Of a stretch of 64,000 nt of DNA, positions 1 through 64,000 are shown one piece after another; position 1 is the first letter of the stretch; every line of letters starts with the position of its first letter. Source of the DNA: Ilex aquifolium. Taxonomy: Eukaryota; Streptophyta; Magnoliopsida; Aquifoliales; Aquifoliaceae. Under the pieces are notes generated by a model that saw only the letters and a list, made by a program, of their open reading frames with translations, had not been told where the DNA came from and did not search any database. Position numbers and translations under genes: made by a program. Location of the stretch: assembly GCA_951799425.1 (NCBI GenBank), contig OX637397.1, forward strand, positions 16,700,064 to 16,764,063, given 5' to 3'.

Positions 1-1940
1 CTTTTTTTTTTTATGACTTAAAATAATATTTCTTTTTTAATTAATTCAAAATTTATATGCTTAAAAAAGTTAAATATAAGAAAAATAGAGTTGTATGATT
101 TATCATTTCTATAAGTATTTATTGTTAATTACGTGTTTTGGGTATTATGCACTAATTAAAAAAATAATAATTTACTTTGGATCCAAATAACAAATATTAT
201 AGGTAAAAATATAATTGATATGTATCATGGAAAGGATAAAATTGCAAAAGAATCATACTATTGACGGAGTATAGGACTTCTTGGAATAAATTATCAAATG
301 TAGGACTTAATTGTCCTAAGGTAAAGATGATAAAACTTAATGATTCTTTTAGAAAAAAAATAAAACTTATTGGTAATTTTCCCAAAAAAATACCACTGCC
401 TATAAATTAGGATTCTTTCTAGCTCCCACTGCCAATAAATGAGCTGCTTCCAGTGCTGCCGCTTCTTGTTCTTTCTATCTCATCTCACTTTCACCAAATA
501 TCCTTAACATATCGAGTAAGTTCTGCAAGACCTAATCCTATGAATTTTCTACGTAGACAAGATTACTATTTTTTTTTATCTTTATGCTTCCTCACGTGTT
601 ATAAAGCTCTGCTAATTTATTTATCGAAATATTTGTTGCTTTTTCCGTCAAGAAGCTGAGTAAATTACACCTTAGACCCCCAAAGTTATGCTCCTCATTC
701 CATGTTGCCCCTCAAACTATTTGTTTTCTCATAATGCATCTGCAACTGTTGTTTTAAATTTCACATCGCCCCAATTGTTAACTTATGTCCAATTTTCGAT
801 AGCAAATCAGGAAAAAAAAAAAACAGAATTTTTCTAGGTGAGGAAGGAAAACATCTCCTACTATTGTTGAATTTCACATTTCTCTTGATTTGTTGTGAAG
901 AGTTGGGCAAAGTTAAAGATTGTGAAAATTTGAAACTTAAAGCAATAGTTTAGTGGGTGATGTAAAATGAGAGGTAAAGTTCAACGAGCCTAAATCATTT
1001 GTCGCAAGAAGTTTGTAATATTGGAATTTTCTTGATTTTATAATGGATGTTCTTCGTCAAGAAAATAATAAAAATCGACCATGTCCTAAACTTAGATTAT
1101 ATGTTGGTATTAGGAGACCATTTTATGCCTTCGATGAAATTAGCTTTGATTAGTTTTTACAACCCTAAAATTAGTAAGGTATTACATTATTTCATGTTCA
1201 TGCCTCAAACAATTGTAACACTAGTGTAGGGATGACTTATCAAAAGTGGTATATATTTTTAAAAAGGGTAGATGAAAAAAAAAAACTTGTACTTTGATCT
1301 CATTGTATATTGGTTGTGACGACAAAGTCTTTCTCTAATTTGTCACCTCCAGGCCTGGTTAACGACGAGTCCCCGTGAGGTGGAGCTCAGATCCCGTGCT
1401 TTATCTACTGAATTAAGGGAGTAAGGGTCCGAGGTGGAATTGCCCACCAAAACTGGTCGTTTCTAAAAAAATTAAAATACCAAAATCTTTCTATTTTTTT
1501 TTGGCGAAAATGTTTTGCATATTTACTTGTGCTAGTATAATTGATGAAAAGTTTGCAAACTACTTTTTAGTTGGTATGCTTTTGTAGTTATTTTCTATTA
1601 TTGTATCTGTGCATCGTATTTCTTGCATTTTTGCAAAATAGTAGTCAAACATGTTATTAAATTTTTTAGGAAATTGTCTTTTCCTTACAAAGGTTATTTA
1701 AGAAAATCATTATCTACATTATGAGGATGTAGCTTTTCCTTTTTTTAATTACTTTTTTTTTAGTATCTTCAGAAATGTCTAATTATTAGCTAAGCTTATA
1801 GTGATTAAAAATCTTGGCTGAAACAAAATCAAGCATTAGCTATATTGTTTATTTATGCTGAATGAGAAATATAGTCCCTTTTGACAAACTCTTGAGTATT
1901 TTTTTATGATTGGTACCTACAGATTTCGAAGGAAAACGAA
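1..1940. other. Intergenic, no gene seen
   Basis: AT-rich sequence with only short open frames that show no recognisable domain. Two things stand out. Positions 1093-1215 resemble 7558-7680 (see that repeat). Around 1340-1440 lies a GC-richer patch that vaguely recalls a tRNA-derived SINE on the minus strand but has no convincing pair of internal promoter boxes. The final few hundred bases should hold the promoter and 5' UTR of the DUF247 gene; no promoter motif was clear enough to call. Confidence 0.5.
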
Positions 1941-3185
1941 ATGTCCCAGCTTCTCACAATTCGCATCGATAAAATGCTTTCTTCCTCACCATCCATATTA
2001 AACTTAGAAACTTATATCTTTAGAGTGGATGAGCTACTACACAAAGAAAACAAAAAGGCCCATGAACCAGAATTACTTGCAATTGGTCCTTATTACTATC
2101 ACAACTACCAACTAAAAATGATGGAAAGGCACAAAAGACGCTATCTACAAGAGTTTCTTGAACGAAAAAATGAGTCAAGTGCAAATAAATATGTCAAAGC
2201 CATGGAACGGTTGGAAGCAAAAGCAAGGAATTGTTATGCAGAATCGGTTAACCTTACTAGGGAAGACTTTGTGGAAATGATGATACTTGATGGGATCTTC
2301 ATAGTGGAGTTACTTAGAAAATATACGTCTCCAGAATTAAAAGGCACGGATATTCTACAATCAGATAGAATTCATAGCATTTTAATTTGAGATTTATTAT
2401 TATATGAAAATCAGCTACCTTTGTTTGTTCTTATCGGCCTATTGGACGTGGCCGCCGAACCAAACTTTTCGGTGGAAAGTGCTTTAAAAAAGCTCCTCAA
2501 CGAGCGAAGGGATTTTCAACTAGGATACAGTGAAAGTCCAGTTCCAGAAGAAGGTTCTCGTCATCTTCTAGGTATTATGCGGTCTGCCATGCGTCCTTCA
2601 TTTCCGGATGAATTGGGTCCCCCGGTGTCCTATCCGGAAACAAGATGTGCCACAGAGCTTCAAGAGGCCGGGATTAAATTCGATGGGGACATAGTTTGTG
2701 CCTCGTTTATGGACATACAGTTCCAAAATGGGATTATGAAAATCCCGTGCCTTTTCATTGGGGATAATACAGAGAGATTGTTTAGAAATCTGATGGCATA
2801 CGAGCACTATAATCGTGCAAATGAAAGGGCTTATGTGACTAATTATTTGAAATTTCTAAGTGGTCTCATCAAGTCCCCAAAGGATGTCAAAATACTTCGC
2901 CAATGTCACAACATTTTTTCTATGACGATGGACGATGACACGATATTTAGCATGTTTAACAAATTGGTCGATTATGTTATCTTGCCTTTTGATGGATTTT
3001 ACTATTTGAACTTGTGGATTCAAGTTGACAAGCACTGCAGACGATATTGGACTAGATGGATGGCTAAATGGAGGCATAATAGAGGCATGTGGATGGCCAA
3101 ATTAATGCAGGATTACTTCAACAGCCCTTGGTCTGTCATTTCATTAATTGGTGCTATTGTGTTGCTTATCCTCACAGTCATATAG
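1941..3185 (+). pseudogene. DUF247 (UPF0481) plant protein gene with one internal stop
   Basis: A plant-specific DUF247 protein of unknown biochemistry; family members are usually 400-550 residues with a C-terminal membrane helix. The reading frame runs from ATG 1941 to the stop at 3183-3185 (414 codons) and is interrupted once by an in-frame TGA at 2388-2390. Seen before it: the N-terminal block with EPELLAIGPYYYHN, then the block with EMMILDGIFIVELLRKY. Seen directly after it, in the same frame: DLLLYENQLPLFVLIGLLD, the family's hallmark segment. Further on come a block with ATELQEAGIKFDGD and a hydrophobic tail (SVISLIGAIVLLILTVI) fitting the usual terminal anchor. Family members normally have Arg just before the DLLL segment, so CGA to TGA is the likely change. 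Intronless, as many family members are. No frameshift is visible and both halves remain conserved, so the break is recent or the TGA is read through or a sequencing error. Confidence 0.87.
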
Positions 3186-4107
3186 ACTGTATGTTCTGTC
3201 TTACAAGTCTAATTCCAAGTTGATTTACTTGTCATCTTAGTCAAAAATACTACGTGGAAATAAATTGTATTGATTTCAATTGTTGAAGTAGAATTTCTCT
3301 AATTGAAATAAAATTTTCAAGCACTAGCTGGGGTAGACTTCCCCACTTGGTTTCTTTCAAGTTACAAACTACTGAGAAATTGTATTAGTTTTTATTGGTC
3401 AAATGGAAGCTATTTTATACACAGTCTGTACTATAAGTAAATAAAATACTATTTGTATTGAATTTAAAGACTTAACTTGGAGACACAATTTATTATAGTT
3501 GTAGGATGGAAACTTAACACCACTTGATATTTAGACTAACAATAGATCTAATGGTTATAATGAGTTAAGTCTTTATATTAAGTCCCAATAGCATTTTCTA
3601 CAGGGATATTTGGAGGATGGTTCCCCTCTAAGGGCTTAGTTGGTGATAAGTCCATCAAGGAAACTTATTTAATATTAAGTCCATTTTGATATTCGTTGTC
3701 TAAAATTCCTCCAGTAGTTAGTTATGTTTAATCAAAATAAATTTGAAAACTAATAACTCCTATATTTTAGGAGTTTGACTAACATTAAGATTTTCTCTGT
3801 CTCTCATATCTATCTTATAGATATAGAATATGACTATTTATTTATCTCTTTCATATATATATATATATATATACAAAAATAAAAAATAGTACCATTTAAT
3901 CACAAAAAAAATAGTAATATTCAAAAAAAAAATAGTAACATTGAATATTACTATTTGAAAAAATAACAGTAGTAACATGCTCAAGAATACATTAATCAAC
4001 AAAAACAGTAACATAAACAATAACATAGTAAAAAAAACAATAACATGGAACATTCAAACCCCAAAATAGTAATATTTAAAAAAACCCAAAACTCCAAGTT
4101 CTCTCTC

Positions 4108-4164
<57 letters not shown>

Positions 4165-4870
4165 TTACACACACATAATAAAAACTTGGACTTAACCAGA
4201 AAAAAAACATTCACAATACTTCTAAACTTTGGGTTCTAACATATTCATGACTGGTCTTCAGTAATACTTCTTTTTCACTGATTTCTATTACCCTAAACGA
4301 CAAGTAGTCAATGGAGACAGAAATCATCAACATGTTCTTTCTCTAACGTCAAAATCAAAACCTAGACGACAATTCGGAGAAGCCCATGAATGAAAATAAG
4401 GTTAGAAAAGCTTCTACCTCCTTGCCAACAAGTTTGATTGCTATTCACAACCTAAAGCGAGGTGTGTATCATGAGGGCGTCCATCAAGGAAACAAGCAAG
4501 CTACAGACAGAGAGAGAGAGATAGATGATAGTGATGTCAAATTTAAATTTGAATTTTAAATTTTATGGGAAAAATGTTCTATTAAGTTTGAATCAAGGGA
4601 TAACTGTTTAGAAAATTGATTTAATGCTGAAGATTACTTTTAAATTATTACAAGGGTATTTTAGAGTTTAAAAAAAAATAGTGGACTTAGTTACTTGTTA
4701 GTAAGATTAAATATGGACTTACCTTTAAATTAGTTTTCTTGGCAGATTAAACTTATTATAAGTCTCTTAAGGAGGACTCAGCCCAATTTTCACTTTTTTA
4801 TAAGTGAAATATACAAATTTTTGGTCCTTCCACTACATGAGCCAATCTTGTGTGGCCGGGTCCATCACCA
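3186..4870. other. Intergenic, AT-rich with simple repeats
   Basis: No gene seen. The stretch 3186-3480 may include the 3' UTR of the DUF247 gene; no poly(A) signal is decisive. From about 3590 to 4790 the sequence has loosely inverted ends (phrases like aacttatttaatattaagtcca on the left and a similar phrase on the opposite strand near 4700), which could be a decayed terminal-inverted-repeat element, but the match is too weak to call. Short AT runs lie at 3855-3872. Confidence 0.4.
4101..4163. repeat. (CT)n(AT)n microsatellite
   Basis: A near-perfect CT dinucleotide run of about 40 bp at 4101-4140 passes directly into an AT run at 4141-4163. Likely length-polymorphic. Confidence 0.95.
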
Positions 4871-6240
4871 CTAGGGATGTCAGTGGATCGAAGCGGGGGC
4901 GAGGGGTGTAGTCTCCATTCCCGTACCCGCTTAAAAAAACTCCGTCCATCTCTGGTCTACTCCAGTTAACGGGTATAGTTTTCATCCCCATCCCTGTCTG
5001 CGGGTAAATTTCTAATCCCCGGCCCCGTCCCCACTTCCCCTCTACCCGCGCAAGCCCAAGCCCAAGCTCAAGCCAGCATAATCCAAAATTCTAAATAAAT
5101 TTAACATTTTAAATAATCTAACAATATTCTAAATAATCTAACATAATCTAACACAACATAATGTAGCATAACATATTCGAACATAACACAAACAACAAAT
5201 GTCCAAAATACTACTTGAATATTTGTAATGGAGAAACTTTTTTGTCATGTAGCTTCACACCTGTAATTTAATAAAAAAAATAAATAATAAAAAACTATAA
5301 TAATTGCATAAAAAATATTTTGTATTTACTAATAAAATTGATTGGTTGAAATTGAAAAATTACCAATTCAATCATCTTTTAACACCATCGGTTGTGGTAG
5401 AATCTACTTCTTCAACATCATTTTCCTATATATCATTAAAAGACAAAAAAAATTAGATTATTCCAAAGAGAAATTTTCAACTAAAATGATATACCTCATC
5501 ATCAATATCAAGATCCTCCAATAATGTGTAGCTCTTCAGGCTCGTCGAAGTAGATGGACCTAACAAAAAAAAAAAATTAATGCATTAGTCATACTTTACC
5601 CCCCCCCTCCCCCCAAAAAAAAAAAATTATGATGCACATACAAATAATATTTCATTACCTCGTTCTTCAGCCCATAACCAACTTTGAGAGCGCATTAAAT
5701 CCTCTACTGTAGTTGGAAGATGTCTATTGCGATGTGGACTGATCACCCTCCCACTTGTGCTAAAAGCAGATTCCGAGGCAACAGTAGAAATAGGAATAGC
5801 AAAAAGATCTTTAGCAATAATTTGAAACATGGGATACTTGGGACCACTTGTCTTCCAAAAAGACAGTATATCAAAATCTGATGTTTTTGACATCATACCA
5901 TTTTCTAAGTAACGGTCCAACTCAGACCTCCCACGTGCTTTTGTTGTGTCTCTTGTTTGTATAAACTTATCAAAATCAGAGAGATCATCAATTAATGGGC
6001 ATTTGAAATCAATATCTGATTGAAGGGGGGGAGGAGAAGGCTGCAGTTCATAATCACTTCCTTGTCTCGCTTCATATTCGCCTACCAATTCCAAGCAAAG
6101 AGAGACAGAGTGTTGAGCATAGCTGCGTAGGAGAGGAAAGAGACGTTCACTCGTTCTTTAGTGGAGGGCCTGGACTGGACTGAGTGGAGGTGGAGGTGGA
6201 GGTGGAGGCGGACTGGTTTAGGCTGATATTGGAAGGAGTA
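4871..6240 (-). mobile_element. hAT (Ac-like) DNA transposon, 3' half
   Basis: The 3' terminus appears as ctagggatgtcagtgg at 4871 on the plus strand, followed by the GC-rich subterminal sequence typical of plant Ac-like hAT ends (cgtacccgc, ccccggccccgtcccc). The transposase 3' exons lie inward of it on the minus strand. I cannot find the other terminal repeat. Upstream of the exons (about 6100-6230) there is only a short non-coding stretch with a GGTGGA-type tandem (6188-6208), so the 5' half of the element, with the BED zinc finger and catalytic core, is missing. The right boundary is approximate. Confidence 0.7.
5372..6081 (-). pseudogene. hAT transposase, C-terminal dimerisation exons
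   Basis: Three minus-strand exons fit together in phase: 6081-5659, 5559-5495 and 5425-5372 (stop TGA), with GT donors and AG acceptors at each join. The first exon encodes the hAT C-terminal dimerisation domain: ELDRYLENG, then FWKTSGPKYPMFQIIAKDLF, then the signature PISTVASESAFSTSGRVIS and a terminal SQSWLW. The two short exons give an acidic Ser/Thr-rich tail (LEDLDIDDE, then ENDVEEVDSTTTDG), usual for plant Ac-like proteins. This part has no internal stop, but the catalytic core and zinc finger upstream are absent, so the protein cannot be functional as it stands. The start is an apparent splice acceptor, not an initiation codon. Confidence 0.8.
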
Positions 6241-7091
6241 AGTTAGGGTTGAGCATATATATTATGTACATTATTAAAAATGTGATTTTAATATCATAGA
6301 TGATGATTTATTGGTGGGCTCTTTGATTATGTACATCAAGAAGAAAATTATTACAAAATTTTGCACAGAAATAGATAATTTTTGGGACATAATATGAAAT
6401 CAAGCATTATTTGAATAAGTGATTGAGTTGAATGTACTACGACATGAATATTGTGTCTTTTTTTTTTGTTCCATGTCTTAGTAAGACTAAATAATATTAG
6501 ATATATTTTCTTCTAATATTTTAGTTTTGATTATTAACATATTTCTTATGTTTGTGTTTAAAAATTAGTGAAATTTGTTTATTAATATTTGGGCTTACCT
6601 TAAAGTGAAATGTTGGCTGCGCCATTAAGGGACAAGTGAATATTATTATATCTTACATAGGTAGAAAGTCAAACAGTGTCTAGTGGTTGGGACACGTTAC
6701 CATACCCTTGAGAAATTAGAGGGTCAATGTGAGACTTTTTGAACTTGAGAGAGCAAAGAGGAGTCAAATTAAGTACCATTAGCCCGTAAATTAGCTCTTG
6801 AAGTGATTATAGCAAATCGTATCTATCTGGGGTAGCTTCTTTCCTAGCCTTTTCAAATCAGTAGATAAGTTTGACCCGAATTCACATGGCATTTACACTT
6901 GTCGTTTTGTTATTGCGGCTTAATTTGCCCGAATGCAAATTTGAGAAACAGAGAGATACAAATGACATACGGAGTGATTTGCTAAGGGCAGTAACTTTTG
7001 AGTTTAAGAGTTGTTAGACATGTATAGTCTTTACTCGACAGTGCAAATAAACTATTTTCGTGACTCAAATTTAAAATTACTATTCCTTGAT
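6241..7091. other. Intergenic, no gene seen
   Basis: AT-rich sequence without coding signal, RNA gene or convincing transposon end on either strand. Confidence 0.5.
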
Positions 7092-7500
7092 TGTTGAAAT
7101 TGCTGTGATGGGCCCACGATTTGAGTACCGAGATTTACAATAAAGTAACAAAAAACAAATAAGGCACACACAAATAGATATAAAAAATTTATGTAGTTCT
7201 GCAATTGCCTACATCCATGGTGACAAAAATCGAATATTTGTACTATGGAGTAAAATAACAATACAAGAAGGATTGTATTTTGCCTTGCAATTATTCATAC
7301 CAACAAGAGAAAACACACTCTGATCTCATTGCTCTCTCTTGCATATCACTCAATTTTTAGATGCCTTACAACTCTCTACACTCAAAAAACTACTTTTGAT
7401 TTTCATGCCTACAACCAATGCTTGAGCACCCCTTTATATAGAGGACTTTGGAGAGGAAACGTCCAAACCACTGGATCTATGCGTGATTGAGCCACCAGAC
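7092..7500 (-). mobile_element. Copia-type LTR fragment or solo LTR
   Basis: Read on the minus strand this looks like a retrotransposon LTR. A TATA box (tatataaag) lies near 7432-7441, then about 200 bp of leader, then gtaggcaattgcagaac near 7196-7213, a phrase common in plant copia LTRs shortly before their 3' end. The plus-strand left edge begins TGTTGAAATTGC at 7092, consistent with an LTR terminus. The other terminus was not found and no internal region is attached. Fossil; right boundary approximate. Confidence 0.45.
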
Positions 7501-7557
7501 AAGCCTTAGTCCATTTGCATGCGTATTATCATTCATTTTATTACTCGGATAGAGCTT

Positions 7558-7680
7558 TTATGCCGCTATTGGGAGTCCATTTTGTGCCTTCCATGAGAGT
7601 TGCTAGGATTAGTTTTTGTAAACCTATAAAATTCTAGGGCTTTACTTGATTTCAGGTTCATGCCTTGAAGAATTATCTCT
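7558..7680. repeat. Dispersed fragment repeated at 1093-1215 and 8165-8217
   Basis: The phrases ggagtccattttgtgcc, ggattagtttttgtaaacc and ggttcatgcctt recur in the same order and similar spacing at 1093-1215. The first part recurs again at 8165-8217, immediately before the copia element. Similarity looks like roughly 70-80 percent by eye. I recognise no coding function. Around it, 7500-8217 shows nothing else. Confidence 0.5.
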
Positions 7681-8217
7681 AAGGGAAACATTATTTGTAC
7701 TTAATTTAGTGACTTGATTTGGTAACATGATGAATCATAACCATTGAATTGATACTGGGTCCCAACTAGTAGTGAGGTCCACTGTCAATCTAATGACAGA
7801 GAATGTTAAGGTCACCAAATAAAGTCACTAAAAAAGTTCATGTAGCATTGCTCTATCTCTAAGGTAAGGAGATAGTAATAGTCCAGTTCTGCAATTGCAT
7901 TAATTCTAATTGTGTAATATGAATCAGTTAGGGACTGTTAAAGGTTGTTATGAGATCATGTCATTGAATCTAACAAACTCTTATAGCTGTTTGTACACCA
8001 TTCCACAAACTTATCTCTTCTTCTAGTTTACCTAATATGCTAGCAATTTTTGGTGTTTTGATCCACCAAAGTCAATTGTTCTCCTCATCCAAGCTGAGTC
8101 TTTGTAGCTAGTGAAATATCCTTTATCATCGTGGAAAGAAATTGACAATTCCCCAAACTCAGATAGAGGTTATGGTGGTATTAGGAGTCTATTTTGTGTA
8201 TTCAATGAATTGGTTAG

Positions 8218-8370
8218 TGTGAAAGAAGAGAATAGAAAGTGAATATCAACTGTATATTGCTTTGGTATACTTTTTCATATACATAAGGAGTTGTATTTAT
8301 ACTACAAGAGAATAATAAAGTATCATAGTCTAACCGATGTGGGACAAAGATAAACATATACTCATTAACA
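8218..8370 (-). repeat. Copia 3' LTR (short)
   Basis: About 153 bp, from TGTGAAAGAAG to CATTAACA on the plus strand, matching 14843-15002 along its length. The C-run at 8372-8387 followed by A's is, on the minus strand, a T/G-rich tract next to the 3' LTR, where the polypurine tract belongs. Confidence 0.85.
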
Positions 8371-8656
8371 ACCCCCCCCCCCCCCCCAAAAAAAAAAAAA
8401 CTCAAGGTGAGATCGAATCATGGTGGCAACTAGGTGGATGAGCCTTCGTAAAGATATCAGTCAACCGATCAGTCGGAGCAACCGAAAAAAGACGAAGAGT
8501 ACCCTCCTGTAGGTGATGACGCACAAAATGACAATTGATCTCAGTGTGTTTTGTGCGCTTCTGAAAGACATCATTGTGAGCAATCTAAATAGCACTGCGA
8601 TTGTCACAATAAAGAGAAGTACTAGACTGGTGAGAAACATCCATATCCTATAGAAG

Positions 8657-9178
8657 CTAACAAAGCCAAATGAGCTTAGAAGTAGTATCAGCAAGTGCTC
8701 GGTACTCAGCCTTAGTACTAGAGTGTGCAAAAACTTTCTGCTTCTTACTCCGCCAAGATATTAGAGAGTCACCCAAAAGAAAAAGAAAGTTAGTGGTAGA
8801 CCGTTGGTCAGTAGGATCACCTTCACAATTAGCATCAGAGTAATCAGGTAACGTTAAAGATGAGCGAGAGGAAAAGCGAAACCCATGGAATAAGGTGCCC
8901 TTCACATAGTGTAAGATGCGAAGAATATCTGCATAGTGAATAGAACGGGGAGCAGTCATAAATTGGCTAATGAGATGCACAACATAGGTAATATCCGGTC
9001 TAATAATAGTGAGATAAATTAGGCTTCCAACAAGCTGTTGGTAACAAGTAGCATCTGACAGAAGCTCTCCATCAGGAGGACGAAGTTTGATGTTGGTCTC
9101 TAGGAGGCAATCAACCGTCTTACAATTAGTAAGACCTACACGAGCAAGAAGATCAGAAACATACTTGGCTTGGGTCAA
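8657..9178 (-). pseudogene. Copia RNase H region, fossil
   Basis: Recognisable copia pol C-terminal part: the segment leading from reverse transcriptase (TQAKYVSDLL, YQQLVGSLIYLT, RPDITY) and the RNase H motifs DANCEGDP, RRSTT-like and FAHSSTKAEYRAL. It lies 3' of the nested solo LTR in element orientation. Fossil. Confidence 0.9.
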
Positions 9179-9194
9179 TAGTAGCCATCAGGGG

Positions 9195-11861
9195 TGTGAC
9201 ACCCCAAAATTCGGGGGTCCGTTGATTACCCATCAACCCGCGGAATACCCGTTTATACCGAGTAACTCGATATCGTGCCATTATGCCCCTCTTATCGGGG
9301 TCCGTAATTGAACAAAATTATCAGGCAGAGTCACCTTTGTACAGGAAGCTCTACTCAAAACACAACCTGTGCATATATCTTCACATGACCCATCCAAGAC
9401 CCAATATAACACATTGACCACACCGGGTCCATTTATAAGTAAACATTGGCCACACCGGGTCCAATTATCCATACTTATATCAAAATATGCAAGGTTATTT
9501 TAACAATAGTCCATAAAAGTTTTATTACAATTATTTGCAAAAGATTACATGCCCAAAACATAATTTTCACAAGTGTTTTACATTAACACAAAATAAAGCC
9601 ACATTCGGCTTTCTTCAAACATGAGGGTCCAAATTGGAGCCATCCGCCGATGTATTTCCCCCACCTGAAATGTTTTCCAGTATAGGGTGAGCCAACGCCC
9701 AGTAGAGTATATCCTACAGAGGCTACTCCCCACCTAAGTGCACATGCAATGTTTACATATAACATTTATTCTCATCAAAATTCCAAGTAAGAATATGCAA
9801 CTCTATATTGGAATTTATCATGCCATGCTATGAAATGAGATGTGGCTCACTCATGCAACTTTAACCCGAGTCCTCACCGACTCCCACAACACAATGCAAT
9901 GCCAATGTGTAATGAATCCGTCAATTGACGAAAAATCCACCCAATGATCGTTTGAAATAAAAGTTTTTTTATTATAAAACCAAATCATTGATGGGTGTTA
10001 CTCATTGAATGAGTACTTTATAAATCAAAATCCTGTGTCTTGTTGAGCAACGGATTTTGGTATCTCAACCACCGGTTCCGTAAACACCAGCATTTTTCTG
10101 GAATTTCATCACCGGGAAGTGCCTGAACCATGTGACCGGGTTTTGCACCTGAGGGAAAGTCTAGCCCTACTTGCTATACCCGACACAAGTTTTTCCATGC
10201 ATGCAACCGTGCGACTCAGTCGGATATTCAATCCAACTTTCCCGAGCCCATCCTTCAACCACCAAGAATGATGTTTGAATGAACCATGCCCAAACACACA
10301 CACACACCCACACTCATGCCTAAGCCCATGAAATGGATGCCTCCGTGCAAATGCAATGTAATGTGTCATTGCATGTCAATGTCATGTCCCATATGTAAGG
10401 AATGCTATATGAATCAATTTAACCACACATTTCAGTATGTATCATGGACAATTATATCGTATGCATATAATCTCCAAAAATTCATCATAATGTCAATATG
10501 AACAATTTCAACATATCGCATGATCAATTATATAAAAAGCATATAATTTTCATGTTCATCATAATGATAACATATCATTAAACATATATTTACATTATAA
10601 CCAACAACAAATCCCAAGCATGTTAGCAAATAATCTATGCCAATAACACACTTAATTCACAAGGCACAATATAAACACATAGTATGCCCACATAATACCA
10701 ATATCCAAGAAATTACACATGTAACTTTCACATATCAATTTCAAGCTAGAATTTGGTTTTAGACCAATTTCATACCCATTTCCACAATTCAACAACCATA
10801 GGCAAGTTTTCATTCAATACAATATCCAAGCATGCTATACATAGTCCATGCAAAACATACTTAATTTTCGCCTAGGCCTTTAATCAAACACATTCAAGGC
10901 ACCAAATCATGTAATCACATAAAATGCTCAAATTTGTCACATAACTCAAAAAAAATCAGAATACATGATTTCCACCTACCCAATTATCAAGACATCCAAG
11001 AAATCACAAACTAGCAATTTCTATTTACCGATTCACACTAGAATTGAACCTACCCATTTCCTTTAAACGAACTATAATAGGCAAGTGATAAATATATATA
11101 TATATATATAACACATACATCTAACCATTCCTATGGACATTTAGGTTAGAAATCAACCAAAGTAGGAGAAACCCTACCTCAATAGGAGTGTAGAAAATTC
11201 CTATAACACCAAAATAACTCAAGAACTCTTGATTTCCCAAATCTTCACTTTTGAATCTTCGGTGAAATCTCTTGTTTTTGGTACGTACACGTAACCCTCG
11301 TCGAGGAGATGAACTTTGCCTCTTGAATCGACGGATTTCGACAGACGAAACTCCCAGAATCAGAGCGAAAAGGTTGAAGAATTTTTTTTTTCTCCTCTTT
11401 GCTTGGCCGGCTGCTTACAGCTAAGGAGAGGATATTTTTTTCTCCAAAAAGCTGATTTTTGAGGATTTTTATAGGCAAAAATGTGCGGTCCACATCGCAC
11501 CGCATATTTTCGACTTCCGGGTCCATTTTTCGTCCCGAAACGATTCATTATACCTCGGATTAAGTTCAAATTAATTTTATTTGAAATTTAACTTAATTTT
11601 AAAGAAATTTTATAAAAAATGTTTTTGGGGACCTTTAAAATGTCATTCGCCACGCAGTCACCTCGAACGACGTGCAAAAATTCTACTATCTCGGAATTCG
11701 ACGAAATTTGACAGGGTGACTAGATTTCGCGATATGAATCCAACGGCGAACTTCGTTTCCTCATCTGAGATCTAGAGTATGAGTATTTCAAATAAGCATT
11801 AGGATGGCAAATGACCATTTCGTCCTTATTCACAAAAATTCAAATTTACCCTGGTTTCACA
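9195..11861 (-). mobile_element. Solo LTR, 2.7 kb, probable Ty3/gypsy, inserted in copia
   Basis: A 2.67-kb stretch bounded by TGTGACACCCC on the left and GGTTTCACA on the right (plus strand), the reverse complement of an LTR that starts TGTGAAACC and ends GGGGTGTCACA. It aligns along most of its length, in opposite orientation, with 21254-24180. Four-base flanks (gggg on both sides) fit a decayed 5-bp target duplication. No primer-binding site, polypurine tract or coding domain is attached, so this is a solo LTR left by LTR-LTR recombination. The long LTR length and ends suggest a Tekay/Del-like gypsy family; that assignment is inference. Confidence 0.8.
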
Positions 11862-12107
11862 CGGGGATTGAGACACTTCTAGTCCAACATGGTAACTGAG
11901 AGAGCCCAAGTCTTTCATCTCAAAGTGCTGACTCAAAATTTGCTTAAATTCATGAATGCCAGAAGGATCATCATTGGTAATGATCATATCATCAATATAA
12001 AGCAGTAGAATAGTAATGTTATTATCAGTATGACAAGTAAAAAGGGAAAAATCATAGGGGTTAGAAGCAAACCCAAGTTGTGCAATAGCAGAGCTGAATT
12101 TGCCAAA

Positions 12108-12538
12108 TCAGGCACGTGAAGTTTGCTTAAGCCCATATAATGTACGTCGAAGGTGACACACCTTGCCAGGAGGATGAGGACACCCCTGAGGAGGCTGCAT
12201 GTAGACCTTCTCATCCAAGTCACCATGTAAGAAGACATTCTTCACATCCATTTGAAATAGAGGCCATCGGCATGTAGAGGCTACAACCAAAAGAGAGAAC
12301 GAACAGAGGTAATGCGAGCAGCAAGAGCAAATGTCTCCCCATAGTCAATGTCATACTCCTGTGTAAAGCCCTTGGCTACTAGACAAGCTTTATATCGCAT
12401 CTCAGAACCATTAGAATTGATTTTCCTGTTATATAGCCATTTGTTCCCAACTATAGTCTTTCCAGGAGGCAAATCAACCAAATTCCAAGTATAAGTTTTG
12501 TGAAGGGCATCAAATTCTTCAGAATAGCTCGTTGCCAA
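12108..12538 (-). pseudogene. Copia reverse transcriptase region, fossil
   Basis: Typical copia reverse transcriptase motifs: WNLVDLPPGKTIVGNKW, KACLVAKGFTQEYDIDY, QMDVKNVFLHGDLDEKVYM and RRTLYGLKQ. The continuation toward the catalytic core is at about 11984-12110. Fossil; broken. Confidence 0.9.
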
Positions 12539-12986
12539 AGAGGGTCAGAACAAGCCTCAAAATAATTACGAGGTTCATGAAATGTAGCAAGAGTGGAAAA
12601 ACAATGATAATTACTAAGATGAACAGGAGGATCCCTTACCCTATTAGAACGGCAAACATCCAAAGCAGAGGAAGACTCAGGTGGATCGACTAAGATGACA
12701 GGATCAACAGATGGTCTAGATTCATGAGGAGTAGTCATTGAGTTATACTCAGATGGATCAGATGTGATGATAGGATCAACAGGCGGTCTAGAGTCGTGAG
12801 GAGCAGTCGTTGAGTTATTACCTTATGAGCTTACATTACCTGTATCAGAAAAATCAGGAAAAAGATCTGCAGATGGGTTAGTGAAAACAAGAAAGAATGA
12901 GAAAGTATCGAATGAGAATTTTAAAACACTAGTGAAGACCTTGTGTTCCCAGAACTGAACATGGTGGGAGACTTGAATACGCTTGG

Positions 12987-13792
12987 TTATAGGGTCATAA
13001 CACCGATTATCCTTATGTTCAATGCCATTACCAAGAAAGCAACAGAAACGAGAACAGGTTCACGTTTTGTACGCTCATAAGGCGGGAGTAAGACAAAACA
13101 AACACAGCCAAAAAATTTTAAAAGTGAATAATCAGGTACCTTTCCATAGAGAAGTTCATATGGAGATCGATTAGAGATAGTAGGAGATGAAACCCAATTG
13201 ATAGTGTGAATAACAGTAATGGCGGCTTCTCCCAAAAAGATTCTAGGAGAGAAGTGGAGAGAAGGAAAGAATGAACAATGTCAAGAATATGATGATGCTT
13301 ACTTTCTGCACGATCATTCTAGTAGGAGGTGTAAGGACACGATCGACGAGACAATGTGCCTGCTTGTTTAAGTTCTTCAATGAATGGGGCACCTTTATAT
13401 TCCATGGCATTATTGGAATGAAAGATTTTAATAGTGCGATCAAACTGAGTTTTTATCATCAACTTAAAATCACGAAAGATATTAAGCAACTCAGAGCGAT
13501 CATGTAAAAGTTAAATCCATGTTTATTTTGAATAATCATAAATAAAAATTACAAAATAATGAGACCTACCCTTAGTAGAGACAGGAGCAGATACCCAGAT
13601 ATCAGAATGAATCAAATAAAAAGGTGCAGAAGACAAAGAATAACTTCTACTAAAAGGTAAAGTTTTTTGTTTGCCCAATTGACTAGACATATAATTAAAC
13701 AATTCAAATTTAATATCTCCTAAAGAACCACTAAAAGTTAAAGACTGGACTGGACTCGAGGTAAAGATGTATGACCGAGATGAGAGTGCCAA
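12987..13792 (-). pseudogene. Copia integrase region, fossil
   Basis: Segments of the copia integrase: the start of the core near 13523-13792 (SDIWVSAPVSTKGRSHYFVIF, a form of the usual SDVWGP block) and the later HTINWVSSPTISNRSPYELL and FFGCVCFVLLP blocks near 12987-13235. Fossil; broken. Confidence 0.85.
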
Positions 13793-13907
13793 ATACTATA
13801 GACACAACAACAACAAGAGGTTGAACTGAACAAGAGTTAGGGATATGCAAATATGTAAGCTCAAAAAGTCGAACAACTTTATGCCTGGTCCCAATGAGTT
13901 AACCCGT

Positions 13908-14153
13908 CTACTGATCCTGCACATCACATCCTTTGTGAGAAAATATTAAGATAAGACCATATTCAACAAGTTGACCAACATAAAGAATATTTAGAGATAA
14001 GTTAGGAACAACAAATGTGTCAGGTACATAAAGAGTAAGGGTAGAAATAAGACCAACATGAGTAATAGACATGTGTGAACCATCAGCAGTATATATATGA
14101 GGCATAGAGCTTAAAGACTTATTATGAGGCACCAGGGAAGGATCATATGACAT
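13908..14153 (-). pseudogene. Copia gag-pre-integrase region, fossil
   Basis: Protease to gag-pre-integrase part: HIYTADGSHMSITHVG followed by LYVPDTFVVPNLSLNILYVG, the usual plant copia block. The stretch beyond it (about 14160-14830), which should hold gag, has no recognisable gag and contains degenerate GGAGGATGGCCGG-type tandem phrases at 14500-14740. Confidence 0.75.
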
Positions 14154-14831
14154 ATGCTTGCAACAGGTTGAGTCAATAAACCAGGGAGAAGATTTACCTA
14201 AGTAGATTGATAAAGTAAGGGAAGAACTAGATAAGAACCTTGGTCACAATAGCCTCAAAGTCAGCTACTGTAAGAGAAGACTTACATGAGGAGACTAATA
14301 AGGCAGGAGAAGAGCGAGATAGAACCTTAGTCACAATTGCCTCAAGATCAGCTACAATAAGAGAAGACATAGAAGTTGCCACAACGGAAGTGGCTAGAGT
14401 AGAGGAGCTAAACAGTGTAGTAGCTATGACCAGATTAGTGATCCGGGCAAGTCGGAACGTCACCGAATAGTGGCAGAAATGTTGCTAGAGGATAGTCAGA
14501 GGTTGTTGAAGGATGGCCGGAAGGCGATCAGAAAGTCTTTCGAAGACGACCAGAAAATCGTTGGAGAGTGGCTGGAGCATATCGGAAGTTCATAGGAGAA
14601 TGAACGGAGTAGATTGGAAGTTTGCCGGAGGATGGCCAGAGGAGATCAGAACTCCGCTGGAGGATGGTCGAAAGTTTGTTGGAGGATGGACGGGAGTAGA
14701 TTGGAACTCTGTCGGAGGATGGCCGGAAGTTGCCGGAAGATGAAGAGCCTCAAGAGTTCTGATGTGGAGGATCCCTCGTAGGGCAACCACATAGCATACT
14801 ATCATTGGTTAGAAGGATTCATGAGCTTAAT

Positions 14832-14842
14832 CTCTGATACCA
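14832..14842 (-). promoter_or_regulatory. Copia primer-binding site
   Basis: TGGTATCAGAG on the minus strand directly follows the 5' LTR edge, complementary to the 3' end of initiator Met-tRNA, the standard primer for plant copia elements. Confidence 0.9.
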
Positions 14843-15002
14843 TGTGAAAAAAGAGAATAAAAAGCGAATATAAATCATATATTGCTTTGTTGTATTTTTA
14901 ATAAATATAAAGAGGTGTATTTATACTACAAGAGAATAGTAAAGTATCCCAATCTAACCGATGTGGAACAAAGATAAACATATAAACATATGTACATTAA
15001 CA
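14843..15002 (-). repeat. Copia 5' LTR (short)
   Basis: About 160 bp, partner of 8218-8370. Ends TGT...ACA on the plus strand. The pair can date the insertion relative to other events. Confidence 0.85.
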
Positions 15003-15320
15003 GTTAAATTGTAGAAGCCTACAATGTTGCACTCTCCTTCTACAGTTAATTCGCAAAAGTTAAGTAATCCCCTAAGTGTGATGGAATGGGAACATACGAG
15101 CCATTCCACCTTTGAGGGAATGTTCATGAAAATTCAGTGTTAAACATGTACATCATATGATACCAGAACCTGAAAACTATAATGCAATGGTTACAAAAAA
15201 CCCTACAAAGAACATAAGATTAAAGCAATAAGTAGTGGACTTGTTTAAGCATTTGCTTTGATTGTTATGATACTGTAAGATAATAGATAAGGACTAGCTC
15301 AGTATAATGGACACTATTTA
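15003..15320. other. Intergenic, no gene seen
   Basis: Short unique sequence between the copia 5' LTR and the CACTA element. Nothing recognisable on either strand. Confidence 0.5.
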
Positions 15321-17613
15321 CACTACAACAAAAATCGTTTTTTGCGACAATTTTTTTTCGTCGCTAAATTAAAAAAAATTGTCGCGAATTATTTTTAGCG
15401 ACGTTTTTTTTTCATCGCGTGTTCGTAGCAATAGTCTCGTCGCAGAAAGTATTTTGCGACGCAATTTTATTTTCATCGTAAAAAAAATTTTGCGGCGAAA
15501 AAAAAAAGTTGCTAAAAGTTTAAAAAACGTAGCTAAAATCTATTCCACCAGCGTAAAAAAAAAAATAATAATAATTTTATTATTTTTTCGCAACGTAAAA
15601 AAATCGTCGCAAATAACTTTTTACGTGAATAAAAAATGTAAAAAATAATAACTCAATTAATTTTTTGCGATGTAAACAAATCGTCGCAAATAAATTTTTC
15701 AAAAATAAAAAATGTACAAAAATAATAATTGAATTAGTTTTTCGTGACGTAAAAAAATCGTCCCAAATAAATTTTTACATAAATAATCTCTGAATCCCCA
15801 ATTTCTCAAACTGCCTCGACAAAACCTTAATCTCTGTAAATCCTCCTCCAATTTCTCAATCCTCTCCACCAGATTAGCTAGCCCTAGAACCACCCGACCT
15901 CGAAAAATCCAAAGAAATTCTCCTTCACTACCTTCTCCTAATCACAACCCCAATCAAAACGATCTGGTTCGAGATGGAGGGCAGGAAACACTCTGGTTCG
16001 CATGGGGAGGGGAACAGAGAAAATAGCAAGGAAGAGAGAGAGAGAGAGAGAGAGAGACAGTACTGTGTGTGTCGACTGAAATAAACAATGAGGGAGAGAT
16101 GGGGAAAGTGAGAATGAGGGAAAAAAAGGATGGGCAATGGATCTCGATTTAGTTAGGTATGTTTTATTTTTTTAAATGTCCAAAACGACGTCGTTTTGAA
16201 TTTTTTAAAAATTATATTCTGTGACAAACACAAAAACGTCGCAATTTAATATTTTTATTTTATTTTAACTTCAAATGAGGTTGTAATTTATATTCTGCGA
16301 CGAAAATAAAAACGTCGCTAATTAATTTTTTCTTTTATTTTTGAGACTAAAAAATTTTGTCGTAAAAAATATTTTCAATTCCCACTATCGCTTGTGCCAA
16401 ATCATAGGGGAGGGAATCACAATTTTTTACGACATAATTGAAAAACGTCCCGAAAAATTACTATAATAATTATTTGTCACAAAATTATAAAATCCTCGTA
16501 GATAGTATTATTTTGCGACGTTTTCACATTCGTCGCAAAAAATGATTTTCTGCGACGAACTTATAAAAACGTCGCGAATTAATATTTTTATTTTATTTTA
16601 CACTAATAACTAAAATTTATATTCTGCGACGAAGAACATAAAACGTCGCGAATTAAATATTTTGACTTTATTTTAATTTTAATTTTAGATTATTTATTTT
16701 TGCGATGAATTAAAAATATCTGCGACGACAAATTTTTGTCGTGAAAAATTATCAATTTCCGCCATTTCTCGCGCCAAAAAAAATTGGGTGGGAATCACCT
16801 TTTCGCGACGTATTTAAAAAAACGTCACAAAAAAATTGCCAAAATAGAAATTTGCGGCAAAATTATAAAATCGTCGCGAATAGTACATTTTTTGCGACAA
16901 CAATAAAAACGTTGCTAATTAAATTTTTATTTTATTTTTTGATTATTTAATTTGCGACAAAAAAATTTTGTCGTAAATTTTTTTTTCATTTGGAATGAAT
17001 CACATTATTTGAGACGGAAATAAAAAACGTCGCGAAAAAAATTGCCATAATAATTATTTGCGAACAAAATTATCAAATCCTCGCAGATATTATATTTTTG
17101 GCGACGAAAATAATAACATCACAAAAAATGATTTTTGTAAATTAATATTAATATTTTATTTTTACTTTAACTCTTGCTGAAAACTAAATTTTTATTCTGC
17201 GACGAAAAATTAAACGTCGCGAATTAAATATTTTTAAAATTTATTTTACTTTAAATTTTAGATTATTTATTTTTGCGACGAGATAAAACTATTTGCGACG
17301 AAACATTTTTGTCGTAAAAAATGTCAATACCCGCCATTTCTCTTGCCAAATATAATTAGGAGGGAATTTTCTTTTCGCGACGTATTTAAAAAAACGTCGC
17401 AAAAAAGTGCCAAAATAGAAATTTAGACTTTATTTTACTTTAAATTTTAGATTATTTATTTTTGTGACGAGATAAAACTATTTGCGACAAAAAAATTTTG
17501 TCGTAAAAAATTGCCCACTCCTACCATTTCTCCCACCAAAAACAATTAGGAGGGAATCGCCTTTTCGCTACGTATTTAAAAAAACGTGACAAAAAATGCT
17601 TTTTGTTGTAGTA
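15321..17613. mobile_element. Non-autonomous CACTA (En/Spm) transposon, GCGAC-rich
   Basis: The left end reads CACTACAACAAAAA at 15321 and the right end is its inverted copy, TTTTTGTTGTAGTA at 17600-17613, with one mismatch at the last base. Almost the whole 2.3 kb between is built of short direct and inverted copies of GCGACG/CGTCGC separated by A/T runs, spaced a few tens of bases apart, as in subterminal transposase-binding arrays of CACTA elements but extending through nearly all the element. No transposase is encoded. The expected 3-bp target duplication is not clear (tta left, taa right). A GC-richer segment near the left third (15776-16140) has a different composition. Confidence 0.8.
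15776..16140 (-). other. Possible captured 5' gene end inside CACTA element
   Basis: This block lacks the GCGAC motifs around it. Read on the minus strand it looks like a plant gene's 5' end: pyrimidine-rich leader with a (CT)n run (complement of 16033-16056), then a coding-like stretch with LANLVERIEKLEEDLQRL, a plausible coiled-coil start. No ATG opens that frame and I do not recognise the source gene. Capture by the transposon is inference from the composition change. Confidence 0.4.
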
Positions 17614-18290
17614 TAAGCTTGCCCAAAACCTTCTAGTTTGGCTCCAAACTATTTGAGATGAGCTGATGTTGGCTTTGGAATGTAATGAGCTCGACTGTAC
17701 TTTCTCTCAAGAAAAAAAATCATATAAATACTCGATGTTACAATGTACCATAGTGTTAGATTTCGAAAAAAATTTCCTCTTATTGGTTTATCTATAGCTC
17801 ATTTCTACAAGCTAGCTATTATAAACATTGTGAAATGAACGAAGATTTGAATGTCGATTTTCTCCTTTTAAGTAGAGTCTTTTCTATGGATTTGACATCA
17901 AAGGGGACTCAAGATGATTCAAATCCTCAAAAAATTCTTGGACATAATACCTATTAAAATCTCAAAATGGAGTCATCAACTTCATTCCCTTTTCTTTTAA
18001 GGTTTCTGGTTTTTAATTCTAGGCCAGAAAAGATTAGTTTAGAAAGAATTTCATATTTTCCCATTGTTAGAAGTAGATTATAATTACTTTTTGCCCACTC
18101 CACAAATGGTAGAATTTAAACCATAGTGTGCTCTTATGGTAGTTCCAACTTTACTTGGATGTTGCATTGCAAGGGGTGAGATATTTCCATTTGATTTTGA
18201 CATTTCAAGTTGTCTTTTTTAAAAGACCACATATGAAATGAAATAACACTCTGATGATGTTCTTAATATGATTGAGCAGTGATGAGAATG
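17614..18290. other. Intergenic, no gene seen
   Basis: AT-rich sequence with no recognisable coding, RNA or transposon feature. Confidence 0.5.
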
Positions 18291-18850
18291 TAAAGTGCAC
18301 TGAACAGTTAGATTTAGTTCAGTCTGAGCTACAAGGTTCTTAGTAGTAGGATCTGGGGAAAGGGGTAATCACACAGAGTATTTATAGTGGTTCACCAAAC
18401 CGGGAGTTCGACTAATCCACTGTCAAGGGAGTCTCTTGCTCCTGGAGATATTGATAACAGGAGAATTTACAGAAAGTATTTTAGTGAGGTTACAATTGCT
18501 TCTTGTTTTTTTCGAGGCTTTGCCTCATATTTATAGTTATCCCTGGGTCTAGCTTGATCTGAGACGAGATCCTTGCCCCTGCCTTGTAACGGCCGCTTTT
18601 ATTGCGCAGCAGTTGTGGAAGGTGTTGGGGCGGTTACGAGACTTGCGTCTGCTGAGTAACTGCTGCTACAAATGGGGTACTTAGTGGAATCCAGCTGTCC
18701 TATGCACAGCCTTCCTTGAGATGCAGACACAGGGAGTTTGAGGTCTGAAGTCGAGGTCTGCATATAACATAAATGAGCTGAGCTCCCGACCTAAGTGAGC
18801 ATGACATGCGTTACCGAGCTCAACCTTGGGCATATTCGTGGTACCATCAC
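18291..18850 (-). mobile_element. Retrotransposon LTR fragment
   Basis: GC-richer than its surroundings. On the minus strand a TATA box (ctataaatatgagg) lies near 18525-18541, upstream of a leader carrying ggtttggtgaaccact and ataaatactctgtgtg, a layout usual for plant LTR promoters and R regions. No partner LTR or internal region is visible. Boundaries are approximate; fossil. Confidence 0.5.
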
Positions 18851-19346
18851 TTTCCATTGAATATGTAACAAATTTGGGGCAATATGAAACTGATCACTTA
18901 GTTGAGAATAAGATATAAAAAATATGATAGTTGAGTGGGCAAAGTGAAAAAAAAAAAGATGATAGTTGAGAAGTCCAAGTGTAATTTGCCCTTTTTTATG
19001 TGGACATGTATGAGATATGAACCCATCCACAGATAAGTTTGATGTTGTTCATGTCAAAACTATGCTTCATGTCTGATATTGTCCTCTCAATTATCACAAT
19101 TTTTCGAATTGTACAACCAACTATGATTGTTGGATACAATTATTTATTACCCTTTTTCAAAATGTTTCTCATGTTACAATTATTACTACAGTTATTAGTT
19201 TGTTTCTTAAATTATGCAACTGACTATGATTGTTGAGTTTGCATTGGCCAACAACTATTATATTTCTCACATTGCAACTCTATCTAGACTTATTAGGTTT
19301 GCATTAACCTAGTTATGGATATTGGAACCATGTATTTTATTAAATA
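18851..19346. other. Intergenic, no gene seen
   Basis: AT-rich; two short related phrases around ccaactatgattgttg (19110 and 19220) suggest a small local duplication. Nothing else. Confidence 0.4.
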
Positions 19347-19385
19347 CTAGTGAAGAACCGGCGTGCAAGGCATGCTAGTTAATTT
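19347..19385 (-). mobile_element. Helitron-like 3' end
   Basis: On the minus strand: gcatgccttgcacgccgg, then about 7 bases, then CTAG followed by T. A short GC-rich imperfect hairpin 10-12 bases before CTAG|T is the Helitron 3' signature. The body would extend to the right of 19350; no matching 5' TC end was located. The stretch 19386-20400 is AT-rich, with a (GA)n run near 19955, and otherwise empty. Confidence 0.4.
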
Positions 19386-20449
19386 TTTTTTTTTTTTTGT
19401 GAGATAGTAAAATTTGTTAGACTAATATAAGGGTAGTTAGATATAAATACTTCTTGATTATAGGAATGCACTAAGTTGTGTAATATTATAAAGGTGAAAT
19501 GATATGTCTAATTAGACGAATTTTTATTGTTCGGTAACAAGTGGATGCTCTCAAAGATTAATTACAATTAATTGCATGAATGAAATAATTTTTTGATTTT
19601 TTTTTATATATAAATTTTCTGATTACACCACTATCCAGCTTTTAATATAAAATTTCGATTGTGTCCATGAATGACATAATGTATAGCATAATTATATGCA
19701 AGCAAAAATTTGACATATTATTTTAATTAAATAAATAACAATAGGTATCTCACAACCGAACCCATCCACCTAAACCCGTGCCTAATTCACGAAAATAGAT
19801 CCATTGTTGGTGGGGTATAACAATGGTGTTTTTTTTTTTTTTTTTTGTGATGTAAGGATGATCTTGGTGTTGGCCACAAATGAAGAAATGAAATCCAAAA
19901 CATCTGCGACTGTTAGACTCAGGTTCAAAGGAAAGGACAATAAATAATAAGGAGAGAGAGAGAGAGAGAATGGTGGGGCGGTGTGGTCACAAGTTGGTGT
20001 GGGGGATAAATACTAATATGATAATTAATTACTAAAGTTTTAATTATAATGATATAAGTAGAAATATAATTTCTAAAATTTTAATTACTCTGGTGGTTAG
20101 TTGTCAAAATTATTTAATCAATAACAACGGAAAAGAATTCATTTAATGTCATTGATTAATTACTCAAATTGTAATTAATATGGTACAATTAGAATTGAAA
20201 ATTACAATTAGTGTGGTGATTAAAAACAAAAAACAAAAAACAAAAAACAATAGATGTTGATTAATTACTCAAATTATAATTAATATGATATGATGTTGTG
20301 GTTAGAATAATGTTAGTTGGCAATATTAGTTGCTACATCATTAGGTTAGTAAATTAAATTATTTTTTTAATTTAAAGAGCATTACTCATACTTTATTCAA
20401 ACAGAAGAAAGAAGACATGTGAACTTAATGTATTAAGAGACGAGAATCG

Positions 20450-20690
20450 TATGTAGGGCCGCCAATAAACCGAGTTGCTCATGCATAACTCGGGATCGGC
20501 TCATGTTGGAGCCCATTCAAGTTTGTTCACATATTAAAATTTAACCTAGCTCTAGCCAAATTTTAAAATTCGTTGAATAAATGAGCCAAGTATGAATAAT
20601 ACATTGTTCAACTCATAAGGCTCATGAACAAAGAGCTCATTTATGTATGCGAAGACTAAACACTCTTAGGAATCAATAAGGTACTGCTAA
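20450..20690. mobile_element. hAT-type non-autonomous repeat fragment
   Basis: Phrases such as ccgagttgctcatgcataactcg, gagccaag and ctcatgaacaaagagctc resemble the GAGCTCG-rich ends of plant hAT-derived repeats; a clearer relative is at 49128-49390. Ends not resolved. Confidence 0.3.
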
Positions 20691-20701
20691 CAAAAATGCA
20701 G

Positions 20702-20800
20702 CAGTGCGGGAAGGAGTGGCCCATTGGTAAGGGCTCACCCCCGTCCCGCTTGTGATTTTGGGTTCCAACCTCTTTCTATTCTTCCTTCCCAAGAAAAGAC
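20702..20800 (+). mobile_element. tRNA-derived SINE
   Basis: A-box-like tggcccattggtaagg near 20717 and B-box-like gggttccaacctc near 20759, about 40 bp apart, as in Au-type plant SINEs. The tail is short and no target duplication was resolved. Confidence 0.45.
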
Positions 20801-21248
20801 ATACAAAAATAGATACAAACAACCCACATTTGACACCACATTCGGATACAATTCTAGCCATTGCATTGAACATATAGGTTTCCCTATAGGTTTGTTTCAC
20901 ATTTATGTAATTTAAGAAAACTTCCAAGATGTGTAATTAGTGTACTTCCAAACTCTGAAATATTAAATGCGAAAAAAGGAATCAGGTAGAATAAGTGTAA
21001 TCCTGAGACCAACCCTTTAGTAGAAAGAGCTAAAAACAATGTCTTTAATGTACATCATATATATCTATATTTTAATGGCTATACAAGTTTATACATTTGG
21101 CAATAAACTTGTTGAAAAGGATTGCATATTACCTTTATAATGTTTGTTTTTAGCAACCACAAAAATTTGTTTAACAGATTAAGGTGGTTTAATATTTTTC
21201 AATGGTTCTCCAGGTGTAAATGCCATAAAACAAGCAATTGTGTAGGCT

Positions 21249-24185
21249 CACAATGTAAAACCCGAGAAAAATTGAACTTTTTCTGAAAAAGGGCAAAATG
21301 GTAATTCTCCACCCTTATGCGTATTTGAAATAATCATGTTCTAGACCTTGGATGAGGAAACGGAGTGCGCCATTGGATTCGCAACGCGAAATCTAGTAAT
21401 CACTAGAAATTTCGTCGAATTTCGAGATAGTCGGATTTTTGCACGTCGTTCGAGGCGACTGCGTGGCGAATGACATTTTAAAGGCCCCCAATAATAAATT
21501 TTATAAAATTTCCTTATAATTGGATTAAAGTTCCAATAAAATTAATTTGGACTAAATCCGAGGTATAATGAATCGTTTCGGGGCGAAAAACGGACCCGAA
21601 AGTCGAAAATATGCGGTGCGATGTGGACCGCTCATTTGCGACTATAAATATGGGCTTAAATCAGATATTTTACAGATAATATCTAAAAAAAAAAACAGTA
21701 TGGACGTTTTTGGAGAGAGAAGAGAGAAAAAGTGGGTTTTTTAAGCTTCCCGCTCCGATTCCGGGAGTTCCGTCCGTCGGAATTCATCGATTCAAAAGGC
21801 AAAGTTCATCTACGCGACGAGGGCTACACGTGGGTACCAAAAACCACAAGTTTCACCGAAGGTGAACGGATGAGGGTATACGAAAATCAAGATTCGAGTT
21901 GTATTTTGTTGCTCGGATTCCGTCGAGCTAGAAGGGAGAAGTGATCACGTCGACGAAGGCTACGCGTGGGTACCAAAAACAACGAATTTCACCGAAGGTA
22001 AAATTTCGGGAGTTGGGAAAATCAAGCTTCGAGTTGGGTTTTCGGGTCTTGGGAGCTTCCTACGGGATTCTCACGCTACAAGAGGTAGGGGTTTCCTACT
22101 TTGGTTTATCCCGAACCTAGAATGTGTATTGGAAATGGGTAGGGTGTTAGAGGCCAATGACCCTTGCCTATTTTGATTTAATTGGTAAAAGAATGGATAG
22201 GTTGTTAAGAAAGTACACTTACCTATTGATGCAATTGGGGTAAACTAATTTTATCCTAAATTGTTTAATAGAAATTGCCTATAGGAATTTCTTGTGAGAA
22301 ATTGAACAACTTATGTGATAACATGTTGTTTGCCTTGAAGGTGTTTGTTTAAATGCCTTGATTGTGGAATTGGTTGTTATTCCAACGAAATTGTGATAAC
22401 ATGTTTAGATGAGTAGAGCTATGTGAAATTATGCACTAAGATGTCAATATATGCTCCTTGATGTATTGACATGGTTAAGGAATTTGGTAGTTATATGTTA
22501 TTGATATAGTTGCCATGAATGTGAACATGTGAAATTATGAATTAATTGTCCATATGGCATTCATATCATATGGCACATGGCATGGATATGCAATGGTGCA
22601 TTACATTGCATTGTCATGGAATCATTTATTTCATGGGTGAGTGCATGGTTGATGTCAGTACCCGGCATGGTAATTGACGCAAGGAGTAGTCCAAGTTGCA
22701 TACATTGCATATGGGACATGGTGTGGCATCACATTCATGGGATGTTAGCATGGGTGTGGGTGTGTTTGTGCATGGGTATTGTACCACAATCTATGTGGTA
22801 TTAAATGCATGTGGACATGAAAAGAGTTGCTCATTGGGGGTCATAGCATATTGGGCATAAGGTTGTGTCACATTCATGGAAGTCATTCATGAGTGTGGTG
22901 GTATGGTTGCATTAATCAACACCATACTTGGTGTTTGATGGTGGGCTCGGGAAAGATGGATTGAATATTCATTTGAGTTGCACGGTTACATGCATAAAGG
23001 GAAAACTTGTGTCTGGGTATAGCAAGAAGGGATAGATCCCCCCTCGGGTGCAAGACCCGGTTACATGGTTCAGGCATTTGTCTGGCGGTGAAATTCCAGA
23101 AAAGTGCCATGGTTTACGGAACCGGCGGTTGAGATACCAAAATCCGTTGCCCAACAAAGACACAAGGGTTTTGATTTATCAATGGTCGTTGAATGGATAA
23201 CATCAACGGCGGATTTTACGACACATTGACATTTCATTGTGTGTGTGTGAGAGTCAGGGAGGCTCGGGGTGTGTTACATGATTGAGTCTCATCTCACTCA
23301 TGGCATGTTGTACACATTGACATTTGCATTGTGTTGTCGAGCTGGGAAGGGCTCGGGGTGAGTGCGTAAATGAGTCACATCTCATTTCATGTTAAGCCGG
23401 GGAGGGCTCGGGTTGAGTACATGAGTCTCATCTCATTTCATGGGGCTTAGGTAGCCCGGTTTAACATACATGGCATTGACATGTAAAGGGAGTCAGAGTG
23501 GACTCGGGTTGAGTGCACATGGGTGGGTCTCACCTCATTCATGGCATGACATTATAGCATTACATCATTTAATTGTATATTATTTGATGGAATGGTTACG
23601 GATTTATGGATGTTGCATGTGAACATTTCATATGCATATAGGTTGAGGAGTAGCCTCTGTAGGAAATACTCTACTGGGCGTTGGCTCACCCTATACGGGA
23701 ACACATTTCAGGTGGGAGAGATACACTGGCGGATGGCTCCATTTTGGACCCTCATGCTTGAAGAAAGCCGCATGTGGCTTTACTTAATGTTTTGTGTAAT
23801 TACATGTTAGAAACTATATTTTGGGGCATGTAATGCGTAAAATAATTGTAATAGAACTTATAACGACTATTGTTAGATTAGCATTTCATGTTTTGATTTA
23901 AGTATGGTTAATTGGACCCAGTGTGGCCAATGTTTACTTATACATGGACCCGGTGCGGCCATTGCTTTATATTTGACCTCGGATGGGTCTGGTAATTGTG
24001 TATTGCACAGGTTGGGTATTGGGTAGAGCTCCCCATACAAAGGAGACTCTGCCCAAATTTCGTTAAGTTATGGACCCCGGTAAATGGGGCATAACAGTGT
24101 GATATCGAGATACTAGGTATCTACAGGTATTCCGCGGGTTGATGGGTAATCAACGGACCCCCGGATTTTGGGGTGTCACACACAA
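21249..24185 (+). mobile_element. Solo LTR, 2.9 kb, with perfect 5-bp target duplication
   Basis: LTR from 21254 (TGTAAAACCCG) to 24180 (GGGGTGTCACA), flanked on both sides by CACAA (21249-21253 and 24181-24185). Same family as 9195-11861 but in the opposite orientation. A TATA-like gactataaatatggg lies near 21640-21652, followed by a GC-richer leader (21700-22100) with a short duplicated phrase around acgcgtgggtaccaaaaac, and the family-typical 3' part (aatcaacggacccccgg). No internal retrotransposon sequence is present. The intact target duplication makes it the better-preserved copy. Fossil. Confidence 0.88.
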
Positions 24186-25420
24186 ATTCAAATTTTATGT
24201 TAAGTACTCACCATTGTTTTTACTAATGTTAAATAATTGGCTTGCCTCTAGAGGTGTCAATCATATGTGTTGTGTCATTTTCAATCATGTTATTTTTTAA
24301 TTGTTTTATTTTGGTTGGTGTCTTGTTCGTATTAATAAAAATATTTAATTCTAAAATAAATCATATGATACTATGTAAAGAAATTTAAAAAATTATGAAA
24401 CAATTATTTTCTGTTTGTAGTATCAATTAATTGTGTTGTTCGTCTCTAATTTTAATTTTGTCTATTTATTATTCGCATTAGTTAGTCATGCCATTTTTAG
24501 GTTTCTTGTTGTTTTTGTATGAATGAGTAAAATTGGCATCCCTATTTGTAAGGGTGTCCATGTGTTGGGTTGTCCATGGGTCCCGTTACCTGGCCAGAAA
24601 AAAATAGGCTTGAAGCACAAGAGGCCCATATTAGAGATAACACTTTTGTAGTGGACGCAGCTTATTACTTGTTCATAAGTTAAAATCATAATGAAAACCA
24701 ATTAACCGGAGTAATTTATTTCGAAATATAATTTATGACATTCAAATATCATAATTTAATTTTTGATGAAGCAAAAATTAGAATTCAATTATCGAAAGAG
24801 AACTGATTGAGAGAAAATTAAAGAGAACGACTAAATGACAACCATCAAAATTGTCGAGATTTCGCAAATATATTTTAAGTAATAATGATTGATAACTTAG
24901 TGTGTAAGGAAACAAGAGAATTAGAGATAACAGAGAGACTAAAGAGAGTGTGATGACTTTGAATCGTATAGAAAGAAACTTAAATCTAAATATTTAAGTC
25001 ACGAAAGAATTCAGTTTTTTACTAAAAAGGAATAGTACAATTAGGGTCTAAAAATCTATCCTAAATTATTGATCTAATGACGTGATAGTGGAGATGTTAA
25101 AATAGTACTTTTTGGGTAGTATTATTCTAATTAGAGCTCTTTGATTGATTCTTTGAGATCACTTCACTTAAAATATTATTAGTAGGTCAATAAATTAGTT
25201 TAGATTTAAATTTTTAGACCCAAAAGTGTTATTGAAATATAAAAGTAGCAGTAATTTATACAAATTTTCAGTGTGGCAATTTTTTTAAAATTATAAATTT
25301 ATAAAAATTTCAAAACTAACAATTTTTTTTAAAAAAAAATTTGCACTTAGGGGCTGTTGCCCCCACTGCCCCAGTGTAAATCCGCTTTTGGATATGATTA
25401 ATTAAATTGGTTGACTTAGG
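24186..25420. other. Intergenic; possible small hAT MITE at 24248-24544
   Basis: Left phrase tagaggtgtcaatcat near 24249 and right phrase attggcatcccta ending at 24544 form an imperfect inverted pair of hAT type, but no 8-bp target duplication is visible. The rest to 25420 is AT-rich without genes. The patch at 25345-25400 (gggctgttgcccccactgcccc) resembles a retrotransposon fragment. Confidence 0.35.
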
Positions 25421-26644
25421 AAATATGGTTCGCCCTGGATAGTTCATTCGTGAACCGGTGTTGGTTTGATGATATTTGTCTATATGGGTAGCATACATGG
25501 ATTTTGGGTACCAAGAAATCAATAGACCAATATTCAACCAAACCTCTTTAGTTGGGTGAGGTAAGGTAAGGTTGAGGCGAAAGTACGTGGAGTTAATATT
25601 TTTGAAAAATATTTGGGAAGGAACAAATTTATGAAATTGTGTTCAAAATAAGAAATGATTAACTTTACCAAATTTGTTATATATATACTTGTATAAAGAT
25701 TTCTCACTTCATACTATGTAAAATCTATGGTGTTACATTATGTTTTAAGAAGAAATATTTTATAGTGTTACATTGAGATTTGATTTTGATGTGATAAATT
25801 CCTTGATGTTTTACTTATGTATTTCAAATGATAATACGTAGCATCCTTTAAAAAATGCTTACTACTTGTCGTGTACCTAGACTTATTGACTAATTATTTC
25901 ATTGCTTATTATTATGATTGTGAACTGTTGGTATTTAAAATCTTGAATATGCTTGAGAAAATGATTATCATACTGAGCGTGTGGTTGTTCACCTCTATCA
26001 TTTAACATTTTCAGTTATGTGCATATATTGGTGGACTGCATAGTGGGAGTATCGAAACAGAAGATAGTTGTTATGATTTTTATATATTTAGTTAGACTAT
26101 ATAAAGAACAATGTACAATGATGTATATTATCAAGAATTTATAAATGACTTATATATTGGTTAATTTAAGGGAATATGTATAAATTGAGACCTTTTAAAT
26201 GGTTTACTTCTAAAGATTTTAGATACTCTGTATATTATGTTCATGACGAAAAATTTTGGATAGTTAGATTATAACCAGGGGTTGGGAGGACTGTGTGGGC
26301 CTCCATTTGTTACCCTAGTTTTGAACAGTAATGATTTATTCATGGATGTCATCAGAAGGGATGTTTATAGTTGATATGATGTGAATGACTAATCAGGTAT
26401 GATTATTCTGTTTAATGTTCTCACAGGTAGCTCTCACCAATTATCTAGATGTCCGATTTTCAAAGGAAATTCTGCCGAAATTTTCTAAAAAAATATTTAT
26501 TTAAACTAAAGATATACTTTTTTAGATGTTTTTATAACAACCCAGCATGTGTTTTTGAAATAAACAAAGTTTAAATACTAATCAGCATGTGTTTTTTAGA
26601 TGTATTTTTTTTAATCTCGCTTTTGTAAAATTTGAGGCATGACA

Positions 26645-29600
26645 AATTGATATCAAAGCTTAAGGATTAGGTCTTATATGGGAGCTATAGGAAAATGAGT
26701 GTACCACTATTGGAGATAATTAGGAGACATGTGTGGTGACAAAAAAATATTTTTGCATCATGAGTTTTGGATATCATATAGAGTATTAGTGTATTGTTGT
26801 TGAGAAGGTATGAAAAGTAAAAGGATTCAAGGTAGGACAATTTATGATGTTATAACTTTTTTAGGTTATGTCAATTTTTATTATTTTGTCTGGTCCTTAG
26901 TTGCTTTAATTTGTAAAGTCAATGATGTGTGGTAATTCAGTTTTGTTGCTTGGAGAATAAGGCCAACTCTGGCGTCATTTATATAATTTTTGTTAGGTGA
27001 AGAGATGGAATTGACAGAGAGATTAAGAATTGAAGAAAGATTGGAAATTTTGGTTTTATGGTGAAAACTTTGAGTTGTATATGTCTTCTATTAGGGTGAC
27101 TAAGAGACTATAAAATAGTACAATGTTCAAGTACAATCAATTGGAGGGGCATGATAAAATGAATAAGTATTTATGTCGATTTTGAAATAAGTGTACAAAT
27201 TATGATTTTGCTTCTGAGTGGATTGGATGTTATTTTATGACCATTTATTTGAGGTTATCAATAGTTGTTTGGAATTAGTATGGATAGTTGGCTAGTGTTG
27301 CTTTTGGGTAAAAATTAAATGTTAAGTGATGACTTATTTTTGTACAATTGGGTTATAAAATTATTCAGAAAGAGTATGATTGGAAGACCGTGGTGCCATA
27401 ATTGATGAATTATATTAGATGACCTTGCTTGAAGATTGATTGAGAATGACATGGTAAACCTTCGAAGGGAAAAAAATATGGAGTAAGGAAATTACTCATT
27501 ACATGAAAGGGTAGGAGGGATTGGACTACGTGTGAAAGTTATATGACTATAAATCTCCCAAGTACATGGAAGGTGCTATCCTTGAGGACAGACCATGAAC
27601 TTGTTTTGGTCATTATGTGATTGTATTTTGTGGTATTTGTAGTTCACAACATTTAGACCATCTAAAACTAGTGATAATCGGGAATCCCTTGGTCAAATGT
27701 GGGGTTGATAGTTAAGTTGTACTCATGGACTTTAAATGAAAATGGAGATCAAGGGTATGGATTAAAATTTTTGAAGTCCCGCGCCAAGGAAACCTACAAA
27801 GTTTAATAAATTTTTGGCCATTAATATTGTTGGCCTGTGGAGCATAGATGTTCAAAAATTTGATATCATTTGTATTGAGTAACTAATAGAACAATGATGA
27901 TGTTCAATATTCAATATACACTTTTATCGTGGTGTGGGATCTTTTAATGTCTTTGGAAGTTAAATATTATAGAAATATGAAAGTTTATCTCCAGCTCTTT
28001 TCCATCTATCATTAGGTTTGATCTTGACAGGCCGGAGTTGAGAATTGTTGGTATTGAAGATCATAAATTTTTGAAAAGAAATCTTTGCAGTTGGTTGTGA
28101 TGTTAAAAGGATTTAATATGGTAGATCAATGTAGAAAATTACACTTTGTGGTTTTGATATTAACGAAGGAATGGTTAGTTAAGTTTCGATCAAAGTATGA
28201 GATTACTCTATTAGCCAGTGAATGGTTATCTTCTCATAGATCATGAGAAATTTTTAAGGTTATGGTGATTATTGGTATGGAATTGAAGAATTATTTAGAC
28301 CCCTACGAATATAAATTTATATTGATTATATTTTATAGTTCAAGAAATATTAAGGTGACGGATTAAATCATGGGGACTTAAGAGTTTTTCGTAAAATGTG
28401 TTGTTGTAATATTGGGCGTAAGGACGAAGCTATAACATTTCGCTATGGGTTATTACTTGAGCCGCTTTCTTGTTATGATAACGACATTGTACATCTAACT
28501 CTTGGGAGACAATAAAGACTTTTAAATTGAAATATACATTAGGCAACGGCCCAACACTCAAATACAATGTTTGAGAATAAATCTTATTGGGAAGTTGAAG
28601 AAAGATAGGGTAGATCGAATTGGTTAAAAACGTGGAGATATTATGATAGTTCTAAAAACGTGTAATAATAATCATACAAAGATATAAATCAAAAGGTTTC
28701 AGATGCATCTTGTACTTATGAGGGACAACCTATGAGAAAGTTTATCGGTTGTTAGTTCTTATTATAATGGATTGAAAAAATGAATTGAAAAATTATAATT
28801 AATATAAGAGTGTGCAGTGAAAATATTTGGTTAGATTTTATATTATTGGGGTTAACCATTTAGTTATAATTACACGGATGAAGATGAAAAATATAATTGG
28901 GATGTAAAAATCAATTTCTTGGATAACTAGGTGTCTACTTTGAAAATTATCACTATCAACAATCTTGTGGTGTTCACCAAATCACAACGACTTGAGGTTT
29001 TTCATAGGATTTAATGCTACGTGGTAGATATAAATAGAGGATATATTATACAAGAATGAAAATGAGAGTTTTCCAAAACTTCTTATTTGATTCTTTAGTG
29101 GTAATATTGAAACGTTAAAATATTGTGACGATAATGCTAAATGTGCGTGAAAATTCTCTAAAGGTTGATAATGGTATTTGATCAGGTATGAGAAGTATAT
29201 GAAGTAGGTATGGTTAAAAACTTGGGTGGATAGGGTCATACACGTCTTAGGTCGAGCCATATCATGTGTCGTGCCATGTCTTGAGACATGCACTCTGGAG
29301 TAGTATGGATGGGAGCATGGTGGATGGGAGCAGGGGGCAAGAGTGTCATGGTACCTTGAATGACTATAATATCGAGAATGAAATGATTACCATAGATGAT
29401 GAGTAACAATGAAGTCGGCGACCTAGTAACGTGGTGAGATATTAGTTTTGGTAGTCGCACAGGTTATTGAAAAAATTTGATAGCTTAAAAAGAATGTGAA
29501 TTTGAGGACTTATGATAACTGTGACGATGGGGCAAACATGGAAAAATCTGAGGTGTTATAATGGGACATGAAGCAACATTATAAGAATGAAACTGAAGTA

Positions 29601-29860
29601 AAGAAATGTGATGGCATGAATGGACTTGAAAATATTTAATTAGCCGTAATACTCGTAGTTTGAGACTGGTGGATTGGTTGATTATCAGCCTATATAAATA
29701 TGTGATGGTAAAAGTCGTGAATTCACAAAAAAAAAAATTTGAATATATCTTCTTGTGTTGGTGAATGGAGTTCACTTGGTTATATTGGTGGTTAACAATT
29801 GAGACTTAGACGAGGGAGCCTAAGTTTCGAGGACTAAACTTAATTTAAGGGGGGGTGGAT
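26645..29860 (+). other. Interior of copy A: PBS, non-coding body, polypurine tract
   Basis: Opens with attgatatcaaagctt (26647-26662), a mutated form of the Met-tRNA primer site that is better preserved in copy B (ttggtatcagaac at 45629). The body is AT-rich and without recognisable domains in any frame, yet it aligns with copy B's interior (45625-47217) over its first 1.6 kb. It ends in ttaaggggggg (29845-29855) just before the 3' LTR, a good polypurine tract. Confidence 0.7.
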
Positions 29861-31376
29861 TGTGAGATCTCATATTTCATATAACTATAAATTATATTAA
29901 TTTGATAGTATTTTTTTTAAATGATTAAAATGATGAGAGAAATTTCGAATCGTTGTTAAAGGAATAGTCGCATAAGTTTGAGTTACAGACGTATTGACTT
30001 TTGGGTCAAATTAATTTTTGAGTTGTTTAAGGTTGATAAGTGTAATAAAGTAAATTTATTAAGTTTTTTATGTCAAAATAACATTACTATTGAATACGGG
30101 AGATCCGAAAACTTTGGAATAGACGTTTAGCTCATACAGTAGTTCAAATGGGTAAAATAGTAATTTTAGTGTTTTGAGTGTAAATTGACTTTAATTTTGA
30201 GATAAATAATAAAACTAAATATTTTTAGGTTAAAATAATATATTAAAAAAGAATCTGGAATATTGAAAAATCTTAGGGTAGTCATAAGGATCAAATTGGA
30301 GATATTTAGTGGCAAAACTGTAATTTTTGGCACTACGAACAGTGAAATTCGAGATTTGCTTGTTTTAAAACACCATTTTCAGCCCCATTTGTCCCATTAT
30401 TTCTTTCCATTCTCACCCAATACCTCTTCGAACCCTAGGACAATATAAAGGGAAAGAGAAAAGAGAAGAAGAAGGTCTCTAGAGCTTGCGTTTTTGTTTG
30501 AAAATCTAAGAACATTAATTGGGATTCTTGGATCCACCTGGGCATTTGAAGGAAGAGCTTGAGTTCTTGAGTTTTGAGGAAGAGCTCTCATTTCTCTTGC
30601 ATATATATTGATGCATCTCATGTATGCTCTATATCTATTTGTTTAGTATGAGCAAAATACATGTTTTCATACTATGAGTCTTAATTAAATGAAGAGTTTA
30701 CAATGAATTTGTAAACCTACATGCATTAAATGAATTTGAGTATTGTGGGTTTGAAACCCTAACTTGATTTTTGTTATGGTTGTTTGATTGAACTTAAGAT
30801 TTTGGATTCTTTAGAATATATATGATTTTATATATAATGTATTTGATTTGTCTCTTAAGAATAAGTATGTTACTTTCACTACAAAAAAAAACACTTTTAG
30901 CCGCTAGATTTAAATTGCAGTTACAAATATTGTCACTGAATGAATATGTTTAGTGGCAAAAAATTATTATCGCCTTTGAAGGTATGATATTAAAATTATT
31001 TAATGGCCATAATTATTTGTCACTACTAAAAATATATAATTAGTGGTGAAAAAGTATTGTTGTCACTGAAAATATGTTAGTGAATCTAATTAGTGACAAT
31101 TTAAATGTTGCAGCAAAAATATATTACTAATTCATCACTAATTCCAAATATTTATTGACAATAATTTAAATTTAGTCACTAATAATATAAAAATTTTAGT
31201 GATAAAATTTTTTAGTTGCAGCAAATATGCCTTGTTTTAAGCTGCAATTTTTTTTTTTTTTTTGTCACTGAATGGGCAAAAATTTATGGATTACCGGTGT
31301 TTATAAATAACTTAACAAATTTAACGGACACAACATCGTTTCACATTCACCCCCCACCATGTCACTTCTTCACACC

Positions 31377-31412
<36 letters not shown>

Positions 31413-31559
31413 CTCTCAACTCCTTCGCCGTCACCATTCCCACTGGTTTAAAGACTCCCTCGAAGACACCTCCATCGCCACCACCACCCTGGTTGTTGAG
31501 AAGGTTGAGCTCATTTCGAAAATCGTCGGGAAGAAGATTAAGGTGCCATCATCGTTCTC
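31377..31559 (+). other. Captured 5' leader and exon-like piece (source unknown)
   Basis: A (CT)n run (31379-31409) resembles a plant 5' UTR. The following open stretch contains KDSLEDTSIATTTLVVEKVE and closes at a plausible donor (gcttag|gttagt near 31568). It is GC-richer than the transposon around it. I do not recognise the gene; it might be the 5' end of the ADA2 source gene or a separate capture. Confidence 0.35.
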
Positions 31560-32120
31560 ACTGCTTAGGTTAGTTTATTTTTGTTCCATTTTGTCAAATA
31601 GAGTATTCTTGCTCTGTTTTGACTGGATTTTGTCCTTTGGATATCCTATATGTTTGCTTTAATTAATCTTAGTTGGATTTACTCATGTTTGGATCTATCG
31701 AAGTTCCTATTATTCAGTGCATAATGGGAAATTTTCTAGAACTGTGAGGTAAATTTTCTAGAATTTATATAATACTCATTTATTTGATTGATAAAGCCCG
31801 TCCACTTCATTAAGTTTTGTGAAGATCTTGTTTGATTTGTTGAATTTTGTTAATTTTGGCGTTTAGTTTGACCTAGTGTTTGTGATTTGGACATCTTTCT
31901 TGTATGGGCAATGAAGGCTTTGATCTACTAGATTGGTTTCTGTTTAATAGGAATGATGACAATCTCACATCTATTATTTTATTATGAATTTTCAAGTTTT
32001 CAGTGAATTGAGAATCTTTTTATCCACAAGATTCCCAATCTTTTTATCAATGGGCAATATCACTTATTTCTTCTATTTGTTTGTCTTCTCTTATGAGTTT
32101 GGTTTTTGATTAATGAGGTC

Positions 32121-32292
32121 AAGGAACGAGGGGAAAAGGGCTTTGTACCACTGCAATTATTGCAACAAAGATATAACAGGGAAAATTCGTATCAAATGTG
32201 CTGTATGTTCTGATTTTGACCTCTGTATTGAGTGCTTCTCTGTTGGTGCTGAGGTGAATCCTCATAAGAGCAATCATCCCTATAGGGTTATG
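32121..32292 (+). pseudogene. ADA2: ADA2 fragment, ZZ zinc finger exon
   Basis: ADA2 is the adaptor subunit that stimulates GCN5 in plant SAGA-type histone acetyltransferase complexes in the nucleus. This exon reads EGKRALYHCNYCNKDITGK, then the CAVC, CIEC and HKSNHPYRVM elements of the ADA2 ZZ finger, all zinc ligands present, and ends at an intact donor (ATG|GTATGT), where plant ADA2 genes have an intron. One residue near the second CxxC (CSDFDLC) differs from the usual CPDFDLC. Only this region of the roughly 550-residue protein is present, inside a CACTA element, so it is a transduplicated fragment. Any transcript would lack the SANT and SWIRM domains. Confidence 0.85.
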
Positions 32293-32887
32293 GTATGTGA
32301 CAATCTAGATTTTAATTTTTTAATACCTTGCCGGTATATAAATTGTTCTATTATCTAGTTTTACTTGAAGTTAATCCCTCATCTCTAATATTATTGAAGA
32401 AACATAATACTTGTTTTGTATTTTCAAGTGAATGGAAAAATTAGGGTCAAGTAAAGAAGACTTTCCTAACGAAGTACCTCTTCTTTGAGATGGCCAAGAA
32501 ATATCAGAATGGTAATGTTTGTGTGTTTGACAGTGGGTGTACATAAGATGTGACTTGATTGTGCATGATTGTTTGGTGCATTATTGCGTTTCTCACATCC
32601 TATGCTCATGCATATTTGAAGTTGAGTTTGAGCTTTACTGGGCATTTTTTGGTACATAAGCTGCAATGGAGTTCCACTTTGTTAGTATCTTATTCAGTTA
32701 TTTGGGTCATAGTGCAATGTGAAACTCTCAATCATTCCATTGATGCTCTATGTTTTGTGATTGAACAATGTTCAAATAATTTTCACCTGATTTCATACTG
32801 AATGAAATATAGCAAGCATAGTGGTTCTTACTTGAGGCTATTTGTTGGCTCATTGTGCTCTTGCTTCTTTCATTGTCATTTCTACTG

Positions 32888-32953
32888 GACAATTTGTCTT
32901 TCCCACTTGTCTGTTCAGACTGGAATGCTGATGAAGAAAGGTTGCTTCTAGAG
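32888..32953 (+). pseudogene. ADA2: ADA2 fragment, following exon (start of SANT region)
   Basis: Twenty-two codons, in phase with the previous ADA2 exon, reading DNLSFPLVCSDWNADEERLL plus two residues, the linker between the ZZ finger and the SANT domain (usual form ICPDWNADEEILLLE). A GT donor follows directly. The expected AG acceptor is TG here (32886-32887), so this exon would be skipped or spliced elsewhere. The intervening 595 bp is the retained intron, which shows capture at DNA level and not from mRNA. The next ADA2 exon was not found. Confidence 0.82.
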
Positions 32954-33110
32954 GTGTTTTAATTTTTGTCAATCCGTTCTTAATGTTTGATGTGGCTTGA
33001 TTTGTGGATTGTATTACTAATGGACATCTGATTTGTATTCCATCATTTTCTTTTCTAATGTGCTTGATGTTTGCCCGTGCAATTAGTATTGATGTTGCAG
33101 TCTGCAACTT

Positions 33111-33249
33111 AAAGAAAAAGATTTTTGAAGAGTTGTTGAAGATGCTTGACCTTTCCATAAGTGAGAGGCGCAAAACCTCGAATATGTTGGCTCATGATTT
33201 CGATCTTAGTAACCTTTTTTTGGCCATGCATGAGGCCGAGAAGACATAA
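33111..33249 (+). other. Exon-like piece of unknown origin in CACTA element
   Basis: After a plausible acceptor (gatgttgcag near 33100) the frame reads LKKKIFEELLKMLDLSISER and continues with a run ending in MHEAEKT and a stop at 33247-33249. Composition and residue mix look genuinely coding and amphipathic-helical, but I recognise no family. It could be a third captured piece or a remnant of the transposon's own gene. The stretch 33250-34830 holds nothing recognisable. Confidence 0.4.
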
Positions 33250-36200
33250 TTTGTTAGAGGAATATTAAGCGGTGTTATTTGAACATATCTATTTGGATGG
33301 AGAATTAATTTGTATTATGTAGAAAGTTGTGCGATGAACAAAATTATATTTATTTGGTTTGTGGAACAGTATACATATATTTTTATATTTTTTTCTTGGG
33401 TAAATATTTATTTTTATTTTTTGGTGAGGACAAGAATATACATGCATATGATAATGAAATTTATGCATTTCAACTTTTTTTATTTGTTTATCAATTTTAA
33501 ATATTTTTTTGGTGAATTTTATATGATTATGTGTGTGAGTTAATTGTGCATTTAATCTTACTTGTCAAGTTCTAAAATTAATAGGAGTATTCATCATAAG
33601 GTAGTATGTTAAATTAAGTTAGAAATTCCATGATAAAAAAAACAAAATTATATTTTGGCCAAATTTCATTCTATTTCAGCATCAATAATTTAATCCAAAC
33701 ATTGGAATGGAATGCATATTCCATTCCAAGACTTAATCCCAAGTTAATTGCCAAACATGGGAATGCATTCCATTCTCATGTCGATTTCATTCCTATTTAA
33801 AGGTATTACTGTGAACCAAACGCAGCGTAAGGGATTTATGAGTTGGAAAGGTGGAAACATGGCAACAGGCTTTAAGGATTGAAAAGGCTATGGAATCTGT
33901 CAGTTCATCCAGGTGACCTTTTCTTTCCTCTTTCAATGTAACTCTTCATGTATATTTTAGATATGTTCTTCAGCCCTTGTATGTAGCACCCTTGATTTGC
34001 TATTTATATGCATTTCTTGTGTGATAAACCTCTGTTATGAAGTTATAAGAAAGGAGTAATATTATGCTTACCAAAATATTTATCAAAAAGTGTTTTTATT
34101 TGATAGCTCTACATCCAATCAAAATGTTTTTTATCAACATTTGGTGGGTCCAAGAATCGTCCAAGAATCATATGGAGCTGCCAACTCATTTGGTAAAAAT
34201 ACTTTTTGGTAAAACTTTTAGTTTGTATAACATTTCCCAAAAGAAAAGTTGGTTGGCAGAAGACGGAATATGTGTCAACAAACTATTTTAGTTGTGTCTT
34301 CTTGGTTAAAAACAAGGAGTTTTAACATTAAGTCGGTGACCTTGGAAAGTTTTGTGCTTCTTGTGTATGAATCCATATTTTGATATGATGCATAATAAAA
34401 TATATTATTCTGAACATGTCTATTCATTATAATGTTGTTGACTGAATTGTAATATTAGATTACTAACAATTATTAAATTCTAAAAATTAACCTAATTATA
34501 TTTCATTTGTCATGTTTGCAGGATGTCACGTGCAATGCATAACTCTTCAAAAGCCAAATGATCATTACATTTATTGCTCATATTATTTTATTTTATGGTA
34601 ATGCATAGTACACATGTACAGTTGAATGGTACTATATCAAAATATTGTTTTCATGTTAATTGATTGGGAAATATATTTTTCTACAGTATCGAGTGTTCAT
34701 TATACTATTGTTTCTTCATTGTCCATGTAATTTTTTTTATTTATGTGAATAGGTGAATTGGAAAATATTCCATAAAAATAATTTGTTCCAAAAATTTAAT
34801 AATTTTTTTTATTCATTTTAACGTTTTAGTCGCAACAATAAGTTGTCACTAAAAGCATGTTTCAAAATTTAGTGGTGATTTTAATTGTGGGTAAAATGTA
34901 TATTTTTAGTTGCAATTAATTGTTGTAACTAAAAATCAGGTTTTAATCGAACTTTTAGTGGTGATGAAGTACATTTTAGTGACAAAATCACATTAACTTG
35001 TTACAATAATTATTGCGGTTGAAGATTTCACATTTAGTGACATTTTTCATACTGCGGCTAAAAAATTTTAGTGGCAACAATTAAATGTCATAACTAAATG
35101 ATTTAGCCACACACATATTGCCGCTGCCCAGTGGCAATAAAAAAATTGTCACTAAAGTATATAGTGACAATTTTTACACATTTAGCCACAATAATTTTCG
35201 CGGCTAAAAGGCAAATTTCTTGTAGTGTTTGTAAATGTGTATTTGGAGATTTTATGTCTACCATGTGTTTGATAAAATGCCAAAGTGACTATAAGTGTTG
35301 AAATGATAAATTGTGGAAAGAGGTATTGATTTTTATGATATGATTGAAAATGTGTTATGTTGGAAATAGAAATGTGAGATTTTGTAAAACTGTAAATTTT
35401 TTTAAAAGTGTCAAAGTTGTGATTGGTGTTGGGAATGGAAAGTGATCGTAAAATTATGGTTTGAAACTTGTATGTTCGGTATCGATAGACAGAGGGTTAG
35501 TAGATGGTTGGGGCCCTTGAAGGGGGTTACCAAGACAGCTACTAGTCCTAGGGGGATTGGTGATGGTAGTGATTTTCGGTGACAGCTTGCATGACATTAC
35601 AATTTGTGCCCTATACATCCCCCAAAAAGCAAGAAGGGCGATGAGACCCTAGGGTGCAAGACCCAAAAGGTTCCCCGGGGATGGTTCATTCGTGAACCGG
35701 TGTTGGTTTGATGATATTTGTCCGTATAGGTAGCATAAATGAATTTTGGGTACCAAGAAATCAATAGATCAATATTCCAACAAACTTCTTTAGTGGGGTG
35801 AGGTAAGGTGAGGTTGAGGCGAAAGTACGTGGAGTTAGTATTTTTGAAAAATACTTTGGAAAGAACAAGTTTATAAAAATTGTGTTCAAAATAAGAAATG
35901 ATTAACTTTACCAAATTTGTTATACATATACTTGTATAAAGATTTTTCACTTCGTACTTTATAAAATCTATGGTGTTGCATTATGTTTTAAGAAGAAAGG
36001 TTTTATAGTGTTACCTTGAGATTTGATTTCGATGTGATAAATTCCTTGATGTTTTACTTATGTATTTCAAATAATAGTACGTAGTGTACTTTCAAAAATA
36101 CTTACTACTTATCGTGTACCTAGACTTATTGATAAATTATTTCATTGCGTATCATTATGATTGTGAACTGTTGGTATTTAAAACATTGTATATGTTTGAG

Positions 36201-36786
36201 AGAATGGTTATCCTACTGAGTGTGTGGTTGCTCACCTCTATCATTTAACATTTTATGTTGGTGGATTGCATAATGAGAGTATCAAGGCAAAAGATAGTTG
36301 TTATGATTTTTATATATTTAATTAGAATATGTAAAGAACAATATACGATGACATATATTATCGAGGATTTCTAAGTGATTTATATCTTGGTTAATTTAAA
36401 GGAATATGTATAGATTGTGTCATTTTAAATGGTTTACTTCTAAAGATTTTAGATATTTTGTATATTATGTTCATGACGAAGAATTTTGGATAGTTAGATT
36501 ATAATCCGAGTTTGGGAGAAATGTGTAGGCCTCCATTTGTTATCCTAGTTTTAAACAGATTTATTTATGGATGCCATCAAAAGGGATGCTTATGGTTGAT
36601 ATGATGTGAATGACTTGTCGGATATAATTATTATGTTTAATGCTCTCGCCTGTAGCTCTCACCAATTATCTGGATGTCCGATTTTCAAAGGAAACTATGT
36701 CAAAATTTTCTAAAAAAATAATTTATTTTTTTTTGGGGGGGGGGGGGGGGGTATGTGATTTTTGTAGCAACTGATGAGATTGAAAC

Positions 36787-36792
36787 TTTATT
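36787..36792 (-). terminator. Poly(A) signal AATAAA of RINGv gene
   Basis: AATAAA on the minus strand, about 216 bp downstream of the RINGv stop codon (37009-37011) and about 35 bp before the end of copy A's LTR. It supports this being the true 3' end of a host transcription unit. A 17-base G run on the plus strand (36735-36751) marks the junction. Confidence 0.5.
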
Positions 36793-37008
36793 CAATAATA
36801 GTGCAACTAAAGGTTACAACATCACACAAACGTTTAGGAAATTTAAAGGAGACGAAGCCAAACACATACAGAAGAAGGTCCTATTAACCATATTGCAGCA
36901 ACAAATCTCATTAAGTAGTTCAAGTGCGCCTTTGTAAGTTCGCTGTTCCACGTTGTCTCATCTCTCAAACTATGATAACACACCAGTAGCTAATATATAG
37001 CTGGGAAT

Positions 37009-38308
37009 TCAAGAACCACAGCCCAAAAACCTGAAAAGCAAGAAAAAAAATAGTTGTATCACCTAGAAAGAAAAATAATAAAGTGAATCAAGAAGATTTT
37101 TATTCATTTGCAATTAAGCTGCTAATCCGAATCCTGATAGGAGGTTTTAATTGATCCCATCATCAGAAAAAAGAATTCAGAAGTTTTGACTGCGACTTTG
37201 CTCATTTGTGAAAATGGGTAGAAGTTGCTACTCAACTGTAATGAAATTATGTGGGGTTTAACAAGTTAATCATTTCAGCAGCTGCATCTTCCACTAGACA
37301 AAAGGGTATCTCCCACAAATTAATTATATTCATGATTGTAGTCGCCTTTCATTACCTATTTTAGTGATAAAAGTGTCAGACTAACAATGCTGAGGTTTTG
37401 GGGGCCGTTAAAATTTCACTGCAATTAGTTTGTGCAAACTAAAGTCATGATGTGCATATTACATTACCTTTTAATTCGTGAGAATATATTCTTTCTTTTA
37501 GCTTTACGGCCTTGGAGTATTGTTACCGGTATATTTTGGACCTCTTGACCACAGAATTCACACCTGTTATTTCCTTCCACTATACATTTTTCATGGAAAA
37601 GGTCAGTTTTGCAACCACATTTTATCTTAAACACATTTTCATCTTCAGTAAATTTTGTGAAACAGAATTCGCAAATTGCTTTCTCTTGAGGAATTTGCTC
37701 ATCGGATTCTGCTAGAGCAAAGAAGCAAGGTTAGTATCGGAAAAAAAAAAAGAACAAAAGAGAAAAAAAGAAAAAAAAAGAAAAGAACAAATGATAGGAT
37801 AGTTGGATACTAGATTAACAACGTACCTTTAGGATTCGTCTTATCCTCCGGTGCTTTGGATCTAATGATGACAATATTTTCTCCGACCTATATTAAATTA
37901 ATAATAGATTTAACTGTTTTTGAAAAAATAAAAATACTTGCACTAATTTCTAGCATTGAACTTTTAGTATGACAACTAACAGCCATAATGCAAACTATTT
38001 TATAAGGGAAGTAAGAAAGCATAGCAGTACAAATAATAGATGTTTGAAGTAAGAAGTACTGATTCTGATGGGTTGCAAAAATACAATGAAGAATAATCGA
38101 TGCACCAGTGAGGAACAGTGACATCATCAATGCAGAAATGAAAAGACAAAAACTGATGTCAAATGAGATAATGAAGCAAAGTATGTTTATTTCGTAATCT
38201 AACCGATGATTTGATCCTCGACATAACCAAATGACAAAAGTGAAAAAAAAATCATACAGTCAATGCTCCGCTGACCTTTGGATATGAAGGTTCTGGTTCA
38301 GTGTTTTT
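37009..38308 (-). CDS. RINGv (RING-CH) zinc-finger protein, exons 2-5
   Basis: Four minus-strand exons join in phase: 38308-38276, 37887-37827, 37711-37468 and 37030-37009 (stop). The 244-nt exon encodes a C4HC3 RING variant: CEFC, 14 residues, CGC, FHEKC, seven residues, CEFC, followed by GQEVQNIPVTIL. The last phrase matches the EVQNLPVTLL signature of plant RINGv proteins, in which IPEEEAVC precedes the finger; here it is IPQEKAIC. RINGv proteins are usually membrane-linked E3 ubiquitin ligases. Unusual points: the finger is about five residues shorter than relatives because the KWFS-type segment after the sixth ligand is missing, and the protein ends RFLGCGS soon after, without the transmembrane helices usual in this group. 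No stop or frameshift interrupts the model. It may be a shortened functional gene or a young pseudogene. The first exon is proposed at 49710-49772. Confidence 0.65.
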
Positions 38309-38381
38309 CTGCCATCAAGAGATAGAAAATCACATCAGTTCAAACTAGAGAATTTAAGAACATGTACTTGCCATTCCTATT

Positions 38382-38440
38382 CTACGAAATCATCTACGCT
38401 CGTTTTAGTAAATATTATACGAGCATAGATAATTTCGTAG
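38382..38440. repeat. Long hairpin (about 21-bp arms)
   Basis: ctacgaaatcatctacgctcg is followed, after a 17-base spacer, by its near-perfect inverted copy cgagcatagataatttcgtag; two mismatches. It lies just upstream of RINGv exon 2 in the proposed intron. No transposon ends are evident around it. Confidence 0.8.
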
Positions 38441-38492
38441 GGTGTTTGCAAAAAAAAATATTAAGGTTTTTTTCATTCGATTATATATAATT

Positions 38493-39030
38493 CAATTTAG
38501 ATGAGACTGGATAATCAATTCGAATTCAACTAATACTAACGGTAATAATTGATCTACAACTCTAATCTACCACAATTATATTATGTTTGGATTAATATCT
38601 TCTTTGGATGAAAGATTAATACATGGTATTTTTTTAAAAAGACAAAAGCATCTTTACATCAATGCATGACTCTCTCGTCTGCTATGATACTCTAGTCATT
38701 TTTTATATTAATGTCGATTATATCTCATTTAATATCACTTATACATGTGGTGTTTGATGACATTGTAGCATCGGACCGTGCTAAAAAAGTCATTACGAGA
38801 CCAAATCTTGTAATCTGATCCAAATCTGATATTAATTTACAAGCTACTTGATTATTAGTCTAATCACATCCCATCTTTCTATGGCCGGCTATTAGGCAAG
38901 TGAGGCACTCGCTTAGTACCCGCTCACCTAAGTCCCCATTTCCGTACGCTTCATATGATCACTCGCTTAAGTCCCTACGCACCTATGGGCCCCATTTTCC
39001 TACGTTATATAAACAAAGACAAATTTAAAA
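38493..39030 (+). repeat. Repeat X, copy 1
   Basis: An unclassified repeat of about 530 bp found three times in the window in the same orientation (also 49784-50523 and 62543-63067). Markers in order: attcgaattcaactaatact, acatggtatt, gcatgactct, gtgtttgatgacattgtag, gaggcactcgctta. Each copy is followed at once by sequence of the Mutator-like family, so X may be part of a larger composite element. Confidence 0.8.
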
Positions 39031-39732
39031 GGGAGAATTACACTCAAACTCTTTAAAGTTTGTAACTTAATCACTCAGATTTCCTGATATTTAAAATATT
39101 ACACAAAAATTTCCTAAAATTTGTATACGCGTAACACTTAGACCCCTATCGTCAATGTCCATTAATATTTTCGTTAGTCAATTACACTCAAATCCCCTGA
39201 AGTTTGTAAATGTGTAATACTTAGGCCCTCAAGTTTAAAATATTATACTTAGACCAAAAATACTCCAATAAAAAATAGAATATTAAATATTTTAAATTTT
39301 ACAACTAAAATTTATGTTCTATTAAGATGTTTATTGAAATAAAATCAAAAATAAAAAACTAATTTTTTCTTAAAAAATCATAAATAGTATACAATTGTAT
39401 TATCTATTTGAATTTAATTTGGTCGTTTAAATGATCAAATTAAACTAGCAAATTACTCTAATTAAACTAATAAAATTGATCTAATTTGTTGAAATAATAG
39501 TGTGATTTCATTAGAACCACAAGATTAACACAAATTTTCGATTTTTTATGGGAATCATAATTAATTCAATAATTGTAGTAAATTAGGTTAAAAAATTAGA
39601 TTAATAAGTTAGGTCCCACCATCTTTGCTCATCATTTTTACTAGTCTTTTGTCCATCTCTTGGATACTTTTCTTTCTCTCTTACTTACATATCTTATTTT
39701 TCCAGTTTCCCAATTTTTCTCTCACTTAAATA
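39031..39732 (+). mobile_element. Mutator-like element, left part
   Basis: Begins ggagaattacactcaaactc and carries the staggered phrases tttagacccct and ccgttag-like of the family seen complete at 47644-48502. The long-LTR element copy B begins at 39733, so only the left portion lies here; its continuation may be among the sequence at 47218 onward. Confidence 0.55.
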
Positions 39733-42230
39733 TGTGAGATCCCGTGTTTCATATAAATATAAATTATATTAACCTGTTAGTATTTTCACAATGATTAAAA
39801 CGATGAGAGCAACTTTGAATCGTTATTAAAGGTATGTCCGCGTAAGTTTGAGTTACGGTCGCATTGACTTTCGGGTCAAATTTAATTTTGAGGTGTTTAA
39901 GGTTGATAAGGGTAATTAAGTAAAATTATTAATTTTTTTTATGTCAAAATAACATTACCATTGAATCTTGGAGGTCAAGAAAAATTGGGATAGACGTTTA
40001 CCTCATATGGGGATTCGGATGAGTAAAATAATAATTTCGTTGTTTCGGTGTAAATTGACTTTGATTTTGAGATAAATCATAAGACTAAATGTTTTTAGAT
40101 TAAAATAACATTAAAAATAAATCCAAAACGTCGAAAAACCTTAAGGTAGTCATAGAGATCAAGTTGGATATGTTTAGGGGCAAAATTATAATTTTGGACA
40201 AAATACATTTTTTGGCATGAACAATATTTTTTGACGGGAATTGCTGGGTTTAAAATATCAAATTCAGCCTATTTCTCTCATTTTTCTCATATCTCTTACC
40301 CAAAACTCCTTCACCCACCTTAGAATTAGAGAGAGAAAGAGAGAAGAAGATAAAAGAAGGGCTCTATGGCTTGGGCTTGGGCTTGGCTTGAGAATCTTGG
40401 AGATTAAGCTTGAAATTCTTGATTCTTAGGTGGGGTTTTCCTCTATCTTGCATTTACATTGTGCTTCTCATGTGTTTTCTTTAGCTAAATCTTACTATGT
40501 GTTTGATGGTAAAATACTTGTTATAAACATTGATTTAGTGTTGAGTATGTCATGCATGCCATGAATTGTGAACCCACATGCATAAAAATGATTTTAGTAT
40601 TATGGGTTTGAAACTCTAGTTTGATTTTAGTTATGGGTATTTGATTAAACCTATGATTTGGGGGTTTTGAAGTATGTTATGATCTTGTACATAATATATA
40701 TGACTTATTCTCTTGGAAATAGAAATGATTTTTGTGTTGTGGGTTTGAAATCCTAGTTTGATATTAGTTATGAGTATTTGATTAAACTTATGATTTGGGG
40801 GTTTTGAAGTACACCATGATTTTGTACATAATATATATAACTTATTCTCTTGGAAATTGTTATGTTGCTTTGGAAAATGCAAATTTTGAGATTTGAGCCT
40901 ACTACATGTTTGATAAAATGTCAAGATTATGACATGTATTTTCAAAAGGATTTATGGATATAGAAAATAATGATTTTTGGAAAATGTATACTCGATACTG
41001 ACAGGCAGAGGGTTAGTAGACGGTTGGGGCCTTGCCAAGGCGACTACTAGTCCTAAAGGAGATTGGTTAGTGGTTTTCGGTGATGGCCTATGTGGCATTA
41101 CAAGTTGTGCCCTACACATTTCCCTTGAAAAGCAATAAGGGCAATGAGACCCTAGGGTGCAAGACCCAAAAGGTTCATCGGGGATGGTTCATGCGTGAAC
41201 CGGTGTGATTGATTATATTGTCTGTATACGAGGCATGCATATATTTGCTATGATGGTTTGACTTAAAATGTATAAACATTTAATTTGTACATTGTATATT
41301 TCTAATGATGATGTGTTGAGAGATTTTTATAAATACTCTACTTATTAGCTTATTCCTATATTAAATTATTGAAAGTTGTCATTTCTTATTCGTATGGTTT
41401 GTAAAATGTTGATATTTAAAACTTTGTAAATGCTTGAGAAAAGGATTATCTTACTGAGCGTGTGGTTGCTCACCTCTATCATTTAACATTTTTAGCTATC
41501 TATACTATAGATAGAACCCAATTTGAATCCATTTTTACTTCAAAATTTAATCTAATTTTAATTTATTTGGGAAAGCACAAGGACGGCTCAGATTTATTCT
41601 ACTTTTAATTTAATGGCCTAGATTTCATCTCCATTATTCCAAGTTAATCCAAAGGCTGACAATGCAGTCCACACAAAAAACTTATCCCGCCCAAACCTTT
41701 TCTCTGTCAGACACAACTCCCCAAGGGCCCAACGTCTCTCTTCTTCTTCTCTCTGTCCGTCTCCTCCTTTGCGACCTCTCTCTTCCCTCTCAACCTTCAC
41801 CGGCCACCCCATCGGCCCAGGCAAGCTCTCCTCTCTCTTTCTCACCTCCCTCTCTACACACGGCACATGTTAATCTAGGGTTTTGAATTGGGTGTTAATT
41901 TAGGGTATTGAAATTGGGTGTAAATTCATCTCCCCTTACTTTCTGTTTTCCTCCATCTCTTTTGTCTCCACCGCCTCTGCCACACCATGTCATTGCCCAT
42001 AGCCGAATTAGCACTAATTTTCTATTTAACTCGGATCAGTGTGTGTTCTTTGTTTTGTTTCTTGGTGGACTGTTAATCTACAAAGTTAAAAATCAATCAT
42101 TTACCCTTTTGGTTTCTAAATCCTTCACATACTTCCACCGACTTGGAGATTTTATTCTGCTTTTGTAATTTTTTTTTCTGGGATTTTTCTGCTGTTGAAT
42201 GGGAGTTAATTTTCTGGGAAAATCGTGGCC

Positions 42231-42295
42231 ATGAGAAAGTCGTTCAAGGATTCTCTTAAAGCTTTCGAAGCTGATATTCAGCTTGCCAATACTCT
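42231..42295 (+). pseudogene. AIRP2-like RING E3 ligase, captured first exon
   Basis: The ATG at 42231 opens MRKSFKDSLKAFEADIQLAN, two more codons, and a splice donor (CT|GTAAAT at 42295/42296). This is the N-terminus of plant AIRP2-type RING E3 ubiquitin ligases (usual form MRKSFKDSLKALEADIQ...), which act in abscisic-acid responses. The preceding 350-500 bp look like its leader, with pyrimidine-rich tracts and a possible promoter. Only this exon is seen; the RING domain is absent. Unspliced, the frame stops at TAA right after the donor. Confidence 0.82.
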
Positions 42296-42819
42296 GTAAA
42301 TCTCTCTCTCTCTCTCTGATTTTTTTCCCTCTGTTTTTTCTATCTCTGAATTGAATGTTGTTGTAAAGCTTTATTATCCTTGCTTCTTTTTTTTTTTTCC
42401 GGCTTTGTTTTGGACTGATGATCATGCAAAATTAGTTACCAGTACTTTCTAAATCTACCTCTTTGTCTCTGATTTTTTTATTTTTTTTTATCTATGATCG
42501 AAAGTTGTTGTGAAGTTTTGTCATTAATTTTTTTGTGCTTTGTTTGACTCAGAATCATGAGAAATCTGTTGGGGAGCTCTTATTCTATGCCGTTTTAAAT
42601 TCCATAATATTTGTATATGCATTAATTCATGTGATTGGGGAGTATAAATGCCTAACAGATGAGACTCTCAACCTTTCACTTATTATAAACGATGTTTTAT
42701 AAACTTACCAGGATTGCAAGTTTTTTTGGGAAAGCACACTTTAGGATGGGTTTGATCTAAGAAGCACACTTTTTGTTTTAGTACTTTTTTTTACAATATA
42801 AAGATTACAGTTATTGTTA

Positions 42820-43171
42820 ATGGCTTCTGGAAGAAAAGAGACAAAACCAACAACCATTGAAGAAGGTCACAGCCACAAAGCAGTTTAGAGAGAATTATTA
42901 CAAAGAGCAAATGAAAAACTTGCAGGAGAGGAAAAAGTAGTATGGCATATGTCTGTGGTATTTTGATGGGGTTTTAGATTTGAATTGTCGTTACTTTTTT
43001 TTTTTATCAAGAAAAGAATTGTGGTTACTTCAATATGAGCAAATATGTGATTTCACTTTATGATTTTTTGTAAAATTTGCTAGAGAAGAAGTTGGCTTAT
43101 GCTGATGTGTCTGAGGAAGATCAAAACAACCTATTAAAGTTCTTAGAGGAGGAGGCACAAAATGAGTTATG
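42820..43171 (+). other. Coding-like pieces of unknown gene in Helitron
   Basis: Two short stretches look exonic: MASGRKETKPTTIEEGHSHK near 42820 (closed by a stop, then an open run with RELLQRANEKLAGEEKVV), and EKKLAYADVSEEDQNNLL followed by KFLEEEAQNEL near 43082-43171. A third, EEDSSSTSTT and stop, follows an acceptor near 43826. They may be exons of one captured gene. I recognise no family. Confidence 0.35.
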
Positions 43172-45330
43172 ATGATTTTGGATTATTGACAACGATAGGA
43201 AATGGTGCACTTAAAAAGGTAAACACCTTTTTCTTTACTGTATTGACGATTATGTTTGCCCAGGTGTTTAGTAGTCATTTGTTTTTAATTTATTCATACC
43301 ATTAGCTGCTTGAGTTCATTCTTGAAATGAGATTATTGCGTTAATGTTGTGCTTGAATTCAGATAGTGGTAATTAAGTTGATTAGAGAGGGGAAAGAGTT
43401 ATGTTAAACTGATCGTCATGTCTTCAAAATATATATTCTTAATTGCTCTTGCATGGGCAATTAGTGATGCATCTATAACTTACAAAATTGTGTAACTTCA
43501 ACATTAATTAACATCCTCTTTCAACCAAACACTGGGTGAATTACTTAGTAATGATCTACTGTTTATGGGTGTGTCGGCGGTTTTGTTGATGGATGGTGAT
43601 GTTGTTGGTGGTGGTTTTCTATTGTGTGCATTGCCTATTGGATAGTTTGGTAAAGTTCAAATGGCGGGTTGAATTTGTTGGTGCTATGAATTAAACCGAA
43701 GTGGTGGTTTTCTATTATGAATATCTTGCTGCTATGAATTCAATTCATGTCACTCCACACGTTTAACCCACTACCTCTAATCTATTTGTTTCTAACAAAG
43801 TTCAATTTGTACCTTTTTGTTGTAGGAGGAAGATTCCTCCTCTACATCTACTACTTAGCCTTGGATGGAGGTTGGTACTTAGGACATCCCAAACCAACAA
43901 GATATTCCAAGTAATCTTGAATTACTTGGTTGGTTCGCCGTCCGCGACTGACCCTTATGGTTTAAATCAAGTTCTTTAATTTAACATTGATTTTGTGTAT
44001 TGATTCTCACAATTTCAAGGTTTGTGAAGGTCGCACAATAATTTTTTTTTCTGTTATCCTTCATTTGATACGATATGATATTGGAGATTACTGTATTGAT
44101 TAATTGATGGGACCTAGAAGTTTTCATGTTTATGATGATATATATAATGAAAAGTGAATTGTGTTAGGTCAATGATATTGCTTTGTTCATTGCGTTCCTT
44201 GGCAACATAACTGAACTATTAGTTATAATATTTTGGTTTCTCTTTTTTATTTTTTTTTAATGTATTAGGATTTTCTTTTTTTAGAAACTTTTAGGTTTCG
44301 ATTAGAAAGTATGTAAATTGTGTATACAAGTTGACATTTTCATAAGTTTTAGAGGAGATTTGCTATTTTTTTTTTTTTTTGCACAAAGAAATTTATTTGG
44401 CCTCCTAAATGAATTATGTGTGTCACTTTACTCTTGGGAATACTATTTTTTTTCCTTCAAATTATCGACTTTTTTTGTTACACCGTACCTTGAGACAGCT
44501 TCCACCTTCAATATTCAACACATCTGCCTACCAAAACAATTTGTTTGATGCTTGGGTTTGGATCGACTCCTTTAATAGATATAGCACAAATTTATGGGAG
44601 GGACTTCAAATGTCTATTGTTCTCCAAGAAATAATTGAATAAACAATAATAATCAAAGAATAATTTCAAAATTATCATCAATACGTGAATTAAATGTTAA
44701 TCCAAGTATCGAAATTTCAAAAGATTTAAAATCAAGAATGGTCAAGAAACTAACCAATGGTGCATTCTGTGTGTGTGTGTTTTAAAAGTAGCCAAGGATT
44801 TGGTTTGAGCTTTACCTAAAAGTGTCTTTAGGCAATGTAGTATTTTTCGAATTTTAATTTAGTTTTTCGTTACATCGTGCCTTCAGGCACGGACAATTAC
44901 TAGTAGACATATATTGGTGGACTGCATAGTGGGAGTATCGAGACAGAAGATAGTTGTTATAATTTTTATATATTTAGTTAGAGCATGTAAAGAACAGTGT
45001 ACGATGATTTGTATTATTGAGGATTTGTAAGTGATTTATATCTTGGTTATTTTGAGGGAATATGTATAGATTGAGACTTTTTAAATTGTTTACTTATAAA
45101 GATTTTAGATATTCTATATATTATGTACATGACGAAAAATTTGGATAATTAGATTATAACCCTGGCTTGGGAGGACTTCGTGGGCCTCCATTTGCCACCC
45201 TGGTATTGAACGGTAATAACTTATTTGTGGATATCATGAGAAGAGATATATATGATTGATATGATGCGAATGACTAGTTAGGTATAATTATTATGCTTAA
45301 TGCTCCCACATGTAGCTCTCACTAATTATC

Positions 45331-45444
45331 TTTTTTTTTTTTTTTTTTTTGGATGGGGAGGGGGGAAGGGTGTTTGAACCCTTGACCTCAAGAAGACAAA
45401 GCTTTCACAAGGTAAGGTGTACCATTGGACCAAAACCCATTGGT
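45331..45444 (-). mobile_element. tRNA-derived SINE in copy B LTR
   Basis: On the minus strand: ttggtccaatggtac (A-box region), caagggttcaaac (B box), a C-rich tail and a long A run. Flanking copies tctcactaattatc (45317-45330) and tctcaccaattatc (45445-45458) form a 14-bp target duplication with one difference, and the empty site is visible in copy A near 26433. Same family as 53210-53333 and 63751-63865. Confidence 0.85.
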
Positions 45445-47643
45445 TCTCACCAATTATCTGAATGCCCGATTTTCAAAGGAAACTTTGCCAAAATTTTCTA
45501 AAAAAATGACTTATTTAAATTAAAGAGATACTTTTCTAGATGTTTTTACAACAAACCGGCATTTGTTTTTGGAATAAACAAAGTATTTTTTTTAATCACG
45601 CTTTTGTGAAATTTGGGGCGTGACAAATTGGTATCAGAACTTAGGGATTAGGTCTTACATAAGAGCTATAGGAAAATGGGTGCACCAATATTGGAGATAG
45701 TTAGGAGACGTGTGAGATGACAAATAATTTATTTTTGTGTTATGAGTTTTGGATATCATAGAGAGTATTAGTGTATTTTGACTGACAATGTATGAAAGTA
45801 AAAGGCTTCAAGGTATGACGATTTGTGATGTTATAACTTTTTTTGGTTATGTGAATTTTCATTATTTTGTCTGGCCCTTAATTGCTTTAATTTGTGAAGT
45901 CAATGATGTGTGGTAATTTAGTTTTGTTGCTTGGAGATAAGGTCAACTATGACATCATTTATATAATTTTGGTTAGGTATAGTTATTGAAATTGACAGAG
46001 CGGTTAAGTATTGTAGAAAGTTTGAAAATTTTGGTTTTATGGTGAAAACTTTGAGTTGGATATGTCTTCCATTAGGGTGACTAAGAGACTATAAAATAGT
46101 ACAATGTTCAAATACAATCAATTGGAGGGGCATTATACAATGAATAAGTACTTGTATCGATTTTGGAATAAGAGTCCAAATTGTGATTTTGCTTCTGAGT
46201 GGATTGGAGGTTGTTTTATGACCATTTATTTGAGGTTATCAATAGTGGTCTGGAATTAGTATGGATAGTTGGCTAGTGTTGCTTTGGGTAAAAATTAAAT
46301 GTTAAGTGATGATTTAATTTTTGTACAATTGGGTTATAAGAATTATTCAGAAAGAGTATGATTGGAAGATCGTGGTGCAATAATTAATGAATTATATTAG
46401 ATGGCTTTGCTTGAAGATTGATTGAGAATGACATGGTAAGCTTTTGAAATGAAAGAAATATGGAGCAAAGAAATTAGTAATGACATGAAAAAGTAGGAGG
46501 GATTAGACTACGTGTGAGCGTTATAGGACAATAACTCTCTAAAGTACATGGAATGTGTTATCTTTGGGGACGGAGCGTGAACTAGTTTGATTCTTATGTG
46601 ATTGTATTTTGTGGTGCTTATAGTTCATTATACTTAGACCATCTAAAGGTAGTGATAATCGGGAATCCCTTGGGTTGAGTGTGGGGTTTATAGTGAAGTT
46701 GTACTCATAGACTTTAAATGAAAAATGAGATCAAGGGTATGGACTAAAATTTTGAAGTCTCGTGCCATGGAAACCTACAAAATTTAATAAATTTTTTGGA
46801 CTGTGGAGCATAGATGTTCAAAAATTTGAGATCATTTATATTGAGTAACTAATAAAACAATGATGATGTTCAATATTCGGCATAAACTCTTATCGTGGTG
46901 TGAGATCTTTTAATGTCTTTAAAAGTTATATATTGTAGAAACATGAAAGTTTATCTCTTGATCTTTTCAATCCATCATTAGGTTTGATCTTGACAGGTCG
47001 GAGTAGAGAATTGTTGGTATTGAAGATCATAATTTTTTTTTTAAAAATCTTTGCAATTGGTTATGATGTTAAAAAGATTTAATATAGTAGATCAATATAG
47101 AAAATTACACATGGTGGTTTTGATATTAATAGAGTAATGGTTAATTAAGTTTTGATCAAAGTATGGGATTATTTTATTAGCCAGTTAATGGTTGTCGTCT
47201 CGAAGATCATGAGAAATTATAACCTTTAGATTAATACAAATTTTTTATGTTTGATAGTACTTACAATTAATTAAATAATTACAATAAATTAGGTCAAAAA
47301 ATTAGATTAATAAATTATTTCGCAACAACTTTGCTCATCATTTTTACAAGTCTTTTTTCCATCTCTTCGATACTCTTCTCTGTCTCTTACTTACATATCT
47401 CATTCATTCTGTTTCCTGTTTCCTGTTTCCTGTTTCCCAATTTTTCTCTCTCTTAAGTATAACCAGAATTTTATATCTAATTTTACAATAAATTCAAAAT
47501 GTGAATCGTCCTATATTTTTTAAATAAAAAATCACGAGACTCTATTATATCTAATTCAATCCGAGTTCCAATAACTACAGCCTATTCACATAATTTGATT
47601 TTCTTCAACTTTATATTTATGTTAATTTTGATCATAATATAAT

Positions 47644-48502
47644 GGGAAAAATATACCTAAGCTCCCTGAAGTTTATCATTTAATCACTTAGACCCCTAAT
47701 ATTTAAAATATTACACACTTAGATATTTACCGTCAATGTTTGTTAGTATATCCGTTAATAAATTATATGCAGATCCTCTAAAATTTATAGATGTGTGACA
47801 CTTAGACATCTTAAGTTTAAAATATTACACTTAGACCTCTTATTAGTTATGGAACTAATAGAATCTATTAAACAACAAATTACTCCAAATAAAGATAGAA
47901 AATATGGTGTTCATTACAGTTTGACATTTTGTTTGATTTTTTTAGTTTTATTCCAATAGAGAGTATAATTATATACAAATGAGTGTCGAATTGAATTATT
48001 TGATGTATTTATACTAATTACTATTTTTTCTTTAAAAAATTAGAATTTTATTTGATTTTTATGTCAATAGATGATATAATGGAACATACTACTGTGTTAT
48101 TCAGGCTTATTTCATATATTCGTACTTGATGATAAAAAAATTGGCATCAACAATACTAATTATGATTTTTTTTAAGAAAAAATTTGAATTTGAATTTTTG
48201 ATTTTATTTTAATACATGCCGTAATAGAATATAAATTTTGGTTATAAAATTTAAAATATTTGATATTTTATTTTTAATTGGAATATTTTTGGTCTAAGTG
48301 TAATATTTTAAATTTAAGGAGTTTAAGTATTATATGATTCAAATTTTAGGGGTCTGAATTTAATTTACTAACGGATATTAATGGCAGGAGTCTAGGTGTT
48401 ACGCGCATGTAAACTTCAGAGGGTTTGTGTGTAATATTTTAAATATTAAAGAGTCTAGGTGATTAAATGACAAATCTCAAAGAGCCTAGGTGTAATTTTC
48501 CC
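47644..48502. mobile_element. Mutator-like (MULE) non-autonomous element, complete
   Basis: Begins gggaaaaatatacctaag, ends cctaggtgtaattttccc, with inverted terminal repeats of roughly 200 bp, and is flanked by a perfect 9-bp target duplication TAATATAAT (47635-47643 and 48503-48511). These are Mutator hallmarks. The 860-bp body encodes nothing. A duplicated copy is at 50973-51883. Confidence 0.88.
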
Positions 48503-48903
48503 TAATATAATTGTTTGCATAAAAGATTCGTTCTGCAAGCACTTTTCATTTCATCTTAAACTTCTTCCTCGGCGGTATTTTGTCTTTTGGCTAAACCGAT
48601 CCCTATGTGCCTTCCCACCTTTTTCTAGTTTGTGATAATTAATGAGTAGAAACAAAAAAAACATAATTAAACCATAGTGAAAACCAACATGTCCATTTCA
48701 GGAGCGACCTGCTTTCCATTTTTCTTTATTCCAAGTGGAACAATACAAAGGGAAAACCATTTTTTATTCCATATAAAGTTTTCATTTTAAATAATCGGGG
48801 TTTCTACTTCATTTAGTTGCATGGCCCAGAACAATAGGACAGAGTATAACATGAATCATACAATGAATTTCAGGATTTATAGGCAGAAAACAAATGAACT
48901 TAC

Positions 48904-48966
48904 ACGAAACTTCCCAGCTCTAGGAGCTGTACGATCCCTAATATCGGCCCAGGCATCTGCATTGCA
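48904..48966 (-). CDS. Exon-like cassette in D1 (21 codons)
   Basis: On the minus strand an AG acceptor (aaaccag) precedes 63 open bases that include NADAWADIRDRTAPRAGKF, followed by a strong donor GTAAGT. Length is a multiple of three and phase 0, so it fits between proposed RINGv exon 1 (49710-49772) and exon 2 (38308). It corresponds in position to 52228-52293 in D2, but the coding interiors differ while the flanks match. No family recognised; the exon status is inference from splice sites and openness. Confidence 0.4.
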
Positions 48967-49127
48967 CTGGTTTGAACGTAAAGAATTATTCTCCAGAATT
49001 TGATTATTGCAATCGGAACTTCAAGCAACAAATATTGGAAATAAATGAATACTTTGGGGACGTAACTTGTATTTTACCCTAAAATAAATGCCTCTTGCTT
49101 AGCAGGTTTTATAAGATTGCTTGAGTC

Positions 49128-49390
49128 ACGGGGTGTTAATCAAGTCGAGTTTTGTGAGCTTGAGTCCGAACTTGTCGAACTCATTTTTTTAAACGAGTCT
49201 AAAAAATTGTTCAAAGATGGCTTGTCTAAAAATGAGCCGAGCCCGAGCCTGAGCCTAAGCCTGCTTAACTCGACTATTTTACATATAAACAAGTCAAGTT
49301 TTGAGAGCTCGAGCAAAGCCTTTTAGGCTCGTTTTTCTAAACGAACCTAAAAAATTCTTCAAACTCATCTTGTTTAGAACACGAGCCATT
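49128..49390. mobile_element. hAT-type non-autonomous repeat
   Basis: Starts cggggtgttaatcaagtcgag and is rich in gagctcg/cgagctt phrases, typical of plant hAT-derived repeats. Its first 150 bp are repeated at 52455-52611 in D2, where the similarity stops at the edge of the coding Helitron region. Confidence 0.5.
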
Positions 49391-49709
49391 AGATTTTTCA
49401 CATTGTGTCCTCAAGGTACTAAAAGTGTTGTAATGTGGCTCTTCCGTTAGTTTATGTTACTTATTTCGTCAATGTCAATGAGGTTTGTTTTGACGGAATT
49501 ACCAACGGAAGTGTTATATTGTAATAATTTTAATACATTGAATGTGTAATATAAAAAATCTCATTTTTGAGAGTAAAAGTTGAAAAAATTTAAATCTGTA
49601 AGGGTATACATACAGATATATAAAGAAAATTTAAACCAGTGAAGAGAAAAGAAATTGAAAATTGAGTCTCAAAAGCGGGGAGAGAGAGAGAGAGAGAGCA
49701 AAAACCAAC

Positions 49710-49772
49710 CTTTTCGGAAGGTCCGCTGACATCATCAATGGTTTTCATAGCAGGCAATGGATTACTTTCCAT
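49710..49772 (-). CDS. Candidate first exon of RINGv gene
   Basis: The minus-strand ATG at 49772 opens ESNPLPAMKTIDDVSGPSEK and closes at a donor (AAAAG|GTTGGT, 49710/49709) in phase 0, matching the phase-0 start of exon 2 at 38308. The result would be a protein of about 140 residues, or 161 with the 48904-48966 cassette. The intervening intron of 11.4 kb would contain copy B, its Helitron and a Mutator-like element. Only about 12 bp separate the ATG from repeat X copy 3, so the original promoter has been displaced or replaced. Linkage to the RINGv exons is inference. Confidence 0.45.
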
Positions 49773-49783
49773 TTTCCTTTCGG

Positions 49784-50523
49784 ATAATCGATTCGAATTC
49801 AACTAATACTAACGGTAATAATTGATCTACAACTCTAATCTACCGCAATTATATTATGTTTGGATCAATATCTTCTTTAGATGAAAGATTAATACATGGT
49901 ATTACTTTAAAAAGACAAAAGCATCTTTATATCAATGCATGACTCTCGTCTACTATAGTAGGCATTTTGGACGCTGCTATTGACATAGCCTTTCTGGCTA
50001 TATTTTTTGTTACTCCACCCATTTCATAAAGTATTCGACCTGGTTTAACAACAGCTACTCAATATTCAGGGGATCCTTTCCCGGAACCCATATGTGCTTC
50101 TGTGAGTCTTACTGTAATTGGTTTGTCTGAAAATATTCGTACCTATATTTTTCCAGCACGACGTGCATTCCGTGTCATTGCTCGTCGACCTGCTTCGTAC
50201 TCTAGTCATTTTTTATATTAATGTCAATCATATCTCATTCAATATCACTTATACATGTGGTGTTTGATGACATTGTAGTATAGGACCGTGCTAAAAAAGT
50301 CATGAAAACCATATCTTGTAATTTAATCCAAATCTGATATTAATTTACAAGCTACTCGATTATTAGTCCAATCTCATCTCATCTTACAATGGGCTCCTAG
50401 GCAAGTGAGGCACTCGCTTATTGCCCCTAAGGGCCCATTTCCCTACACTTCTCACCTTGGTCCCTACGCACCTATGGGCCCCATTTTCCTACGTCATATT
50501 AATTAACAAAGACAAATTTAAAA
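49784..50523 (+). repeat. Repeat X, copy 3, with plastid DNA insert
   Basis: Second copy in map order of the unclassified repeat (see 38493-39030), interrupted by about 240 bp of chloroplast rpl16 at 49958-50197. The two other copies show the uninterrupted sequence (ctatgatactctagtc at about 38680 and ctatggtactctagtc at about 62730). Confidence 0.82.
49958..50197 (-). pseudogene. rpl16: Nuclear copy of chloroplast rpl16 (NUPT)
   Basis: On the minus strand it reads as the C-terminal half of chloroplast ribosomal protein L16: [56 protein letters not shown] and AISAASKMP-like (here [10 protein letters not shown]). Two Trp codons of the plastid gene (after GKI and after SPEY) have become stops by G-to-A change, as expected for decaying, methylated nuclear DNA. 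Ends fall cleanly inside repeat X, with no clear target duplication, as for filler DNA taken up during break repair. Confidence 0.9.
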
Positions 50524-50972
50524 GGAGAATTATACTTAAATTTTCTGAAATTTGTCACTTAATCATTCATATTCCTTAACATTTGAAATATTAACACAAT
50601 TTTTTATGTTTGATATGGCTCACAATTAATTCAATAATTGTAATGAATTAGGTCAAAAAATTAGATTAATAAATTATGTCCCAACAACTTTGCTCATCAT
50701 TTTTACAAGTCTTTTTTCCATCTCTTCCATACTCTTCTCTATCTCTTACTTACATATCTCATTCATTCTGTTTCATGTTTCCAATTTTCCTCTCTCTTAA
50801 GTATAACCAGAGTTTTAAATCTAATTTTACAATAAATTCAAAATGTGAATGGTCCTATATTTTTTAAATAAAAAATCACGAGACTCTAGTATATCTAATT
50901 CAATCCGAGTTCCAATAACTACGGTCTATGCACATAATTTGATTTTCTATGTTAATTTGGAAGTAATATGAT

Positions 50973-51883
50973 TGGAAAAATATACCTAAACTCCCTAAAG
51001 TTTATCACTTAATCACTTAGAGCCTAATATTTAAAATATTACACCCAAATCTCCTGAAATTTGTTCGCACGTAACACTTAAACCTCTACTGTCAATGTCT
51101 GTTAGTATATCCGTTAATAAATTACATGCAGATCCTCTAAAATTTATAGACGTGTAACACTTAGACCTTTAAGTTTAAAATATTACACTTAGACTCCTTA
51201 TTAGTTCTAGAACTAATAAAATCTATTAAACAACAAAATTACTCCAATTAAAGATAGAAAATATTGTGTCAATTACAGATTGACCATTTGTTTGATTGTT
51301 TTAGTTTTATTCCAATAGACAGCATAATTATATACAAATGAGTGTCGAATTGAATTTTTGATGTATTTATACTAATTACTATTTTTTCTTAAAAAAATTA
51401 GAATTTTGTTTGATATTTATGTCAATAGATGATATAATGGAACATACAACTTTGTTATTTTGGGTTATTTCATATATTCGTAGTTGATGATAGAAAAATT
51501 GGCATCAACACCACTAATTATGATTTTTTTAAAAAAAATTTGAATTTGAATTTTTTATTTCATTTCAATACATGAAGTAATAGAACTCTTCTCAAAAAAA
51601 GTAATAGAACATAAATTTTGGTTATAAAATTTAAAATATTTGATATTTTATCTTTAATTGAAATATTTTTTTGTCTAAGTGTAATATTTTAAACTTGAGG
51701 AGTTTAAGTGTTATAAGCTTCAAATTTTAGGGGTTTGAATTTAATTTACTAACGGATATTAACGGCAGGGGTCTATATATTACGCGTGTGTAAACTTCAG
51801 AGGGTTTGTGTGTAATATTTTAAATATTAAAGAGTCTAGGTGATTAAATGACAAATCTCAAGGAGCCTAGGTGTAATTTTCCC
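50973..51883. mobile_element. Mutator-like element, duplicate copy in D2
   Basis: The D2 counterpart of 47644-48502, slightly longer (a small aatagaactcttctc insertion near 51585). The 9-bp flank on the right is intact (TAATATAAT) and on the left reads taatatgat, so it was copied with its target duplication as part of the segment. Confidence 0.8.
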
Positions 51884-52227
51884 TAATATAATTGTTTGCA
51901 TAAAAGATTCGTTCTGCAAGCACTTTTCATTTCATCTTAAACTTCTTCCTCGGCGGTATTTTGTCTTTTGGCTAAACCGATCCCTATGTGCCTTCCCATC
52001 TTTTTCTAGTTTGTGATAATTAATGAGTAGAAACAAAAAACATAATTAAACCATAGTGAAAACCAACATATCCATTTCAGCAGCGAGCTGCTTTCCATTT
52101 TTCTTTATTCCAAGTGCAACAATACAAAGTGAAAACCATTTTTTATTCTCCCAAAACAATAGGACAGAGTATAACATGAATCATGCAATGAATTTCAGGG
52201 TTTAGAGGCAGAAATCAATGAACTTAC

Positions 52228-52293
52228 AAGACGCCACCCTATTCTCAAAGCCGAAGGTGGATAGGCACGGGCAGATGCATTAAACAGCAATCC
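52228..52293 (-). other. Variant exon-like cassette in D2 (22 codons)
   Basis: On the minus strand: acceptor tctctag, 66 open bases including NASARAYPPSALRIGW, and the donor GTAAGT shared with the D1 cassette. Both cassettes begin alike (aatgca.atgcc/aatgcatctgcc) and then diverge, while the intronic flanks on both sides are nearly identical. No other RINGv exon accompanies this copy. Confidence 0.4.
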
Positions 52294-52800
52294 CTAGAGA
52301 CATTTGAAAGTAAAGAATTATTCTCCAGAATTTGATTATTGCAATCGGAGCTTCAAGCAACAAATATTGGAATTAAATGAACACTTCGAGGACGTAACTT
52401 GTAATTTACCCTAAAATAAATGCCTCTTGCTTAGCAGGTTTTATAAGATTGCTTGAGTCACGGGGTGTTAATCGAGCCGAGCTTTGTGAGCTTGAACTCG
52501 AACTTATCGAGCTCATTTTTCTAAACGAGCCTAAAAAATTGTTCAAAGTCAGCTTGTCTAAACAATGAACCGAGCCCGAGCCTGAACCCGAGTAGCTCGA
52601 CTATTTTACAAGTTAGTTAAATTGTTTATAATTAATTGCTTTGTTTTATTAACTAACTTTGTAGGCACCGTTATGGTTTTTTTGAGCTCACCATATTAGG
52701 TTATGCTAGAATTTGTTTTGTTTTCTTTCCTGCTAATGTCATTGGTATTGTCAAAACTATTATTCTATCGTATCTAAGTCTCAAATCATTATTTTTTATA

Positions 52801-54550
52801 GATGGATCCGAACCTTTGCGAAGCGGTAAGATTAATTATATTGCGCCTACAATTTGTAAATTTCATTACGCCTAAATTTATTAAGGCTGCTCTTACTGGT
52901 TGATCTAAGTGATAGCAACAACATACCTGTCATTGTTTTGTCTGAATGTGCGCTCAATAAATTACATATGGATAAGGTAACGTTACTGGTATTGTCAAAA
53001 ATTTTCATTTTGATATTAGTGTGCATTTTCTGACTAATACCTTATTTTGTACTTCCTAGGCGAATTCAAATGTGAATCACTTGAACAACCTAAGTGTCGC
53101 TCCATCTTCGACGAATGGGAAAGAAAAAGCTGGCAGTTCTACTGGAAAAGAAAATTGTTTTACTCAACCGGTATGTTGTACTGATTGTTGTTTATGTATT
53201 GATAATTAATATCAATAGGTCTTTGGTCCAATGGTACTCCTTACCTTGTGCAAGTTTTGCCTTCTTGAGGTCAAGGGTTCAAACGCCTTTCCCCTCTCCC
53301 CCCCTCCCCCTCCCCCTCCCAAAAAAAAAAATTGTATTGGTAATTAACGAGTATTGAAACTATTGTATCAATAAAAACTATTAAACACAACAAATACCCT
53401 AAACATATCTAATAGCTATCTAACGAGTCTTTCAAATTTTTTCTTAGAGTGAATGTGTTGGTATTTCGGTTAGAGCGATATACATTATATTGTCGGTGAT
53501 ATTTTTGCGTACTACCAATCAAATTAATTCGAACACATTTGAGTTCCTCACCCCTCACTCTCACTCTTACACTTCTCTCTCTCATGCACACACGACTGCA
53601 TACCATCATTGAGGAGAATTATTGTGTTGTGGTATTATTATGAGAGCGATATTTATTATGAATTTGATTTTAAAAAGTTATGCTTTTGGACATGCTAACA
53701 TATTATCCAAATTATGTATTGGTTTCCTTAGCCATTCTTACATATTATAAATTGAGTTAATTTGATTAATTCTTAGTTAATTTTCTTAATTTTTTGTCTC
53801 TTTCATAAATTTCTACATTGTGTTTACTTGCGGTAGATTAATGCAATTTATATTAGGGATTTGAAATTATATTAGTTCGCTAATTAATTGAATAATTCTT
53901 TAACTTATTTCACACGTCACTTCCTATCTTAGGCTCCCGCATCAAATTTTGCTTCCTCTAAAATTGAGGCCCAACGTGCCAGATGTGAACGAAATCACAA
54001 TGATAGTAGTACGTGCTCGCCGCGTGAGCTAGCGTAGGGCGCACGTCACGAAAGAAAGCATTCTGGGAATTACACTCCACCTCTGCCCAAATACTTTCCA
54101 GGATTGACGTCAACTCGCGTGCCCAAAACAACAACTAATTCAGGGAGGCGACCCCAGTCCCTTTCCCAATTCTCCAACCATGCTCCACTTGCTAACATGG
54201 TTAATGCAGATTACAATACAATCCCATCGCATTCCCAACCATCTCTTAGTACAATATTGGCTGAACATTCGCCTAATCAGTTGTGCAATGTTGAGGTACA
54301 ATATTGGCTGAACATTCTCATCGTTTGTATCTGGATTAAAATACAAAAAACTAACTATCTACAACGCCAAAATGAATGCATATTTGGGAAGGAAACACTA
54401 ACTCTCTGCAATCATACTGCACTTTCATTGTCGAAAGTATGTCGCACACCCACTAATTGCTTGAAAAATAGAAAAGAAATTATGTCTACCTCTTTGGTAA
54501 GTTTTCTGATTAATGTCTTCGGATTGATAAGTATTTATATTGCTCTTTAG
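52801..54550 (+). pseudogene. Helitron replicase, N-terminal exons
   Basis: Exon candidates: MDPNLCEAV at 52801; a piece with NHLNNLSVAPSSTNGKEKAG at about 53061-53170 ending at a donor (CCG|GTATGT); and APASNFASSKIEAQRARC after an acceptor at 53933, then a Ser/Pro-rich stretch at 54104-54300. Such low-complexity N-termini precede the conserved part in plant Helitron proteins. Exact splicing is uncertain. A SINE occupies the intron at 53210-53333. Confidence 0.5.
53210..53333 (+). mobile_element. tRNA-derived SINE in Helitron intron
   Basis: Contains tttggtccaatggtac and caagggttcaaac (A- and B-box regions), a CCCCTCC-rich tail and an A run. Flanked by tgtattgataattaa (53195-53209) and tgtattggtaattaa (53334-53348), a 15-bp target duplication with one difference. 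Confidence 0.85.
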
Positions 54551-55159
54551 AAAAATATGGTTGTAATGTATTGTCTTTCCCCTGTTGGATAGTTGCATAG
54601 GAAAATACCGGTGATTTACACTCCCCCACAACTCCATTGCACCGAGCCACTATAGCACACCTTCCATAAAAAAAGGCACATACATCTAATTTGGAATGTT
54701 ATCTAACACCTACAATTACTTCCGACCCAGTTGTCATTCCAACTGACTTTGATCTATTCTCACCTGTTCCTGTGCAACCTTTACCTTCGCCTCGGAATTT
54801 ACAGACAGACTATGCTCACTATGAAGTTGTCTCTGATGTTGCACCACATCCTCATCAAACTGACAACAATGCCCTCATCGCGTCATCTCCTGTTACGAGA
54901 CATCCAACAGGGTATGTATATTCTACGTAGTTTATTAGGTGCCTAATATTTCCTTACTTCTCATATTTGTGTGCATAAAATGTTTATTTGTAGATCCCCA
55001 CCAGAACCCTTTAGCGATGTTGACAGTATGGTTACTGATGACGAATCGAATGTTATTGTCCCTATCAGTAATGATCGTCATTTTCTCGGGCAGATGAATA
55101 TTCAATGTCCTTATTGTTCGGCCTTACATTGACGGGATGAGAGATTAACTCGCACAGGA

Positions 55160-57050
55160 TTGTCCAATCCAAGATTTGGAACATGTTGTCTACAAGAAAA
55201 AATTAGGTTGCCAGAACTCATTGCACCCCTACCTCCTATTCATGCATTGTACGATGGCCATGGTGGTCAATCAAAATCATTTCGCCGACATATTGGGGAG
55301 TACAATGCAGTCAATGCTTTCACGAGCTTGGGTGCTAAGCTTGACGACAAATTACTCAACTCAATAGGGCCAACATCATTCACTATTAATGGGAAATTAC
55401 GTCACCATACTGGGTCGTTGTTACCCCCGGAAGGTCGTGCACCCATCTACTGTTAGTTGTATATATATCACCCAGTCACTGCATTAAATATTCGGTGTGC
55501 ATGGAATAATAACATGCGTCAAGATGTCCTCCACATTATGCAGAATTGTTTGTTGTTAGTGAATTATTTTGTTTCAAAGTGCAAATGTGCACACGAAATA
55601 TTAACTGAATCAGAATTTTCAGATCATGATTTACGTGCTCACCTTCATTACACCTCATTAACTGATAGGCGTCGGTACAACCTTCCAACCACGGATGAAA
55701 TAACTGTGATTTTGCCTGGTGATGGCAGTGAGAGTAGTTGTATGCGGGATATTGTTCTGCACCTAAGAGGAGATAATAAAGCGCTGAGCCAGAGCAATGA
55801 GTGTCATCCAGCATATTTACCATTACACTATGCACTTCTATTCCCTACTGGTGAGCTTGGTTGGGAACCTGGTCTACGACAATAGAACTCCAAACAAAGT
55901 GATTTTTCAGTAAGAAGGATTACACAGATGCAATTTTACAGTTATCGTATGTTTCTGTGTCCCACTGAGTATTCTAAAATTCTGAGGGGAGGAAAGTTAT
56001 CTCAAGAATTTATAGTAGATGTTTGGGCATCAACGGAGAAAAACAAGTTGTCTTACATTAGACTTAATCAAGATAAGCTGCGTCGGGAGCTTTACGCGAA
56101 TTTGTGTGACGGCAGTGTTGATGAGTTGGGCCCCGATCAGATCGGGCAACGCTTTGTTCTGCCATCGTCCTTTACTGGGAGTACACGTAACATGAGCTAG
56201 ATTTTTCATGACTCAATGGCCATTATAAGGTACCACCAACACCCTGACATCTTTCTCACCGTGACGGCCAACCCAAAATGGCCCGAAATAACAGCTGCCT
56301 TACTAGAATACCAAACCTCTTTGGATCGTCTAGACATAGTTGTTTGTGTATTTGAATTAAAACGACATGCCTTGATGCATCAGGCAAAAGTGAGCAAATT
56401 TTTGGTCAAAAAGTTGCTCATGTATTCACCATTGAGTTCCAAAAACCAAGGTTACCTTACATGCATGTTTTATTCTTCCTTTATGGTCCAGACAAGATTC
56501 AGATAACTGCACAAGTGGATTGGTTAGTTAGTGCTGAATTCCCAGATCCATCAACTAATCCAACTCTCTACAAAACAATCAAGAGTTGTATGGTTCATGG
56601 TTTGTGTGGTTCCCGAAACCCACATTCAACTTGCATGGTGAACGGTGCATGTCGGTTCCACTATCCAAAAGCCTTTGCAAATTCGACTACTATGGATGAA
56701 CATGGGTACCCTGTTTACCGTCGTCACCATAATGGTCAGTCTTATACCACCAGAGGGTATATATTTGATAATCGGGACGTTGTACCTTACAATCCACACC
56801 TGTCAAGAAAGTTCAACTTTCATATAAACGTGGAGGTCTGTGCAGGAATGAGGTGTGTCAAATATATCCACAAGTACATTTACAAAGGTCATGACCACAC
56901 AACTATGGTTTTAGAGGGATCAAATGAAAACAATGAGATAAAGCAATAGCTTGATTCAAGGTATATTGGACTGACAGAGGCTGCATGGCGGCTCTTCGGT
57001 TATCCTCTCCATGAAGAAATTCCTTCGGTTGTACTGCTAGATCTACATCT
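55160..57050 (+). pseudogene. Helitron-like N domain and Rep (HUH nuclease) region
   Basis: The Helitron_like_N block (55457-56200) contains RRITQMQFYSYRMF and QDKLRRELYANLCDG, followed by FLTVTANPKWPEI, FPDPSTNPTLYKTIKSCMVH, CRFHYPKAF and VKYIHKYIYKGHD, the last including the paired Tyr used for strand cleavage. The HUH metal motif is damaged: relatives have PH.H, here PYMH (about 56452-56463), so one His is lost. In one frame, stops fall at 55454 (CQLY expected, TAG for CAG), 55883 (TAG where Trp is usual) and 56198; a frameshift lies near 56400-56450, and a further TAG at 56947. Rep is therefore dead in this copy. Confidence 0.88.
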
Positions 57051-57655
57051 ACCTGGGATGCATCAAGTTATTTACGATCCTGCTAAAACACTTGAAACAA
57101 TTAGACATGGGTCTAGGAGTCAAAAAAACAACTCTGATTAGATTCTTTGAATGTTGTTCTTCAAATGATGCTACACGTGCCTACATATACTAGGAATTCC
57201 CCCAATATTTTATTTGGAACAAAGGTCGAAAGATTTGGACTCCGAGACAACACGGGTTTGCAATTGGCAGATTATACTTTGCTAAGCCCAATTCTGGGGA
57301 ACGATTTTATCTTTGGTTGCTATTAACAGTTGTTAGAGGACCGCGGTCTTTTGATGGTCTACGCACGATCAATGGCGTGTTTCATGATAGTTTCAAATCA
57401 GCGTGTGTAGCTATGGGGCTCTTGGAAGATGATACAGAGTGGGTACAATGCCTACATGAGGATTCAACTATGAATACAGGATACCAGTTACGGAGACTAT
57501 TCTGCATCATTCTGATAGAATGCTCCCCAATACAGCCATACACTCTGTGGAATCAATCCTCCATCCATATATGTGATGATCTTCATCACAAGCTAAGAAC
57601 AACTTGTGGCATATGCGATCCAACGTAACCTCAAATCGAAGATTACGGTTTATAT

Positions 57656-59300
57656 TTGATTGATCAGTTGCTACATGAATTTGACAAAATTTTGGATGAC
57701 TTCCCACCTATGCCACACCCCGTTGAAAATTGGAGTTGTGTTTTAGATAATAGATTGTTGATCGATCATATGCAACTAAGAAATGAAGCAAACCAACTGA
57801 ATGCCCTTTTGAATATTAATGTTTTAAATGATGCTCAATGCACGACTTACGATGCTATCATTATCTCAGTTGCTGAGAACCAGGGCAAAATATTTTTCCT
57901 CAGTGGAGGTGCAGGAACAAGCAAAACCTTTTTGTACAACACCATCACCACTAAAATGCGCAGCGAGGGCCATATCGTCGTTACAGTTGCTTCATCAGGA
58001 ATTGCTTCATTTTTGTTGTTATGTGGTCGAACAACTCATTCTACATTCTACATTCCATTCGATATCATAGAAAGCTCAGTATGTGGTTTCAGCAAACATT
58101 CACTGCATGGGGAATTATTCAGGGACGCTTGCTTGATAATATGGGACGAGGTTCCCATGCAACATCGACATGGTGTTGAGGTAGTTGACCGCACACTCCG
58201 CGATGTTCGTGATGATAACCGACCATTCGACGGTATCACAATCGTGCTTGGCGGGGATTTCCGTCAAATACTACCAGTGATACCTAGGGTGGGCAAGAAC
58301 AAATTGTTGGTGCATCCTTAAGATGTTCTGCAATGTGGGGTGGGGGGGGGGGGGGGTGTCTGCGTACTGACTTTGGGCATAAACATGCGTTTGAATAGCA
58401 ATGATCATGCAAATTCTTCTCGCGCAACCTTCTTGGAAGAGGTGATTTATATTATAGGTTTATTTATATAAAATCGTCTAATTATTCATTTACGTGTACT
58501 GACTAAATTCACATCAAACTTAGATTGAGATCAGTACGTAAGATACTGTGGAACTTCCTCCAACGATACACAGGTGTCGAATTTTGCATGAACTAATTTT
58601 CAGAGTTTATCCACAACTAGATGTGCTCAGTGCAGTAACGCCATCCTACTTAACTGAGCGCACAATTCTTTACACTCGGAATGATGATGTCTGCTCTATC
58701 AATGATGCTGCTCTACAAATTTACCCTCGCGAGACGTATACCTACTTGGTAGCTGACAAGATGTTGGATGGGGACGACCTCCGTCGTTCTAGCACTAATC
58801 AATATCCAAGTGAGTTTCTGAATTCCCTAAACTCGTCAGGTTTACCACCTTTCAAGTTGGAGCTAAAGGTCGGGTGCCCCATCATTTTGTTGAGGAATAT
58901 AGCCCCGAAAGATGGCCTATGTAACGGGACAAAACTTATGGTTGTCAAGTGCGCATCGTGGGTTATTGAGACTAGAATTCTAACTGGTGACAAACTTGGG
59001 AATCTGTGTTTCATCCCGCGGATATCATTATCACCGTCGTCTAAAAATTTACCATTTCAAATGACTAGACGCCAATTCCCAGTACGCTTAACATATGCTA
59101 TAACAATCAACAAGTCGCAGGGCCAGTCAATCACGTTTGTTGGTGTAGATCTACGCTCACCTGTATTCAGCCACGGTCACCTCTATGTGGCCATGTCTAG
59201 ATGCACATCGGCCGATCGCATCGGTGTCTTTCTCCCTCCTGATGGATCAGCTACCACGACAAATATCGTATATCCGGAGGTGTTGTTGGACATGGTGTAA
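57656..59300 (+). pseudogene. Helitron Pif1-type helicase region
   Basis: Superfamily 1B helicase motifs in order: Walker [18 protein letters not shown] (G.SKT instead of G.GKT), Walker B IIWDEVPM, motif [15 protein letters not shown], then [16 protein letters not shown], and motifs V/VI near the end, [10 protein letters not shown] and [15 protein letters not shown]. The two parts (57656-58321 and 58548-59300) lie in different frames; an intron-like stretch at 58441-58524 (gaagag|gtgatt to aacttag) and a 15-base G run (58342-58356) lie between. The upstream block 57240-57630 (GFAIGRLYFAKPNSGERFYL, LRTINGVFHDSFKSACVAMG) links Rep to helicase. Otherwise well preserved. Confidence 0.9.
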
Positions 59301-59930
59301 ATATTACTACCTTTTTTTTATGTATTGCAACTTACGTCAGGTCTAGGTTCATGACTTTTATTATAGTTTTAATAGCTTCTTCCACACATGTATGATGATA
59401 AATTTTCAATGATTATATGTTTGTTTTTTGAATTCGTGGGCATTTGTGTTCGATCCGTTGAATGAGCGTAAACTTATTTGTTGGGATACTAATAAGGTAC
59501 TTTAATGATATATTATTCTTTTAAACTTTATGCTTTTACCTTGTTCTTATTCATGCGTGTTTAACATTACATAGATTGTTGTTCAAGCCGGCACATGGGA
59601 GCTTGATGTTGATACACACTTTTCTACGCATAATACGCCGGTTGTTTCTGCGGGTCCACTGTGTTCATGCCCCACAACAGATTTGATTATCATGTAGTTG
59701 ACTACTCTGCACCTGATCAAAACACCGTGCCATTTGGGTAGTATTTTTTGGGTAAACATATGATATGATTGATATATTATGTGTAATTTAATTATGCTTG
59801 TGAATTGTTCATAAAACTGCATCGTGCACTCAGGTGTAAATAAAATAGCTATGTGTTTGCATTTTATATTTTGCATTTTCAAGGATGACACCAACACAAT
59901 TTCAAACTGCAATATGCAACTGCGATTGCG
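59301..59930. other. Helitron 3' non-coding, first part
   Basis: AT-rich sequence downstream of the helicase stop. A short open stretch near 59581-59700 (VQAGTWELDVDTHF-like) may be a remnant of a C-terminal exon. No other feature. Confidence 0.4.
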
Positions 59931-59933
59931 TCA

Positions 59934-62541
59934 TGCCTTCAGGGCAAGGGTTATTATAGATGATTATGTTTGTTTTCAGTTATTATAGTGGGTTATTACT
60001 CGATTGATTTAACTTTCTTTAATTAAATGAAATAAAGAATATTCTACATCAAATTAATCGGAGTTGCATGGGTTTTTGTTTGTTCTGTGTTTAGTATGAT
60101 GAAAAAATTACACCTTTATATTATAGATGTTTGGTTTGATGTGAAATTGATGTTTGCTAGGGTATGGATCATTGATTTTGGGAGATTGTTTTGTTTGTTT
60201 TTCAATTATGTATACAGGTTGATGTTTCCATGGTCTCCTATTTTCAAAAGAAACTTTGCCGAAATTTTGCAAAAATAGCGGGTTATTACTAGATTGATAT
60301 AAAAAATAACATATATCAACTTAACCAGATTTGCGTGGGTTTTTGTACACACCTGTTTGGCTTGGCTTGTATGGTGAAATTGATGATTGTTTTGGTTGTT
60401 TCGTATGGATCGCTAATGTTGGGGGATTGTTTCGCTTGTTTTTTAGTTCTGTATACCGGTTCGTATTCTATGGTCTCCTATTTTCAAAGGAAACTAAGTC
60501 TAATTTTTAGCTTTGCTTTGATTGTATTGTGTATTCAAGAGACTGAGTGGATATTATTTTGGTAAACATATGATATGGTGGATATATTATGTGTAGTCTA
60601 AATACGCTTGTGAATTGTTCCTAAAACTGATCGTGCATTCAGGTGTACATAAAACTGCTATGTGTTTGCATTTTATATTGTGCATTTTCAGGGTAGACAC
60701 CAACTCAATTTCAAACTGTGATGTGCAATTGCGGTTGTGTCATGCCCTTGGGCACGGGTTGTTGGGTATTGATTGTTTGATTTTTGGGGATTGTAATATT
60801 TGTTTTTCAGTTATGTATACAGGTTGACATTTCCATGGTCCCCTATTTTTAAAGGAAACTCTGGCGAAATTTTGCAAAAATAGTGGATTATTATTAGATT
60901 GATTTAACTTTCTTTAATTAAATGATATAAATACTAACATCTATCAAATTAACCGGATTTGTGTGGGTTTTTTTTTAATTTTGTGTTTAAAATGGTGAAC
61001 TAAATAAACGTTTATGGAGATATGTTTGGCTTGATGTGAAATTGCTTGTTGTTTTGGTTGTTTCGTTAATTTTTCAGTTCTGTATACAAGTTCATATTTT
61101 CAAAAGAAATAATGTCAAAATTTTGAAAAAATAGTGGGTTATTACTAGATTGATATAAAGAATAACCTATATCAACTTAACCAGATTTGCATGGGTTTTT
61201 GTACACGCCTGTTTAGTATGGTGAACTAATTTCACGATTATAGGGGTATGTTTGGCTTGTATAGTGAAATTGTTGATTGTTTTGGTTGTTGGGTATGGAT
61301 CGCTGATGTTAGGGGATTGTTTCACTTGTTTTTCAGTTCTGTATACTTTTTCGTATTCTATGGCCTCCTATTTTCAAAGGAAACTAAGTCAAATTTTTAG
61401 TTTTGATTTGATTGTATTGTGCATTCAAGAGACTGAGTGGATATTATTTTGGTAAACATATGATATGGTGGATATATTATGTGTAGTCTAAATACGCTTG
61501 TGAATTGTTCCTAAAATTGCATCGGGCACTCAGGTGTACATAAAACTGCTATGTGTTTGCATTGTATATTGTGCATTTTCAGGGTAAACAACAACTCAAT
61601 TTCAAACTGTGATGTGCAATTGCGGTTGTGTCGTGCCCTTGGGCACGGGTTGTTGGGTATGGACCGTTTGATTTTGTGAATTGTAATGTTTATTTTTCAG
61701 TTATATATACAGGTTGACATTTCCATGGTCTCCTATTTTAAAGGACACTTTGCCGAAAATTTGCAAAAATAGCGGGTTATTATTAGATTGATTTAGCTAT
61801 CTTTAATTAAATGATATAAATACTAACATATATCAAATTTACCAGATTTGTGTGGGTTTTTGTTTATTTTGTGTTTAATATGGTGAACTAAATAAACGTT
61901 TATGGATGTATGTTTGGCTTGCTGTGAAATTGCTTGTTGTTTTGGGTTTTTCATTCATTTTTCAGTTTTGTATACAAGTTCATACTTTCAAAAGAAACAA
62001 TGTCGAAATTTTGAAAAAATATCGGGTTATTAGTAGATTGAGTGATTTATATGACCCAAAAACAAAGTGTTATGTTGAGTGAACAATTAACAAGCGTATT
62101 TAGTGGGTTGCAAACTGCCTTCAGTCATTGGTTGTTTGCCTTGGTCTTTTTTTTTACATGTCTGTTGTGTGAACCGAGTTTAGTAAAGTGAACAAAATAC
62201 ACATTGTGTTATTGGTTTATTTTGATTGGAATTGATGGTTGTCAAAGTTTGATGGGTTCGGAATTGTGATTTTCTGGGGAATTTTGATTGTGAATTCTGA
62301 TTATAGTTATGCCTGATTGTGAACTGTAAATTCAAGAGACTTTGAGTTTTGTAGACAAGTTGCGAATTTCTTAGACTCCTATTGTTAGAACTATCTCTGC
62401 CGAAATAGTAATTGCCCACAAATGTCAACTTGTCTATATTGATTTCAATTTCTTTAATTAAAGCAATTTAAAGTAACTTTTTTTTCAGATTAACTGGTTG
62501 GTTTACATCGCACCGTGCCTTCAGGCACATATTACCCCTAG
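59934..62541 (+). repeat. Three tandem units of about 0.89 kb in Helitron 3' end
   Basis: Two landmarks recur in order. gggttattactagattgattt-type text appears at 59992, 60882 and 61770; its sister phrase followed by atataaa appears at 60281, 61137 and near 62026. Each unit closes with a short GC-rich palindrome: an imperfect one near 59933-59946, tgcccttgggca at 60743-60754, cgtgcccttgggcacg at 61632-61647 and the true terminal gtgccttcaggcac at 62515-62528. Spacings are about 813, 893 and 881 bp. Confidence 0.82.
62515..62541 (+). other. Helitron 3' terminal hairpin and CTAG end
   Basis: A 6-bp stem with a 2-base loop (GTGCCT TC AGGCAC), then nine bases, then CTAG|T. The lead-in ttacatcg and the stem are shared with the end at 44903. 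Confidence 0.9.
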
Positions 62542-62542
62542 T

Positions 62543-63067
62543 AATTTAGATGAAACTGGAAAATCGATTCGAATTCAACTAATACTAACGGTATTAATTG
62601 ATCTACAACTCTAATCTATCGAAATTATATTATATTTGGATCAATAAATTCTTTGGATAAAAGATTAATACATGGTATTACTTTAAAAAGATAAAAGCAT
62701 CTTTACATCAATGCATGACTCTCTCATCTACTATGGTACTCTAGTCATTTTTTATATTAATGTCGATTATATCTCATTTAATATCACTTACAGATGTGGT
62801 GTTTGATGACATTGTAGCATCTGACCGTGCTAAAAAAGTCATTAAGACCATGTCTTGTCATTTGATCCAAATCTGATATTAATTTACAAGCTACTCGATT
62901 ATTAGTCCAATCTCATCTCATCTTACTATGGCCAGCTCCTAGGCGAGTGAGGCACTCGCTTATTGCCCGCTCACCTATGGACCTATTTCCCTACCCTTCT
63001 CACCTAGGTCCCTACACACCCATGGACCCCATTTTCTTATGTCATATTAGCAAAGACAAATTTAAAA
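62543..63067 (+). repeat. Repeat X, copy 4 (third complete copy)
   Basis: Starts aatttagatgaaactgg directly after the Helitron end and follows the order of markers given for 38493-39030, without the plastid insert. Confidence 0.8.
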
Positions 63068-64000
63068 GGAGAATTACACTCAAATTTCTTGAAATTTGTC
63101 ATTTAATCACCCAAATTCCTTGACATTTGAAATATCAAACATAGATCCCTTAAAATGTGTATGCGCATAACATTTAGACCCCTACCGTCGATGTCCGTTA
63201 ATATATTCATTAGTAAATTACACCTGGATCCCTTGAAGTTTGTAGATGTGTAATACTTAGACCTATCAAGTTTAAAATGTTATATTTATACCAAAAATAA
63301 TCCAATCAAATATAGAATGTCAAATATTTTAAATTTCACAACCAAAATTCATATTCTATTAAGATATTTATTGAAATAAAATCAAAAATAAAAATCTAAT
63401 TTTTTCTTAAAAAATCATATATAGTGTATAATTATACTATCTATTCGAATTTAATTTGGTCGTTTAAACGACCAAATTAAACTACCAAATTACTCCAATT
63501 AAAGTTAGAAGATATTGAGTCCATTATAGTTTGACCCGTTGTTTGATTTTTTAATTTTATTCCAATAGATAGTATAATTATATACTAATTATGATTTTTT
63601 AAGAAACAATTAAATTTTTATTTTTGATTTTATTTCAATAAATGATACAATATAACATGAATTTTAGTTACAAAATTTAAAAAATTTGATATTATATTTT
63701 TGATTGAAATATTTTTTGTTTAATTATAATATTTTAAACTTGAGGGGTCCAATAGGCCTTTGGTCTAATGATACTCTTTACCTTGTGAAAGCTTTGCCTT
63801 CTTGAGGTTAAGGGTTCAAGTCACCCTCCCCTCCCGCTCACCAAAAAAAGAAAAATAAAAAAAAGTATATACGCTTACAAACTTCAGGGGATCTGAGTAT
63901 AATTTATTAACAAATATACTAACGAACATTGAAGGCAGGGGGTCTAAGTGTTCCGTTCGTACAAACCTTAGGGGATTTATGTATAATATTTCAAATGTCA
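63068..64000. mobile_element. Mutator-like element, cut by window end
   Basis: Left terminal repeat from ggagaattacactcaaattt, and toward the window's end the inverted partner (cttcaggggatctgag, gggggtctaagtgttccg). The right terminus lies beyond base 64000. A SINE interrupts it at 63751-63865. Confidence 0.7.
63751..63865 (+). mobile_element. tRNA-derived SINE
   Basis: Third member of the family: cctttggtctaatgatac, gttaagggttcaagtc, C-rich tail, A-rich end. Target duplication not resolved. Confidence 0.75.

What the first reader, a model, noticed from the sequence alone, without database searches (positions are those of the whole stretch)
48904..52293. Duplicated exon-like cassettes with matching splice flanks but divergent coding interiors
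D1 and D2 are about 2-kb direct duplicates that match closely, yet at one spot on the minus strand each holds a short open cassette (63 and 66 nt, both multiples of three and phase 0) with its own AG acceptor and the same GTAAGT donor. The cassettes start alike and then diverge (NADAWADIRDRTAPRAGKF against NASARAYPPSALRIGW) while the surrounding non-coding sequence stays nearly identical. That is the reverse of normal exon/intron conservation. It could mark alternative exons, diversifying selection, or local replacement by foreign sequence.
Basis: partly seen in the sequence, partly recalled or inferred. Interest (0 to 1): 0.72.

Follow-up and report, generated by a model that had tools for sequence, protein, structure and literature searches.

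The report
Fast-changing middle exon, duplicated plant gene
In a small predicted gene copied several times along one plant chromosome, the middle exon differs greatly between copies while the non-coding DNA around it stays similar, a pattern usually linked to proteins under pressure to change, although nothing yet shows that the gene is used.

Summary
D1 (48904-48966, 63 nt) and D2 (52228-52293, 66 nt) lie as stated on the minus strand, with AG acceptors, the same GTAAGT donor and phase 0. D1 and D2 differ at 24/57 aligned sites inside the cassette, but at 11/206 (intron 2), 9/173 (near intron 1) and 2/178 (exon 3 region) around it. They are not alternative exons of one gene: each is exon 2 of its own copy of a predicted three-exon small gene. 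Eight copies of this exon were found, all within about 0.95 Mb of chromosome C7. Their core lengths are 60, 60, 54, 54, 42, 42, 123 and 72 nt, all multiples of three; 7 of 8 are open. Between copy groups exon 2 is about 4.3 times as diverged as the rest, yet two recently duplicated pairs show 1/54 and 0/42 changes, which argues against a constant mutation hot spot. I favour episodic diversification of the encoded peptide, with introns kept alike by recent descent and some gene conversion. Closest known behaviour: segment switching in snake three-finger toxin exons. Expression is unproven and substitutions in exons 1 and 3 look neutral, so a decaying family remains a serious rival.

The parts
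49710..49772 (-). exon 1 of copy A1 (D1): MESNPLPAMKTIDDVSGPSEK, then GTTGGT donor, phase 0
   Evidence: relatives at 6 other C7 loci; a longer two-repeat form at 17.09, 17.34 and 17.69 Mb
48904..48966 (-). exon 2 (variable cassette) of copy A1: CNADAWADIRDRTAPRAGKFR
   Evidence: CAG acceptor, GTAAGT donor, 63 nt, open
48556..48624 (-). exon 3 of copy A1: KKVGRHIGIGLAKRQNTAEEEV and stop, after a CTAG acceptor, phase 0
   Evidence: lies in the most conserved part of the D1/D2 pair
52228..52293 (-). exon 2 (variable cassette) of copy B1 (D2): GLLFNASARAYPPSALRIGWRL
   Evidence: TAG acceptor, GTAAGT donor, 66 nt, open
51937..52005 (-). exon 3 of copy B1: KKMGRHIGIGLAKRQNTAEEEV and stop; no exon 1 relative was found for this copy
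47230..49288 (.). duplicate unit D1 (approximate ends)
50590..52614 (.). duplicate unit D2 (approximate ends)

Best explanation
The cassettes are exon 2 of separate copies of a small three-exon gene that arose by local duplication on one plant chromosome. After duplication the peptide encoded by exon 2 was changed quickly by in-frame insertions, deletions and clustered substitutions, most likely under episodic selection for new peptide sequences. The introns and exon 3 stay similar because the copies are young and because stretches are sometimes copied between them (gene conversion). Shown: the copies, the in-frame lengths, the concentration of change in exon 2, and the lack of a constant hot spot in two recent pairs. 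Inferred: that the exons are spliced and translated, and that selection drove the change.
For: Eight copies with the exon found, all on C7. Exon 2 core lengths 60, 60, 54, 54, 42, 42, 123, 72, all multiples of three, 7 of 8 open. Five distinct lengths all in one frame has a chance of about 1/81 by my own arithmetic; of the distinct gap lengths in non-coding parts among five copies, 4 of 9 are multiples of three. Donor and acceptor signals are present at exon 2 in all 8 (the donor was also the anchor used to find the exon end). Exon 1 also varies in frame (63 nt in C against 117 nt in F). Exon 2 differs by 30-43% between A, E and the other main groups (A-B, A-C, A-E, B-E, C-E) while the rest differs by 6-10%. 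Within pairs of one segmental duplication: A1/A2 6/60 against 12/743 elsewhere, B1/B2 1/54, C1/C2 0/42; a constant hot spot predicts 10.9 changes in B and C together, 1 was seen, P = 0.0002. Conversion: B1 and C2 are identical over intron 2 and exon 3 (0/291) but differ at 21/308 in intron 1 and 9/87 downstream, although B1's partner by position is B2.
Against: No RNA evidence could be obtained. Exons 1 and 3 show neutral-like substitution (exon 1 A1-C1: 2 synonymous and 10 non-synonymous differences on 13.3 and 49.7 sites; exon 3 almost all non-synonymous). Even in exon 2, A1/A2 differ by 5 non-synonymous and 2 synonymous changes, no more than the neutral ratio. B1/B2 lack exon 1; F has a TGA in exon 2 and has lost the start of exon 3; A1/A2 have a repeat where the upstream region of other copies lies. 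B-C pairs show no excess of substitutions in exon 2 (3/42, p about 0.4-0.7) beyond one 12-nt gap. The A1/A2 cluster in exon 2 (7 differences in 60 sites, 27 of 2000 shuffles) is matched by a cluster in intron 1 of C1/C2 (7 in 60, 20 of 2000). No match in Pfam or the PDB.
Confidence: 0.5

Rival explanations
1. Decaying or non-coding duplicates: the family is a set of pseudogene copies or a non-coding transcript, and the variable patch results from a few chance indels and multi-base changes early in its history.
For: Neutral-like substitution in exons 1 and 3; several copies visibly incomplete or broken; no known protein family.
Against: All exon 2 lengths in frame, 7 of 8 open, splice signals present in all 8; divergence stops at the GT donor; exon 3 region low in divergence in D1/D2, though conversion could also explain that.
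Confidence: 0.28
2. Introns homogenised, exon 2 kept apart: the copies are older than they look, gene conversion has erased differences in introns and exon 3, and selection against conversion keeps exon 2 distinct, as reported for L/M opsin genes.
For: B1-C2 tract of 291 identical sites beside a differing exon 2, in conflict with the positional pairing; sequence near the exon is less diverged (about 5%) than D1/D2 outside the gene (7.9%).
Against: Only one clear tract; a tree from columns without exon 2 (7 copies, F left out) recovers the A, B and C pairs with strong support (96-100 / 93-99) rather than mixed groups; exon 2 differs by in-frame indels too.
Confidence: 0.14
3. Mutational hot spot: exon 2 mutates faster for physical reasons such as local structure or short repeats.
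For: Copy E seems, by eye, to hold a diverged internal repeat, and short similar runs occur in several copies.
Against: B1/B2 and C1/C2 together show 1 change where 10.9 are expected (the A pair alone, 6 seen against 4.2 expected, does fit a hot spot); RNA folds of both regions are no more stable than shuffles (z 0.44 and 1.28); change keeps the frame.
Confidence: 0.05
4. Alternative (mutually exclusive) exons of one gene, or replacement by foreign sequence.
For: Matching donor and phase.
Against: Each cassette has its own exon 3, and D1 its own exon 1 between them; no donor sequence found.
Confidence: 0.03

Closest known systems
ASSET (accelerated segment switch in exons), snake three-finger toxin genes (PMC2474615, PMC2711939; passages seen)
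   Same: Three-exon duplicated genes; introns more than 85% alike when present; short exon segments differ sharply between copies; origin of the new segments unknown.
   Different: Those toxins are expressed and built on a conserved cysteine scaffold. Here the predicted peptides hold at most one cysteine, no signal peptide is apparent (my reading, not tested with a tool), expression is unproven, and only exon 2 is affected.
HYP hyper-variable effectors of cyst nematodes (PMC11228951; abstract and passages seen)
   Same: A hypervariable central stretch, in one exon and in frame, between conserved regions.
   Different: HYP variation is allelic and comes from shuffled repeat motifs; here it lies between gene copies, and I saw no ordered set of motifs.
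L/M opsin genes of gibbons (PMC3213168; abstract and passages seen)
   Same: Exons more diverged than introns between neighbouring duplicates; conversion tracts mostly in introns.
   Different: Opsin exons are under purifying selection with synonymous divergence raised too; here there are indels and a large excess in one exon.
Plant cyclic-peptide (orbitide) precursors of flax (PMC9308333; passages seen)
   Same: A precursor with hypervariable stretches between more constant ends.
   Different: The passages describe conserved flanking signatures, a leader with a signal sequence, and repeats; I recognised none of these here, by eye.

Membership tests
ASSET-type evolving gene family | duplicated gene family with introns highly alike (over 85% when present) | tested here: met
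   Between main groups A, B, C and E intron 2 differs by 0-6% and the 3' part of intron 1 by 7-13% of aligned sites; F's intron 2 could not be aligned well because of an insertion
ASSET-type evolving gene family | exon segments radically different (12.5-50% identity) between copies | tested here: inconclusive
   Whole exon 2, aligned nucleotides 57-70% identical for A or E against the other groups, plus 6-81 nt of gaps; not scored segment by segment
ASSET-type evolving gene family | expressed protein on a conserved cysteine scaffold | tested here: not met
   Predicted peptides hold at most one cysteine (read); expression was not testable
Mutually exclusive alternative exons | both cassettes lie in one transcription unit between shared exons | tested here: not met
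   Each has its own exon 3; exon 1 of D1 lies between them
HYP-like hypervariable domain | variation by shuffling of a set of repeat motifs | tested here: inconclusive
   Alignments show indels and substitutions and no ordered motif set by eye; no formal motif search was made
HYP-like hypervariable domain | variation is allelic or somatic | not testable with these tools
   One genome only
Known protein family | match to Pfam or a solved structure | tested here: not met
   0 families at E up to 5 or 10 for the predicted peptides of A1 and E and the 17.34-Mb relative; 0 PDB sequences at E up to 10 for E
Known RNA family | match to Rfam at the gathering score | tested here: not met
   0 matches in the window

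The most novel reading that the evidence does not exclude
A plant lineage has a young, otherwise unrecognised gene family that diversifies one exon by in-frame segment replacement while the rest of each copy is homogenised: a plant counterpart of venom-gene segment switching, possibly in a protein that recognises or evades a partner.
Probability: 0.12. Interest if true: 0.8.

Novelty: new variant of a known kind. Interest (0 to 1): 0.42.

Why it matters
If the exons are translated, this is a compact natural case (eight copies, six of them forming three pairs of one segmental duplication) in which one can ask whether segment-wise exon change is driven by selection or by a mutational process, a question the venom papers leave open. 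It also points to an unrecognised small plant protein whose middle part may be under pressure to differ.

Tried and rejected
Donor of the cassette interiors elsewhere in the genome: none found. Structured RNA: no Rfam match in the window, folds ordinary. Known protein: none; I used the wrong frame for exon 3 in proteins 1 and 4 (GKAHRDR...), and one search repeated the search with KKVGRHIGIG..., the frame that follows from a phase-0 acceptor. Inversion of the cassette between D1 and D2 was considered from a short palindrome (GCAGATGC/GCATCTGC) and dropped by eye only. A relative at 17.34 Mb (L044) has exon 1 and exon 3-like pieces but no exon 2 that I could see; it was left out of the exon 2 counts. 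Copy F was left out of the tree. Paper searches: searches returned nothing; some searches gave the papers cited. I make no claim that a plant case is absent from print beyond these ten searches of one open-access library.

Full report
WHAT IS THERE. The window is part of an 800-Mb genome in 103 contigs; that it is a flowering plant is my inference from content. D1 and D2 are direct duplicates, roughly 47230-49288 and 50590-52614. The divergence profile of D1 against D2 is: outside the gene 7.9%, exon 3 region 1.1%, intron 2 5.3%, cassette 42%, near intron 1 5.2%, far intron 1 14.3%.

THE GENE. Around D1 a three-exon model on the minus strand joins in phase 0 throughout: exon 1 49710-49772, exon 2 48904-48966, exon 3 48556-48624, a predicted peptide of 64 residues. 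D2 has exon 2 and exon 3 (51937-52005), but no exon 1 relative was found. Searches of the whole genome with the D1 region, each cassette, exon 1 and one predicted protein found relatives only on C7 between 16.75 and 17.69 Mb; the other hits all lie in the last 123 bases of the query, a repeat-like part of intron 1. One search scored 40 of 898 candidates, so copy numbers are lower bounds. Eight loci hold exon 2: A1 (D1), A2, B1 (D2), B2, C1, C2, E (17.69 Mb) and F (17.095 Mb). A ninth, at 17.34 Mb, lacks it as far as I could see. A1/A2, B1/B2 and C1/C2 are partners in one segmental duplication, 40.0-74.0 kb against 185.6-227.7 kb of the joined stretch that starts at window base 1; the pieces kept (at least 600 bp and 93%) are 95-98% identical. 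The gene matches no Pfam family or PDB sequence, and the window no Rfam family.

THE VARIABLE EXON. From the shared AATGCA to the donor the eight copies measure 60, 60, 54, 54, 42, 42, 123 and 72 nt. All are multiples of three and 7 of 8 are open; F has a TGA. Donor and acceptor signals are present in all eight, the donor having served as anchor. Distinct gap lengths in the non-coding parts of five copies are multiples of three in 4 of 9 cases. The interiors are not unrelated: E's long form can be aligned with A (shared ...TAGGGAT... and ...GCTCCTAGA...), and B, C and F share AYPP- or ADPP-like starts. So the cassettes look like diverged homologues, not foreign inserts. Exon 2 was significantly more diverged than the rest in 18 of 28 pairs. 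The ten pairs without it are B1-B2, C1-C2, four B-C pairs, and four pairs of B or C with F. F's reference is inflated by an insertion; with intron 1 as reference 4 of the 5 F pairs tested were significant and C1-F gave p = 0.052.

HOT SPOT OR SELECTION. Within the recent pairs exon 2 changed 6/60 (A, against 12/743 elsewhere, p = 0.0012), 1/54 (B) and 0/42 (C). If the 4.35-fold excess seen over six between-group pairs were a constant mutation rate, B and C together should show 10.9 changes; 1 was seen (P = 0.0002). For all three pairs 15.1 were expected and 7 seen by the count used (P = 0.017); the A pair alone (6 seen, 4.2 expected) fits a hot spot. Bursts of change fit better than a steady hot spot. 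The A1/A2 differences over 63 nt are 5 non-synonymous and 2 synonymous, close to the neutral ratio, and several fall in one short cluster, so they may be few events. A similar cluster lies in intron 1 of C1/C2, so clustering alone is not special to exon 2.

CONVERSION. B1 and C2 do not differ at any of 291 sites of intron 2 and exon 3 but differ at 21/308 in intron 1, 3/42 (plus a 12-nt gap) in exon 2 and 9/87 downstream, although B1 pairs with B2 by position. This looks like a conversion tract ending near exon 2. A tree without exon 2 still recovers the A, B and C pairs with strong support (F left out), so conversion has not mixed the groups wholesale.

DOUBTS. Coding status rests on frame, open reading and splice signals. 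Substitutions in exons 1 and 3 are neutral-like. B lacks exon 1, F is broken, and A has a repeat where other copies have their upstream region. No transcript data were available. The duplicated pairs could be two haplotypes assembled side by side; A1/A2 and so on would then be alleles, and the within-pair comparison would still hold.

COMPARISON. The nearest described behaviour is segment switching in viperid three-finger toxin exons, where introns are more than 85% alike and switched exon segments 12.5-50% (PMC2474615 and PMC2711939, passages). Those authors leave the mechanism open. HYP effectors (PMC11228951, abstract and passages) differ in being allelic and motif-based. Gibbon opsin genes (PMC3213168, abstract and passages) show how conversion in introns plus selection in exons can give exons more diverged than introns. 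Sea urchin 185/333 genes show the opposite, with the intron more diverse than the exon (PMC1988830, passages). I file the plant family under none of these; it behaves most like the first.

On rereading I corrected the distance between the duplicated segments (142-154 kb, not 147 kb throughout), marked copy numbers as lower bounds, added the A pair's fit to a hot spot, and lowered the HYP motif row to inconclusive because no formal motif search was made.

Noticed in passing
window 49782-50598, 38494-39466, 62543-63503: Three copies of a repeat of about 0.97 kb. The copy beside exon 1 of D1 carries about 240 extra bases that look like a plastid rpl16 piece (recalled resemblance, not tested; the frame sent has stops), and it lies where other copies have their upstream region.
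   Followed up: partly
window about 56356-59300: Remains of a Helitron-type element: PIF1-like helicase (57629-58321, E 5e-56), Pif1 2B domain (58542-59300, E 5e-18) and a Helitron N-terminal match below the family's cut-off (56356-56949, E 0.0037).
   Followed up: partly
window 40001-64000 and on to about C7 16.774 Mb, against C7 16.8857-16.9278 Mb: Large segmental duplication, kept pieces 95-98% identical, copies 142-154 kb apart; a true duplication or two haplotypes placed side by side.
   Followed up: partly
L027 2497-2533, L041 about 9576-9612, L043 about 7390-7433 (minus strand): Intron 1 of copies C1, C2 and F holds a stretch resembling the start of exon 3, as if the exon had once been duplicated.
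   Followed up: no
L043 about 6315-6500: Intron 2 of copy F carries an inserted stretch with inverted ends (TAATACTACACTGACCAAATTTT / AAAATTTGGTCAGTGTAGTATTA), like a small non-autonomous transposon.
   Followed up: no
L043 7575-7691, L045 7702-7818 (minus strand): Exon 1 of copies F and E is an internal two-fold repeat (MESNxSTAxEISDDSxRK / MESNPLPAMKxSDDVS...), acidic and serine-rich; copies C have a single fused unit.
   Followed up: partly
window 60362-62041: Two neighbouring units about 0.89 kb apart, 92% alike over about 790 bp, with further partial copies from 59742.
   Followed up: no
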